Notes under the pieces: model-generated | Database searches by the model: none | Told to the model about the DNA's origin: nothing | Seen by the model: only the letters and a program-made list of their open reading frames with translations | Assembly (NCBI GenBank): GCA_030526995.1 | Contig: JAUNBP010000013.1 | Span: 1 to 36,534 of the forward strand | DNA from: Clostridia bacterium | GTDB taxonomy: Bacteria > Bacillota > Clostridia > Christensenellales > CAG-138 | Direction: 5' to 3' | DNA length: 36,534 nucleotides | Translations under genes and position numbers: made by a program | Shown here: positions 1-36,534 of the stretch, one piece after another | How the letters are laid out: each line of letters opens with the position of its first letter | Numbering within the stretch: position 1 is the first letter of the stretch

Positions 1-80
1 TTTTTCCCTCGTTGCACTTGATATGATAACGCAGGGCGGAAAGAAAAGAACAGAACAAATCCCGTTCCCTGTCCATAACC

Positions 81-108
81 AAAAAACGGCCTGCGTTTGC
101 AGACCGTT
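81..108 (-). terminator. Intrinsic terminator after rplQ
   Basis: Read on the minus strand, a 10-bp stem (AACGGTCTGC / GCAGGCCGTT, one U-G pair) closes an AAAC loop and is followed by a T run. It lies 27 bp past the rplQ stop codon, so it probably ends the whole rpsJ-rplQ transcript. I see nothing else in bases 1-80. Confidence 0.88.
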
Positions 109-134
109 TCGGGTTTTGACTTACTTACTTGTTC

Positions 135-641
135 TTAGACAAGCTCCAAGACGACCATTTCGGCGGCGTCGCCTCTGCGGGCGCCCAGCTTATACATACG
201 GGTATAGCCGCCCTTTTTGCCGTCCTTAGCACGCTCCGCATACTTGGGGGCGATATCACGGAAGAGTTTTTCGACTACGGGGTGTGCTCTGTCCTTGGTG
301 CGCTCCCTGTATTCGGTTTTGCTCTCGTCGTGGGACTTGGGTTCGGGTACATCGTAGAGGTAGGACATTATCTGTCTGCGTGCATGGAGCTTTGAGGGCT
401 TATCCTGCAGCTTTTCCACCTTGATTATCTGATCCTTCTCGTTGCGCGTTTCTTTCTCAACCATTTCACCGTTTGCGTACTCTTTTACTGCAAGAGTTAT
501 CAGCTTTTCGGCTATGGAACGTACTTCCTTTGCTCTCTGCTCGGTGGTTACGATTTTGCCGCTCCAAATGAGGGCTGTCGTCTGGTTCCGAAGCATTGCT
601 ACACGCTGGTCAGAGGGTCTTCCGAGTTTCCTGTTTGCCAT
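135..641 (-). CDS. rplQ: 50S ribosomal protein L17 (bL17), long form
   Basis: Large-subunit protein near the exit-tunnel region and last gene of the alpha block. The N-terminus ([17 protein letters not shown]) and the C-terminal [19 protein letters not shown] are the L17 family signatures. At 168 aa it is about 50 residues longer than the usual 113-120. Compared with the canonical fold, the extra sequence is in two charged stretches, roughly residues 55-82 and 98-118, which flank the conserved helix [18 protein letters not shown] sits 7 nt before the ATG. It follows rpoA by 12 bp and is followed by an intrinsic terminator. Confidence 0.97.
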
Positions 642-653
642 TGTGCTTCCTCC

Positions 654-1595
654 TTATTCTTCGTTTGAGCGCAGGGTCAAGCCGAGCTGCGCCAATTTTA
701 ACTGTACTTCTTCGAGCGACTTACGTCCTAAGTTCCTAACCTTCATCATCTCATCCTCATCCCGCTGTACCAACTCCTCGACGGTGTTGATGCCTGCACG
801 CTTGAGGCAGTTGTAGGAACGTACCGACAGGTCCAAATCCTCAATGTTCATCTCGAGAATCTTTTCCTTCTTGCTCTCCTCTTTCTCCACGAGTATCTCA
901 ACGCCCTGAACGTGCTCCGTCAGGTTGATGAACAGCACGAGATGCTCGGTCAGTATCTTTGCCGCCAGCGACGCCGCTTCCTCGGGGAGTATGCTTCCGT
1001 TGGTCCATATCTCCAAGGTGAGCTTGTCAAAGTCGGTAATCTGGCCTACACGGGTGTTGTCAACCGAATAGTTGACCTTGGTTACCGGAGTGAAGATTGA
1101 GTCTATCGCAATCTCGCCTATCGGCATATCGGGACGCTTGTTGCGCTCCGCCGTTACATATCCTCTGCCGTTGTCTAAAACTATCTCCACACGGAGCCTT
1201 CCGTTTGCCGCCAACGTCGCAATATGCAATTCGGGGTTGACAATTTCAACATCCGAATCGGGGATAATATCGCCTGCTGTCACCTCGCATTCGCCCGCTG
1301 CATCGATGATGACCTTCTTGGGGCCCTTGCAATACAGCTTGCAGCAAAGCTCTTTAAGGTTTAGGATGATCTCAGTGACATCCTCCTTTACCCCCTCTAT
1401 CGTGGAGAACTCATGCAGAACGCCGTCAATCCTGATTGAGGTCGCAGCTACACCGGGCAGGCTCGAAAGCAGCACACGGCGCATTGAGTTTCCGAGCGTC
1501 GTGCCGAAGCCGCGCTCTAACGGCTCTACGACGAACTTGCCATAGTTTTCCGCTATCTCTACGCATTCGAGTTTGGGCTTTTCAATTTCTATCAT
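654..1595 (-). CDS. rpoA: DNA-directed RNA polymerase subunit alpha
   Basis: 313 aa, normal length. The N-terminal domain (about 1-230) has the conserved [20 protein letters not shown] segment that dimerises and nucleates assembly with beta and beta'. After a charged linker (EEKSKKEK-like), the C-terminal domain (about 250-305) carries [14 protein letters not shown], including the arginine region that contacts UP-element DNA, and the NLGRKSLEE helix-hairpin-helix. It lies between rpsD and rplQ, the standard alpha-operon position. SD GGAGGG precedes the ATG. Confidence 0.98.
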
Positions 1596-1637
1596 TTCTT
1601 ACCCTCCTTCGGTAATGTCGAACGGCAGCCTTACGGC

Positions 1638-2264
1638 TTACCTTGAGTAGAACTCGACGATGAAGTGCTCTTCAATCGTCAGGTCGATGTCCTCACGCTG
1701 CGGAAGCGCAATGACCTTGCCGGTGAGATTTTCGCTGTCCAATTCCAGCCACTGGGGAACCGTGCGCTTTGCGCCCTGCTCCTTTAGGGTTGCGAAGAAC
1801 GGAACGTCCTTGCTGCGGTCGCGAATCGAGATGATGTCTCCGACCTTGACCTGATAGGAAGCGATGTCTACCTTCTTGCCGTTGACAAGGATGTGACCGT
1901 GGGTCACCATCTGCCTTGCCATGGGCCTTGACTCGCCATAGTTTAGGCGGTATGCCACGTTGTCAAGCCTTCTCTCGATGAGGGAAAGCATGTTCTCACC
2001 CGTGACGCCGCGCATATTGGTCGCCATCTCATAGTACTTATGGAACTGCGACTCCAAAATTCCGTAGGCACGGCGTACCTTCTGCTTCTCTCGAAGCTGG
2101 ATGCCGTACTCGGACTGCTTTTTCCTGCCCTGACCGTGTACTCCCGGAGGCGTGTGGCGAAGCGTCAATGCGCACTTCTCGGTGTAGCACCTGTCGCCCT
2201 TCAAAAACAGCTTGGTGCCCTCTCTGCGGCACTGTCTGCATACTGATCCTGTATATCTTGCCAT
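1638..2264 (-). CDS. rpsD: 30S ribosomal protein S4 (uS4), zinc-binding form
   Basis: Primary 16S rRNA binder that starts 5'-domain assembly. 208 aa. The N-terminus has the four-cysteine set C9, C12, C26, C31 of zinc-containing (C+) S4 proteins, and the S4 RNA-binding domain follows ([20 protein letters not shown], then [17 protein letters not shown]). In E. coli S4 is the translational repressor of the alpha operon. The gene is here inside the same block, downstream of a structured rpmJ-rpsM spacer that could be its target. Confidence 0.97.
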
Positions 2265-2279
2265 TTTCTTATTTCCTCC

Positions 2280-2681
2280 TTACACTCTTCTGCGCTTAGG
2301 CGGACGGCAGCCGTTGTGGGGGATGGGAGTGACGTCCTTTATCATGTTCACTTCCAAGCCTGCGGTCTGCAATGCGCGAATAGCAGCCTCTCTGCCTGCG
2401 CCGGGGCCCTTGACATAGACCTCGACGGTCTTTAAGCCATGCTCCATTGCGCCCTTTGCCGCCGTTTCGGACGCCATCTGCGCCGCAAACGGGGTGGACT
2501 TTCTTGAACCGCGGAAGCCCAATGAGCCTGCGCTTGACCACGCTATTGCGTTGCCCGCCATATCGGTCATCGTGACCAGCGTGTTGTTGAAGGAGGAACG
2601 GATGTGTGCCTGTCCGCGCTCGATATTCTTTCTCTCACGACGCTTACGAGTTGCGGCCTTCTTAATCTTACCCTTAGCCAT
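2280..2681 (-). CDS. rpsK: 30S ribosomal protein S11 (uS11)
   Basis: 133 aa platform protein that lines the mRNA path near the E site. Family marks are [27 protein letters not shown] and the C-terminal [15 protein letters not shown]. The N-terminus is basic ([15 protein letters not shown]). The gene is 12 bp after rpsM with a strong SD, in the order rpsM-rpsK-rpsD. Confidence 0.97.
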
Positions 2682-2693
2682 TTTGCTTCCTCC

Positions 2694-3062
2694 TTACTTT
2701 CTCTTTCCGCCCTGAGTCCTCTTGGGACCCTTGCGTGTTCTTGCGTTCTGCTTTGTGCTCTGTCCTCTTACGGGCAGACCCTTTCTGTGGCGAACGCCTC
2801 TATAGCAACCAATCTCAATCAGTCGCTTGATATTCATGGATGTTTCACGCCGTAAATCACCCTCGACCCGCACATTGTGGTCAATATACTCCCTGAGCTT
2901 GTTGACATCGCTTTCCTCTAAATCACGGATGCGGATATCGGGGTTGACGCCCGTTGCCTCTAAGATTTGGGAAGCGGTTTTCCGACCGATGCCGTAGATA
3001 TAAGTTAAGCCTATCTCGACCCGCTTATCTCTCGGAAGGTCTACGCCGGCAATACGTGCCAT
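2694..3062 (-). CDS. rpsM: 30S ribosomal protein S13 (uS13)
   Basis: 122 aa head protein forming inter-subunit bridges B1a/b and contacting P-site tRNA through its basic tail. It starts [21 protein letters not shown], has the helix-turn [12 protein letters not shown], and ends in the conserved basic tail ([16 protein letters not shown]). It is the first gene of the alpha block. Its SD (GGAGG) is about 12 nt from the ATG, longer than that of its neighbours, and a hairpin lies just upstream. Confidence 0.97.
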
Positions 3063-3104
3063 ATTGTTTCTCTACCTCCATTAAATTTCTCTTTATTTAT
3101 GTTT

Positions 3105-3148
3105 AAGCCCGCGAGAAGTGCCATTGGCACCAGCCGCCTCGCAGGTTC
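3105..3148 (-). promoter_or_regulatory. Structured spacer between rpmJ and rpsM (candidate S4-responsive leader)
   Basis: In the 102-bp gap, minus-strand RNA can form an outer 8-bp stem (CCTGCGAG at 3145-3138 with CTCGCGGG at 3115-3108, one U-G) and an inner 5-bp stem (GTGCC / GGCAC, AAT loop). A GCGGCTG internal bulge separates them. The position just before rpsM is that of the S4-binding alpha-operon leader in E. coli. Function is inferred from position and structure only. Confidence 0.5.
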
Positions 3149-3164
3149 CTTTTTTTCGGCTTGA

Positions 3165-3278
3165 TTAGCCCTGCTTTTGCTTGTGCTTCGGATTCTCGCA
3201 AATGATCATGACTCTGCCCTTGCGCTTAATTATCTTGCACTTCTCGCAAATCGGTTTTACTGACGGTCTGACTTTCAT
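3165..3278 (-). CDS. rpmJ: 50S ribosomal protein L36 (bL36), zinc-ribbon form
   Basis: A 37-aa gene read directly from the bases: [20 protein letters not shown] and so on, ending KHKQKQG. Cysteines 11, 14 and 27 with His32 form the C+ type zinc site that holds 23S rRNA helices. An AGGAGA SD precedes the ATG, and infA ends 31 bp upstream. This is the normal place of rpmJ in Firmicutes, between infA and rpsM. Confidence 0.97.
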
Positions 3279-3309
3279 CTTTTGGTTCTCCTTAAATCTT
3301 CTAAATTTT

Positions 3310-3531
3310 TTAGTTCTTGCCGCGCCATGTTATTCTGCCGCGGGACAAGTCATACATCGATAGTTCGACGGTCACCTTGTCGCCCGGAAGTATGCGTATG
3401 TAGTTCATGCGCAGCTTCCCCGATATTGTTGCCAATATCTTGTGGCCGTTTTGCAGCTTTACCTCGAACATCGCGTTCGGAAACGCATCGGTTACGACGC
3501 CTTCGACTTCAATGACATCTTGTTTCGACAA
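3310..3531 (-). CDS. infA: Translation initiation factor IF-1, TTG start
   Basis: 73-aa OB-fold protein that occupies the 30S A site during initiation. The sequence [20 protein letters not shown] then [19 protein letters not shown] is diagnostic. The first codon at 3531-3529 is TTG, preceded 6 nt upstream by a perfect AGGAGG; no ATG gives the conserved N-terminus. A TTG start on a core initiation-factor gene is uncommon and may keep its yield low relative to its ribosomal neighbours. Confidence 0.96.
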
Positions 3532-3541
3532 ACTATTCCTC

Positions 3542-3817
3542 CTACCTGTTCTTCTCGGTCAATCCTTGTTCTTTCAGATACTTCCGAATGTCGGAATCGA
3601 GTATCCTTTCCCCGCTTACTACTGCCTCCATCGGCTCGATGCCTGTGCGCTTTAGATGCTTTATCTTCTTTCGCTTGGGTTTATCGAGCTTTCGAAGATC
3701 CCCATCGCAGAGCAGTACATATTCGGCGTCTACGACCTCCGTTACCACGAAGAGCCGCTTTGCGTCCCTGCCCGCCTTGCTTATCACAACATCGCCTACC
3801 GCTATTTCTTCCCGCAT
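3542..3817 (-). CDS. KOW-domain RNA-binding protein (L14e/L6e-like)
   Basis: 91 aa. The N-terminal half ([22 protein letters not shown], then [19 protein letters not shown]) is a KOW/SH3-like barrel resembling archaeal and eukaryotic L14e. The C-terminal 30 residues are less conserved. Clostridia commonly carry this gene between map and infA. Its start overlaps the map stop by one base (TGATG), so the two are translationally coupled. The position suggests a ribosome-associated or RNA-binding role, but the biochemical function is not established. Confidence 0.85.
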
Positions 3818-4575
3818 CAGCTTATTTCCTCCGAGCAGGTCAGAATTATCGGCTCGCCCTCGGTGATTGCCACCGTGTTCTCATAGTGCGCCGACGGTTT
3901 GCCGTCCTGCGTGGTCACCGTCCATCCGTCCGAAAGCTGCCAGACCTTCCATGTTCCCATGTTAATCATAGGCTCAATCGCAATGGTCATGCCCGCTCTC
4001 AGTCGCTGCCTTGCCCTCGGCGTCTCGTAGTTCGGCACCTCGGGCTCCTCGTGCATCTCTCTTCCGATTCCGTGTCCTACGAGGTCTTTTACCACGCCGT
4101 AGCCATGCTTTTCGGCGTGCCGCTCCACCGCAGCGGATATATCGGAAATACGGTACCCTTCTTTACAGAACTTCAAACCTTCAAAGAAACATTCTCGAGT
4201 GACTTCGACCAGTTTTTTTGTCGCCTCATCGACGTTTCCTACCAAAAAGGTTCTCGCTGCGTCGCCGTGCCAACCGTCAAGAATGGCGCCCACGTCACAG
4301 CTTATTATATCACCGTCCTTGAGCTTTCGGCTGTTCGGTATCCCGTGAACGACCTCGTCGTTTACCGATAAGCATACGCTCTTGGGATAACCGTTATAGC
4401 CTAAAAATGACGGTGTCGCACCCTGCGAGAGGATGTACTCATGCGCCAACTTGTTCAACGCCTCCGTGCTTATTCCGACACGGATGCTTCTTTCAAGCAG
4501 CTTGAGCGTGTTCTCCACTACCCTGCCCGCAGCGTGCATCTTTTCAATCTCAGCCCGAGTTTTAATCGTAATCAT
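3817..4575 (-). CDS. map: Type I methionine aminopeptidase
   Basis: 252 aa. It removes the initiator methionine from nascent proteins when the second residue is small. The pita-bread fold ligands are all visible: H77 (VVHGIP), D94 (CDVG), D105 (GDAART), H168 (GHGIGREMHEEP), E201 (IEPM) and E232 (HYENTV). There is no N-terminal zinc-finger or SH3 extension. Its ATG overlaps the adk stop (ATGA), consistent with coupled translation in the secY-adk-map block. Confidence 0.97.
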   Translation of the reverse strand: MITIKTRAEIEKMHAAGRVVENTLKLLERSIRVGISTEALNKLAHEYILSQGATPSFLGYNGYPKSVCLSVNDEVVHGIPNSRKLKDGDIISCDVGAILDGWHGDAARTFLVGNVDEATKKLVEVTRECFFEGLKFCKEGYRISDISAAVERHAEKHGYGVVKDLVGHGIGREMHEEPEVPNYETPRARQRLRAGMTIAIEPMINMGTWKVWQLSDGWTVTTQDGKPSAHYENTVAITEGEPIILTCSEEIS

Positions 4576-5189
4576 CCTTCGAGCTTCCTTGCTATCTCCG
4601 CTTCAACGGTATCCACCGAAGCATCGCCGTTCACCGTGAGCAGCCTTCCCCTCGTGCGGTAGAATTCTATCAAGGGTGCGGTCTTTTCTCCGTAAACTTC
4701 GAGGCGGTTCTTCACCGTTTCCTCGTTGTCGTCGTCCCGCTGATAGAGCTTTCCGCCGCAGGGGCAGAGTCCCTCGGGGTGTGCCGACACATGATATGCC
4801 GAGCCGCATTTGGGGCACATTCTCCTGCTGCTTATGCGCTCGATGAGCCTGTCAAACGGAACCTCAATATCAATCGCATAATCGATATTGCAGATGTCCT
4901 CGAGAGCCTCGGCCTGCTCTATCGTGCGGGGGAAACCGTCGAACAGGAACCCCCTCGCACAATCGGGCATTACGATACGGTTTTTGACCATACCGATTAT
5001 AACATCGTCGCTTACAAGCTCGCCTCGGTCGATTATGCTCTTAGCCATAAGACCCAGCGGCGTTTCGCTCCTTATCTCGGCACGGAGCATATCGCCCGTG
5101 GAGATGTGTGCAATGCCGTATCTGCTTGCAATTCTTGCAGCCTGTGTTCCTTTGCCTGCGCCCGGCGCACCGAGTAGTATCAGCCTCAT
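4572..5189 (-). CDS. adk: Adenylate kinase with zinc LID
   Basis: 205 aa. Converts ATP + AMP to 2 ADP. The P-loop is GAPGAGKGT (7-15), followed by the AMP-binding STGDMLR and FLFDGFPRT segments. The LID (about 121-158) carries C125, C128, C142 and C144, a four-cysteine zinc site. The second pair is spaced CxC (CPCGG) rather than the usual CxxC/CxxD, one residue shorter. The start follows the secY stop by one base, with only a weak SD, so coupling to secY is likely. Confidence 0.96.
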   Translation of the reverse strand: MRLILLGAPGAGKGTQAARIASRYGIAHISTGDMLRAEIRSETPLGLMAKSIIDRGELVSDDVIIGMVKNRIVMPDCARGFLFDGFPRTIEQAEALEDICNIDYAIDIEVPFDRLIERISSRRMCPKCGSAYHVSAHPEGLCPCGGKLYQRDDDNEETVKNRLEVYGEKTAPLIEFYRTRGRLLTVNGDASVDTVEAEIARKLEG

Positions 5190-5190
5190 A

Positions 5191-6465
5191 TCAGTTCAAG
5201 AAGCCCTTGTAGTGGCGCATCAACATCTGCGATTCGAGCTGCTCGGTGGTCTCCAGTGCGACGCTTACCATAATCAGTACGCTCGTTGCACCGAACATGC
5301 TTGTAACGCCGAGCTGATTCAAAAGAACCGTGGGCACGATTGCGATGACTGCCAAGAACAAGCTGCCGAACAGCGTCAAACGCTTGGATATCTTGCCGAG
5401 GTACTCGCCGGTGGGCTTGCCCGGACGGATGCCCGGAATGAAGCCGCCGTTCTGCTGAAGATTCTTGCTCATCTCTACGGGATTGAACGTAATCGAGGTG
5501 TAGAAGTAGCCGAACCCGATTATCAGCAGGAAGTACACAAGGTAGTACACTATCGGCACGGGTGCCGAGGCGGACATGTTGTTGTTCCACCAAGTGACAA
5601 AGCCGCTGTTCTGATCGAAGAACTGCATAATCATCGAGGGGAACTGCGTGAGCGTCATTGCGAAAATCAGCGGCAATACGCCGTTGGCATTTGCCTTCAT
5701 CGGCAGATGCGTGTTCTGACCGCCGTACATCTTTCTGCCCACGACCCTCTTTGCATACTGAATCGGTATCTTGCGAACCGCCTTATCGATGCAAACGACA
5801 AAGGTGATGAGCGCAACGATGGCGATGAACGCAATGCCAATCTGCCAATACATTCCCTGCCAGATAATCTTTTCAAAGCACTCGACCAAGAACGGGATAA
5901 CCCTTGCTACGATGGAGGCAAAAATCAGCATTGAAATGCCGTTTCCTATGCCCTTCTCGGTAATCCTCTCGCCCAGCCACATCAAAAATGCCGTGCCTGC
6001 TGCGGAGTAAACGGCTATGCTGCCGTAGGTGAACCAAGTTGGGAACCTGTCGGTCTCAACGATGCTCGAGCCGTAGGTGATGATGATGCCCAGCGACTGA
6101 ACCACCGCAAGCGCAACACCGACATAGCGGGTAATCTTCTCAATCTTCTGCCTTCCGTCCTCCTGCTTGCTTATCCTCTCCAAGCTCGGTATCGCTATCG
6201 TCAACAGCTGCATGATAATCGAAGCCGTGATGTAGGGCGAAATACCCATTGCAAAGATAGTGAACTGCGAAAGCGCCGAGCCCGAAAGCAGGCTCATGAA
6301 GTCGAACAGCGCAAGACCTTCGATCTGCTGCTGCCACGCTTCAACGTTGATTCCGGGAATCGGAACCTGCGAACCAAGGCGGTAGACAACCAAAAGAAGG
6401 AGCGTGAACAGCATCTTCTTGCGGATGTCCTTTACCTTAAACGCATTGATAAATGTCTTAAACAT
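5191..6465 (-). CDS. secY: Preprotein translocase subunit SecY
   Basis: 424-aa channel subunit of the SecYEG translocon in the cytoplasmic membrane. About ten hydrophobic helices are seen. Family marks include the N-terminal LGSQVPIPGI (start of TM1/plug), the plug-proximal LSGSALSQFTIFAMGISPYI, and the cytosolic loop with NGGFIPGIRPGKPT and YLGKISKRLTL. Its start overlaps the rplO stop by one base (TAATG). The partner secE is in the separate rpmG-secE-nusG unit at 19482-19853. Confidence 0.98.
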   Translation of the reverse strand: MFKTFINAFKVKDIRKKMLFTLLLLVVYRLGSQVPIPGINVEAWQQQIEGLALFDFMSLLSGSALSQFTIFAMGISPYITASIIMQLLTIAIPSLERISKQEDGRQKIEKITRYVGVALAVVQSLGIIITYGSSIVETDRFPTWFTYGSIAVYSAAGTAFLMWLGERITEKGIGNGISMLIFASIVARVIPFLVECFEKIIWQGMYWQIGIAFIAIVALITFVVCIDKAVRKIPIQYAKRVVGRKMYGGQNTHLPMKANANGVLPLIFAMTLTQFPSMIMQFFDQNSGFVTWWNNNMSASAPVPIVYYLVYFLLIIGFGYFYTSITFNPVEMSKNLQQNGGFIPGIRPGKPTGEYLGKISKRLTLFGSLFLAVIAIVPTVLLNQLGVTSMFGATSVLIMVSVALETTEQLESQMLMRHYKGFLN

Positions 6466-6905
6466 TAGACCACCTCAACAGTTCCGCCTGCCTTGACGAT
6501 GGCTTCCTCTGCGCTCTTGGAGAACTTTGCTGCCTTGACGTTCAGCTTCTTGGTAAGTTCGCCATTGCCCAGAACCTTCAGGCCGTCCTTTTCAATCTTG
6601 CTGATTGCGCCCGTCTTTTTGAGCAGCTCAGCCGTGACTTCGGTGTCGTTCTCCAACCGTTCGAGGTCGGAAATATTGATGATGGTGTATTCCTTTGCAA
6701 AGTGGTTATGGAAGCCCCGCTTGGGCAGTCTGCGTGCCAGAGGCATCTGACCGCCTTCAAAGCCGTTCTTCTTGCTTCCGCTGCGGGCCTTTTGACCCTT
6801 GTGACCCTTTGCAGAGGTCTTGCCTATGCCCGAACCGGTTCCGCGACCGACCCTCTTGGGGGCCTTCTTGGTGCCGGGGGTGGGTTGTAATTCATGAAGT
6901 TTCAT
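6465..6905 (-). CDS. rplO: 50S ribosomal protein L15 (uL15)
   Basis: 146 aa. The N-terminus is the Gly/Lys-rich unstructured tail typical of L15 ([38 protein letters not shown]), which threads into 23S rRNA. The C-terminal globular part ends KAGGTVEVV. The gene sits between rpmD and secY, as in most bacteria. Confidence 0.97.
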
Positions 6906-6917
6906 CCTAAAACCTCC

Positions 6918-7103
6918 TTATATCTCTTCGACCTTGACAAGGTGCTTTACCTTGAAGATCTGTCCGCGAATACACGCATTGTCGGGCTTTTCAACCGTCT
7001 GATTCAGCTTGTGAAGCCCCAGCGCCTTGACCGTGTCCTGCTGATCGCGGAGGGAGCTAATCGGGCTTTTTACGAGCGTTACACGCAATTTATTTTCAGC
7101 CAT
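6918..7103 (-). CDS. rpmD: 50S ribosomal protein L30 (uL30)
   Basis: 61 aa, the normal bacterial short form. [20 protein letters not shown] and [14 protein letters not shown] are the family signature. It sits 13 bp after rpsE and 12 bp before rplO. Confidence 0.96.
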
Positions 7104-7116
7104 TTTAATCTCCTCC

Positions 7117-7626
7117 TTATTCCGTAATCTCTTCTACGGTCTTGCCGCGAAGCCTTGCAATTTCCTCAGCCGTTCTGAGCTGCATAAGTCCGTCGAGCGT
7201 TGCCTTTACGCAGTTGCTCGGGTTGTTGGAGCCGTAGGACTTCGTTCTGATGTCCTTGATTCCGACCATTTCCAAGACCGCACGGACGGGGCCGCCTGCG
7301 ATAACGCCGGTACCTTCTTCGGCGGGGAGCATACGAACATGACCCTTGCCGAACTTGCCTTCGACCGCATGGGGGATCGTCGTTCCGACTATCGATACGT
7401 CGATCATGTGACGCTTTGCATCCTCAACGCCCTTGCGAACCGCTTCGGGAATTTCGACTGCCTTGCCGAGGCCTACGCCAACCTTGCCCTTTTCATTGCC
7501 TACAACCATCAATGCGGTAAAGCGGAAGTTCTTACCGCCCTTGACTACCTTTGCAACACGGTTGATCGCAACGAGACGCTCTTTGAATTCGGGGACTTCC
7601 TTTTCAAACTTTCTGTCGTTTCTCAT
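7117..7626 (-). CDS. rpsE: 30S ribosomal protein S5 (uS5)
   Basis: 169 aa, important for decoding accuracy and for mRNA helicase activity at the entry site. The N-terminal double-stranded-RNA-binding-like domain holds [21 protein letters not shown] (read in two parts) and GYGLGKA-type [15 protein letters not shown]. The C-terminal domain has [19 protein letters not shown] and [14 protein letters not shown]. Length and position are normal. Confidence 0.97.
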
Positions 7627-7638
7627 GTCGTTCCCTCC

Positions 7639-8007
7639 TTAAAAATCCAAGCCCGCTTCACGCGCACCTGCCGCCAATGCCGCAACACGTCCCGTGTACA
7701 GATAGCCGCCGCGATCGTAAACGACCTTCTTTATGCCCTTTTCGAGGGCACGTTCACCTACGAGCTTCCCTACGACCTTTGCTTGCTCGGTCTTGTTCTT
7801 CCCGTTAAGCTCTTCCTTGATCTTTGCATCCAGCGTGGAAGCTGCGACCAAGGTGTTTCCGGTAATATCGTCAATTACCTGCGCATAGATATGCGAGGTG
7901 GAGCGGTACACATTAAGTCTCGGACGCTCCTGCGTTCCTACCATGTACCTACGCTGACGATGATGGCGGGCCTTACGCACCGCATTCTTATCGATTCTCT
8001 TAAACAT
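7639..8007 (-). CDS. rplR: 50S ribosomal protein L18 (uL18)
   Basis: 122-aa 5S rRNA-binding protein. Family marks are [51 protein letters not shown] and the final [11 protein letters not shown]. It lies between rplF and rpsE as expected. The SD (GGAGT) is 8 nt from the ATG. Confidence 0.97.
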
Positions 8008-8028
8008 CTTATGTCACTCCTTCCCCGA

Positions 8029-8568
8029 TTACTTACCGGTCTTGCCTTCCTTGTGGCGCACGCGCTCGCCTTCATAGCGAATGCCCTTGCCCTTATAGGG
8101 CTCCGGCTCGCGCACCGCACGGATGTTCGCCGCTATCTGTCCAACCTTCTGCTTGTCGATTCCCTTGACGGTAATCTTGGTCGGCGCAGGCACCTCAAAG
8201 GTGATTTCATGCGGCGCTTCAAACTCCACCGGATGCGAATATCCGACGTTGAGCACGAGCTTGGTTCCCTGCAGCGTTGCCCTGTAGCCAACGCCCACAA
8301 TCTCCAGCTTCTTCTCAAAGCCGTTCGTGACTCCAATCACCATGTTGTTGATTAGAGTTCTGGTCAAACCGTGCAGCGCACGGTGCTTCTTGCTGTCGCT
8401 CGGACGCTTGACGGTGAGCACACCGTCGTCCTGTTCGAGGATCATCTCCGACGACACCTGTTGTGACAATGTGCCCTTGGGGCCTTTCACCGTTACGACA
8501 TGAGCATCGTCAACCGTGATTGTCACTCCCGCCGCTATTTGGACGGGAAGTTTTCCGATTCGAGACAT
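8029..8568 (-). CDS. rplF: 50S ribosomal protein L6 (uL6)
   Basis: 179 aa with two homologous alpha/beta domains, near the factor-binding site by the sarcin-ricin loop. It begins [20 protein letters not shown], and the C-terminal domain has the conserved [20 protein letters not shown] motif that binds 23S rRNA. Normal length. Confidence 0.97.
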
Positions 8569-8584
8569 CTTTCTTCCTCCTATT

Positions 8585-8977
8585 TTACCAGACGTATGCG
8601 AGCACTTCGCCGCCGACGCCGAGTTTCCTTGCTTCGCGATCGGTCATGACGCCTCTTGACGTCGAGATAATCGCTATTCCCAAGCCGCCGAGTACCTTGG
8701 GTACCTCGTCCTTGCGGGCATAAACGCGAAGTCCCGGACGGGAGATGCGCTTGATTCCCACGATGACGCGCTGCTTGTTCGCTCCGTACTTGAGTTGGAT
8801 GCGGATCGTCTTTGCAACGCCCTCTTCCAAAACCTCAAAGCTCTTAATGTAGCCCTCGTCTACCAGAATCTGTGCAATCGCCAGCTTAATCGTCGAGCAG
8901 GGAACGTCTACGCTCTCGTGCTTTGCAATCAAAGCGTTGCGAATCCTTGTAAGCATATCTGCAATGGTATCTGTCAT
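8585..8977 (-). CDS. rpsH: 30S ribosomal protein S8 (uS8)
   Basis: 130-aa central-domain 16S rRNA binder. It starts [18 protein letters not shown], and the C-terminal RNA-binding part has [19 protein letters not shown]. In E. coli S8 represses the spc operon at the rplE region; no obvious matching structure was found here near rplE or rplX. Confidence 0.97.
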
Positions 8978-8992
8978 CTTCGTTTCCTCCTA

Positions 8993-9178
8993 TTACCAGC
9001 TTGCCTTACGCACACCGGGGATCTCGCCCTTGTATGCCAACTCACGGAAGCAAATGCGGCAGATGCCATACTTGCGCAACACGGAATGGGGACGACCGCA
9101 GATACGGCAACGGGTGTAAGCGCGGGTGCTGTACTTGGGCTGCGCCTGCTGCTTTAATTTCATGCTTGTCTTTGCCAT
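8993..9178 (-). CDS. rpsZ: 30S ribosomal protein S14, type Z (zinc)
   Basis: 61-aa short zinc form with C24, C27, C40 and C43 ([16 protein letters not shown]) and the conserved tail [11 protein letters not shown]. It is found in the 30S head near S10 and S3. The short Zn form is usual in Firmicutes and in this operon place between rplE and rpsH. A zinc-independent paralogue, if any, is not in this window. Confidence 0.97.
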
Positions 9179-9197
9179 GTTATTCGGTTCCTCCTTC

Positions 9198-9815
9198 TTA
9201 GTCCATCACGAAGGGCATTCCAAGGAGCTGCAACAGCGTCTTTGCCTCTTCGTCGGTCTTTGCGCCCGTTACGAACACGATGTTCATTCCGCGAACCTTA
9301 TCCACGTCATCGTAGTTGATTTCGGGGAAGATGAGCTGTTCCTTAACGCCCATCGCATAGTTGCCTCTGCCGTCAAAGGACTTTGCCGAAACGCCCGAAA
9401 AGTCACGGACACGGGGCAGGATGATGTTCATCAGCTTGTCGGCAAAATAGTACATCCTATCGCCTCTGAGCGTAACCTTTGCGCCGATGTTCATGCCCTC
9501 ACGAACCTTAAAGTTCGCAACGGACTTCTTTGCCTTCGTGATAATCGGCTTCTGTCCTGCAATCAAGCCCAGCTCGTTGAGTGCGGACTCCAATCCCTTG
9601 GGATTGTCCTTCTCGGAGCCCAAACCCATGTTGATGATAATCTTCTCGAGCTTGGGAATCTCCATCACGTTCTTATAGTGGAACTTCTCTTTAAGAGCGG
9701 GTGCCACCTCATTAACATACTTCTCCTTCAGACGGGGAGTGCCGGTCAGAGCCTTAGCTTCTTGTGCGACCTTCTTCTTCTTCGGTGCCGCAGCAGGTGC
9801 TTCTTTTTTCGCCAT
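9198..9815 (-). CDS. rplE: 50S ribosomal protein L5 (uL5) with N-terminal extension
   Basis: 205-aa 5S rRNA-binding protein. The core begins around residue 28 ([18 protein letters not shown]) and has [12 protein letters not shown] and [17 protein letters not shown]. It is about 25 residues longer than the normal 179-180. The extra N-terminus ([20 protein letters not shown]) is Ala/Lys-rich and probably disordered. The ATG at 9815 has a good SD, so the extension is translated; there is no internal ATG at the canonical start. Confidence 0.96.
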
Positions 9816-9836
9816 TACTTATTTCCTCCTTCCGAC

Positions 9837-10154
9837 TTAATCCATGACCTTGCCGCATTTTTTGCAAACACGGACGTTCTTGCCATCCTCGGCGGTGTGC
9901 GCAACTCTCGTCGGCTTGCCGCACTTGGGGCACTTGAGCATTACGTTGCTGACATGGATCGTGCCTTCCTTCTCTATCCTGCCGCCCGCTTCGCCCTGCC
10001 TTCTCGGCTTAACATGGGTTGTAATCATGTTTGCGCCCTGCACGACGACTCTTTCCTTCTCGGGTATTGCGGAGAGAATCTTGCCTTCCTTACCCTTGTC
10101 TTTTCCGGAGATGACGACTACTTCATCGCCCTTTTTGACATTCAACTTTTTCAT
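9837..10154 (-). CDS. rplX: 50S ribosomal protein L24 (uL24) with zinc motif
   Basis: 105-aa assembly-initiator protein at the tunnel exit. The KOW motif KKGDEVVVISGKDKGKEGKI is at the N-terminus, followed by ANMITTHVKPRRQGEAGGRI. The C-terminal part has C75, C78, C97 and C100 (CPKCGKPTR, CKKCGKVMD), the zinc-knuckle tail typical of many Firmicute L24 proteins. Confidence 0.97.
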   Translation of the reverse strand: MKKLNVKKGDEVVVISGKDKGKEGKILSAIPEKERVVVQGANMITTHVKPRRQGEAGGRIEKEGTIHVSNVMLKCPKCGKPTRVAHTAEDGKNVRVCKKCGKVMD

Positions 10155-10165
10155 GTCCTTCCTCC

Positions 10166-10534
10166 TTACAGTACTTCGGGTGCCAACGAGACGATCTTCA
10201 TGTAATCCTTCTCGCGAAGCTCTCTTGCGACCGGCCCAAAGATGCGGGTGCCGCGGGGTTGCTTCTGGTCGTTGATGATGACCGCTGCATTGTCGTCGAA
10301 ACGAATGTGCGAGCCATCCGGACGGGAGGTTTCAAACACGGTGCGAACGACGACCGCCTTGACCACGTCCTTCTTCTTGACTGCGCCGCCCGGCGACGCA
10401 CTCTTGACCGATGCCACTATGACATCGCCTACGCCTGCGGACTTGCGGCGGGAGCCGCCGAGTACGCGGATGCACATGATTTCCTTTGCTCCGCTGTTGT
10501 CCGCTACTTTCAATCTTGTTTGAGGTTGAATCAT
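10166..10534 (-). CDS. rplN: 50S ribosomal protein L14 (uL14)
   Basis: 122-aa subunit-interface protein that also binds the silencing factor RsfS in other bacteria. Family marks are [39 protein letters not shown] and [20 protein letters not shown]. Normal length, highly conserved. Confidence 0.98.
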
Positions 10535-10551
10535 TCTCTATTTCCTCCTCA

Positions 10552-10809
10552 TTATTTCGCCTTCTCGACGATTTCCACCAAGCGCCAACGCTTGTCCTTG
10601 GAAATCGGACGGCATTCCATTATCTTCACGGTATCGCCGATGCCGCACTGGTTCTCCTCGTCATGGGCCTTGAACTTGCGGGTACGGTTTACCATCTTTC
10701 CATACAGCGGGTGGCGTACCTTGGTCTTTATTGCAACTACCACGGTCTTGTCCATCTTATCGCTGACTACCTCGCCGATACGGGTTTTACGATATCCTCT
10801 GTTTTCCAT
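10552..10809 (-). CDS. rpsQ: 30S ribosomal protein S17 (uS17)
   Basis: 85-aa OB-fold 16S rRNA binder. [40 protein letters not shown] and [18 protein letters not shown] are diagnostic. It sits 13 bp after rpmC and 17 bp before rplN. Confidence 0.97.
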
Positions 10810-10822
10810 AAATCATTCCTCC

Positions 10823-11026
10823 TTACTCGGCGCTGCCTGCCATCTCGCGCTGATGCAAAATGGTCTTTATGCGTGCAATGTCTTTTCTGCACTCCGTAAT
10901 ACGGTTCGGATTGGTAATCTGACCCGTTACGGTCTGGAACCTGAGGTTAAACAACTCAGCCTTCAATTCCTTCTCCTGCTTCAGGAGCTCGTCCACAGAC
11001 AACTCTCTCAACTTTTCAGCCTTCAT
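10823..11026 (-). CDS. rpmC: 50S ribosomal protein L29 (uL29)
   Basis: 67-aa two-helix protein at the polypeptide exit site, a docking site for SRP and trigger factor together with L23. [20 protein letters not shown] and [18 protein letters not shown] are the family marks. The ATG at 11026 was chosen over an upstream in-frame start because it gives the canonical N-terminus, has an AGGAG SD and overlaps the rplP stop as ATGA. Confidence 0.96.
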
Positions 11027-11454
11027 TGTTCTGCTCCTTCCTGTTCCGCTTCTCTCTTGATGACCTTGCACTTGACGGGCAGCTTGTGGGATGCAAGCCT
11101 CAATGCCTCGCGTGCTACTTCCTCATCAACGCCGGCAATCTCGAACATAACTCTGCCGGGCTTTACAACCGCTACCCAATACTCGGGAGCGCCCTTACCG
11201 GAGCCCATTCGGGTCTCGGCAGGCTTCTTCGTTACGGGCTTGTCGGGGAATATCTTTATCCAGACCTTACCGCCGCGCTTGATGTATCTCGTCATTGCGA
11301 TACGGCTTGCTTCAATCTGATTGCTGGTAATCCATGCCGGCTCCAGCGATACGAGGCCGAACTCTCCGTAGCTGACCTTGTTGCCGCGCATGGCCTTGCC
11401 GGTCATTCTGCCGCGGAACACTCTGCGCCGCTTTACTCTCTTAGGCATCAACAT
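11023..11454 (-). CDS. rplP: 50S ribosomal protein L16 (uL16)
   Basis: 143 aa, contacts A-site tRNA near the peptidyl-transferase centre. It starts [17 protein letters not shown] and has [20 protein letters not shown] and [19 protein letters not shown]. The C-terminus is slightly extended and acidic ([11 protein letters not shown]). It lies 2 bp after rpsC. Confidence 0.97.
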
Positions 11455-11456
11455 TG

Positions 11457-12116
11457 TTATTTGCCTCCTTCCTTACGCTTCGCCTTGCCCAGAACCTCAC
11501 CCTTGTATATCCATACCTTGATGCCGATTCTGCCATAGGTGGTGTGCGCCTCCGCAAATCCGTAGTGGATGTCTGCGCGCATCGTTTGCAGCGGGATGGA
11601 ACCGTCATGGTAGCCTTCCGTTCTTGCAATCTCGGCACCGCCGAGTCTGCCGCTGCACTTGAGCTTGATTCCCTTTACGGACTGCTTCTGCATTGAACGC
11701 TGCATCGCCTGCTTCATCGCCCTGCGGAAGCTGATTCTCTTTTCGAGCTGTGCCGCAATGTTCTCTGCCACAAGCTGTGCGTCTGCATCCGCATCACGGA
11801 CTTCCATGATGTTGATGTTGACGGGCTTTCCAACCTTGGCAGCAACGTCGGCCTTGATGGCGTCGATTCCTGCGCCGCCCTTGCCGATAAGCATACCCGG
11901 GCGTGCCGTGTAGATGGAAACCGTAATCTTGCCTGCGGCTCTCTCAATCTCAATGCGGGAGATGCTCGCCTGATAATACTTTTTCTTAACAAAATCACGA
12001 ATCTTGCGATCCTCTACGAGGAAGTCTGCAAAGTCCTTTTTCTGTGCGTACCAACGGGTGTTCCAATCTCTGATAACGCCTACTCGGAAGCCGTTCGGAT
12101 TAACTTTCTGACCCAT
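11457..12116 (-). CDS. rpsC: 30S ribosomal protein S3 (uS3)
   Basis: 219 aa, at the mRNA entry channel. It begins [23 protein letters not shown] domain with GKGGAGID (about residues 78-85) is followed by the C-terminal domain with [10 protein letters not shown]-type [20 protein letters not shown] and [14 protein letters not shown]. Normal length. Confidence 0.97.
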
Positions 12117-12127
12117 ACTTTTCCTCC

Positions 12128-12514
12128 TTACTGAACCTGATCCAAGATTATCGTGATGTGGCTGGTGCGCTTCCTGATGGGAGATGCCGAGCCACGTGCT
12201 CTGGGACGATACCTTCTGAGCGTCGGTCCCTGATTTGCATAAACTTCTGCGACATAGAGTTCGTCGCGGTTCATGTTGAGGTTGTTCTCGGCGTTTGCTA
12301 TCGCGGAGTTCAACAGCTTCAACACGGGTTCGCTCGCTGCCTTGGGCGTGTAAGCCAAGATTGCAGCAGCCTCTCTGACGCTCTTCCCGCGGATGGTGTC
12401 GATAACTATCTTGACCTTGCGGGATGAAATCCTTATATAGCGTGCGGTCGCATGAGGCCGCTTGTCGGCGTTCTCACGGCGTGCTATCGCTTTTTCTCTG
12501 ATTCTCTTTGCCAT
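12128..12514 (-). CDS. rplV: 50S ribosomal protein L22 (uL22)
   Basis: 128 aa; its beta hairpin lines the exit tunnel, and changes there give macrolide resistance in other species. [20 protein letters not shown], then AVAN-type [19 protein letters not shown] and the hairpin [20 protein letters not shown] are all intact. The N-terminus carries about 15 extra basic residues ([19 protein letters not shown]), a modest extension. Confidence 0.96.
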
Positions 12515-12526
12515 ATTTTCCTCCTC

Positions 12527-12808
12527 TTACCTTGCGCCGGACGATTTCTCGGAACCTCTGTGACCCCTGAATGTACGGGTCGGTGCGAACTCGCCGAGCT
12601 TATGCCCTACCATCTCGTCGGTGATGTACACCGGAACGTGCTTTCTGCCGTCATGCACTGCGATGGTGTGTCCGACAAATTCGGGGAAAATCGTGGAGGA
12701 TCTCGACCAGGTCTTTACGACCGTCTTCTTGCCGCTCTCGTTCATTGCGTTCACTCTGTCATACAGACGCTCGCTGACAAACGGGCCCTTTTTAACCGAT
12801 CTGCTCAT
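12527..12808 (-). CDS. rpsS: 30S ribosomal protein S19 (uS19)
   Basis: 93-aa head protein. [55 protein letters not shown] are the family signature. It is between rplB and rplV as in nearly all bacteria. Confidence 0.98.
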
Positions 12809-12831
12809 CTTTCAATCTCCTTTCCTTTCCC

Positions 12832-13668
12832 TTACTTACCGCCGGTCCTGCGACGGACGATGAACTTGTTGCTGAGGTTCTTCTTCTTCCTCGTCTTGTA
12901 ACCCATTGCAGGCTTGCCCCAAGGAGTGACCGGACCCGGTCTGCCTATCGGGGACTTGCCCTCACCACCGCCGTGGGGGTGATCGCAGGGGTTCATGACC
13001 GAACCTCGAACCGTGGGACGGATGCCCATGTGGCGCTTCCTGCCCGCCTTGCCCAGCATGATGTTCTGGTAATCGGCGTTACCGACCTGCCCTATCGTAG
13101 CCTTAGCGTTCATCGGGATGAGCCTTACTTCGCCGCTGGGCAGACGCACCTGTGCGTACTTGCCTTCCTTTGCCATCAGCTGCGCCGCATTGCCTGCGGA
13201 ACGCACGAGTTGTGCGCCCTTGCCGGGCTTTAACTCGATGCAGTGAATCATCGTGCCTACGGGAATGGAGCGAATCTCCAATGCGTTTCCGACCTTGATG
13301 TCTGCGCCCTCGCCCGAAATGACGGTCTCGCCTACGTTCAAGCCCGTGGGAGCTATGATGTAACGCTTTTCGCCGTCTGCATAGTGCAGAAGTGCGATGT
13401 TTGCGGAGCGGTTGGGATCGTACTCAATCGAAAAGACCTTTGCAGGGATTCCATCCTTGTTGCGCTTGAAGTCGATGATACGATACTTGCGCTTTGCGCC
13501 GCCGCCCTGATGACGAACGGTAATCTTGCCGCTGTTGTTTCTGCCGCCCTTGTGACGGAGGTCCGTCGTTAAGGACTTTTCCGGAGTTGTGCGCGTGATT
13601 TCCTCGAATGCGGAAACCGTCATAAAGCGCTGACCCGGAGTTGTGGGGTTAATCTTACGAATAGCCAT
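12832..13668 (-). CDS. rplB: 50S ribosomal protein L2 (uL2)
   Basis: 278 aa, near the peptidyl-transferase centre and needed for subunit association. It begins [19 protein letters not shown] and holds [20 protein letters not shown]. The C-terminal segment [20 protein letters not shown] includes the conserved histidine (DHPHGGG). Normal length. Confidence 0.98.
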
Positions 13669-13679
13669 AGTCTTCCTCC

Positions 13680-13976
13680 TTACTGCGCAATGCCGTCGAA
13701 CAGTTCGATGCCCTTGGAATCCGCAGTGAGCTGCACATACGCCTTCTTGGTCGAAGGCCTTCTGCCCTCAAAGCGTCCCTGACGCTTCATCTTGCCCAGC
13801 TTATTTACGGTGCGCACTGCCTTGACCTTGACACCGAAAATCTCTTCTACCGCCTTGCGGATTTCGACCTTGTTTGCGCCCTTGGCTACTTCAAATGTGT
13901 AGGTCTTGTGCGCAATGTGGTCGTAGCTCTTCTCCGACATAATCGGAGCAATGATGATGTCATACCCGCTTTTCAT
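13680..13976 (-). CDS. rplW: 50S ribosomal protein L23 (uL23)
   Basis: 98-aa exit-site protein that docks trigger factor and [32 protein letters not shown]-type [19 protein letters not shown] and [15 protein letters not shown] are typical. Its ATG overlaps the rplD stop by one base (TGATG). Confidence 0.97.
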
Positions 13977-14596
13977 CAGCAGTACACCTCCTCGATCTTT
14001 GCAGCCGATTCCTTGGTGAGAATCAGCTTCTCATACTTCAAAATATCGTAAACGCTCAAGGTGCCTACCTGCGTGGTCGCAACGTTGGGGATGTTGGCGC
14101 TTGCACGGATTACCGCATCGTCCATATCCGAGAGAACTATCAAAGCCTTCTTGGCTTCGACTGCGTTCAAAACCTTGACCATTTCCTTAGTCTTTGCGTT
14201 CTCGAGCTTCAGTTCGTCGAACACGATGAGCTCGCTGTCCAAAACCTTTGAGGACAGGGCGGACTTCATGGCAATCCTTCTGACCTTCTTGTTGACCTGC
14301 TGGCTGTAATCGCGGGGTTTCGGTGCGAACACCACGCCGCCGTGACGCCACTGCGGGGAACGGGTCGAGCCCTGACGCGCTCTGCCGGTGCCCTTTTGTC
14401 TCCACGGCTTCTTTCCGCCGCCGCTTACTTCGCTTCTGGTCTTGGCACTCTGCGTTCCCTGACGGCAATTCGCCAAGTGGGCCACCACTACCTGATGCAT
14501 GACAGCCTTGTTTACGGGCTGACCGAAGGTGTTTTCCGAAAGCTCGATCTCACCGATGACTTCGCCCTTCATATCGTACAATGCTACATTCGGCAT
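13976..14596 (-). CDS. rplD: 50S ribosomal protein L4 (uL4)
   Basis: 206 aa. The long tunnel-wall loop is present ([20 protein letters not shown] then [20 protein letters not shown]). The globular part has [20 protein letters not shown]. In E. coli L4 represses its own S10 operon at the leader. Whether the structured leader upstream of rpsJ here answers to L4 is unknown. Confidence 0.97.
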
Positions 14597-14609
14597 ATTT
14601 GCTTCCTCC

Positions 14610-15236
14610 TTACTTTACCGCGCTCTTTACAGCGACGAGCGTGCCCTTGGCGCCGGGAACGGCACCCTTGATGAGCAACAGGTTGCGCTGTGCGTCAACG
14701 CGAACTACTTCCAGATTTCTAACGGTCACATTCTCGCTGCCCATATGGCCCGGAAGCTTCTTGGTCTTGAATACTCGGCTCGGGCTTGAACATGCGCTCA
14801 TGGAACCGACCCTGCGATGATAATGCGAACCGTGGGTCATGCGGCCTCTGGCTTGGTTGTGACGCTTGATTGCGCCCGCAAAGCCCTTGCCCTTGCTCTT
14901 GCCGCTGACGTCTACCTTGTCGCCCTCTGCAAACAGCTCAGCCGTCAGAACCTGTCCTACCTCGTAGGAGGCGGAATCGTCGAGCTTGAACTCTTTAAGA
15001 TAGCGCATGGACTTTACGTTCGCCTTGGCGAAATGTCCCTTGCGGGGCTTGTTGGCGAGCTTTTCTCTAAGTTCGGAAAAACCTACTTGAATGGCCTCGT
15101 AGCCATCGTTGCCAACGGTTTTCTTTTGAATTACGGGGCACGGACCGGCTTCGACTACCGTTACCGGAATCATGGTACCGTCAGCCAAGAACAGCTGCGT
15201 CATACCGATCTTCTTGCCCAAAATGGCTTTCTTCAT
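14610..15236 (-). CDS. rplC: 50S ribosomal protein L3 (uL3)
   Basis: 208 aa, an early assembly protein reaching the peptidyl-transferase centre. [40 protein letters not shown] and the tip [20 protein letters not shown] are clear. In the family this last segment (SIGASS / GSIGACSTPSRVFK) carries the glutamine-methylation loop. Normal length. Confidence 0.97.
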
Positions 15237-15256
15237 GGTGCATACCTCCGTTAATC

Positions 15257-15565
15257 TTACAGTTTAATCTCGATATCGACGCCTGCGGGCAGGTCCAACT
15301 TCATGAGTGCATCAACGGTCTTTGCCGAGGGCTGCAGGATGTCAATCAGACGCTTGTGGGTGCGAATCTCGAATTGCTCACGGGCATCCTTATACTTGTG
15401 CGTTGCACGAAGTATGGTTACTATCTCCTTTTCCGTGGGCAGGGGGATGGGGCCGGAAACTTCCGCGCCCGTTCTCTTGGCGGTTTCAACTATCTTTTCG
15501 GCGCTGCTGTCGATTAGATTGCTTTCATACGCTTTGAGCTTGATACGAATCTTTTGGTTTGCCAT
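15257..15565 (-). CDS. rpsJ: 30S ribosomal protein S10 (uS10)
   Basis: 102 aa, first gene of the operon; in E. coli also NusE, a transcription antitermination partner of NusB and Nus[41 protein letters not shown] and [18 protein letters not shown] are family marks. The ATG at 15565 is chosen because it has an AAGGAGAG SD and gives the canonical N-terminus. An in-frame ATG 21 codons upstream lacks an SD and lies within the leader. Confidence 0.97.
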
Positions 15566-15786
15566 ATTATTTCTCTCCTTGTAATTTTTCTTGGGCAGTA
15601 CACAGAGCCGTGTGTTTCCCTTTTTCATTTTTTATACAGCCTCTCGACTGTATCTTTGGGACGGCACGACGCCGCTATTTTTGCCCCACTCGTCTTTTTT
15701 CGAGCGGTTTGGCGGGGACGAATTACCCGAATGGCAATCGGCAACCTCGTTTTCCGCCTGCGCATGGGTGTCCCCACGACGCGAAC
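15566..15786 (-). promoter_or_regulatory. Structured 5' leader of the rpsJ operon
   Basis: From the predicted start (about 15786) to the rpsJ ATG, the minus-strand RNA is about 220 nt. It can fold an 8-bp closing helix (GTGGGGAC at 15777-15770 with GTCCCCGC at 15719-15712, one U-G). Next is a 7-bp hairpin (CCGCTCG / CGAGTGG, 15707-15686) extended by GCC/GGC across an AAA bulge, then CGGC-GTCGT-GCCG. Last is an 8-bp hairpin capped by a GAGA tetraloop (ATACAGTC / GGCTGTAT). No U-rich terminator is evident. Such a leader suggests control by a ribosomal protein; the ligand is not known. Confidence 0.6.
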
Positions 15787-15792
15787 GTTAGA

Positions 15793-15821
15793 ATGATACT
15801 ATATCCGAAAAGAAAATGCAA
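15793..15821 (-). promoter_or_regulatory. Sigma-A promoter of the rpsJ-rplQ operon
   Basis: On the minus strand, TTGCAT (15821-15816), a 17-bp spacer, then TATCAT (15798-15793). The DNA upstream of the -35 box (15822-15855) is very A/T-rich, consistent with an UP element for the alpha C-terminal domain, as expected for a ribosomal-protein promoter. It is divergent from hipB. Confidence 0.75.
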
Positions 15822-15875
15822 GACTTTTTTTGAGAAAATTAAAAATTTTTTTGCCGTGAAAAGGTTGACTTTAAT

Positions 15876-15977
15876 TATACCTTATCGGGTGTAATTTTTG
15901 GCTGTTTTGCATTATTTGCACCTTATAGGGTATAATATTGTCAATGAGTCTTGACTTTAACCCCGAAAGGGTATAAA
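15876..15977 (+). promoter_or_regulatory. Three phased operator-like dyads upstream of hipB
   Basis: Three sites of the form CC-N5-GGGTATAA occur with GGG starting at 15887, 15928 and 15969, exactly 41 bp apart (about four helical turns). As 18-bp dyads they read TATACC-N6-GGTGTA, TGCACC-N6-GGTATA and a weaker AACCCC-N6-GGTATA. The E. coli HipB operator (TATCC-N8-GGATA) is also an 18-bp dyad. Sites 2 and 3 overlap the -10 boxes of the hip promoters, so bound HipB would block polymerase. The sites are seen in sequence; HipB binding is inferred. Confidence 0.65.
15907..15936 (+). promoter_or_regulatory. hipB: Candidate distal hipBST promoter
   Basis: TTGCAT (15907-15912), an 18-bp spacer and a perfect TATAAT (15931-15936). 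The -10 box is part of the second operator-like repeat. Confidence 0.5.
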
Positions 15978-15979
15978 AT
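15951..15979 (+). promoter_or_regulatory. hipB: Main hipBST promoter
   Basis: TTGACT (15951-15956), a 17-bp spacer and TAAAAT (15974-15979), about 25 bp before the hipB ribosome binding site. The spacer contains the third operator-like repeat. Ten bases from the -35 box onward (TTGACTTTAA) also occur at 15865-15874 before the first repeat, so the whole promoter-operator unit seems to have been multiplied. Confidence 0.7.
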
Positions 15980-16009
15980 TTAATCGATGAAGTGATTGGA
16001 GGTATTAGG

Positions 16010-16216
16010 ATGAACAGGATTGCCGAGTTTGTAAAGCAAAAGCGGCGGGCGGCGGGGCTGACGCAGGAGGAATTTGCGCTGCGCAGCGGGCTGGGGCTTC
16101 GCTTTGTCCGAGAGTTGGAGCAGGGCAAGCCCACCGTCCGCATGGACAAGGTGAACGTTGCCCTCGCCATGTTCGGCTGCGAGGCCGTTCCCGGAAGGAT
16201 GGAGGTGAAAAGATGA
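16010..16216 (+). CDS. hipB: HipB-type XRE antitoxin/repressor
   Basis: 68-aa helix-turn-helix protein (MNRIAEFVKQKRRAAGLTQE, then ALRSGLGLRFVRELEQGK) of the small HipB/Y4mF group. It would bind DNA as a dimer and repress its operon. The start at 16010 has GGAGG 7 nt upstream; a GTG 18 nt further up is in frame but would include the SD. It ends with ATGA overlap into hipS. In hipBST systems HipB mainly regulates and adds to complex formation, while HipS neutralises the toxin. Confidence 0.9.
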   Translation: MNRIAEFVKQKRRAAGLTQEEFALRSGLGLRFVRELEQGKPTVRMDKVNVALAMFGCEAVPGRMEVKR

Positions 16217-16542
16217 GTGCTTTTCGCATTGCCTATGTATATGTGAGAAACCTCTTTGCGGGCGAGCTTAGGGAAACCGATGCGGGCTATGAATTTACCT
16301 ATGACGGCGCCTACCTCCGTTTGGAGAGGCCTTCCGCCGTGTCCTTGACCCTGCCGTTACAGCGTGAAAGCTATACATCCAATGTGCTCTTCCCCTTCTT
16401 TGACGGGCTCATTCCCGAGGGCTGGCTGCTGGACGAGGTTTGTCGCAACTGGAAAATCGACTCGAAGGACAGGTTTGGACTCTTGCTTCTCGCCTGCAAG
16501 GATCCCATAGGGAATGTCAGCATTAGGGAGGAACGCTCATGA
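16213..16542 (+). CDS. hipS: HipS: stand-alone HipA N-terminal subdomain
   Basis: 109 aa corresponding only to the N-subdomain-1 of HipA (Couple_hipA family). Conserved parts are LTLPLQRESYTS and FPFFDGLIPEGWLLDEV, ending DPIGNVSIREERS. In full-length HipA this domain is fused to the kinase. Here it is a separate ORF with ATGA overlaps at both ends, the arrangement of tripartite hipBST modules, in which HipS is the antitoxin. It is not a frameshifted hipA: the next ORF has its own zinc-knuckle-like N-terminus and a start codon in an overlapping frame. Confidence 0.88.
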   Translation: MSAFRIAYVYVRNLFAGELRETDAGYEFTYDGAYLRLERPSAVSLTLPLQRESYTSNVLFPFFDGLIPEGWLLDEVCRNWKIDSKDRFGLLLLACKDPIGNVSIREERS

Positions 16543-17489
16543 ACTGTTTATGCTGCGGAAAGCCGCTCGAAGCGGACAATCACGGAAACGGCTGGCATGA
16601 CAGCTGCATACGCCGCTTTTTCGGCACGGCGAAGATGCCCGACTTTGCGCTTGATACCGCTGCCTTTGAGCTTCTTGCAAGGGAGAGTACGAACAGGGGT
16701 TATACCGTTCCCGGCGTGCAAAAAAAGCTGTCACTGCACTTATCACGAGGACGCAATCCGAGGCTTACCCTCGTAAATTACCCTACGGGTTATATTTTGA
16801 AGCCGCAGGTCGAGGAGTATGAGGCTCTTCCCGAAGCCGAACAGCTTGCAATGTGCATGGCGGAAGCCGTTGGAATTTCCGTTGTCCCCCACGCCCTCGT
16901 AAAAAGCGGCGAAAACCTCGCCTACATTACAAATCGAATCGACCGCTCCTTTGAAAGGGACGGCGTGAAATTCTTGGCGATGGAGGATTTTTGCCAACTC
17001 GACCTCCGCCTGACGCAGGACAAGTACAGGGGTTCCTATGAACGCTGCGCAAAGATTGTCGAAAGGTATTCGTGTCAAAAGGGCTTGGATTTGACCGAGC
17101 TGTTTCTGCGCTTGGTGTTCTCCTTTATAATAGGTAATTCCGATATGCACCTTAAAAATCTTTCCTTGGTTGAAACCTCGGAGGGCTCGGCGGAGTACGT
17201 CCTATCTTCGGCATATGATTTGCTCCCCGTCAATGTAATCCTGCCCGAGGATACCGAACAGCTTGCACTCGCCCTGAACGGCAAAAAGACCAACCTCCGT
17301 AAAAAGGATTTTCTCGCATTTGCGAAGGCCTGCGATATCGGGGAAGCCTTAGCACAGAGGATGATTGCAAGGCTCCTTTCCATGGAAAATGAGTTTATCC
17401 GTATGTGTGAGGATTCGCTGTTGCCCCCTCAAATGAAAGCACGGTTTTCGGATTTGATTGAAGAAAGGTGTAGGGTGTTGGAGGGGTAG
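16539..17489 (+). CDS. hipT: HipT: HipA-family serine/threonine kinase toxin
   Basis: 316 aa. HipA-like kinase core: Gly-rich loop TVPGVQKK (56-63), ATP-lysine K88 (YILKP), catalytic NSDMHLKN with D202, H204 and N207, and metal-binding D227 in AYDLLP. The first 30 residues (C3, C6, H20, C23 around CCGKPL and WHDSCIRRFFG) look like a small zinc knuckle. E. coli O127 HipT phosphorylates tryptophanyl-tRNA synthetase; the target here is unknown. The loop has Thr56 where E. coli HipT has the autophosphorylated serine motif (SIS), and Pro58 at the second serine position. The gene converges on rplA and shares a terminator with it. Confidence 0.9.
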   Translation: MNCLCCGKPLEADNHGNGWHDSCIRRFFGTAKMPDFALDTAAFELLARESTNRGYTVPGVQKKLSLHLSRGRNPRLTLVNYPTGYILKPQVEEYEALPEAEQLAMCMAEAVGISVVPHALVKSGENLAYITNRIDRSFERDGVKFLAMEDFCQLDLRLTQDKYRGSYERCAKIVERYSCQKGLDLTELFLRLVFSFIIGNSDMHLKNLSLVETSEGSAEYVLSSAYDLLPVNVILPEDTEQLALALNGKKTNLRKKDFLAFAKACDIGEALAQRMIARLLSMENEFIRMCEDSLLPPQMKARFSDLIEERCRVLEG

Positions 17490-17514
17490 GCGATAGATGT
17501 TTTGGTGCGGCATG

Positions 17515-17548
17515 GGCGGGCGGATGATATCCGCCCCTACAGGGGGAA
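17515..17548. repeat. 34-bp palindromic intergenic repeat, copy 1
   Basis: Core GGGCGGATGATATCCGCCC is an 8-bp inverted repeat around GAT, followed by CCTACAGGGGGA. The same 34 bases occur without mismatch at 36416-36449. A decayed core (GAGCGGATGATATGTGCCC) follows at 17579-17597. It lies in the 162-bp gap after hipT, which otherwise holds only the shared terminator. Confidence 0.85.
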
Positions 17549-17599
17549 TTGGGATGACCACACGAGATATTCGATATTGAGCGGATGATATGTGCCCGC

Positions 17600-17630
17600 A
17601 AAAAAATTCCGCCGAGGGTTTCGGCGGAAT
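17600..17630. terminator. Bidirectional terminator between hipT and rplA
   Basis: A perfect 10-bp stem (ATTCCGCCGA / TCGGCGGAAT) with a GGGTT loop. It is flanked by seven A on the hipT side, giving a U tract for the minus-strand rplK-rplA transcript, and by CGTTTTTA on the other side, giving a weaker U tract for hipT. Confidence 0.88.
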
Positions 17631-17651
17631 CGTTTTTACTTTGTGTTTTCT

Positions 17652-18341
17652 TTAGAACTTAAGAGCGTTGAACTTGACGCCCGGGCCCATTGTCGAGGAT
17701 ACGACGAGGCTCTTGATGTAGGTGCCCTTGGATGCTGCGGGCTTTGCCTTGATAATGGCGTCCATGAGCGTGGTCAGGTTCTCTTCGAGCTTGTCGGTGC
17801 CGAACGACGCCTTGCCAATCGGGCAGTGAACGATGTTGGTCTTGTCAACCCTGTACTCTACCTTACCTGCTTTAATCTCGGTAACCGCCTTGGCTACGTC
17901 CATCGTGACCGTGCCGCTCTTGGGGTTGGGCATCAAGCCCTTGGGGCCTAAGACCCTACCGATTCTGCCGACGACGCCCATCATGTCGGGGGTCGCAACG
18001 CAGACGTCGAAGCCAAACCAGTTCTCGGTCTGAATCTTCTTTACCATCTCCTCGTCGCCTACGAAGTCCGCACCTGCGTCGAGGGCTTCACGGGCCTTAT
18101 CGGCCTTTGCAAAGACGAGAACCTTTACGTTCTTGCCGGTGCCGTGAGGCAGAACCACCGCGCCGCGAACCTGCTGGTCTGCGTGACGGGAGTCAACGCC
18201 CAAGCGTACCGAAACCTCGATGGTTTCATCGAACTTGGCGGTTGCCGTGCTTACTACGAGGTCAAGACCCTCTCTGGGATCATACTGCTTGCGGGTATCA
18301 ATCTTTTGCTTGTTTTCGATATATTTCTTTCCGTGCTTCAT
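17652..18341 (-). CDS. rplA: 50S ribosomal protein L1 (uL1)
   Basis: 229-aa protein of the mobile L1 stalk, which moves deacylated tRNA out of the E site. [52 protein letters not shown] and [19 protein letters not shown] are typical. In E. coli L1 represses the rplK-rplA mRNA. No rplJ follows it, unlike the usual rplKAJL order. Confidence 0.97.
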
Positions 18342-18354
18342 TGCTCTGACCTCC

Positions 18355-18780
18355 TTACTCGCCTACGAGAACGCCCATGCTGCGAGCGGTTCCCTCGACC
18401 ATGCTCATCGCCGCTTCAACGCTTGCCGCATTGAGATCGGGCATCTTCAGCTCGGCAATCTCCCTTACCTGTGCCTTGCTTATCGTTGCAACCTTGACCT
18501 TGTTCGGGGTGCCGCTTGCGTGTTCCAAGTTGCACGCCTTCTTTATAAGGACGGCTGCGGGCGGGGTCTTGGTGATGAAGGAGAACGAACGATCCTGATA
18601 AACCGTGATTACCACGGGGATGATAAGGCCCGCTTGCTTTGCGGTGCGCTCGTTGAACTCCTTGCAGAAGCCCATGATGTTTACGCCGTGCTGACCCAGT
18701 GCGGGGCCTACGGGCGGTGCCGGTGTTGCTTTGCCGGCGGGAATTTGCAGTTTCACATAACCTGTGATCTTCTTTGACAT
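18355..18780 (-). CDS. rplK: 50S ribosomal protein L11 (uL11)
   Basis: 141-aa protein of the GTPase-associated centre and activator site for Rel[21 protein letters not shown] and [20 protein letters not shown] (thiopeptide-binding N-domain) are followed by the C-domain ending [11 protein letters not shown]-type [12 protein letters not shown]. The SD is AGGAGG. An 85-88 nt spacer separates it from nusG and contains a GGGG-AGGCA-CCCC hairpin (18828-18816), a possible regulatory site. Confidence 0.97.
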
Positions 18781-18868
18781 TGCTGTTTCCTCCTATATTT
18801 TATAGTTCGTGGTTCGGGGTGCCTCCCCTCCCACTCTATTTAAGCGGCTCTCGCCTGCTTATCCAAAA

Positions 18869-19462
18869 TTATCTGTCCTGCTTTTTAACCTGAATGAAGT
18901 CAAGTTCCACGGGCGTTGCCCTGCCGAACATCTCGACGGAGAGCTTGACCTTCTGACGTTCGACGTCTATCTTTTCGACTCTGCCTACGAAGTTCTCAAG
19001 CGGACCGGATATGATGTCCACATCCTCGCCAACCTCGATGTTGAGAATGATAGGTATCCGCTCGACACCCATCATCGTGACCTCCTCATCGGTCAGCGGA
19101 ATTGGCTTGGACCCGGGGCCTACAAAGCCCGTAACGCCTCGAGTGTTGCGAATTACGTACCATGCCCTCGGATTCATAACAAGCTCAACGGACTTGCCGC
19201 CGCCTCGCTCCTCGGGCCTGTCCTTTTCAATCGCATCCACGTTCATCTTTATCATGACGTAGCTGGGAAACACCTTGCGGGTCGTGGTCTTGCGCTTGCC
19301 GCCGGTCTGTATCTCTATAACATCTTCAGTTGGATACTTGACCTCAAGGATGATGTCCTGCAAGCCGGCGTTTTCGACGGCCTTTTCAAGATCCTCCTTG
19401 ACCTTTTTCTCGTATCCCGAATAGGTATGCACTACATACCACTTGGTTTCCTGATGGCTCAT
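18869..19462 (-). CDS. nusG: Transcription elongation/antitermination factor NusG
   Basis: 197 aa. NGN domain (KWYVVHTYSGYEKKVKEDLE at the N-terminus, VFPSYVMIKM) that binds RNA polymerase across the cleft, then a KOW domain (GEDVDIISGPLENFVGRVEK) that contacts S10 or Rho. A loop of about 15 extra residues (EKDRPEERGGGKSVE) sits within the NGN domain. The ATG at 19462 or the GTG immediately before it could serve; an AAAGGA SD favours neither strongly. It lies after secE, the normal order. Confidence 0.95.
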   Translation of the reverse strand: MSHQETKWYVVHTYSGYEKKVKEDLEKAVENAGLQDIILEVKYPTEDVIEIQTGGKRKTTTRKVFPSYVMIKMNVDAIEKDRPEERGGGKSVELVMNPRAWYVIRNTRGVTGFVGPGSKPIPLTDEEVTMMGVERIPIILNIEVGEDVDIISGPLENFVGRVEKIDVERQKVKLSVEMFGRATPVELDFIQVKKQDR

Positions 19463-19481
19463 CACTTATCGTCCTTTTAGC

Positions 19482-19853
19482 TTACTCGCCGTCTTCGACG
19501 GGTTCTGCGGTAGCTTCATCCTCGACAGGCTCTGCAGTGGCCTCGTCCTCGACAGGCTCTTCCGTAGCTTCATCCTCAACGGGCTCTGCGGTGGGCTCTG
19601 CGGTTTCCTCGGTGCTTACATTATTGTTGGTAATGCTCAAAAGCCCCTGTACGCCCTTGCCAAAGCCAAGGTCTAAGAGCCAGATGACCGTTGCCATCAT
19701 CAAAACGAAGGCAATGACCGCCAAGGTATGCTTTGCCAAGTCCTTTTTGGACAACCAGCTCAGCTTCTTGACCTCGCCCCACATCTCCTTTAGATAGCGA
19801 ATCGGATGGAATCTGCGTTCCTTCTTTTGCTTTTGCTTCTTCTCAACTGCCAT
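19482..19853 (-). CDS. secE: Preprotein translocase subunit SecE with acidic repeat tail
   Basis: 123 aa. The family core is complete: amphipathic helix and conserved YLKEMWGEVKKLSWLSKKDL (about 20-39), then one membrane helix (about 42-63). Normal single-helix SecE proteins end soon after this. Here about 45 more residues follow, with a nine-residue unit EPVEDEATA repeated 3.5 times (90-121), predicted outside the cytoplasm. The ATG at 19853 is chosen (GGGGAG SD, canonical MAVEKK start) over an upstream in-frame start inside rpmG. Confidence 0.93.
   Translation of the reverse strand: MAVEKKQKQKKERRFHPIRYLKEMWGEVKKLSWLSKKDLAKHTLAVIAFVLMMATVIWLLDLGFGKGVQGLLSITNNNVSTEETAEPTAEPVEDEATEEPVEDEATAEPVEDEATAEPVEDGE
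19488..19586 (-). repeat. secE: 27-bp tandem repeats in the secE 3' end
   Basis: About 3.5 copies of a 27-bp unit encode EPVEDEATA. Copies differ mostly at third positions (GAG/GAA, GCC/GCT, ACC/ACT), so the peptide seems conserved while the DNA drifts. Confidence 0.85.
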
Positions 19854-19873
19854 GATTATACTCCCCGCTGTCC

Positions 19874-20023
19874 TTACTTGGACTCTCTGTGAATTGTGTG
19901 CTTGCGGCAGAATCTGCAATACTTGTTGAACTCAAGACGATCGGGATCGTTCTTCTTGTTCTTGAACGTATTGTAGTTCCTCTGCTTGCATTCCGTACAC
20001 GCCAAGGTAATTTTTACACGCAT
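19874..20023 (-). CDS. rpmG: 50S ribosomal protein L33 (bL33), zinc form
   Basis: 49 aa, read directly from the bases: [20 protein letters not shown], then [19 protein letters not shown], ending [11 protein letters not shown]9, C12, C36 and C39 make the C+ zinc ribbon. A GGAGG SD is 8 nt from the ATG. It is the first gene of rpmG-secE-nusG-rplK-rplA and stands 20 bp before the secE start. Confidence 0.97.
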
Positions 20024-20050
20024 TTTTTCAAACCTCCTACGGTATAAACA

Positions 20051-20075
20051 TCAAAAACGAGCCCCTTTTCGGGGC
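20051..20075 (-). promoter_or_regulatory. Hairpin plus T-run at the very start of the rpmG leader
   Basis: Minus-strand GCCCC-GAAAA-GGGGC (20075-20061) followed by TCGTTTTT. It starts only a few bases after the predicted transcription start of the rpmG promoter. It could act as an early attenuator, a 5' stabilising hairpin, or the terminator of the upstream tldE transcript. Confidence 0.5.
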
Positions 20076-20083
20076 GCCATAAT

Positions 20084-20112
20084 ACAGTACCACAAGGGAC
20101 TCGCTTTGTCAA
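20084..20112 (-). promoter_or_regulatory. rpmG: Promoter of rpmG-secE-nusG-rplK-rplA
   Basis: Perfect TTGACA (20112-20107), a 17-bp spacer, then TACTGT (20089-20084) preceded by TGG, an extended -10. Upstream of the -35, A/T-rich DNA with an 8-bp inverted repeat (GAAAAATT / AATTTTTC, 20114-20132) would fit an UP element. Confidence 0.75.
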
Positions 20113-20134
20113 CGAAAAATTTTGAATTTTTCAA

Positions 20135-21463
20135 TTAATTTTTTCCGGCGACCGAAATTCCGCCGACGAGTATGCTTGGGCAGAGCACAGCCATTCCAAG
20201 CGTTGCTTTTAGGTCGCTTCCCACGGTCTTGACGGACTTCATAAACGTCAAAAAGTTTCCTGCAACCGTTATCTGATCCACCGCCTTTGACAGCTCTCCG
20301 TTTTCAACAAGCCTGCCGCTTGCCATCAGCGAAAAGTCGCCCGACACCGGATTTAAGCCTGCGTGCAGCCCCGAAATCTCGGTAATCAAAAGCCCGTTAT
20401 TAAGCTCCTTTACAAGCTGTTCAAAGCTCTTTTCGCCCTTTTGGATATAGAACACCGTGGGGCCTACGCCTATGGAGCCTGCAGCCGAGCCTCTCGAAGC
20501 GTTGCCGGTCGTTTCAACGCCCGCCTTCAAAGCGGTCTTGCAGTTATGCAAAAGCGTATTCAGCTTGCCGTTTTCCACGACCTTCTTGCACTTTACCGGC
20601 GTTCCTTCGCCGTCAAACGCCCTCGGCGCAAGCGGATGGAAGGGGTCGTCCATTATCGTGATGCAGTCCGCAGCTATCCTCTCGCCCTCCTTGCCTGCCA
20701 AGAGCGACTTGCCCTTTTGGGCTTCCTCCGCTGAGAACATGCTTGAAAACGCTGCGAGCAAGTCCGCACAGGCTATGTTTTCAAGGATAATATCGTAGAC
20801 TCCGGTTGCACAGGGTTCGGCATCCAACGCAAGCACAGCCTTCTCGACGGCTTCCTTGGCACAGCTTTCAACGCCGAGCGCATCCGCTCCGAGCCTAAAC
20901 GCATAGGCATCCTTGACCCGCTCGCCCTTTTTAACGACGGGGCCTACAAAGCAAGCCGAATCCGAGTAGGTTCTTACGGCTTCGAGTCCCAACGTGTTGT
21001 GCAGCTCCACTATTCCGCTCTCGGTCTGTACCATGCAGCCCGAAACCCTCTGCACCAAGGGGCTGTTCTCCTTTGCCGACGTTTCCATGCGCTTGGTCAA
21101 GGCAATCTTTTCCGCATTGTCCATCTTTAGAAGAGGATTCTCGCGCTTTGCAATCTCAACATAGCTCTGCCTGCCCTGCATCGGGTGTGCATCTTCGCTC
21201 TCAACCGAGCGTGCATTGTCTATCGCCCGCTGCACCAAGCCCGCGGCATCCTCCATGCTCTCGGTATAGGCGTAGCCGTCCCTGCCCTCAAACTTTACTC
21301 GAAGGTTGAGTCCGCCCTCCTTGCTCGAAACATAGCGGTTGACCTCGCCCTCCAAGATGTCGCAGCTGAACGCCTCGCCCGAGGCATAATAGGTCTCAGC
21401 CGCCTCACAGCCCTGCTTTAAGGCTTCCTCGAACAATAAATTACGAAATTCGTTTCTTTCCAT
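20135..21463 (-). CDS. tldE: TldE/PmbA, metalloprotease partner subunit
   Basis: 442 aa. TldD and TldE form a heterodimeric zinc protease that cleaves unfolded peptides; in E. coli it matures microcin B17 and degrades CcdA. This subunit lacks HExxxH, as expected for TldE, and has the family segments NRYVSSKEGGLNLRV, LHNCKTALKAG, TTGNASRG and GLHAGLNPVSGDFSL. The start at 21463 is chosen for its AGGAGG SD and TAATG overlap with tldD. A 72-codon in-frame upstream stretch is tldD sequence. Confidence 0.94.
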   Translation of the reverse strand: MERNEFRNLLFEEALKQGCEAAETYYASGEAFSCDILEGEVNRYVSSKEGGLNLRVKFEGRDGYAYTESMEDAAGLVQRAIDNARSVESEDAHPMQGRQSYVEIAKRENPLLKMDNAEKIALTKRMETSAKENSPLVQRVSGCMVQTESGIVELHNTLGLEAVRTYSDSACFVGPVVKKGERVKDAYAFRLGADALGVESCAKEAVEKAVLALDAEPCATGVYDIILENIACADLLAAFSSMFSAEEAQKGKSLLAGKEGERIAADCITIMDDPFHPLAPRAFDGEGTPVKCKKVVENGKLNTLLHNCKTALKAGVETTGNASRGSAAGSIGVGPTVFYIQKGEKSFEQLVKELNNGLLITEISGLHAGLNPVSGDFSLMASGRLVENGELSKAVDQITVAGNFLTFMKSVKTVGSDLKATLGMAVLCPSILVGGISVAGKN

Positions 21464-22884
21464 TATAATGCTCCTCCTTTGCCGCCCACCGTAAGCTCGG
21501 TGACCCTTATCCTCGGCTGTCCGACGTTGGTCGGCACCGAACCCGAAAGCGAGCCGCACATTCCCTGCGCCATCCACATTCTCGGGCCTACCCTGTCGAT
21601 GCGCCTTAGAATCTGCGAACCCGTGCCTATCAGCATTGCGCCCCGCACCGGACAGTATATCTTGCCGTCCTTGACCCAATAGCCCTCGATTACCGCAAAG
21701 TTAAACTCGCCTGTCAAGGGGTTTACCGAGCCGCCGCCGAGCCTTGCAGCATACAGGCCCGTGCCCATCGTTCGCAGCATCTCCTCCTCGTCGTCCTTGC
21801 CCTCCATTATGAAGGTGTTGGTCATCCTCGAGGTCGGGGCGTAGGTGTAATCCTGCCTCCTGCTGTTCCCGCTGACGGGCATACCCATTCTTCTCGAGCC
21901 CAAAAGGTCTATGAGGTAGCCCTTCAATATGCCGTTTTCAATCAAGAGATTGTTCCTGCCCTCGGTGCCCTCGTCGTCCACCAATATCGTGCCCCATTCG
22001 CCGGGCATTGCGCCGTTGTCACAGGCGCTGACGCAGGGGGAGGCTATCTGCTGCCCCAATTTGCCGCAAAACTCCGAATTGCCGAGCCCCACCGAGGTGG
22101 CCTCAAGGCTGTGCCCGCACGCCTCGTGGAAAATGACCCCACCAAAGCCACCGTCTATGACCACGGGAACGTTGCCTGCGGGGCATTCCTTGCCGTGCAG
22201 CATAGTCACTGCGGTCTTGCCTGCTGTTACGCCCGCCTTTTCAAGGTCAATCTTATTGCGATAGACCTCAAAGCTGCCGCAGCAGCCCGGGGATTCGTAG
22301 CCGGTCTGGGCCTCGCCGTCCTTCATCGCAACCGCCTGAACGAAGCTGCGGGTTCTCGGCCTCTCGTCGGTCACATACACGCCCTCGCTGTTGCAAATTA
22401 AAATCCGCCTGACCTTGTCCATGTACCTTGCGGAAACCTGAGTAATCTCATCGGAAACCGCCTTGCACGCCGCCGTGCCCGCCCTCAAAAGCTCTATTCG
22501 CTCATCGTTGCCGATGCTTGCAAACGGAATCTTCTGCTCGACGTTATAGCTCCGCTTGGTAAACACTGCGCTCTTGCCTTCGCCCACGCCCGTGATGCCC
22601 GCTGCCGCAGCCTCCGCCGCCCTATAGATGTCCGCCTCGTTCGTGCCGGAGGTGTAGGCATAGGCACTCTTGGTGCCCAGCAAGACCCTGACGCCGACGC
22701 CGTTTGTGCGCGAGGTGGAAGCGTCCTCGACCTTGCCGTCATTCATTGAAATATTGTTCGTCGTAGTGTCCTCGACAAACAGTTCGGCAAAGTCTGCACC
22801 CGTTTTCTGCGCTATGGCAAGCGCATTTTGAATGATACTCTCTTTAAGCAACTTGTCCTCTCTTTCCGACGGCATCGCCGCCAT
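21463..22884 (-). CDS. tldD: TldD, catalytic metalloprotease subunit
   Basis: 473 aa from the first ATG. The zinc motif HEACGHSLE gives H253, E254 and H258; the third ligand is probably C443 in QGMCGSLSG, as in E. coli TldD. GGGSVNPLTGEFNFAV is conserved. The start is uncertain: ATGs at 22884 and 22875 lack an SD, whereas a TTG at 22851 follows GAGAGG by 5 nt and would give LLKESIIQNALAIAQKTGAD, closer to the family N-terminus. It is coupled to tldE by TAATG. Confidence 0.94.
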   Translation of the reverse strand: MAAMPSEREDKLLKESIIQNALAIAQKTGADFAELFVEDTTTNNISMNDGKVEDASTSRTNGVGVRVLLGTKSAYAYTSGTNEADIYRAAEAAAAGITGVGEGKSAVFTKRSYNVEQKIPFASIGNDERIELLRAGTAACKAVSDEITQVSARYMDKVRRILICNSEGVYVTDERPRTRSFVQAVAMKDGEAQTGYESPGCCGSFEVYRNKIDLEKAGVTAGKTAVTMLHGKECPAGNVPVVIDGGFGGVIFHEACGHSLEATSVGLGNSEFCGKLGQQIASPCVSACDNGAMPGEWGTILVDDEGTEGRNNLLIENGILKGYLIDLLGSRRMGMPVSGNSRRQDYTYAPTSRMTNTFIMEGKDDEEEMLRTMGTGLYAARLGGGSVNPLTGEFNFAVIEGYWVKDGKIYCPVRGAMLIGTGSQILRRIDRVGPRMWMAQGMCGSLSGSVPTNVGQPRIRVTELTVGGKGGAL

Positions 22885-22921
22885 AAAACCGTTGTTTTTA
22901 TTAAACTCAAAATAGCATAAG

Positions 22922-22943
22922 GGGGCTGCAAAAATGCAGCCCC
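22922..22943 (-). terminator. Hairpin after the opp-operon small membrane protein
   Basis: A 9-bp perfect stem (GGGGCTGCA / TGCAGCCCC) with a 4-nt loop lies 8 bp past the stop codon of the 92-aa gene on the minus strand. The following bases (CCTTATGCTATTTT) are only partly T-rich, so termination may be incomplete and read into tldD. Confidence 0.6.
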
Positions 22944-22951
22944 AAATTGTT

Positions 22952-23229
22952 TTACTTCCAAAACAGCCACAGGATGAAGATGAACAGGACCACGCCGCCG
23001 CCTACGATGCCCACAACGGTAAGGCCCGCAAGCACCGCATAGAAGGTTGCCCTGAGCGTTTCGCGCCTTGTAAGAGCCTCGCCCTTGGCTATCCGCTCCT
23101 GCAAGTCCGCCTTTGCCCTTTGGCGTTCCTCCTTGCGCATCCGCTTTGCATACCACGGCATCCCATCGACGTCCATTGGAACAATGGTGCGTCCGTCATC
23201 ATCCTCGTAGACTTTGCGCTTCCTTGCCA

Positions 23230-23230
<1 letters not shown>
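22952..23230 (-). CDS. Small membrane-anchored protein at the end of the opp operon
   Basis: 92 aa, not assigned to a family. The N-terminal 60 residues are highly charged (MARKRKVYEDDDGRTIVPMD, RKEERQRAKADLQERIAKGE). One C-terminal hydrophobic helix of about 25 residues follows (ATFYAVLAGLTVVGIVGGGV and on), ending LWLFWK. It is therefore likely a tail-anchored inner-membrane protein with a cytosolic basic domain. The ATG overlaps the oppF stop (TAATG), so it is expressed with the importer. Function unknown. Confidence 0.8.
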
Positions 23231-24341
<1,111 letters not shown>

Positions 24342-24354
<13 letters not shown>

Positions 24355-25511
24355 TGGTCAGCCCTCCTTACGTTCTCGCCCTCATACAGGTAACAGGTTA
24401 CCATATGGGTCGGGGTAACATATATCTCGTGCGGATATTCGCCGTTGCACTTGCCTATGCACTTTTCGCAGCGATCCTTGAAGTAGCAGTAGTCGGGCAT
24501 GTTTATCGGGTTGGGAACCGTGCCCGGGATGCTGTAAAGCCGTTCTACCTTGCGGTTGACCACCGGCTTGGATGCCATAAGTCCCACGGTGTAGGGGTGG
24601 CGGGGGTCGTGGAATACCTCGCTCGCCGTGCCCTTTTCAACGATTCTGCCCGCATACATGACGACAACGTAATCCGCCATCTCGGCTATGACTCCGAGGT
24701 CGTGCGTGATGAGCATGATGCTCGAATTGATGCGATCCTTCAGATTTCTCAAAAGCTCGAGAATCTGCGCCTGAATCGTAACGTCGAGCGCCGTTGTCGG
24801 TTCGTCCGCTATGATGAGCTTTGGGTCGCAGGCAAGCGCCATGGCTATCATGACACGCTGGCGCATACCGCCCGAAAGCTCGTGCGGGTACATCATGTAA
24901 ACGCCCTCGGCATTTGCGATGCCTACCATTTGAAGCATCTCCAAGGTGCGGGCCTTGACCTGCTCCTCTGTCCAATCGGGGAAGTGAAGCTCCAACACCT
25001 CGTTGAGCTGCATTCCAATCCTGAAAACGGGATTTAGACTCGTCATAGGCTCTTGGAATATCATCGATACCTTGGAGCCGCGAATCTTCTGCATCTTCTC
25101 TATCGGCGTCTTGGCAATGTTATAAACCTCGCCCTCGCCTGCGTTGAAGCGAATTTCGCCCTCGACTATCTGACCCTGCGGCCGCTGCACCAGCTGCATC
25201 AGCGACAGGGATGTGACCGACTTGCCGCAGCCCGACTCGCCGACGACGCCGACGGTCTTGCCCTGCGGAACCTCAAAGGTTACGCCGTCAACGGCCTTGA
25301 CCGTACCTATATCGGTAAAGAAGTAGGTATGGAGATTGTCGAACTCGACAACGTTTTTCGGATCCTTCATGCTTGTCAGGTATTCGGAAGGATCTACATG
25401 CTTGCGCTTGCGCTGCTTTTCAATGGCGTTGGTAATCCTGCGATTCTCCCTTGAAATGCGAGCCGACTCGCGCCCTGAAATATAATTTCTGTTCTTTTTA
25501 TCCTTAGCCAT
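24342..25511 (-). CDS. oppD: Oligopeptide ABC transporter ATP-binding protein OppD
   Basis: 389 aa. Walker A GESGCGKS (91-98), [10 protein letters not shown], signature LSGGMRQR (212-219), Walker B LIIADEP (232-238) and ITHDLGV. The C-terminal domain ([11 protein letters not shown], then [20 protein letters not shown]) has the cysteine cluster. As in OppF there is an unusual basic N-terminal extension (about 55 residues, [20 protein letters not shown]). It pairs with OppF under the OppB/OppC permease. It starts 9 bp after oppC with a weak SD. Confidence 0.95.
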
Positions 25512-25520
25512 GTCTCACAC

Positions 25521-27818
25521 CTACCTTTTCATCTTGGGATCGAATGCATCGCGCAGACCGTCACCCACAAAGTTGAAGCCGAGAACCGTAATCAAGATTA
25601 GGAAGCCCGCAGGTATCCAAATCCACCATGCCGTGTTCATAACGTGCATGTCGGTCGCTTGGTTGATGATGGAGCCCCATGATGCCATCGGGTACTTGAC
25701 GCCGAGGCCCAAGAAGCCCAACGTTGCCTCGGTAAGGATGATTCCGCCGAGACCCATCGTTGCGTTGACTATCAGAAGCGGCATGACGTTTGGCACCAAG
25801 TGCCTGAACACCCTGCGCGTTGTGCGAATTCCCGTGGCTTCGGTTGCAACCATGAAGTCCTGCTCGCGCAGCGACAGTATCTGACCGCGGACAACACGGG
25901 CAATACCCGTCCAGCCGAGGATGCCGATTACCGCCATTAGGAACATGATTCGCGTCCACCCGTCGAAGTTCGCCTCGTCCATGAAGGCGCCGAGGATAAT
26001 GACTATCGGGTAGAAGGGCAGGGAGTTGAACAGGTCAACCACACGCATCAATATCGTATCCACCCAACCTCCGAAGTATCCGGAGAAGCCGCCGACCATA
26101 ACGCCGATTATCAGCTCAAAGAAGATAACGATGAAGCCGACTATCAGGGAGATTCGACCGCCGTACATGAGTCTTGTGATAACGTCCATGCCGTAGATGT
26201 CGGTTCCGAGGAGATGCTCGGAGTCCGGTGCGTTTCTGACGAGCAACAGCTGCGTCGGCTTTGAACACAGTACGTAGTAGTTCTGATTGACTATGTTAAT
26301 CTGCGCTTCCCTCTCATCGCCGTACTGGTCGATAAAGGTGTACTTATATCCGTCGACGCCGGTGCGAACCGCCGCTATCGTTGCAAGCGTAAAGTCGGTC
26401 GTAAGCTCTACGCCATTCTCCGCTGCGCCCATCGTGATGTTGGACACGAGCACCGCTTCATTTCCGTCTTGGTTGATGATTCTCGTATCGTCTCCGTCGA
26501 TGGCAAGCGTGTAGGTCTCGCCGTCATACTCAAAGGATTCCGTCTCGTTGGCTATCGCATCTTCTACGATGGAAACGAAGGCGATGTCGGTGTGCAGGTA
26601 ATCGTACTTGGTCTCGAGCGGGTCGAAGTTGTTGATTACAACTGCAACGTTGTCGCCTGCCTCGTTATAGACCGCAGGCTCGCTGTCGACTATCATTATA
26701 GTGTAGACGCCGCCTTCAAATTCAAAGGTTGCCTCAAACGTTTCGTCCAAAGCCTCCGCCTCGGCAACCGCCGCTGCATATGCCTCGTTGAACGCCGGAG
26801 CAAAGCCCGAGATATCTTCGACGGTGCCTGCAAAGTCTACGAGCACGGTCTCTTCCGTACCGTCGGCTCCGGTCTGCGTCGTCTGAACCTGTCCGTACTG
26901 GAACGCCCTTGTGACCTCAAACAAATCGTTGCCGTTCGGGTCGGTTATCATGTAATCGCCGTCGGCGTCGCCCTTTGTCAAGGTATAGGTGGCGCCCTCA
27001 AGCTCAAAGCTCTCGTTGCCGTTTAGCACTGCCACATTGACCGCAGCATAGAAGTCGGGGTTGGCCTGCAATGCAGATGTCGTTCCTCTGAGTGCGTAGT
27101 ATATCTTGTTGGTAGATATTGCAAACGGTTCGGCATCTTGAACGCTGAACACGGTTTCCATGCGGTTGATTACGTGAACGAGAATCACTTTATCGCCGTA
27201 TTCAAACTCGATATCGGAGCTGTTGCTGTCTACAAAGGCCTGAATTGCTGCAATCATATCGGCATCGGCAGAACTGCCCTCTATTGCCTCAACGGTTCCG
27301 CGAACGGATTTTGCCACATCGGTGCTCATGTAGAACGCTGCCGTGGGCCCTACCGGATCGGGGTCGATAATCACTGCGGTATAGGTCATGTTATTCACGA
27401 GAAAATGAATCTCCTCGCCGAGTTCTACCGCATAGTTGCCGGACTCGTCCCTGTGATGCTGACCCATTTCATAAAGGTAAGCGCTTTCAAAGCCCGAAGG
27501 CAGGCTCTGTCCCTCCGCACGGATTATCCTCGGCATCATATTGTACTGAGCCTGAGCATAGTTCTTGGACTCCTCGGAGACCGTGGTGAACTTCTGGTCT
27601 ATCTTGTAGGGGGAGAACAGCGGGCCTACAAAGGCAAACAGGAACATGGTTAAAAGGATGCAGAAACCCACGATTGCGAGCTTGTTGCGAATGAACCTTT
27701 TGAATACCATCATTGCAGGGGACAGTACCTTCACTCGGCGTGCATCGTCAAGTTTCATCTGCTCCGGCTCGTTATCACCGGTCTGCTCCGCTTTGTATAA
27801 TTTGCGAATTTTCAACAT
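25521..27818 (-). CDS. oppC: Oligopeptide ABC transporter permease OppC with giant extracytoplasmic insertion
   Basis: 765 aa, against about 300 for usual OppC. A cytosolic N-terminus and TM1 (about 46-68) are followed by about 465 extracytoplasmic residues (70-535). The normal permease core comes after: HLLGTDIYGMDVITRLMYGG, five more helices and the EAA loop (VATEATGIRTTRRVFRHLVP). The insertion contains diverged modules with the pattern ESFEYDGETYTLAIDGDD...DGNEAVLVSN near 258-306, 356-397 and 414-462, and perhaps two more. The transport role follows from the operon; the function of the insertion is unknown. Confidence 0.93.
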   Translation of the reverse strand: MLKIRKLYKAEQTGDNEPEQMKLDDARRVKVLSPAMMVFKRFIRNKLAIVGFCILLTMFLFAFVGPLFSPYKIDQKFTTVSEESKNYAQAQYNMMPRIIRAEGQSLPSGFESAYLYEMGQHHRDESGNYAVELGEEIHFLVNNMTYTAVIIDPDPVGPTAAFYMSTDVAKSVRGTVEAIEGSSADADMIAAIQAFVDSNSSDIEFEYGDKVILVHVINRMETVFSVQDAEPFAISTNKIYYALRGTTSALQANPDFYAAVNVAVLNGNESFELEGATYTLTKGDADGDYMITDPNGNDLFEVTRAFQYGQVQTTQTGADGTEETVLVDFAGTVEDISGFAPAFNEAYAAAVAEAEALDETFEATFEFEGGVYTIMIVDSEPAVYNEAGDNVAVVINNFDPLETKYDYLHTDIAFVSIVEDAIANETESFEYDGETYTLAIDGDDTRIINQDGNEAVLVSNITMGAAENGVELTTDFTLATIAAVRTGVDGYKYTFIDQYGDEREAQINIVNQNYYVLCSKPTQLLLVRNAPDSEHLLGTDIYGMDVITRLMYGGRISLIVGFIVIFFELIIGVMVGGFSGYFGGWVDTILMRVVDLFNSLPFYPIVIILGAFMDEANFDGWTRIMFLMAVIGILGWTGIARVVRGQILSLREQDFMVATEATGIRTTRRVFRHLVPNVMPLLIVNATMGLGGIILTEATLGFLGLGVKYPMASWGSIINQATDMHVMNTAWWIWIPAGFLILITVLGFNFVGDGLRDAFDPKMKR

Positions 27819-27830
27819 GGTACCACCTCC

Positions 27831-28820
27831 TTAGTTGACGCGAACGCGTGGGTCTGCTACTGCGTACAGTATGTCCGCAATAATCAAACTGACCTGCGTT
27901 AGCACCATCATAAATACGGAATAGAACATTGAGAATGGGATGTCGCCCACTATCATAGCATCATAGGCTATCTTTCCTATTCCGGGGATTCCGAAAATAG
28001 TTTCCGTAATCATCGCGCCTCCGAACATGCCCGGCAGCAGATAACTCATATAGGATATCAACGGAATCAGGGTATTGCGGAATGCGTGCTTGTTAATGAC
28101 CTTCTTTTCCGGGAGGCCCTTTGCACGCGCCGTGCGGATGTAATCCGCATTCAAAACTTCAAGCATGTTTGTACGGGTATAACGCATCAAACCGCCGACT
28201 GACAACATTGCCAGCGTAATTACCGGTAACACCAAGTGATATGCAACATCAACAATCTTTTCAAATGTGTTCATGTATAGGAAGGTGTTGCCGTATATGC
28301 CGACAAATGGGAATATACCCAGCTTGACGGCGAATACATAGCGTAAGAGCGTTGCCAAATAGAATGTTGGCAGCGAAATACAGGCGAGGGCAAAGACCGT
28401 TACTGCATAGTCGGTTTTGCTGTACTGCTTTCGTGCCGCAAGTATTCCAAGCGGGATACAGGTCACCATTTGGAATACGTAGGTGATGATGTTCATGAGA
28501 ACCGACCACCAGATAACCTCGGCAAACTTCTGCGTAACCGGAATTGCATATGCCCAAGAGTTGCCGAAGTTGCCTCCGAGGGCATTCCAAAGCCAAATGA
28601 AGTAGCCCTTTATAATGCCGGAGTCGAGACCGTATGAATGTTCTAACTGCGCCAACGCTTCCTCGAAGTTGATTCTGCCCAGAGAACCCGCAGCGAGCTG
28701 ACGCGCCATCTTTTCAACGTAAGAGGCGGGCAGGCAGCGAATGACGGTATAGACTACCATCGCTCCCATGACTATTATAAGAAGACCCAACAGGATTCTT
28801 CTAACAAGAAATTTCCACAT
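27831..28820 (-). CDS. oppB: Oligopeptide ABC transporter permease OppB
   Basis: 329 aa with six predicted helices. The N-terminus MWKFLVRRILLGLLIIVMGA and the EAA loop ADYIRTARAKGLPEKKVINK are those of the DppB/OppB family. Length is close to normal, in contrast to OppC. It lies between oppA and oppC; a strong hairpin in the 128-bp gap before it may lower its expression relative to oppA. Confidence 0.95.
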   Translation of the reverse strand: MWKFLVRRILLGLLIIVMGAMVVYTVIRCLPASYVEKMARQLAAGSLGRINFEEALAQLEHSYGLDSGIIKGYFIWLWNALGGNFGNSWAYAIPVTQKFAEVIWWSVLMNIITYVFQMVTCIPLGILAARKQYSKTDYAVTVFALACISLPTFYLATLLRYVFAVKLGIFPFVGIYGNTFLYMNTFEKIVDVAYHLVLPVITLAMLSVGGLMRYTRTNMLEVLNADYIRTARAKGLPEKKVINKHAFRNTLIPLISYMSYLLPGMFGGAMITETIFGIPGIGKIAYDAMIVGDIPFSMFYSVFMMVLTQVSLIIADILYAVADPRVRVN

Positions 28821-28870
28821 GTATGAACCCCCTAAAGGATGACAGACTTGCTGTCAAAGATTTTTATAAG

Positions 28871-28903
28871 GGGTTGAGCCCACCCATGAGGTGGGCCCAA
28901 CCC
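28871..28903 (-). promoter_or_regulatory. Strong hairpin in the oppA-oppB spacer
   Basis: 14-bp stem (GGGTTGGGCCCACC / GGTGGGCTCAACCC on the minus strand, one G-U) with a 5-nt loop, 45 bp after the oppA stop. It has no T run after it, so it is more likely an RNA-stabilising or partial-attenuation element than a full terminator. A second small stem (TGACAG / CTGTCA, 28840-28856) lies between it and oppB. Confidence 0.65.
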
Positions 28904-28948
28904 AAATGCCCTAATTATTATTTACTGAGTAAATGAGGTACATCTCGC

Positions 28949-31471
28949 TTAGTTCATTTCGAGTAGCTCGATGTCGTTCATCCAACCCCAGAATGTCGTA
29001 ATATCGGGGGTAAGGGTATCGATGTTGATACGCTCGGTGCTGAACACGATGCAGTTCTGGCGCTGATATGCCGGAATTTCAACCGCCCAATCAATGATGA
29101 TATCCAAGCACTGCTTGTAAACGGTCTTTCTGTAGCTCTGGTCATCAGAGTTACGGGCTGCAACGATGAGTTCGTCGAGCTGTGCATCACGGATGTGATA
29201 GTGGTTGGAATCGGAACCGCCTTCGCCAACAACGCCGGAGCTATGATAGACCTGATACATATCCGGGTCAATCGTGGAACCCCACGCTGCGCACCAGAGG
29301 TCCTGGGTGCCTGCGTCGAGTGCATCCCACAGAACGTTGGAGTCTGCCGGGTCGGTGATGGTCAGTTCGATGCCGATGGCTGCAAGAGCCTGCTGGCCGA
29401 ACATCAATACGTCGTAGGACGGGTGGTCGCCTGCGCCGTCTGCCGGAATGATTACGTTAAAGGTAGTTCTTCCGCCTTCGGGTGCTGCCGTTACCATGCC
29501 GTTTTCAACGGTGTAGCCTGCTGCTTCGAACCAAGTCAATGCGCCTGCTGCTGCAGCTGCATATCTCTCTTCTGCAGTCATTTCCGCAGTGTACAGAGCG
29601 TTGCCGCTTGCATCAACGGAGAATGCTTCCTGATAGCCCTCGTCGGACGGCTGCGGTGCTGCCCAAGAGGTGTTGGAAATCGGGTACTGAATGACAGCCG
29701 CCGCATCGCCGTAGTAGGAGTCATACGCAACGTCACGGTAGACCGCGAGAACCGTTGCAAGACCCTTACGGAGAGCCTTGGATGCATCGGATGCCGGCTC
29801 GCCGCCGATGTTGACGGTGTCGGCGTTCATGCCGATGTAGCCGTAGCCGAGGTTGTCAACCATCGAGGTCGTGATGACGTCGCCGGTGACTTCGCCGTTG
29901 CTGTTGTAACCCGCAACTTCTTCGAAACGGGTCTTGCTGCCGGTGAGTTCGCCCGCATCGGCATCGCCGGTTACGAGGGAGGTTGCTACGTCAGCAGATG
30001 CAATTTCTCTGAACAGAACGTTTGCAATCTTCGGGCAGCCCTTATAGTAGTAGGGGTTTGCTTCGAAGGTGACGACCTTGTTCTCATAGGAAACGAACTT
30101 GTAGGGGCCTGCGCCCAGAGGCTGATCAATCAACGCCTGCTGCTTGCTGAGGTCGCCAAAGTCGAAACCGAACATGTTGTTCTCATAGTCATACTTCTCA
30201 ACATCGCCGTAGTAGTGCAGCGGTGTGATGGACAGACCCAAGATCGAGTAGACAGCGGGTGCGCTGTAGCCGTTAACCACAACCTGTACGGTGTAGTCGT
30301 CAATCTTGGTGATACCGGAGATGTTCGGCACGCCTTGGCCGCCCATGGCTTCGTCCTGAGAGCCGTACTGGAGGATGAATGCCGAGTCAACGGTGCCATG
30401 CACGTCGGTGCCGTCGGCTGCTTCAGCTGCCCAGTATGCATCGGGGTCGCCGCCGTAGGTTGCGTATGCAATTGCATACCACTCTTCGGTGGTCGGATAT
30501 ACGCCGTTTGCGAGGTCGTAGGATGCGCCTGCTGCGTCATACCAGAGGCCGTCATCGGCAAAGCCGTCTGCAAAGCCCCATGCCCACATACCGAATGCTA
30601 CGGAGAGTTCCGGAGTTGCAGTCAGGGTCGCTGCATCTACGCCGACCGCTGCTTCTGCATAGGAAGCCGCATAGGTCGTAACGCAGTAATCTGCAATCGC
30701 CTGCAGGTCAGCCTTCCACTCTTCAGCCATCATTGCCCAGTAGGCATTGTACTGCTCTTCGGTGTAGACTTCGTTCTCGACATAGCCCTGATCGCCTGCC
30801 GCATACATTGCTTCAACAATCGCTGCATACTTTACATAGACTTCGTCGGAGGTCTGCGTCTGATAGTTCTGCAGGCCTACGATGTCATAGGAGCTGAGCG
30901 TCGTGGAACCAACGTAGGAAGGATCCAAGTAGGTGTAGTAGGTGAAGATTACGTCGTCCGCGGTTACATGTACGCCGTCGGAGAAGTAGAGGTCTTCACG
31001 GAGAGTTGCCGTGTACGTGGTCGTGTTGGTTGCCTCGTCATAGTTGACGGACAGGTTTGCAGGACCGGTGTACAGGTAGTCGGTGCCGTTGTAGTTGACA
31101 ACTTCGCCCTCAATCGCATTGAAGATGATGCCGCCCATACGGTCGGTGGTCATGAGGCCAAGCTGCGTCATGCTTGCGACGTCTTGGTCATAGCCGGTGT
31201 CCGCATAATAGGGGCTGAACTTCCCGGAGAAGGGGCTGTAGGCAACTACCAACGGAGTGTCGATTGTCGGAGCGGTCGGAAGTGCCGGTTCGGGTTCTTC
31301 CGTGGGCTCTTCCGGTTCGTCCGAGGGTTCCACTACGGGATCGTCAGACTCTTCGACCGGCGCTACCGTTGCTTCGCCTTCGGGGTCATCTTCGGTCTTG
31401 CAGGCTACTGCCATGGACAGCACCAGAGCCAAAACCAACAGAATTGCCAGAATCTTTCTCATTTTTGTCAT
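28949..31471 (-). CDS. oppA: Oligopeptide-binding lipoprotein OppA, expanded
   Basis: 840 aa (family 500-600). A signal peptide with lipobox AVAC puts the lipidated cysteine at C24. An acidic, proline-rich linker follows to about residue 65 (EPSDEPEEPTEEPEP). SBP_bac_5 features include FSDGVHVTADDVIFTYYTYL (about 163-182), PLGAGPYKFVSYE and NPYYYKG. An Ala/Tyr/Asp-rich stretch at about 205-380 is additional to the usual fold. The ATG at 31471 has AGGAGG 8 nt upstream. A consensus promoter drives it. It presumably captures extracellular peptides for OppBCDF. Confidence 0.95.
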   Translation of the reverse strand: MTKMRKILAILLVLALVLSMAVACKTEDDPEGEATVAPVEESDDPVVEPSDEPEEPTEEPEPALPTAPTIDTPLVVAYSPFSGKFSPYYADTGYDQDVASMTQLGLMTTDRMGGIIFNAIEGEVVNYNGTDYLYTGPANLSVNYDEATNTTTYTATLREDLYFSDGVHVTADDVIFTYYTYLDPSYVGSTTLSSYDIVGLQNYQTQTSDEVYVKYAAIVEAMYAAGDQGYVENEVYTEEQYNAYWAMMAEEWKADLQAIADYCVTTYAASYAEAAVGVDAATLTATPELSVAFGMWAWGFADGFADDGLWYDAAGASYDLANGVYPTTEEWYAIAYATYGGDPDAYWAAEAADGTDVHGTVDSAFILQYGSQDEAMGGQGVPNISGITKIDDYTVQVVVNGYSAPAVYSILGLSITPLHYYGDVEKYDYENNMFGFDFGDLSKQQALIDQPLGAGPYKFVSYENKVVTFEANPYYYKGCPKIANVLFREIASADVATSLVTGDADAGELTGSKTRFEEVAGYNSNGEVTGDVITTSMVDNLGYGYIGMNADTVNIGGEPASDASKALRKGLATVLAVYRDVAYDSYYGDAAAVIQYPISNTSWAAPQPSDEGYQEAFSVDASGNALYTAEMTAEERYAAAAAGALTWFEAAGYTVENGMVTAAPEGGRTTFNVIIPADGAGDHPSYDVLMFGQQALAAIGIELTITDPADSNVLWDALDAGTQDLWCAAWGSTIDPDMYQVYHSSGVVGEGGSDSNHYHIRDAQLDELIVAARNSDDQSYRKTVYKQCLDIIIDWAVEIPAYQRQNCIVFSTERINIDTLTPDITTFWGWMNDIELLEMN

Positions 31472-31522
31472 TTTGTATTCCTCCTGTTTTTATTTTTGTC
31501 TTGTGTATGAGAATACTCGTTA

Positions 31523-31551
31523 ATTATAAGCGATAAAAACGCTCTTGTCAA
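31523..31551 (-). promoter_or_regulatory. oppA: Consensus sigma-A promoter of oppA
   Basis: Perfect TTGACA (31551-31546), a 17-bp spacer and perfect TATAAT (31528-31523). A 12/12 match predicts strong expression. Start is expected near 31516, giving a leader of about 45 nt. Confidence 0.85.
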
Positions 31552-31608
31552 TCATTTGTCGCAAAATTGTATATAAAAATAAAAATTCACATTCCTGTGC
31601 ATAAATTT

Positions 31609-32178
31609 TCACCGTTTTTTCACGGCATCATTCGGTATCAACTCGGTCTTTAGCGATTTTAGCTTTTTGAATATGAAAAAGCTTATGCAGCTCACAATCG
31701 GCGTATTTATCGAAAAAATCGCATCCTCTATCATATATTTTTCGCCCTCGAAAATCCAAAAACAGACATAGCCTACGATGGAAGCCGCAGTGATTATGAG
31801 AAGTCCGAGCGCCGAGTGCTCCACTCTCGAAATACTGTGTGCATATTTTATGCGTTCCATGGGCTCGATTTTTCGGGGAAACGCAACACCTCCCATAATC
31901 ATATATGCGAGCGGGAAGAGATTTAGCATCATTATCGCCGCAACGTAGAGCGATCTGCTCGCACTGTGCTCTATGACCATGGCAACCGCCGCCAAAGCCA
32001 CAGCCGCAATTCCGAGCCAGCGAACGAGCTTTAGGGTTTTTAGCGCTTCAGCCTCGTCGTTTTGAATTTGAACGTATTTGCCGATATAGCGTATTTTCTG
32101 CTTTGCCCTGCCGTTTGCGCCCACGTAGGGTATCGTTTCGTAATCTTCCGTGTATCTGTATCGCTTGCTTACTTGCAT
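31609..32178 (-). CDS. Predicted four-helix membrane protein of unknown function
   Basis: 189 aa. The N-terminal 50 residues are soluble and polar (KRYRYTEDYETIPYVGANGR, KQKIRYIGKYVQIQN). Four hydrophobic segments follow, roughly 51-70, 76-96, 120-140 and 150-168, in two pairs separated by a basic loop (AFPRKIEPMERIKYAHSISR). The C-terminus is basic. No family recognised. It has a GGAGG SD, its own promoter at 32200-32229, and a weak stem plus A/T-rich tract after its stop. It is divergent from the aminopeptidase. Confidence 0.8.
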   Translation of the reverse strand: MQVSKRYRYTEDYETIPYVGANGRAKQKIRYIGKYVQIQNDEAEALKTLKLVRWLGIAAVALAAVAMVIEHSASRSLYVAAIMMLNLFPLAYMIMGGVAFPRKIEPMERIKYAHSISRVEHSALGLLIITAASIVGYVCFWIFEGEKYMIEDAIFSINTPIVSCISFFIFKKLKSLKTELIPNDAVKKR

Positions 32179-32199
32179 GGTGCCTCCTTGCCTTTTCAG

Positions 32200-32229
32200 A
32201 TTATATTATCATGATTCGCTTGATTTGAA
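32200..32229 (-). promoter_or_regulatory. Promoter of the four-helix membrane protein
   Basis: Minus strand TTCAAA (32229-32224), an 18-bp spacer and perfect TATAAT (32205-32200), 22 bp before the gene. It overlaps the divergent aminopeptidase promoter. Confidence 0.5.
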
Positions 32230-32249
32230 CAGCCCCAATGTGCTATATT
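32220..32249 (+). promoter_or_regulatory. Promoter of the M29 aminopeptidase
   Basis: TTGATT (32220-32225), an 18-bp spacer and TATATT (32244-32249) preceded by TGC (extended -10). Its -35 box overlaps the -35 region of the opposing promoter, so the two may compete. Confidence 0.5.
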
Positions 32250-32280
32250 CTTTTCATAAAATTCTAAGGAGGTCAACTCT

Positions 32281-33399
32281 ATGTTCGATCCGCGCATCAT
32301 TAAGCTCGCAAGCGGGCTTGTCAACTTCTCCTGCAAGCTGCAGAGGGGAGAAAACGTTCTTATTGAAAGCATCGGCGGCAACGACGACCTTGTCCGCGCC
32401 CTCGTAAAGGAGGTCTACCGCGCAGGCGGCAATCCCTTCCTCTGGCTCTCCGACAAGGCCTTTGACCGTGAGCTTTTAATGGGCTGCAACGAGGAGCAGC
32501 TCAAGCTCCGTGCCGAGGTGGACGCAGCCCTCATGTCCCGTATGCACGCCTACATCGGCGTCCGGGGCGGCTTTAACGCCTCGGAAACCTCCGACGTTCC
32601 TTCTGAAAAGATGAACGCCTACATGAAGCACTACTGGACGCCCGTCCACGGGCAGATTCGAGTGCCCAAGACTAAGTGGGTCATCCTCCGCTACCCCACC
32701 CCCGCCATGGCGCAGATGGCAAGCATGAGCACCGAGGCCTTTGAGGACTACTACTTCAACGTCTGCTGCCTCGACTACTCCAAGATGGACAAAGCTATGG
32801 ACTCGCTCAAGGCCCTTATGGAGCGCACCGACAGGGTTAGGCTCTTGGGCCCCGACGACACCGACCTCACCTTCTCCATTAAAAACATGCCCGCAATCAA
32901 ATGCGCAGGCGAACTGAACATCCCCGACGGCGAGATATACTCCGCCCCCGTGAAAAACAGCGTCAACGGCGTCATCCACTACAACACGCCCTCGATTCAG
33001 GGCGGCTTCACCTACGAAAACATCCGCCTCGTCTTTAAGGACGGCAAGATAATCGAAGCCACCGCCAACGACACAGAGCGCATCAACAAGCAGCTCGATA
33101 TCGACGAGGGCGCACGCTATGTGGGCGAGTTTGCCATAGGCGTCAACCCCTACATCACCGCCCCGATGAAGGACACGCTCTTCGACGAGAAGATTTGCGG
33201 CTCTATCCACTTCACGCCCGGCTCCTGCTACGACGACTGCAACAACGGCAACCGCTCCTCGCAGCACTGGGACATTGTCCTTATCCAAACCCCCGAATAC
33301 GGCGGCGGCGAGATTTACTTCGACGGCGTTCTCATCCGCAAGGACGGCAGGTTCGTCCTCCCCGAGCTAATGGGCCTCAACCCCGAGAATTTGGTGTAG
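32281..33399 (+). CDS. M29-family metallo-aminopeptidase (AmpS/PepS type)
   Basis: 372 aa. Probable two-metal aminopeptidase acting on small peptides in the cytosol. Likely ligands by family comparison: E218 (DGEIYSAP), E283 (VGEFAIGVNP), H310 (SIHFTPGSCY), H329 and D331 (HWD). It is some 40 residues shorter than typical AmpS. An AAGGAGG SD is 8 nt before the ATG. Codon use is strongly C-ending (GCC, CTC, CGC, TAC), unlike the ribosomal genes around. Proximity to opp suggests a peptide-breakdown role. Confidence 0.9.
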   Translation: MFDPRIIKLASGLVNFSCKLQRGENVLIESIGGNDDLVRALVKEVYRAGGNPFLWLSDKAFDRELLMGCNEEQLKLRAEVDAALMSRMHAYIGVRGGFNASETSDVPSEKMNAYMKHYWTPVHGQIRVPKTKWVILRYPTPAMAQMASMSTEAFEDYYFNVCCLDYSKMDKAMDSLKALMERTDRVRLLGPDDTDLTFSIKNMPAIKCAGELNIPDGEIYSAPVKNSVNGVIHYNTPSIQGGFTYENIRLVFKDGKIIEATANDTERINKQLDIDEGARYVGEFAIGVNPYITAPMKDTLFDEKICGSIHFTPGSCYDDCNNGNRSSQHWDIVLIQTPEYGGGEIYFDGVLIRKDGRFVLPELMGLNPENLV

Positions 33400-33412
33400 G
33401 GGAAAGGGTACC

Positions 33413-33531
33413 CTACTTTCCTTTCGGACGCGAAAGGAAAGTAGCAAAGGAAAGCGAAAAAGGGGACAAAATAAATCCATAACATGAGGCTGAATTGCCC
33501 CGATTTGCCATGTACCGGATGGCAAATCGGG
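33413..33531 (+). repeat. Two-hairpin intergenic element, copy 1
   Basis: Stem 1 is a perfect 14-bp inverted repeat (CTACTTTCCTTTCG / CGAAAGGAAAGTAG, GACG loop, 33413-33444), followed by CAAAGGAAAGCG. Stem 2 is a perfect 13-bp inverted repeat (CCCGATTTGCCAT / ATGGCAAATCGGG, 33499-33531). The same layout with changed but still paired bases is found at 33834-33948. Confidence 0.75.
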
Positions 33532-33538
33532 AGTTTTT
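33499..33538 (+). terminator. Terminator of the aminopeptidase gene
   Basis: The 13-bp stem 2 of the repeat element is followed by AGTTTTT on the plus strand, about 100 bp past the aminopeptidase stop, and can act as an intrinsic terminator. Confidence 0.7.
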
Positions 33539-33543
33539 CATAA

Positions 33544-33662
33544 AGAACGGCTACAAAGCCACGCCGTTCTATCCACCATGTGCTGCAAGCACACTTCACT
33601 CGGCGAAGCCGAACTTCTCTTGCCCTTTAGGGCAAACTTCACGTGCTGCAAGCACACTTCAC
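33544..33662 (+). repeat. Array of short hairpins separated by ACTTCAC
   Basis: After a 7-bp inverted repeat (AGAACGG / CCGTTCT, 33544-33570) come four short stems: GTGCT-GCA-AGCAC (33580-33592), TCGGC-GAA-GCCGA (33600-33612), TTGCCC-TTTA-GGGCAA (33620-33635) and GTGCT-GCA-AGCAC again (33643-33655). Each is followed by ACTTCAC or ACTTCTC. The stems differ while the linkers stay the same. No coding frame of interest covers the region. Confidence 0.75.
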
Positions 33663-33680
33663 TGAAAAAAGTCGCAGCTC

Positions 33681-33746
33681 TGCGGCGAGAAAAACTGCGG
33701 CTCTATTCACTTCACGCACGGCTCCTGCTACGACGACTGCAACAAC
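33681..33746 (+). pseudogene. Duplicated fragment of the M29 aminopeptidase gene
   Basis: 59 of 66 bases match 33181-33246 of the aminopeptidase gene at an exact 500-bp offset, covering the codons for the ligand-bearing GSIHFTPGSCYDDCNN segment (here His311-equivalent context reads GSIHFTHGSCYDDCNN). Flanking sequence is unrelated, so it is a remnant and not a gene. The remaining DNA to 33833 shows only a small stem near 33762-33778 and A/T-rich sequence. Confidence 0.8.
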
Positions 33747-33833
33747 AGGCGCCGTCACAACCTCCCCCGGGGTGTTGAGTATTACGGTTGCGGGGACGAT
33801 TGGATAACTGATTGATTATTTGTTTTATTTTAT

Positions 33834-33948
33834 TTTCTTTCTTTTCACGGGAAAAGAAAGAAACAAAGAAAAGCGTAAATGAATAAGGGAATGATAGGGG
33901 AAATGGGGCGCAAAGCCCCATTTTGCCATGTATGGATGGCAAAATGGG
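33834..33948 (+). repeat. Two-hairpin intergenic element, copy 2
   Basis: Stem 1 is a 13-bp inverted repeat (TTTCTTTCTTTTC / GAAAAGAAAGAAA, ACGG loop, 33834-33863) followed by CAAAGAAAAGCG. Stem 2 is a 13-bp inverted repeat (CCCATTTTGCCAT / ATGGCAAAATGGG, 33917-33948). It is in the same orientation as copy 1 and ends 13 bp before the stop codon of the convergent repeat protein gene. No T run follows on either strand. Confidence 0.75.
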
Positions 33949-33961
33949 AGCGGGTTGGGGG

Positions 33962-36295
33962 CTATTGGTTTGCGGGGTAGAGGGTGGAGGCGCCGGGGTG
34001 GGTTTCGGGGTTGGTGTAGGCGTTTTTGATGTTGGTTACGCTGTTGTACATCTGTTTGCCGTAGAATCTTCGGGTGGCGGTTGCGGAGGTGATTTCAACA
34101 AAGCCCCGAAATATTATGTCGGCGTTTTGGCTGGCTTCGGAGGTTAGGTTGTCTACTATCACTGCGAAGGTTATCGTGCCGCTTTCGAGGTCGTAGTCGT
34201 AGACCTTTAGACCGGCTTCCTTGAGGGCGGTTACGAGAAGCTCGAGGTCGTCGGCGTAGGCGTTGATCCATGTGAGGCCGTCCGCTGCACAGTAGTAGGT
34301 TTGACCCTCCGTGGTGCCGGCATTTAGCAGGGTTTCGGTGGTTAGGTTGTCCTTTTGCGTAATTACATATCCGTAGGTTAGGGTGTCGCCTTCTTTGATG
34401 CCCTGTAGCTCGGAAAGGATTAGGTTTGAGCCGAAGCGTATCGCCGACCAGTCGTCCTCCGTTGCGCCCTTGCTCCTTATCCTCGCCTGTGCGCCGAGGG
34501 TTTCTACGGGCTGAATGGTGAGGGGAACAAACTCGTAGGTGGCAACGCCGCTTACAATGCCTTCCAACACAGTTATTGCCTTTATCGTGCAGCTTTGGCT
34601 TGGGGTGAGGGGCTGGGTATAGGTCGAGCCGTTTGCGGTGGTCGGGTCAGTGCCGTCGGTAGGGTCGCTTGCGATGGTCGGGTCGGTGCCGTCGGTCGTA
34701 TAGATAATTTGCGCGCCCACGGCTTCGCTGCTTAGGCTTATTTCGTTGCCGTTTACCGTGAACGTGGGGGCGATGGGACTTGCTGCGCCCGTAATGGTTA
34801 TAGTGGTGTTTGCGTTGAACTTGGTTAAGGTGTAGGTGTAGGTGTAACCGTCCTCGCTTATGGCTACCGAATCGAAAACCATTGCTTCGTCCGCTTCAAC
34901 GGTGGGAAGCGCTCCGAGCTTGCAGCCTGCAATCGCTTTGACGGTCAGCGATATTTGATCTTTATATGCCAAGTTACTCGTCTTGCTAAGCTCCGCGGTT
35001 GCGTTTATGAGGTTGGATTGATCCAGCGTTGCAGAGGCTGCGTCAGCAAACACGGCATATACCGTGGAGTCGGCAGCGGGCATCTTGAACTCGCAGAACA
35101 CGGAGGAAATTGCAAAAGCGTTGGATATTGAGAAGGGGGCGGTGGGCCTTGTGTAGGTTGTGCCGAACAGATAGAGCCCATCGGGCGCCGATTTATAGGT
35201 AACCATGTACTGTTGTCCGGCTATGCCTATGCCGTCAAGCCCATCGTAGTTCATAAGGCTTAGAGAAATGCTCCCCTCTCCGAGCGTTCTTACATCGAGT
35301 TTGTGTTGGGTAGTGCGGATAATATCGGGGCCGATGTTGTCATTATCTTGAGTATCATCGGTAATGGCACCCGCAAATATTCCGCCCATGATGGCGTACT
35401 TCCCCGCCGGAGCTTCGACTCTGTTTGTGACGGTATTAACGAACAGGCCGCCTTCTATTTTGCCGCTGACGCCGGTTGCCGAATATGTGGCATTACTCAC
35501 GGTTCCTTTGACCGTCGGAGTGCCTTGGATTGTGCCGTAATTTGTGATGTAGACTTCATACACACCGTCGTTGATGGTGTTGTAATTGTAAACGCTATAA
35601 AAATTTCCGCCGTTTATCGTGCCATCGTTGTTGACAAGATTCTTAAAAGTTCCGCCGTCTATCGTGCCGGTGTTTGAAAAATAGGAGTTAAAAGTTCCGC
35701 CGCTTATCGTACCGGAGTTTGAAACAGAGTAATCAAAAGTTCCGCCGCTTATCGTGCCGGTGTTTGAAACAGAGCCGGCAAAAGTTCCGTCGCTTATCGT
35801 GCCGGAGTTTTCGACACCGTAATTAAATGTTCCGCATATTATCGTACCGGCGTTTACGACGTGGGCGTTAAAATATCCGCCGTTTATCGTGCCGGAGGCA
35901 TAATTTTCTATTCTATTGCATCCTATCAGTAATTGCTCATCCCCGGTTTTCTCTAAGATGCCATAATTCTCAAAAGATTCGCAATTCCCAAAGTCTGCGA
36001 AGTCTCCCAATGTTTTTATTGCGCCTCTATTTACAATATAGAAATTCCTATGATTAACGAGGTTCGAAACTATGACATTTCCCAAAACCGTAAGGGTTCT
36101 TTTCAATATATTGCCGCTTTCATCCCTTCTGACTTCATAGGTATAGAAGCCGTCCACGGATATGTTTTCATCTTGCAAACTGCTAAGACTGAGATTCACC
36201 CATGTTTCTTCCGCCGTGGCGGTTTTGGGCGGGGCGGTCATGACAAGGCATGACATAAGGGTAAATACTAAAAACAGGGATATAATCTTTCTCAT
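33962..36295 (-). CDS. Secreted protein with 15-residue tandem repeats and a chitobiase-like domain
   Basis: 777 aa. Signal peptide (MRKIISLFLVFTLMSCLVMT). Residues about 135-266 hold eight or nine 15-residue repeats of the type GTISGGTFDYSVSNS, probably a beta-solenoid. A later domain with GAQIIYTTDGTDPT resembles the CHB_HEX_C_1 Ig-like fold common in Clostridial surface proteins. The C-terminal 150 residues (RIRSKGATEDDWSAIRFGSN to NPETHPGASTLYPANQ) look like a shared module, since a paralogue end lies at the window edge. The start at 36295 has GAGGAGG 5 nt upstream, and a TTGACA/TAAAAT promoter is present. No sortase motif or anchor seen. Function unknown. Confidence 0.85.
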   Translation of the reverse strand: MRKIISLFLVFTLMSCLVMTAPPKTATAEETWVNLSLSSLQDENISVDGFYTYEVRRDESGNILKRTLTVLGNVIVSNLVNHRNFYIVNRGAIKTLGDFADFGNCESFENYGILEKTGDEQLLIGCNRIENYASGTINGGYFNAHVVNAGTIICGTFNYGVENSGTISDGTFAGSVSNTGTISGGTFDYSVSNSGTISGGTFNSYFSNTGTIDGGTFKNLVNNDGTINGGNFYSVYNYNTINDGVYEVYITNYGTIQGTPTVKGTVSNATYSATGVSGKIEGGLFVNTVTNRVEAPAGKYAIMGGIFAGAITDDTQDNDNIGPDIIRTTQHKLDVRTLGEGSISLSLMNYDGLDGIGIAGQQYMVTYKSAPDGLYLFGTTYTRPTAPFSISNAFAISSVFCEFKMPAADSTVYAVFADAASATLDQSNLINATAELSKTSNLAYKDQISLTVKAIAGCKLGALPTVEADEAMVFDSVAISEDGYTYTYTLTKFNANTTITITGAASPIAPTFTVNGNEISLSSEAVGAQIIYTTDGTDPTIASDPTDGTDPTTANGSTYTQPLTPSQSCTIKAITVLEGIVSGVATYEFVPLTIQPVETLGAQARIRSKGATEDDWSAIRFGSNLILSELQGIKEGDTLTYGYVITQKDNLTTETLLNAGTTEGQTYYCAADGLTWINAYADDLELLVTALKEAGLKVYDYDLESGTITFAVIVDNLTSEASQNADIIFRGFVEITSATATRRFYGKQMYNSVTNIKNAYTNPETHPGASTLYPANQ
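35498..35893 (-). repeat. 45-bp tandem coding repeats
   Basis: Eight to nine copies of a 45-bp unit encoding the 15-residue pattern G-T-I-x-G-G-T-F-x-x-x-V-x-N-x. Central copies are nearly identical in DNA and outer copies have diverged, as expected for repeat number change by recombination. Confidence 0.88.
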
Positions 36296-36349
36296 GGCTG
36301 CCTCCTCACATATATGGCACATAGTTTTGGTTTGTAGTTCTATGATACG

Positions 36350-36378
36350 ATTTTACAGGACGGGGGGGTTGTTGTCAA
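36350..36378 (-). promoter_or_regulatory. Promoter of the secreted repeat protein
   Basis: Minus strand perfect TTGACA (36378-36373), a 17-bp spacer containing seven C, and TAAAAT (36355-36350). The leader to the ATG is about 48 nt. Confidence 0.75.
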
Positions 36379-36415
36379 GAAAAAGGTAGGTGGGTGGGCG
36401 TTTCGGCGGTGTGAC

Positions 36416-36449
36416 GGGCGGGCGGATGATATCCGCCCCTACAGGGGGA
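36416..36449. repeat. 34-bp palindromic intergenic repeat, copy 2
   Basis: Identical over 34 bases to 17515-17548, nearly 19 kb away, and in the same orientation. It lies between the secreted protein's promoter and the 3' end of the upstream paralogue. Confidence 0.85.
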
Positions 36450-36475
36450 GGGGCACGAAGGGGGGTGTTGCCCTG

Positions 36476-36534
36476 CTATTGCCCTGCCGGGTAGAGGGTG
36501 GAGGCGCCGGGGTGGGTTTCGGGGTTGGTGTGGG
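36476..36534 (-). CDS. 3' end of a paralogous secreted protein (partial)
   Basis: The last 59 bp of the window, read on the minus strand, encode HTNPETHPGASTLYPAGQ and a TAG stop. This is almost identical to the C-terminus of the 777-aa secreted protein (YTNPETHPGASTLYPANQ). A tandem paralogue therefore continues beyond the window edge. Confidence 0.8.
   Translation of the reverse strand, partial: HTNPETHPGASTLYPAGQ

Follow-up and report, generated by a model that had tools for sequence, protein, structure and literature searches.

We identify a regular array of three palindromic sites in the region directly upstream of the hipBST toxin-antitoxin operon, and conclude, with a probability of about 0.86, that this region is the operator array through which HipB regulates its own operon. 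The DNA itself shows the sites, their spacing, their conservation in relatives, the hipBST gene set and the one promoter that is conserved. Throughout, the window refers to the whole stretch of 36,534 nucleotides that was analysed.

The operator unit is a 20-bp near-palindrome with the consensus TTATACCC-N4-GGGTATAA. It is found three times on the forward strand: at O1, the putative distal auxiliary operator (TTATACCTTATCGGGTGTAA, 15875..15894), at O2, the putative middle auxiliary operator (TTGCACCTTATAGGGTATAA, 15916..15935, 41 bp past O1), and at O3, the proximal operator (TTAACCCCGAAAGGGTATAA, 15957..15976, 41 bp past O2), which lies inside the promoter spacer. The three sites are in direct orientation and equally spaced (41 + 41 bp), leaving gaps of 21 bp between them, and 7, 7 and 6 of their 10 symmetric pairs match in O1, O2 and O3, respectively. 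An earlier note on this DNA had recognised the right half of the unit as CC-N5-GGGTRTAA with GGG starting at 15887, 15928 and 15969; both the motif, which matches at 15880, 15921 and 15962, and the 41 + 41 bp spacing of the GGG starts are as it described.

These are the only three exact matches to CC-N5-GGGTRTAA in the window, compared to 0.11 expected, and three matches were reached in none of 100 shuffles. Using a matrix built from 188 sites of relatives, with the window excluded, scores of at least 4 are found across the 36,534 bases only at O1 (28.2), O2 (25.1) and O3 (20.5). A looser and less specific search, allowing 3 mismatches to the palindrome, adds two window positions, 4983 and 20028. 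Across the genome, which is 80% complete, there are 10 matches to the short exact pattern compared to 7 for a backward control, and the palindrome with 2 mismatches matches at six places (O1 to O3 and three single places, one of them at window position 20028) compared to 7 for the control. The three single places were considered as other targets in the same genome and rejected, as they do not rise above control patterns. O1 to O3 are not a chance occurrence, and since the short patterns alone match the genome about as often as controls, it is the spaced cluster, rather than the short pattern, that stands out. No known RNA element is found in the window at the gathering threshold, and models of defence systems give only weak matches (best E 8.8e-5).

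Downstream of the array, the operon is an intact hipB-hipS-hipT gene set on the forward strand. The hipB gene (16010..16216, ATG start with GGAGG upstream) encodes a 68-residue HTH protein, the presumed repressor; hipS (16213..16542) encodes a protein resembling the N-terminal domain of HipA, and hipT (16539..17489) a HipA_C kinase. The genes are tightly packed, with 4-nt overlaps at 16213-16216 and 16539-16542, and the Pfam families in operon order are HTH_3 (PF01381), Couple_hipA (PF13657, 1e-24) and HipA_C (PF07804, 8.8e-42). HipB scores 70.9 bits against TIGR03070, slightly under the cut-off of 71.65, and its sole match among solved chains is Legionella HipB (E 1.1e-4). HipS corresponds to N-subdomain 1 of HipA (PF13657; TIGR03071, 2.9e-27), and HipT is a HipA_C kinase without this subdomain, giving no Couple_hipA match. 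The best solved-chain match of HipT is 8ezr_B, named HipT(Lp) (E 2.6e-39), and 7ab3-7ab5, which we take to be E. coli HipBST, likewise rank ahead of the HipA chains. In characterised hipBST systems, HipS is the antitoxin and HipT the toxin, a kinase of TrpS that HipS neutralises.

The kinase motif N-x-D-x-H-x-K-N (NSDMHLKN) is intact in all 82 HipT proteins compared, including that of the window. The S-psi-S motif before the Gly-rich loop is absent from the window HipT, which has TVPGVQKK. According to the available text of PMC10627512, S-psi-S is common but not universal in HipT and Legionella HipT falls in an S-psi-Q group, so that S-psi-S is not a defining feature of HipT. TVPGVQKK is itself present in 66 of the 82 proteins, with Thr and Pro at the positions of the two phosphorylated serines of E. 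coli HipT, forming a T-psi-P group. The same genome also holds a second HipA-like stretch (L011, G000:C72:50398-50772), 32% identical over 130 residues.

To describe the array in relatives, we took the best 80 of 580 confirmed relatives from a search with HipT (by record title mostly Clostridia, with two Treponema), which together with the window and a congener locus (L010) make 82 loci. A HipB start is present in 75 of them (all but L052, L055, L058, L061, L067, L079 and L080). Removal of duplicates (L068, L083) and of loci with less than 200 nt upstream (L012, L027, L047) left 70 loci, the window and 69 others. The matrix for these 70 loci was trained on the same sequences, window included, and spacing played no part in the training. 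Score thresholds were 11 for the 70 loci and the promoter counts, 9 for held-out HipB loci and 6 for plasmid loci.

In the 600 nt preceding hipB, three sites are present in 54 of the 70 loci and two in the other 16. Neighbouring sites 40-42 bp apart are found in 67/70 loci and the full regular triple in 53/70. The remaining 17 loci comprise 13 with two sites 40-42 bp apart, 3 with no recognisable middle site and 1 with a 64-bp gap. Among 124 adjacent intervals, 120 measure 40-42 bp (33 at 40, 64 at 41 and 23 at 42); the other four are 64, 80, 81 and 82 bp, the last three being two steps across a weak or absent middle site. In the 53 triples, the distal-to-middle interval is always 40 or 41 bp, and the middle-to-proximal interval is 41 or 42 bp in 52. 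Thus the spacing of exactly 41 bp in the earlier note is near-constant in relatives, at 40-42 bp rather than strictly 41. The sites are also highly specific in position: at scores of at least 11 there are 192 matches within 260 nt upstream of hipB compared to 4 in the rest of the loci's 445,579 bases, and two of those 4 are a displaced array in L060. In 20 sets of 75 shuffled upstream regions, scores of at least 9 occur 0.2 times per set. One relative, L081, carries two extra operator-like sites 40 bp apart directly 3' of hipT (3958-4017), followed by a 115-aa ORF and then an 804-aa ORF on the opposite strand.

The array is also found in held-out loci, none of which matches the training set at 95% or more. 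A close HipB (E <= 1e-10) is present in 8 of 381 genomes of the class, own genome included, and all 7 others have three sites upstream, with intervals of 41/41, 41/51, 41/40, 40/41, 40/41, 40/40 and 40/41. Intervals of 40-41 bp make up 13 of the 14, the other being 51; as two of these loci share upstream DNA, the count is 11/12 when they are taken once. The sole irregular locus (L140, in G444) has O2 and O3 51 bp apart, that is 41 bp plus about one helical turn, and offers a natural phasing test. Searching with a two-site pattern whose spacing was left free from 26 to 56 bp, we found matches in 3 of 398 genomes of the phylum and 5 of 381 of the class, G224 being in both. This strict pattern is specific rather than sensitive, since it catches 4 of the 8 genomes with a close HipB and misses the window's own. 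HipB-like matches occur in 26 genomes of the phylum sample, and 24 of these (all but G000 and G224) are weak, with E 3.9e-5 or worse.

A search of plasmids with HipB gave 35 records, of which 17 were analysed (10 Bacteroidota and 7 Proteobacterial). At least one interval of 40-41 bp is present in all 10 Bacteroidota loci and a triple in 5 (score of at least 6, without a shuffled control), and all 15 intervals measure 40-41 bp, with two sites scoring just 6.9 and 10.1. Six of the first 8 Bacteroidota records have a HipT match, one of them split; of the last two, one has annotated HipS- and HipT-type genes and the other does not. Promoters of Bacteroidota carry a TAnnTTTG box, and the proximal site overlaps such a box in 4 of the 10 loci, counted by eye. 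Spacing therefore seems to be kept in Bacteroidota although the promoter appears to sit elsewhere. The earlier note had made its reading depend on the repeats accompanying hipBST in orthologous loci, and on this point it survives well, with 40-42 bp pairs in nearly all of the 70 loci, triple arrays in 7/7 held-out loci and, at the lower threshold, 40-41 bp intervals in 10/10 Bacteroidota loci.

The 7 Proteobacterial records (Sphingobium, Sphingomonas, Sphingopyxis, Devosia, Novosphingobium, Tistrella and Acidovorax; 5 of them with an annotated hipA-type gene) likewise have a regular array of palindromes or repeats ahead of hipB, but mostly with a TTTCCCG-N2-CGGGAAA-like motif and a spacing of 48-50 bp. 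Arrays with this spacing and a TTTCCCG-type motif are those of L153, L154, L158 and L160-L162. The array of L159 is weak because it has another motif and lies partly inside the annotated hipB reading frame. Carriage by a phage or virus was considered and rejected: no relative was found in the viral_contigs set (5 pattern matches, 0 confirmed), and phages gave 2 weak matches at 24-25%.

We next consider where transcription is likely to start. A predicted hipBST promoter on the forward strand consists of a -35 element TTGACT (15951..15956), abutting O3, and a -10 element TAAAAT (15974..15979) after a 17-nt spacer, overlapping the last 3 bp of O3. It scores 10/12 and is the sole sigma-70-type match in 15560-16020, although such a scan alone proves nothing, since shuffles of the same region give a mean of 1.0 match. 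An alternative, TTGACT-15-TATAAA, scores equally at O3. In the 53 regular triples, a TTGACA-like hexamer (at least 5/6) usually starts 6 bases ahead of the proximal operator (45/53), and the commonest start of the -10 hexamer (at least 5/6) is 17 bases into it (33/53), as in the window; the proximal operator therefore fills the 17-nt spacer. The earlier note had placed the half-sites on -10 boxes. What remains of this is an overlap limited to 3 bases at the start of the -10 element, the bulk of the operator lying between the two elements.

The earlier note had further read the region as a triplicated promoter-operator, each site having its own active promoter. The operator half-site GGGTATAA(T) does resemble a -10 box, and -35-like and -10-like hexamers at O1 (TTGACT-19-TGTAAT) and O2 (TTTGCA-19-TATAAT) reach 10/12, but only with a 19-nt spacer, and the promoter scan of the window yields the O3 promoter alone. 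Among the 53 triples, promoters of at least 9/12 with a spacer of 16-18 nt are found at 49 proximal sites compared to 14 middle and 15 distal ones, and TTGAC stands immediately upstream of the operator at 40 proximal, 0 middle and 3 distal sites. A triplicated promoter is thus unsupported, because the conserved promoter is restricted to the site adjoining hipB, and we regard this reading as unlikely; O1 and O2 look like auxiliary operators. An even smaller chance is left to shared ancestry or a recent tandem duplication that would have set a spacing without function, the most improbable of the explanations weighed here. The direct orientation and equal spacing of the copies in the window would fit such an origin. 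Between loci, however, operators of the 53 triples are 73-79% identical, while the 10-nt stretches between operators are 30-38% identical, barely above the 29-34% expected from composition (61% for the stretch bearing the -35), and the length nevertheless stays at 40-42 bp. With the sequence between operators nearly saturated and its length undrifted, the spacing itself appears to be kept under selection. Its persistence in Bacteroidota, with the different promoter box overlapping some proximal sites, also argues against mere descent.

Could the sites serve some other regulator whose palindrome is similar, such as a metal sensor of the CsoR type, and stand beside hipB by coincidence? Hip loci are not the only places with this motif, since G153 has two similar sites 34 bp apart at a distance of about 50 bp from where a CsoR-type gene (PF02583) ends. 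Nevertheless, the triple precedes hipB in every held-out HipB locus, and HipB is directly downstream in 4 of the 5 class genomes matching the two-site pattern. Pairs away from hip genes have other spacings, namely 34 bp in G153 and 27 bp in G590 (the fifth matching class genome, with no close HipB), or are a 42-bp tandem repeat, as in the phylum match of G197. We therefore consider a foreign regulator very unlikely. Equally slim is the chance that O1 gives HipB control of the divergent rpsJ (S10) operon as well, an influence that the earlier note had suggested. A predicted rpsJ promoter lies on the reverse strand at 15793..15821 (-35 TTGCAT 15821-15816, 17-nt spacer, -10 TATCAT 15798-15793), and 53 bp separate O1 from the upstream end of its -35. 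This promoter is outside the array, and O1 lies outside both its -35/-10 elements and the conserved A-tract. The predicted promoter is conserved in two congeners, G001 and G002, both without an adjoining hipBST, the similarity stopping at the A-tract. In G002, rplA is directly followed by rpsJ, which represents the uninterrupted site; in G001, another gene stands between rplA and rpsJ and hipBST is on a separate contig. The flanks examined in the 81 other loci, which extend to about 3 kb at most, contain no S10 or L1 gene, so that the position of hipBST beside rpsJ seems to be a chance insertion in this lineage, and the suggested influence on rpsJ finds no backing. In the window, hipBST is flanked by rplA and rpsJ, to which it runs in the opposite direction (15566-17651), as if it had been inserted into a cluster of ribosomal-protein genes.

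Returning to autoregulation by HipB, the arrangement suggests the following mechanism. HipB, as a small and presumably dimeric HTH protein, would bind the three TTATACCC-N4-GGGTATAA palindromes, whose centres are 41 bp apart. A single predicted sigma-A-type promoter would start the operon, and since O3 fills its 17-bp spacer, HipB on O3 would exclude RNA polymerase. O1 and O2 would act as auxiliary operators, raising the local concentration of repressor and stabilising the complex at O3, with HipBST complexes probably lined up next to one another at intervals close to four helical turns. Loss or titration of HipB would empty the array and allow the operon to be re-expressed. We infer HipB binding, cooperativity on one face of the DNA and repression from the layout of the sites. 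Several observations speak against parts of this scheme. Of the three window sites, O3, the promoter-borne operator, is the weakest, having the lowest matrix score and the fewest symmetric pairs. The 17 loci of the 70 that lack a regular triple also count against it, as does the intermediate occupancy that the Legionella authors allow for their HipB (see below). Alignment on the same face is just approximate, because 41 bp corresponds to 3.9 turns at 10.5 bp per turn, and the 48-50 bp of the Proteobacterial plasmids does not amount to an integral number of turns. The mean vector length of helical phase is about 0.90 at 10.2-10.5 bp per turn, but this does not separate phase from length, since a high value follows from the narrow spacing and the outliers (51 and 64 bp) are too few.

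A more tentative idea, which we hold to be possible but rather doubtful, is that each Hip family has an operator spacing that is a structural constant, set by contact between adjacent toxin-antitoxin complexes on the DNA. Under this doubtful reading, the constants would be about 41 bp for the hipBST type of Bacillota, Spirochaetota and Bacteroidota and 48-50 bp for Proteobacterial plasmid hipB. The O2-O3 gap of 51 bp in the irregular held-out locus, longer by about one turn, fits the phase requirement that touching complexes would impose. If true, the array would be a scaffold for a higher-order nucleoprotein holding the kinase inactive while repressing, and the spacing would read out its geometry.

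Operator arrays are known from other hip systems. E. coli K-12 hipBA likewise has tandem palindromic operators for HipB ahead of hipB, but with four sites TATCC-N8-GGATA (4 exact matches) spaced 28, 39 and 28 bp and an unsplit HipA. The sites of the window read ACC/CCC-N6-GGT and do not conform to this E. coli type. HipB dimerises on palindromes, as described in the available text of PMC8262856. The closest parallel is Legionella hipBST, for which the available text of PMC10653801 describes a tripartite arrangement of three evenly spaced operators (O1-O3) upstream of hipB, the one nearest hipB overlapping the predicted promoter. HipB shifts this DNA, each operator being bound in EMSA, and the authors consider that their gel shifts allow intermediate occupancy, unlike the cooperative E. 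coli HipB. The Legionella sites differ from those of the window in being 18-bp sites with 6-nt repeats and 53-bp gaps, compared to 20-bp sites and 21-bp gaps here (PMC10653801). Their motif is described there as unlike hipBA operators.

E. coli O127 hipBST has the same genes in the same order, and its HipB represses its own promoter (available text of PMC10627512 and PMC6581861); operator sites are not described in those parts of the two papers. HipB alone represses at high level, and a low level suffices when hipT is co-expressed (PMC10627512, same text). The Legionella authors call their operators the first identified for a hipBST system (PMC10653801, as far as its available text goes), and none of the literature matches listed reports an operator array for hipBST from Clostridia or Bacteroidota.

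Operators had thus been described for one hipBST lineage, Legionella, and the array of the window represents a second operator class, defined by its motif, by its position relative to the promoter and by a near-invariant spacing of 41 bp, and present in loci of three phyla. With such a constant spacing, the cooperativity and phase-dependence of HipB become simply testable by changing the distance between sites. The signature, a triple of TTATACCC-N4-GGGTATAA at about 41 bp, may also help to locate hipBST in unannotated genomes.
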